A DNA stretch of 13,731 nt from Stenocarpella maydis (taxonomy: Eukaryota; Ascomycota; Sordariomycetes; Diaporthales; Diaporthaceae), in the NCBI GenBank assembly GCA_002270565.1, contig NQMI01000309.1, positions 1 through 13,731 of the forward strand. Reading direction: 5' to 3'. The position numbers and the translations under genes are program-made. Shown here piece by piece: positions 1-13,731 of the stretch. The notes under the pieces are model-generated. The model made no database searches and was not told the DNA's origin. It saw nothing but the letters and a program-made list of their open reading frames with translations. Position 1 is the first letter of the stretch. Every line of letters starts with the position of its first letter.

Positions 1-2190
1 CTATAAAGAAGTAACTAATATATAATAAGTAGCCTAAATAATACTAAAGAAGATTATATATTAAAGGTTTTACTTTAAGGTTATACTAAAGGGGCTTATT
101 ATAAAGGTATAAGTTATAAGTAGCTTTAAAATAATAAAATAATAAAGAGTTATTTTTATATAAGAAGGAGGGAAGAAGGAATAGATAAAGGAAGAAGGGG
201 GGAAGGGTAAGTTTAGTTATATTTATCTCCCTAGGAATATAGTATTTATATATTACTATTTCAGTATTTAGCTGCTATATCTACCTATTCACTCTGCTTA
301 TATTTACAACCTTTATATATTATAATTATACTTATTTGTTTTATATTAATATTCTAAATTTCTAAATATCTTAAATAACGAAAAGTAGCTTATTTTTAAA
401 ATATAAAATATGGATTCTTATTATGGAATTTTAATATAATATAAATTTTAAAACATATAAAAATAAAAAAAGAATACAATAATTGAAAATATAATCAATA
501 TTAAAAATTAACTATTCTATATAAACCTTAATACTTTTTACCCTTATTATATCTACCCTAACCTCTTTAAATTCATAAAACCAATTATAAATAAGTAATT
601 AAGTATAATTAGCACTAATTAGTGCTAATATTTATTTAATATCTAGCCTTAAGTAGGTACTATAGTAGCCTAAAGTTAATACATTTGCTGAAAAATAGCT
701 ACTTCCTAATACCTTATATTATTAATAGTTTATAATAAATTTTATTCTACGACTAAAATCAGTATTAATTAAGATAAAGTATAATCTTTTATTAGAAAGT
801 ATCTTATTTAAATTAATAATATAGTCCTAGTAATGCTTTTTAAATAATAGAATTGATTAAAAAAAATAACTATATATAGTCAGGATTAATTAATGCTAAC
901 ATTTATTAATTACTTAGCTTTAAGTAAGTGTCATACTTGAAGGGATTTAGGAAAATAGTAAAAGTATATTATCTATTAATATATATAACTTTTAGTAAAC
1001 TATATTCTTTATGTTTTAAACCCTCTCTTTAATATACTTTATTGAGAAATAATATAGTTTTTTAATATTAAGTAACTTTATATTCTTCTAATATATAATA
1101 ACATTTATTGTAAATAATAAAACTTATATAATTCAAATAAAAAAGAAATGCCGTGATGATTTAAATGGTAATATCAGTATATTATATAATAGAATGAAGT
1201 TTGGATTCAAGTTAAAAACTTAAATTTAGTATATACCTATATATATATAGATTTCATAGTTCATATGTCTTACTTGCTAATTAATAAGATTTATTTAAAC
1301 TATTTTATAATATATATGTATATTATAACTACGGTTTAATTAAAGTGTTTATATATCGTTATATACTTAGTATATAATTAATTTTATAATCTATTAAGAA
1401 ATAAATATCTAGCCTTTAATATTTTATAAATAAGTACTTAATATACTACTTCCTAATATATTATATTATAACTTATAATAATGGTATTAAATATTCTTAA
1501 ATTAAATCTGAATATTTTATAAATAATCTTATAAATTAAAGTATATTTATTAATATGCGTAAAAAATAATATTTCTATACTATTAATAGTATAGTTTATT
1601 AAAATGTAGGTTATATTAAAAAATAAGTTAAGTGTTTCTAAATGAAAATATTTATATATACCTTATTAAAACTTTTAAATTAAGCTTAAAATAGGTATAA
1701 CATATAAGGTTTTTATGAAAGTATATAACTTATTAAAATACTAAATTTTAGAATCTTTAATTTTATGTATAATTAATTCTAGGAAAATAGAATTATAACC
1801 GTTTAAATAAAGTATTCATTTTTAACTTATTTAAAAACAATTTCAAAAACGCTTAAATTTATTATTTAGTAAAACTCTTTATATATAAATATTCCTTAAA
1901 AACTTTATTTATTTTATGCTTAGTTTAAGAGTTTTAAGAAGATATATAAGAGTCTTTATGATTTATCAATATAATATACTTTTTACTGAATTATATTATT
2001 TATAAAATAGCAAACTATATTATTATATTATATTATTAACAATTAATATATTAAAGCTTTTTAAAAGGCTTTAAACTTATTAAATATAGTTTATTAGAAC
2101 CTACTATACTTTCTAATATTTAGTAACTTTATATCTTTTTTAATCCATAATAGCATTTAATACATTTAATAAAACTGATGTAATTAGTAA
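1..2190. repeat. A+T-rich, RIP-like degenerate block
   Basis: This stretch is overwhelmingly A and T, rich in TpA, and has stop codons in every frame, with no open frame of useful length. Such blocks in filamentous ascomycetes are usually transposons mutated C-to-T by repeat-induced point mutation. The change to normal composition near 2190 is abrupt. No intact transposon domain, terminal repeat or RNA gene can be read in it. The original element cannot be named from what is left. A naturally A+T-rich spacer is the alternative. Confidence 0.75.
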
Positions 2191-2202
2191 CCCCAAAGCG
2201 GG

Positions 2203-2820
2203 TTATAAATATCTCTGGAAGCTGCTACGCAGAGGCATCACATCCTGTAATGGGCTGTGGCGCGACGCGTCTAGAGCATCGTAGCTATCGTAGGCCACGG
2301 CTACCGATACCAGTGGGAGGTCCATCTTCTGGAGCATCTCTGCCTCGTCGGCGGTGCGGTCATCTAGGTACCAGTGCAGCTTTCCGCCTGTTCCTGCCGA
2401 GTCGGGGCGGTTGAACGTGTACTCCTTGTCGAAAATACCGAGCGAAAAGCCAGAATCCATCTGGCGGCTGACAAGGTAGGGACCACGTTCTTATAGGTCG
2501 TAGCATAGCCCGGTTCTGTCGTCGGAATATATCTTCGGCCAAACCGGCGAGGCAAATGCGGTGCTGTGCATGACAAGCGCGTTGGCCTATCCTGTGTTCT
2601 CGGGGCCAAGACTGCGGATTTCATATCGAAGTGACAGACAAGATTCGGCCGCCATGTTGTAAGTATTTCGATCTGCCGCCAGAACATGAAGCCCGGCGAG
2701 ATGGAACGTGGCTAGGAACTGACCAGGCACCTAACAGATGTGCGAGCCTGCGTTGCCACCGTGATTCATCCTCCGCGGAGCTGCCGCTTTAGCCGCCATC
2801 AGCGTCATGACCGGCCTCCT
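2203..2820 (-). pseudogene. relic of an unrecognised protein-coding gene
   Basis: One minus-strand frame stays protein-like from about 2820 down to a stop at 2203-2205, interrupted by in-frame stops at 2731-2733 (TAG), 2587-2589 (TAG) and 2491-2493 (TAA). The segment between the last two stops (ANALVMHSTAF...SDDRTGLCYDL) and the one after them (ERGPYLVSRQMDSGF...LDASRHSPLQ) continue in phase with no frameshift, so they read as one protein of about 200 residues. TAA and TAG in place of CAA and CAG are what C-to-T mutation gives, which fits a gene on the edge of the RIP-like block to its left. A spliced-out intron starting near the first stop could remove that stop, but not the other two. I do not recognise the family and cannot identify a start. 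Confidence 0.4.
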
Positions 2821-3487
2821 GCTACATGCAGTAAGCAAGCGGAGTGCTACGGTGTCCGGGTCCCCTGCCCTTCTTGTTCGTTCTTTATCTTGTGCAGCGT
2901 GCATGGCTGGAACTCGTGGTGCGCTGTTCAGTGCGAATGACGTCTGAATGACTTGAATTGGGCAAACGCTACGGGAAGTCATCACTACAGCATGCCATAC
3001 TTAGGTAAGCAGCCGTGCTCTACAGATACCATAGACAAGGCTTTTCTGTGTATTGTCACTGCCAAAATTATACGCCTGATTCGAAGGACCATTGTAGTTG
3101 GAATCGGATGTCCGCACCGCCAGAAACTGGGCAGGTAAACATTATTGCTGACACCCTACAACCTACACCTGATACCACATCCACAACACCCATGCTTATA
3201 ACGTCCATACCTGTATCTCCTCCATCCATGTCTATTACGAAGGTATAAAGTAGACATGCAGATTAGATACGTAGTTAGTGTGCCCTCCCTGCTGGCGATA
3301 CTTTCCTGGTGCATATAGCTGTGATGCCAGTTATGTACCGGTGTACCATCCGTTCTGTAGTTGCTGATACCTGATTTTATAAGTACCTACTTAGGTACTT
3401 GTGCGGAGTCATAGTGCTAGCATAGACGGGATTTCGCTTTTTTTATTGCGCGAACAGCTGAAGCTATGAACTGTCACTCGAACGTGA
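2821..3487. other. intergenic, no gene seen
   Basis: Normal-composition sequence between the relic and the 3' end of the UstYa-type gene. Short open frames on both strands show no domain, signal peptide or plausible splice structure. The only distinct element is the inverted repeat at 3381-3400. Confidence 0.5.
3381..3400. repeat. perfect 9-bp inverted repeat, 2-nt spacer
   Basis: AAGTACCTA and TAGGTACTT flank CT. It lies about 90 bp beyond the stop codon of the minus-strand UstYa-type gene, so it would fall in that gene's 3' untranslated or end region. TAGGTACCTA-like motifs are common in ascomycete intergenic DNA, so it may be neutral. A related TAGGTAC motif occurs near 9306. Confidence 0.6.
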
Positions 3488-4377
3488 TCAGTATTTCGCA
3501 TCATTCTTCCACCGCACAAGCCCACAGTCCGGGAACTTGCGCCAGAGTATGGCGTTCAGTTCATGCAGTGGGCGCTGCTCCATCGCGGAGTGAGCGCAGT
3601 GATCGGTGTGGTCCCACTGTGACAAGTACGAGTCAAGAGTATGCAGACCTCTCCTGGAAACGGCAGTGAACAGCCTCCGATTCATCTCCGCGCAGTGGCG
3701 TTGGTGATCTGTGGTTCGTGAGCAAGTATTGTCAAGATCCTGATCCATGGGCAGAACTCACATTCCCACTCCACGAGTACATACTCATGCTCTCCTTTGG
3801 CGACTTCATCCCAGCTGACTTCCTCCGTTCGGTTCGGCTGGAGCCAGAATCTCCAACTCGTGTACTTCTTGAAGTTCTCCTCTGTTTCTTCGTCGTAGCA
3901 CTCCTCGGGGAGCCATGCACCGTATAGCATCCCATAACGACAGCCACGGGCTCTTGCCTCGGCTGCGCTGTGACCGCAGGGATTTATTTGCGAGAACTCC
4001 GCGCTTGGGTCCTTGTAAACTGCCGGGATGACTCCCTCAAAGCCATAACGGTGGTGAGTAATGTCCGTCTGGCATGAGTTGTCGCTGTGCCCTCCATGAA
4101 TATGCTGCCCGCTGGTGTCACTCCCTGGCATGCTGCCGCGAGAGCCACCCCAGAGACCAATTCCGAACCAGTTCAGCAGAAGTACCACCAAGCCTGCGTG
4201 CGCTATCAAGATAAACAACAAGACGAATGATTTCAGGATGAAGTTCAAGTGCCTCCGCCTGGATCGACTTCTGTCAAATCCAGGGGTCTTCTCGTCGTGA
4301 GATAATAATGACTGAACCCCATCATCAGCACTGAAAGACCTCCGGCCTACTGGTGAGTACTCGTCTCTGCCCGCCAT
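3488..4377 (-). CDS. UstYa-family (DUF3328-like) membrane oxidase, two exons
   Basis: The gene is complement(join(3488..3708,3762..4377)), 278 residues. Exon 1 ends GAG-TGG-GAA-T, followed by a 53-bp intron with donor GTGAGT (3761-3756) and acceptor CACAG (to 3709). Splicing restores the frame as VEWE-YHQRHC. Residues 1-47 form a hydrophilic cytosolic tail, 48-70 a single membrane helix, and the rest a lumenal domain. Cysteines 134, 146 and 160 sit in a CGHSAAEARARGC...WLPEEC block that I associate with many fungal proteins of this sort. H207-x-x-H210-C211 and H239-x-x-H242-C243 are the two HxxHC motifs that define UstYa-type proteins. In ustiloxin and related pathways these enzymes oxidatively modify or cyclise peptide cores in the secretory system. 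The gene is divergent from the repeat precursor at 5602, about 1.2 kb apart, which supports a joint role. Family assignment is strong; the exact reaction is inferred. Confidence 0.82.
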
Positions 4378-5601
4378 ATTTTGGATATTATGCGGGAGTT
4401 ATTAGTATGTGTCCACATACAAGTGAGGTAAGGAACAAGCAATGAAGAAGTGAGGATGAAACAGAAGAATCACAGAATTGATCGTCGGAAGAGCACTATG
4501 TCTGTACACGCAGACACTCAATCCATATGAATCCGGAGATATTATATCAACAAGTACCGGAGGAATTACACCGGGGTTGTCGCTTGAGCCGAGCGGAGCC
4601 CGCAATTGGCGATCCTCTTCCCCACGGGGTATCAGAAGGATTCAAAAGGAAGTGCTCTGCATCTGCATTAGTGTTCCATGGAGCATGATTTAACGGACAA
4701 AATACAGTCCCAATTGGTTCCATATTTTGGTCCAACGTGAGAGATGCGGGGAAGTAAATTTGTAAGTATTGTCAAGACAGGCTCGGATGGGCAGTGACAC
4801 GTCAACATCACTTTGATAGGGTCTGAAGCTCCGACTCGGACTTCACGACCTTCTTCCGAGACCCGTAAGCAGTAGCTGTTATTTAGTAACCCCTTGTATG
4901 ACGGCCCACAATGGAAGAATTCATCGCACAAACAGCATCCGTATTGAGCGGTGTGCCGGTCTATTCGACCCGTTACACCACGAGTTAGTGGAAAGCACAG
5001 AAGTGATGAGTTGTGCATGTTCAGTCAGCTGATAGCCTCGGAGGATGGTGCATCAAATCCTTCGGGGACAGGCACATGTGGTTAGCAGGAGCTGTGCCAT
5101 ATCGCATTTCATGAACGGAACCAGAAGTTCAGAAGCGATCATTTGTTGTGACCTGATCGTTGGATGCATAGAAGTGTAGGCATCATGATCCTCACGGAGT
5201 ACAGGCAGTAAGCACTGCATAGCATGGTTTCAGCTAAAAGAGCCATCGTGACAGTGAGTCACCTCACGGATAGCCCGGGGTGAATAACTGCCGGTGTATC
5301 TGTGACGACGCAGAATGCCAAGCGGGTGCTTCGTAGCAGGGATATGTGGAAATGGCGCATTTCCTTGTCAACAAATTGCTGTCGGTACCTCTGTAGACAT
5401 GGGGGTCTGCTTCCGGAAGGCAGGGCCTTGGGGCTATGGCAATTCCTATAACTGTTATAGAAGTTCGTGGGCGCTGTCAGGTCTCCTTTAAAGGAGACAC
5501 TTCAGTCTCAACACCTCGTGCACCTTAACTTCGCCGCATTCCAAGACACACATCGTCTACAACTCCTACTTGTCAGAATATCTAAGCCTCCACTTCTCAC
5601 A
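4378..5601. promoter_or_regulatory. divergent intergenic region between UstYa-type gene and precursor
   Basis: About 1.2 kb separates the two start codons, so the region must hold both promoters. Near the precursor it contains an 18-bp perfect palindrome (5481-5498). CCTCGGAGG at 5036-5044 is a GC-rich near-palindrome of the sort bound by Zn2Cys6 regulators, but so short a match proves nothing. A minus-strand open frame (4668-5018, Cys-rich, about 116 codons) has no recognisable domain and I do not call it a gene. The segment 4764-4794 resembles the intron of the neighbouring UstYa-type gene. Confidence 0.5.
5481..5498. promoter_or_regulatory. perfect 18-bp palindrome upstream of the RiPP precursor
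   Basis: GTCTCCTTTAAAGGAGAC is identical to its reverse complement. It ends about 104 bp before the precursor ATG. The centre TTTAAA could serve as a TATA-like element; the arms GTCTCC/GGAGAC could be half-sites for a dimeric regulator. No other copy was noticed in the window. Function is inferred from symmetry and position only. Confidence 0.5.
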
Positions 5602-5952
5602 ATGAAAGCTTCTCTTACCTCCCTCGTTGCCACTCTCTTGATCGCAACTGCGGTAGCTATCCCAGTTGCTAACGACGATGTCGAGCCGTTCGCGGGTATC
5701 AGGCGGGAAGAGGAGGTTGAGCCTTTTGCCGGCATTAAGCGTGACGACGAAATTGAACCATTTGCTGGCATCAAGCGCGATGATGAGGTAGAGCCTTTCG
5801 CCGGCATCAAACGTGAGGAGGTCGAGCCATTTGCTGGAATCAGGCGTGAGGAGGAGGTTGAGCCCTTTGCAGGCATTAAGCGTGATGACGACGTTGAACC
5901 CTTCGCGGGCATCAAGCGTGATGATGATATCGAGCCCTTTGCAGGCATCTAG
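5602..5952 (+). CDS. Kex2-processed repeat precursor, dikaritin-type RiPP candidate
   Basis: A 116-residue secreted precursor. The frame is open further upstream, but the ATG at 5602 has a good context (CTCACAATGA) and starts a clear signal peptide, residues 1-19 (MKASLTSLVATLLIATAVA), followed by IPVAN. The rest is eight copies of (V/I)EPFAGI, starting at residues 27, 39, 51, 63, 74, 86, 98 and 110, six with V and two (51, 110) with I. Seven dibasic sites separate them: RR at 34-35 and 81-82, KR at 46-47, 58-59, 70-71, 93-94 and 105-106. Each is followed by two or three acidic residues. The last copy ends the protein at the stop, with no basic tail. This is the layout of ustiloxin, asperipin and victorin type precursors: Kex2 cutting, trimming, then oxidative modification by UstYa-type proteins, one of which is encoded divergently next door. 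There is no intron. The core contains Phe but no Tyr, as in victorin. A secreted multi-peptide of another kind (pheromone-like or hydrophobic repellent-like) is the alternative. I do not recognise the mature product. Confidence 0.88.
   Translation: MKASLTSLVATLLIATAVAIPVANDDVEPFAGIRREEEVEPFAGIKRDDEIEPFAGIKRDDEVEPFAGIKREEVEPFAGIRREEEVEPFAGIKRDDDVEPFAGIKRDDDIEPFAGI
5680..5949 (+). repeat. eight in-frame core repeats (36 bp, one of 33 bp)
   Basis: The units encode (V/I)EPFAGI-(K/R)R-acidic spacer. Spacing between cores is 12 residues except between copies 4 and 5, where one acidic residue is missing (11). At DNA level Pro is written CCG, CCT, CCA and CCC, and Ala GCG, GCC, GCT and GCA, in different copies, while the encoded EPFAGI never varies. 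The repeats are therefore old enough to have diverged at silent sites and are held by selection on the peptide. Confidence 0.95.
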
Positions 5953-6531
5953 CCCCAGTGAGCAGAGCCCTTTATATGGAAAATGCGACGTCCACCTATA
6001 TACCCTATTTCCACACTTTCCGGAACATCTACGTCTCAATCTAACTATTCAAATATCAATACCAAGGCTCCATGCTCAAGTCGGCGACTCTAACCTTCGT
6101 TCAAATCAGAGTCATTTGACTGCGCGGGTATCTTGGACATTTTGGATGTATGCATGTGCTTCCGATCAGCAACTATCAACCCTACCCTAGGGTAGCTTCC
6201 AACTCTTGCAATGGATTCATACCAGACGGTCGTTGACCTCAATCATGTCAACTGGATCTTAAAACACTCTTTATGTAAAATCAAGTTTGGCTTCCATGGA
6301 TTATATTTGCTGTGCCCAACTTCACTATATGTATTTCCTCATCCTGAGCTCTTTCTTTTTACAAGATGACATGACCTTCCACTAATATCTGGAGGATATC
6401 CACTGCATTGGTTTCGACCGAGTCGTAAGTTGTTTGCAATCTGTTATGTCAGGTAGTAGAGAAGATGGGAAGGCATGATTTCAATGGATTACAATAAAAT
6501 ATGCCCGTTCCTATCCGAAAAGACCTTACAC
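5953..6531. other. convergent intergenic region, no gene seen
   Basis: This lies between the stop of the precursor (plus) and the stop of the SDR gene (minus), so it should carry two 3' untranslated regions. Short open frames here have no recognisable features. No hairpin or repeat of note was seen. Confidence 0.55.
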
Positions 6532-7527
6532 TTAGGTGTAAATAATTCCTCCGTCTACAATTTGTGTCTGGCCCGTCACGAAATCGCTGTCACTACTGCA
6601 TAGGAAGCTAACCAGCTTCGCAACGTCCGCCGGTACGCTCACCCTCCCCAGCGCGGTGAGCTCAGAGACGTACTTGTCCATCATCGCCCCCTTCTTGACG
6701 TCCCTGCCGCTCTTCTTCGCCAAGCCCTCATCGATAAGCTCCCACATGCCCGTCCCCACAATACCCGGTGCGTAAGCGTTGACGGTGATATTGTGCTCTG
6801 CTAGCTCCATCGCATAAGCTTGTGTAAGTCCCCGGACTGCCCACTTCGATGCGGTATAGTGGGAGAGGAGAGCAAATGCCTTGAAGCCGACGATGGAAGA
6901 TGCACCGATGATCTTGCCTGGGGCGTCGGGCTTGCATGTCCCTTGCCTGATCATCTGTCTGGCTGCTTCGGCGTAGCAGTTTTGAACGCCGTGGACGTTG
7001 ACGGCGAACATGCGTGAGAAGTCCTCGTCAGTCAGGTCTAATACAGCCTTAACTTGAGCGATGCCAGCGTTGGCGACCCTGTGCTTCACTCTCAGCTACG
7101 GGACATCGTTCGGCCCTGGTTTCTGATAGGCGTGAATATGGAACACTCACATCGTGTGAAGAGGGCCCAGTGCTTTAATGCTCTTCTGTATCATGTCTCT
7201 GACATCCCCCCTCTTCGTCACGTCGCCAACCGAAGTGCATGCCTTCCCACCCATCGATTCTATCTCCTTGACGACTTCGTCGCAACCTTCCTCAAGAGCA
7301 GGGATATCGTTGACACACACATTGTACCCATCAGAGGCGAGGCGCAGGGCGATTGCTTTGCCAATGCCCCTGGCTGAACCAGTGATGATAACATTCTTGC
7401 CGTCCACTTTCTTCCGGAGCAGCTCGGCCGGCACAGCTTTGCTGGAAACCCCTAGTCGAGATGTCTGCCTCTGGATACTGGGCTGAATTGCCCTTGCGAT
7501 TGGCGCTGACTTCGTGAGGGCCTGCAT
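6532..7527 (-). CDS. short-chain dehydrogenase/reductase, diacetyl/acetoin reductase type
   Basis: The gene is complement(join(6532..7078,7151..7527)), 307 residues, with a 72-bp intron (donor GTGAGT at 7150, acceptor CACAG ending at 7079). Splicing gives GPLHTM-VANAGI, the expected SDR junction. The nucleotide-binding motif is T49-GSARGI-G56, followed by the structural NAG (129-131). The catalytic tetrad is N153, S187 (in GASSIVG), Y200 and K204 (YTASK). The C-terminal half (YAPGIVGTGMWELIDE, GRVSVPADVAKLVSFL, TGQTQIVDGG) closely follows the (S)-acetoin-forming diacetyl reductase/butanediol dehydrogenase branch, which uses NAD(P)H on small diketones and acyloins. The first roughly 40 residues are extra to that family: rich in Arg, Lys, Ser and Ala with no acidic residue before E35, like a mitochondrial presequence. 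The gene is convergent with the RiPP precursor. A tailoring role there is possible but unsupported. Confidence 0.85.
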
Positions 7528-7540
7528 GGTGTTGGCTGAC

Positions 7541-7557
7541 AGGTGGCTTAGCCACCT
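7541..7557. repeat. 8-bp inverted repeat in the SDR 5' leader
   Basis: AGGTGGCT and AGCCACCT flank one base, 14-30 nt upstream of the SDR ATG. It would form a short strong hairpin in the leader RNA or a symmetrical protein-binding site. Function is unknown. Confidence 0.6.
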
Positions 7558-7617
7558 TAGTATTGAGGTATATCATGCGTGCTTTGAGGCCGGGAAGGTC
7601 TTATTGCTGAATGGTCG

Positions 7618-7624
7618 TTTTATA
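7618..7624 (-). promoter_or_regulatory. TATA box of the SDR gene
   Basis: On the minus strand this reads TATAAAA, about 91 bp before the start codon, a normal distance for a fungal core promoter. The tandem repeats at 7640-7686 and the transposon at 7702 lie directly upstream of it. Confidence 0.5.
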
Positions 7625-7639
7625 GCAAGTTGTTGCCCT

Positions 7640-7686
7640 CCCCGCAATCATGAACGTCCCCGCAATCATGAACGTCCCCGCAATCA
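7640..7686. repeat. 18-bp tandem repeat, about 2.6 copies, SDR promoter
   Basis: The unit CCCCGCAATCATGAACGT begins at 7640, 7658 and 7676; the last copy is cut off as the sequence continues toward the transposon. The copies are identical. They sit just upstream of the SDR TATA box, where repeated activator sites would be expected. They may equally be a recent slippage product. Confidence 0.8.
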
Positions 7687-7692
7687 ATGGTC

Positions 7693-7701
7693 CACTGGTT
7701 C
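7693..7701. repeat. target-site duplication, left copy
   Basis: CACTGGTTC borders the left terminal inverted repeat and recurs exactly, in the same orientation, at 8894-8902. A 9-bp duplication is the usual size for Mutator-like elements. Confidence 0.65.
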
Positions 7702-7776
7702 TAGTCAATGGTACGCCCACCTAGCTTTTTCCGTACGCCCACCCAAGGATTTGCGTGCACCCACCCAGAGCTACAA

Positions 7777-8220
7777 AAAGCTATGCGTGCAGCCCTATAC
7801 AAAATTTAGTACCTTTTTAAAAAAAAGTTCCTTCCGCCCACCCAGAACTCCTGCTATAGCTCTTAAATATCCCTGCTCTACCCCTCCTTTAAGAGGGCCC
7901 CTCCCTCCGTCCCTTCCACCTTCAAAGGGCCCCTTCCTCCTAAGGGCCCCTTCCCCCTAAGGGCCCCTTTCTCTTAAAAGCTTCTTCCTTTAGAAGACCT
8001 TTCTTTTTAAATAGCCCCTCTCTTCAAAGGGCCCTTAGGAGAAAGGGGCCCTTAAGAGGAAGGAAAGGGCCTCTCTAAAAGGAAATATAAAGGAGGGCTA
8101 TCCCTAGCTATAGCAGGGATATTAGAGAGCTATAGTAGGGGTTCTAGGTAGACGGAAGGAATTTTTTTTTTTTAAAAAAAAAAGGTACTAAATTTTGTAT
8201 AGGGCTGCACGTATAGCTTT
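7777..8220. repeat. large internal hairpin A of the transposon
   Basis: The left arm (about 7777-7885, AAAGCTATGCGTGCAGCC...ACAAAATTTAGTACC) matches the reverse complement of about 8086-8220 with scattered changes, including a longer A/T run on the right. The loop contains several copies of a short palindrome-like AAGGGCCCCTT motif. Together it could fold into a long stem. Confidence 0.8.
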
Positions 8221-8227
8221 ATGTATG

Positions 8228-8813
8228 GTCATCGTACACGCACTTAGCTTTTTTAGTACACGCACCTAGCTATTTCCGTAGGTGCACCTAGTAGTATAAG
8301 AAATTAAGCGCGAAGCACACCTAATCTCCTTATACCTATAGTTCCTCAACCCTACTAATAGCCCCTTAACCCCATACTTAGGCCCCACCTTACCCCTAGC
8401 TAGGTGTATAAAAAGCCCATTAGATATGTAGAAAGCCTATTAGGTGCATAAAAAGCCTACATTAAAGGCCTACCTACCCTAACCCTCTGGGCCTAGGCTA
8501 GCACCCCACCATATGCCCTCCACACGCCCAAAGGAAGACCCTCTAATACCTAAAGAAAGACCCTCTACACACCTAAACGAAGACCCTCTACTTATACCTA
8601 CCTAAAGGAAGGCCCTCTATACGCCTAAAGGAAAGACTTATAAAGGGATATATAGAGGGCCTTCCTTTGGGCGCGTGGTAAGGTGTAGAGGGGCTTAAGA
8701 GGGGGGAGGTACAAGAATTTATAGTGTGCTGCACGCTTAATTCCTTATACTGGGTGCGCCCACGGAAATAGCTGGGTGCATATACCAAAAAAGCTGGGTG
8801 CGTGTATAATGAC
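8228..8813. repeat. large internal hairpin B of the transposon
   Basis: The left arm from 8228 (GTCATCGTACACGCACTTAG...CTATTTCCGT...AATTAAGCG) matches the reverse complement of 8730-8813. An inner pair matches CACGCCCAAAGGAAGACCCT (from 8522) with the reverse complement of about 8650-8680. The two arms share the ACGCACCCAGCTTTTT-like motif of the terminal repeats, suggesting that the element grew by repeated duplication of its ends. Confidence 0.75.
8527..8638. repeat. degenerate tandem repeat, about 22-29 bp, five copies
   Basis: Copies of CCTAAAGGAAGACCCTCTA begin near 8527, 8549, 8572, 8601 and 8624, each with one or a few changes. They lie inside hairpin B of the transposon, toward its loop. 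Confidence 0.75.
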
Positions 8814-8893
8814 TGCTTTTTGTAGCTCTGGGCGGGCGCATGCAAATCCTTGGGTGGGCGTACGGAAAAAGCTGGGTGGGCGTACGTTGACTG

Positions 8894-8902
8894 CACTGGT
8901 TC
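8894..8902. repeat. target-site duplication, right copy
   Basis: CACTGGTTC, an exact direct copy of 7693-7701, directly after the right terminal inverted repeat. Removing the element and one copy would leave a continuous target site. Confidence 0.65.
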
Positions 8903-9673
8903 GGGCGCTAACTGAATTCTCCATGATCGCATGCAATGCTATGAGCCTACTCCAGTTCCAAAAAGAAAACGGATCCTTCGTTTTGTGGGGAATTCTACAT
9001 TCTTGTTATCCCGGCTGGTGGCCACGAGGGGAGCCACAATGGAGATGCTACTTCATTTAATCATGTTTACCAGCAGGCATCAGGCCATTATAGCTATCAA
9101 TAACGCAGGGCCCTTGTGCTATTCGATTGAAACAATAGGGAGATTTGTTTAAAATGAGAGAAACGGCGTAAAGAAATGTCATACCCTAACATAATCCTCA
9201 AAATATAAATTATTACTATTATTTAGAAATCATCTTATAATTCAATTCGAACAATGAACTTGTAGCATCAAGTCAGTGTTTCAATTAGGTATGTGTATAA
9301 ATACCTAGGTACTTACCAAGGGAAGTAGGTTGCCCCGTTACTGAGCCTCAAAGCGAGGGAGTAATCCCTGCCAACCGTATGTGCTACACAGGTTGTGATC
9401 CGATCCAGACATCTGGACCTCATCATAATACCGGCGGCTTGACAAAACTTATACCTGAGATTCCAACGGCTGAAGCCATGACACCTCAGATGCTCCTAGG
9501 CAATTAAGCTAACGCTAGAATCCGAGTTCACAAAGTTGGACGTTTAGAAAGAGATGGAAATTATCAGCGAGCGTCTACTGTACACGGATAGCAAATATCT
9601 CGGTCACAACATGGAAACAACAGTCCAGTGGCATATTAATTCTTAAGTGCAGCCGGAAATCTATCTTCCTGAA
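8903..9673. other. intergenic, no gene seen
   Basis: Between the transposon and the 3' end of the hydratase gene. Composition turns A+T-rich around 9140-9300. Short open frames here have no recognisable features. A TAGGTAC-containing patch occurs near 9300-9325. Confidence 0.5.
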
Positions 9674-10555
9674 TCACAGCTTGCTATCCCTCCACACCGG
9701 CTTCCTCTTCTCAACGAAACTCATGACGCCTTCCCTCATGTTGTCTGCAGCATCCATCCGCCCAAACATGCCCCGTTCCAATAGCTCCGTCCCCATTTCC
9801 GGACCAACTTCCCAGCCGAACTTCAGCCCTTCCCGGCTCACAATCACCGAGTCGGGGCTGTTGTCAGCAATCTCCTCGGCGATACTGACTGCTTCCTTGA
9901 CGACGTCACCCTGCTTGACAACCCTGTTCACAACCCCCCATTCATGCATTTTTTGCGCAGAGTACATGCCGCCGACAAGCGCCATCTCCGCAGCCCTTTG
10001 CTTCCCCAACGTCTTTTGGATCCGCGGCAGCGCGCCAGCCAGAGCGACCACGCCACGCTTGACCTCGGGGAGCCCAAACTTGGCGTTTTCGCTCGCAACC
10101 ACCAAGTCGCAGTTCACGGCCATCTCCATCCCTCCCCCGAGACACAGCCCATTCACGGCCGCGATGACAGGCTTCTTCCCCGTGCGGTTGCTCAGGCCAC
10201 CGAAGCCCGACGCGTTCCACCTGGCCTTGGTCGGCCCGGACGCTTCCGACTGCTCGGCTGCCTGCTTCCCACTGGCGGCGGCGGCTGCCGCGGCATTGCG
10301 ACCGTTCCACTCCTTGAGATCGGCGCCGGCACAGAATGCCCGTCCCGTGCCAGTCAGGACTGCGCAGCGGAGGGTGGGCTGGAAGTCGTACCATCGCCAG
10401 AGGGCGTCGAAGAGGGCGTGGTTGGTGGACGGGATGGCGTTCAAGGCATCGGGACGATTGAGAGTCACGAGGAGGACATGGGGTGCCGGGAAGGACGTGA
10501 CCGCATCCGGTACCGATGGAGGAGGTGAGGTTATGCCGTGGGGCAGGGACGCCAT
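9674..10555 (-). CDS. peroxisomal enoyl-CoA hydratase/isomerase
   Basis: A 293-residue, intronless crotonase-fold protein. The frame stays open upstream, but the first ATG is at 10555 (CAGCCATGGCG, good context); anything further would begin at a non-ATG codon. After a Pro-rich N-terminus comes the fold: LLVTLNRPDALNA (28-40), the oxyanion-hole segment RAFCAGADL (72-80), and LGGGME (139-144). Next come the second acidic residue in GLPEVKRG (161-168, E164) and the helical C-terminal region. Both catalytic glutamates of hydratases (E144, E164) are present. The protein ends SKL, a canonical PTS1 peroxisome signal, so it probably hydrates enoyl-CoA esters in peroxisomal beta-oxidation or a related CoA pathway. 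Residues 84-118 form an Ala/Gly/Ser-rich insertion between the two active-site segments. The gene is separated from the RiPP pair by the SDR and the transposon, so a link to it is doubtful. Confidence 0.9.
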   Translation of the reverse strand: MASLPHGITSPPPSVPDAVTSFPAPHVLLVTLNRPDALNAIPSTNHALFDALWRWYDFQPTLRCAVLTGTGRAFCAGADLKEWNGRNAAAAAAASGKQAAEQSEASGPTKARWNASGFGGLSNRTGKKPVIAAVNGLCLGGGMEMAVNCDLVVASENAKFGLPEVKRGVVALAGALPRIQKTLGKQRAAEMALVGGMYSAQKMHEWGVVNRVVKQGDVVKEAVSIAEEIADNSPDSVIVSREGLKFGWEVGPEMGTELLERGMFGRMDAADNMREGVMSFVEKRKPVWRDSKL

Positions 10556-10687
10556 GGCTGCTGTGAGGTTGGCCCCGACGTGACCAAGACGCAAGCCTTC
10601 TCAACGACTGGGAGCTGCTTGGTGGAGCAGGATGCGAAATAAGAACCCTAATGACAATGACTCTTGAAGAACCGTTTGGTAGTCGCT

Positions 10688-10731
10688 GTGCAGTGCAGGT
10701 GTAAAGCAGAATCTTGAGCTCTGCACTGCAC
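10688..10731. repeat. perfect 11-bp inverted repeat upstream of the hydratase gene
   Basis: GTGCAGTGCAG (10688-10698) and CTGCACTGCAC (10721-10731) are exact reverse complements with a 22-nt spacer, 133-176 bp before the start codon. It could be a hairpin in the leader or a paired binding site. Confidence 0.7.
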
Positions 10732-10811
10732 GAGCAGGGTAAGTCAGTTCAATGTTAGGTCAAGTAAAGTATACTATAGGTTATCGTGAATTGGACGAGA
10801 TGAGACAGATG

Positions 10812-10817
10812 CCTCGG
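10812..10817 (+). promoter_or_regulatory. CCTCGG hexamer, possible fatty-acid response site
   Basis: CCTCGG is the core bound by the FarA/FarB regulators that switch on peroxisomal fatty-acid genes in Aspergillus. It lies about 257 bp before the start of an SKL-tagged hydratase, a fitting place. A single 6-mer in some 700 bp is expected by chance fairly often, so this is only suggestive. Confidence 0.25.
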
Positions 10818-11172
10818 CTTTGTTGCTGTGGGATGCGGAGAACCCTGTGTCCATCATCCCGGGTCCCCCTGTGCCGGTCGGATGAGTAATCACTCTTCTT
10901 CTTTTCCAACCTCACCATTCCAAAGCCTCTCGGCCAGAATTTGCGTTGAGAACGCTGGTTCAGTTGCAGGCGTTGGACACTTAGTAGGCAACCCTCCGGT
11001 TTCAGCGCCATCATAGCATGCCGGATGCCCGCTCACACTTTTGGCTGTTCCATGGAAGAGCCATCCTTGTTCATTAAGAGAATTAAACGCCGCAGCAATT
11101 ACCTTGGCGACCTATCGGTGCTCCTCAAGCACAGGCCCATTTCCACGCTGCCTGTAAACCTCCGGCGCCCCC

Positions 11173-11208
11173 AAAAAAAAAGAAAAGAAAAGAGAAAAGA
11201 AAGGAGAG
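11173..11208 (+). repeat. low-complexity A/G tract
   Basis: An uninterrupted purine run built of AAAAG-like units. It is the boundary between normal-composition DNA and the second A+T-rich block. Confidence 0.8.
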
Positions 11209-11229
11209 CTAAAATCATTGAAATCTGGA

Positions 11230-12690
11230 AACCCAGAGTTATAAGTGTATAGATTTCTATAATATATTAAAATATAATAATTTATACGTAGAGTACAAGA
11301 AGGCCAGGACCAGAAAAGTAGCACACCCTGCTTGACTTATATAAAAAGCCCAGCGTATACACCCCGCAAACCGTCAAATTCGCCCGAATGAACGAGAGTC
11401 ACAGGAGGAGTTGAGAGAGGAGAAGAGAAGGCGAGTATTCTGTAGGAGTTAGATTGCTTAGTTATTGTTTAAGAATATAAAGTATTTAATACTCCTATGA
11501 ATGTGGTTTGGCTTAGCGTAGGGAAGAGAGAGGACAGAAAGAAAGTATCGAGATTTAACAGCTACCTTAAATGTTATATTTATCGGGCTGGAGGATTAGT
11601 AGGAATTAAATAGATGTTATATATGAGAAGTGGGGTAGTAGTATTATGAGTACGGTAGCTACGCTTAGAGAAATAAGAGATAGCTGAGTGTGGAGTGATG
11701 CAGTGGAAAATTAGAGATGTATAGATGAATATATAGAATAGCTAGAGTAGTAGACTAGGGTAGCTGAGGTTTTAGTAAATTTAGCAACTATAAGCTATTC
11801 TGGGAGTCTGCTTAGGGCTAAGTAAGTAATAGAAGTTAGCACTAATCAATATTAACTAATTACTTAAGTAGCTAGAGATGTGATTAGTCTATAATGTAGA
11901 AAGTTAGTAAGTAGAGTATGATAGAGTAAAAGAAACGTTAGTAAACGTGGACTTGATAGTGAGGACTTTGGTCGATGCTACGGGGGGGCTTTAGGTTTTA
12001 AAACTAATAAGTAGTAGTAGGAGTAGTAGTAGTAAAGTATAGCTTGATGACTAGCGCTAGAGTTGTGAGATCATAAAAGGAGCTATTAATTCTTTAAATA
12101 GGGGTTAATAATTGGTCAGTATGAATTGAGTGGGAAGAACTATAATGGGGTCATTGACCTGAGAGAATAAAGTATATGGGGACATTATTCTGACTATTTT
12201 AATATATAGACTAAGCTAATTACATGTTCATGGTTTTCATCAGTAAAATAAATGCTTAAAATGAAAGGCATTTGCGAAGCTAACTAGCGTGTTAGCTTTT
12301 AATATATTTATAAGCTTAAAGTATAGCCATTTATATGACTAGATGAGTTATAAAGAGAATAATATTAATAACAAGTTTTATTTTATATCTTTTGAATCTT
12401 AAAATATCTTAGATTAACCACAAGAGCTATTTAATAATTGCAAGATTTAATTTTAATAAACCATATATTTAAAATAGCTTATAATATATAAACGGATATA
12501 TTCCTTTATAAGTATACAAAAACGGATAAGAGTTATAAATTAACATTAACAATAAGATAAGTATTAAAATCCTCTAAAGAAATAATAGGTTATTTATTTA
12601 GCTTTTATATGCTGATAGTTAAGAGCGATGGGGTGAGGGGTAGACTATTTGAATAATAATAGATATTTAACATCAAAGTGAGGGATGTAG
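11230..12690. repeat. second A+T-rich, RIP-like block
   Basis: Mostly A+T-rich sequence with abundant TpA and stops in all frames, less extreme than the first block, with patches of mixed composition (11330-11460, 11940-12060) and an AGT microsatellite at about 12010-12034. A TATATAAAA motif lies near 11339. Because it runs into a retrotransposon-like 3' end at 12691-13226, it is probably the mutated body of that element. No domain can be read in it. Confidence 0.65.
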
Positions 12691-12972
12691 GTAGGAGATA
12701 GAGTATGGAGTAAGGAAGAACGAACCGCTCGCGAGGCGTGGTACTCCGTGCAAGGTTACCCTAGACTTCGTGTAAGGAGTTACCTTAGGCGTCTAGCATA
12801 GAGTACCCGTTGCGAGTACAGGCGTGCCGCTGAAGATCGCGCACAGCGCGGAACGCAAGATGAGTTGGTGGCCGAGGCGATGGTATTATGGGCCTGCAGT
12901 GCCACCTTAAATTCGGGACCTTGCCCGTTACCTGTGGAGGTTGTACCCAGGAAAGGAGGGAATGTAGGGCAT
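12691..12972 (+). pseudogene. decayed C-terminal coding frame of a retrotransposon polyprotein (candidate)
   Basis: One plus-strand frame reads through this segment with a single internal stop (TAG at 12799-12801). It gives a basic, protein-like sequence (ERTAREAWYSVQGYPRLR..., later AAEDRAQRGTQDELVAEAMV). It closes at a stop (12973-12975) just past a polypurine tract and the putative start of an LTR, the normal place for the end of pol in an LTR retrotransposon. I recognise no domain, so the identity rests on position alone. Confidence 0.3.
12949..12962 (+). other. polypurine tract before a putative 3' LTR
   Basis: AGGAAAGGAGGGAA is immediately followed by TGTAGGGC. A purine tract abutting a TG dinucleotide is the plus-strand priming arrangement of LTR retrotransposons. 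Confidence 0.45.
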
Positions 12973-13226
12973 TAGTAGCCTGATTTTCGAGAGTTATATG
13001 GAGCTTAAATTGGCAGGCTAGGCTGGGTTAGCTAGTTTGGAGAGCGAAGATTAGGGTAGAAGCGTTTCCGCATTTGAATTGCCGACAGGAGCTACGCCGC
13101 AGCGCCGAGCGGGAGACGGACGTCGGAAGGGGGGTATATAAGGAGGGCCTACAGAAGCCCAACTTAAATCAATACAAAGTTGTCCAAACCACTGTCAATT
13201 GTCCGAACTCGCCTCAGAGCACCACA
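12963..13226 (+). mobile_element. putative LTR of a Gypsy-type retrotransposon (solo or 3' LTR relic)
   Basis: The segment starts TGTAGGGC after a polypurine tract and can be closed at CACCACA (13220-13226), giving TG...CA ends and about 264 bp. Inside is a TATA box (GTATATAAGG near 13133-13142), followed by AGAAGCCCAACTTAAATCAA and a tail typical of fungal Gypsy LTRs in arrangement. The partner 5' LTR is not visible in the window, so the right boundary and the target duplication cannot be confirmed. The sequence to its left is RIP-like, consistent with an inactivated copy. Confidence 0.4.
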
Positions 13227-13731
13227 ATGCGACCCTGCCGAAACAAAAACACGCTGAACTGAGAAATTGATGTTTTAGCAAATTCATCAGAGAGTATGAG
13301 GGTCTAGCAGCAGCGCTCGAAAACATGGAATTAGGCCTAAACAAGCGGGACCTTCTGTACCGCGTACAGCGCTATTGCACTGATTGAGGCGACGCCAAGA
13401 AACATCGCTAGTGCCTGCAACCCGCCAAGAACCACGCAAAAGGCAAGAATGCTCCCGCTGAGTAATGCGAACCACGCCCTCAGCGCCATGGATGCCCGCG
13501 ACCATTTCTCACATGCAACTAACCGCTAGCATTGACGAGGAAAGTTCACTTGAGAGACTAACAAGGTCAGAGGGGCACGCTAAGGAATTTCTACGGGAAT
13601 AGGCACTGAGGACATATTACGACAATACTATGGGGGTGCTATGAATCCACACTTTTAGCTTCTGCCCCTTATAATACGATTCTCTAGGTAATATTAGTCT
13701 TTTCTCCAATAGCCAATATGTTCATTCTCCC
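13227..13731. other. right edge of window, little to annotate
   Basis: Unique-looking sequence of normal composition after the putative LTR. The only coding candidate is the small hydrophobic frame at 13337-13489. The rest shows no gene, repeat or RNA. Confidence 0.45.
13337..13489 (-). CDS. small hydrophobic ORF, possible membrane peptide or terminal exon
   Basis: A 50-codon frame from ATG at 13489 to TAG at 13337-13339 encodes a strongly hydrophobic sequence (MALRAWFALLSGSILAF..., then LGGLQALAMFLGVASISAIA and a KVPLV end), enough for two membrane helices. The frame stays open upstream to a TAG near 13525. That could be the AG of an intron acceptor, making this the last exon of a gene that starts beyond the window. 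No family is recognised, and chance is possible for so short a frame. Confidence 0.25.
   Translation of the reverse strand: MALRAWFALLSGSILAFCVVLGGLQALAMFLGVASISAIALYAVQKVPLV

Follow-up and report, generated by a model that had tools for sequence, protein, structure and literature searches.

Does a secreted repeat precursor that lies divergently beside a membrane protein with two HxxHC motifs form a locus for a modified peptide, even when the Pfam model for UstYa/DUF3328 proteins (PF11807) does not recognize the membrane protein? The question is raised by a complete contig of 13,731 bases (C225, here called the window), one of 312 contigs in the 53.5 Mb genome that was searched. The dikaritins are described as including ustiloxin, phomopsin, and asperipin-2a, with victorin and epichloecyclin also counted among them (PMC10512285). 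In a large survey of Kex2 repeat precursors, modified peptides were distinguished from linear ones by the presence of DUF3328 neighbours (PMC7329392). The analysis presented here indicates that the window probably holds a compact two-gene, dikaritin-like fungal RiPP locus, with a UstYa-like oxidase missed by PF11807.

The precursor gene comprises the following features:

5602..5952, plus strand: Kex2-type repeat precursor, 116 aa, with eight EPFAGI cores (open reading frame and repeat analysis)
5602..5670, plus strand: putative signal peptide, approximately residues 1-23 (N-terminus hydrophobic on visual inspection)
5683..5949, plus strand: eight EPFAGI cores with acidic-dibasic spacers (sequence)

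The eight EPFAGI copies are in frame, with starts at 5683, 5719, 5755, 5791, 5824, 5860, 5896, and 5932, and are preceded by V (six copies) or I (two copies). KR or RR directly follows seven of them, and the stop codon ends copy 8. Cut after each KR/RR, the precursor gives, in order, MKASLTSLVATLLIATAVAIPVANDDVEPFAGIRR, EEEVEPFAGIKR, DDEIEPFAGIKR, DDEVEPFAGIKR, EEVEPFAGIRR, EEEVEPFAGIKR, DDDVEPFAGIKR, and DDDIEPFAGI. The repeat period is 12 residues, with one of 11 and with KR/RR in between, and the array scored up to 393 in Tandem Repeats Finder. The numeric KEP repeat criterion of Umemura 2020 is given as at least three tandem repeats, each of at least 8 aa, between KR/KK/RK/RR sites, none exceeding 100 aa (PMC7329392), and the precursor falls within it. 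The initial annotation proposed a heptapeptide core, (V/I)EPFAGI. The eight copies of this heptapeptide are indeed present, but the predicted Kex2 products have 9-10 residues (EEEVEPFAGI, DDEIEPFAGI, EEVEPFAGI, etc.), the N-terminal copy being longer, and the heptapeptide would be obtained if further trimming is assumed.

At the DNA level, all eight copies of the EPFAGI core differ from one another. Six of the 18 core sites are variable, every one of them a third position and silent, a confinement that rules out a chance repeat or an illusion of the reading frame. At least 11 silent changes are needed in the cores, with a naive P of ~4e-7 (2:1 transition weight) that serves as a guide and not as a test, since the copies are related to one another. 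Because the core variation is all silent, the EPFAGI peptide appears to have been kept by selection while its DNA drifted.

Relatives of the precursor were found neither in viral contigs nor, besides the precursor itself, in its own genome, and no mention of EPFAGI, VEPFAGI, IEPFAGI, or EPFAGIK was found in the open-access papers searched. The precursor also gave a weak Pfam hit, HTH_49 (E 0.00027; 21.4 bits vs. a cut-off of 27, over 10 residues), which was discarded as a repeat artefact.

Kex2-processed repeat proteins, among them the alpha-factor-type pheromone precursors, have the same repeat architecture and processing sites. The alpha pheromone core of filamentous fungi contains Trp/Cys. 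The EPFAGI precursor differs in having no Trp or Cys along its whole length, which rules out an alpha pheromone identity, and in having a UstYa-like neighbour; its core contains Phe and is also devoid of Tyr. A linear, unmodified, secreted signalling peptide, with the HxxHC gene as an unrelated neighbour that belongs to another pathway or to none, is an unlikely alternative that agrees with the absence of Tyr, Trp, and Cys from the core and with the 6120 of 7878 surveyed repeat precursors reported to have no DUF3328 neighbour (PMC7329392). The same survey, in contrast, reports that pheromone-type precursors have no DUF3328 neighbours, with three exceptions, which speaks against that alternative (PMC7329392).

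The neighbouring gene is read from the opposite strand, and it is organized as follows:

3488..4377, minus strand: gene for a UstYa-like double-HxxHC membrane protein, 278 aa when spliced (splice search, clade alignment, hydropathy)
4377-3762, minus strand: exon 1 (splice search)
3709..3761, minus strand: intron, 53 nt, GTGAGT...CAG (its removal creates HQRHC)
3488..3708, minus strand: exon 2, with both HxxHC motifs and the stop included (splice search)
4378..5601, no strand: divergent intergenic region, 1,224 bp between the start codons (repeat search)

Three splice models exceed 240 aa (252, 257, and 278 aa). The first HxxHC is absent from the two shorter ones, and the 278-aa model was chosen because it alone restores this motif, matching nine paralogues with single open frames. 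The resulting protein carries HQRHC at residue 207 and HTDHC at residue 239, and has a single hydrophobic stretch (residues 43-76), all later 19-mers having hydropathy values of at most 0.23. These gene structures bear out the pair described in the initial annotation, namely a secreted repeat precursor and, about 1.2 kb away on the opposite strand, a membrane protein with two HxxHC motifs. A UstYa/DUF3328 match of the spliced protein had also been set beforehand as a test; Pfam returned no family at E ≤ 10, hence no PF11807 match, and identity as a Pfam UstYa member is ruled out. This result favours the linear-peptide alternative. PF11807 found no match at the window's site, PDB sequence searches gave nothing meaningful (best E 3.1 and 1.2), and AlphaFold2 applied to the motif exon by itself (72 residues) was uninformative (mean pLDDT 49.5). 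Within the intergenic region, a search for regulatory repeats shared by the two genes detected just short, weak ones.

Using the window protein and two paralogues as queries, a clade of at least 12 genes was identified at nine sites of the genome: C225 (the window), C274 (four genes), C100 (two sites), C240, C23, C56, C246, and C239. With some 12 such genes in 53.5 Mb, a divergent neighbour at this short distance is unlikely by chance, which argues against an unrelated neighbour and a linear peptide. Ten of the 12 members were aligned, omitting the intron-split C239 member and C100:106878. Both HxxHC motifs are kept in all ten, and each has exactly one hydrophobic stretch, N-terminal to the motifs, at a Kyte-Doolittle threshold of ≥1.6 over 19 residues, which measures hydropathy alone, sidedness not being part of it; the stretch is weak in the C240 member (1.68). 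The ten invariant columns of the alignment are accounted for by both HxxHC motifs, three more cysteines, and one alanine, and a fourth extra cysteine is nearly invariant. PF11807 matched two of the ten aligned members at E ≤ 10 (best E 0.00096), the window protein not being one of them. BLAST linked 44 of 45 within-clade pairs at E ≤ 1e-3, as compared with 2 of 80 clade-UstYa pairs and 23 of 28 pairs within eight UstYa frames (L001-L008 minus L006 and L008, plus one each from L036 and L026), six of which contain both motifs within the frame used. Because links are dense within the clade and sparse to the UstYa frames, the clade forms, by sequence similarity, a cohesive group distinct from the PF11807 set. 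No description of it was found in the literature searched, matching being on words and not on sequences.

At C56 (L032:7251-8282), a neighbour of the clade member carries HQLHC in one open frame and HAEHC in the next. Pfam found nothing at E ≤ 0.01 in the first of these frames, and the neighbour is possibly another unrecognized HxxHC protein.

The relation of the clade to UstYa proteins was examined by profile comparison, which gave a probability of 80% (P = 1.4e-5) with both motifs in register, and 64% (P 6.5e-5) in a separate run. The profile score was 39.0, against 20.1 for the best of 200 column shuffles and 10.5 for the reversed profile. Masking the six motif columns lowers the score to 10.8 and abolishes the link, which thus rests on the motif residues. 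As judged from these comparisons, motif, spacing, and membrane layout seem to be common to the clade and UstYa proteins, likeness beyond the motif not being detected. Both have a putative membrane helix followed by a domain with HxxHC(x)nHxxHC, and the motifs are 25-36 residues apart in the clade vs. 23-31 (one of 52) in six UstYa frames. The clade differs in that an invariant C...GC...C block precedes the motifs, and the window protein differs in having no PF11807 match. The best reading is that the membrane protein is a putative UstYa-like oxidase missed by PF11807. In CctR, a DUF3328 protein of cyclochlorotine biosynthesis, the HxxHC(x)nHxxHC motif is reported as essential, activity being lost when motif residues are changed, and copper as required, with two coppers bound per monomer (PMC12435403). 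By analogy, a similar copper dependence may extend to the clade. The initial proposal of a dikaritin-type RiPP locus was therefore retained in that a Kex2 repeat precursor is paired with a double-HxxHC protein, but not for family membership, as the protein is outside PF11807. Since it belongs to a separate clade that resembles UstYa proteins in motif, spacing, and membrane layout, the term dikaritin is used here as a functional analogy and not as an established membership.

The genomic company of the clade provides a further line of evidence. The genome contains 62 PF11807 matches, on 27 contigs, and four of the nine clade sites (C274, C100a, C240, and C23) are within 2 kb of one of them. The 2-kb zones around PF11807 matches make up 0.3% of the genome (binomial P 1e-8; 1.9e-6 with 10-kb zones). 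Sites with no PF11807 match within 10 kb are the window, C100b (which has one at 23.8 kb), C56, C246, and C239; this absence at the window makes the RiPP-locus reading slightly weaker. At C240, the clade member is at one edge of 12 PF11807 match stretches (316-331 kb), which were counted exon by exon and hence correspond to fewer genes, and an acyltransferase is also present. A second Kex2 repeat precursor occurs there on the minus strand (C240:320038-320655, equal to L026:4038-4655), with five IPWTKNYGEY copies and a core of approximately CAIPWTKNYGEYDE. The clustering of this precursor with another clade member counts against a linear EPFAGI peptide; in that peptide's favour, no repeat precursor was seen in the stretches covered at the other six of the seven clade sites examined, in a search that comprised seven of the eight non-window sites (C100:106878 omitted; L031 and L033 outside one scan) and would miss intron-split precursors. 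Other frames flagged in these scans were dropped by eye, being Arg-rich and of low complexity or antisense to the C240 precursor, as was an NDQLH repeat in L037, which has no dibasic sites. One 10-kb stretch was scanned in each of the UstYa regions on C20 and C67, and neither contained a repeat precursor.

Victorin biosynthesis uses a copper amine oxidase. A copper amine oxidase gene on C274 has four clade members and one PF11807 match within ~10 kb of it (C274:72300-82400; L021, L022), and no repeat precursor was found in C274:60001-90000. On C100, polyketide synthase domains adjoin a clade member and a PF11807 match, so that the clade is not restricted to RiPP loci. This placement, along with the genes for a short list of other enzymes on the window contig, speaks for the possibility that the membrane protein is the oxidase of a non-RiPP pathway (e.g., with the SDR and the enoyl-CoA hydratase) and that the precursor is independent of it. 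SDR (two open frames) and enoyl-CoA hydratase are the only Pfam-recognized genes among the large or scanned frames of the contig; no polyketide or non-ribosomal synthase was recognized there, and the nearest gene to the oxidase gene is the divergent precursor, so that a non-RiPP oxidase is very improbable. Likewise, no tyrosinase, methyltransferase, peptidase, or transporter was recognized among the large or Pfam-scanned frames.

The genes of the window form an island flanked by AT-rich blocks at 1-2180 (17% GC) and 11200-12700 (32% GC). TpA/ApT ratios of the blocks are 1.27 and 1.33, resembling RIP-mutated repeats by a threshold that we take to be indicative of RIP. Nested inverted repeats (7711-8885), similar to a fold-back element, occur between the SDR and enoyl-CoA hydratase genes, with outer arms of 71 nt that are 94% complementary and 1,033 nt apart, and a TpA/ApT of 1.94. 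From the introns, the number of PF11807 matches, and the RIP-like AT-rich blocks, we infer that the organism is a filamentous fungus. At the island edge, an acetyltransferase-like remnant (2206-2637, minus strand) has two in-frame stops and 38% identity over 144 residues to a 299-aa open frame at C257:268005. The sequence past residue 147 is missing from the remnant, the AT-rich block starting there, and the intact paralogue is itself weakly GNAT-like (PF14542, 17.2 bits vs. a cut-off of 30). RiPP clusters with an acetyltransferase are reported in a lichen study (PMC12048977), and, judging by its location alone, the remnant may once have been a tailoring gene, since lost.

Alternatively, the pair could be what is left of a larger RiPP pathway, a decaying or partial cluster that makes little or no final product because AT-rich, RIP-like mutation around the island has removed its other genes; this would accord with the island setting, with the interrupted remnant, and with the fact that no further RiPP-type gene was recognized in the contig. 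It is nevertheless improbable, as the precursor and membrane protein genes are both open and intact, and the silent-only changes of the cores suggest that the precursor was maintained until recently.

The reading as a functional two-gene RiPP locus is supported by the gene structures, the silent-only core variation, the conserved double motif, and the repeated placement of the clade beside UstYa-model matches. The precursor would enter the secretory pathway, where Kex2 would cleave at KR/RR and carboxypeptidase trimming would leave near-identical (E/D)n(V/I)EPFAGI peptides. The HxxHC membrane protein is predicted to expose its catalytic domain to the lumen, its paired motifs holding copper as in CctR, and would oxidize the peptide from the neighbouring precursor. 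The most likely chemistry would be C-H activation, with ring closure through the aromatic ring of Phe or through an aliphatic side chain, or else hydroxylation or desaturation, which are likewise possible (PMC12435403; PMC10512285). Tyr is reported in 65.6% of repeats with DUF3328 neighbours (PMC7329392), and the Tyr-free core counts mildly against a Tyr-type crosslink. Victorin, reported to be cyclized through a Phe side chain (PMC9233826), offers a precedent for Phe-based ring closure; it differs in its core, its chlorination, and its cluster-encoded peptidases, no such genes being recognized at the EPFAGI locus. Like the dikaritins in general, the locus combines a secreted precursor, whose tandem cores are separated by Kex2 sites, with an adjacent double-HxxHC membrane protein, and it differs from them in an oxidase-like protein outside PF11807, in a core with Phe and no Tyr, and in having only two recognized RiPP-type genes.

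A broader proposal, possible if on balance doubtful, is that Kex2 repeat peptides are matured by a second clade of double-HxxHC copper oxidases, one that PF11807 does not detect, the window protein being the sole oxidase of its locus. The clade is missed by PF11807 in eight of ten members and yet occurs near UstYa-model matches and repeat precursors, which would change the view of which precursors count as modified. If the proposal is true, part of the 6120 precursors reported as having no DUF3328 neighbour may be RiPPs (PMC7329392), and surveys reliant on PF11807 would overlook a whole arm of fungal RiPP chemistry. The EPFAGI locus constitutes a two-gene test system for this question, where the Tyr-free core would show if the modification falls on Phe or on an aliphatic residue.
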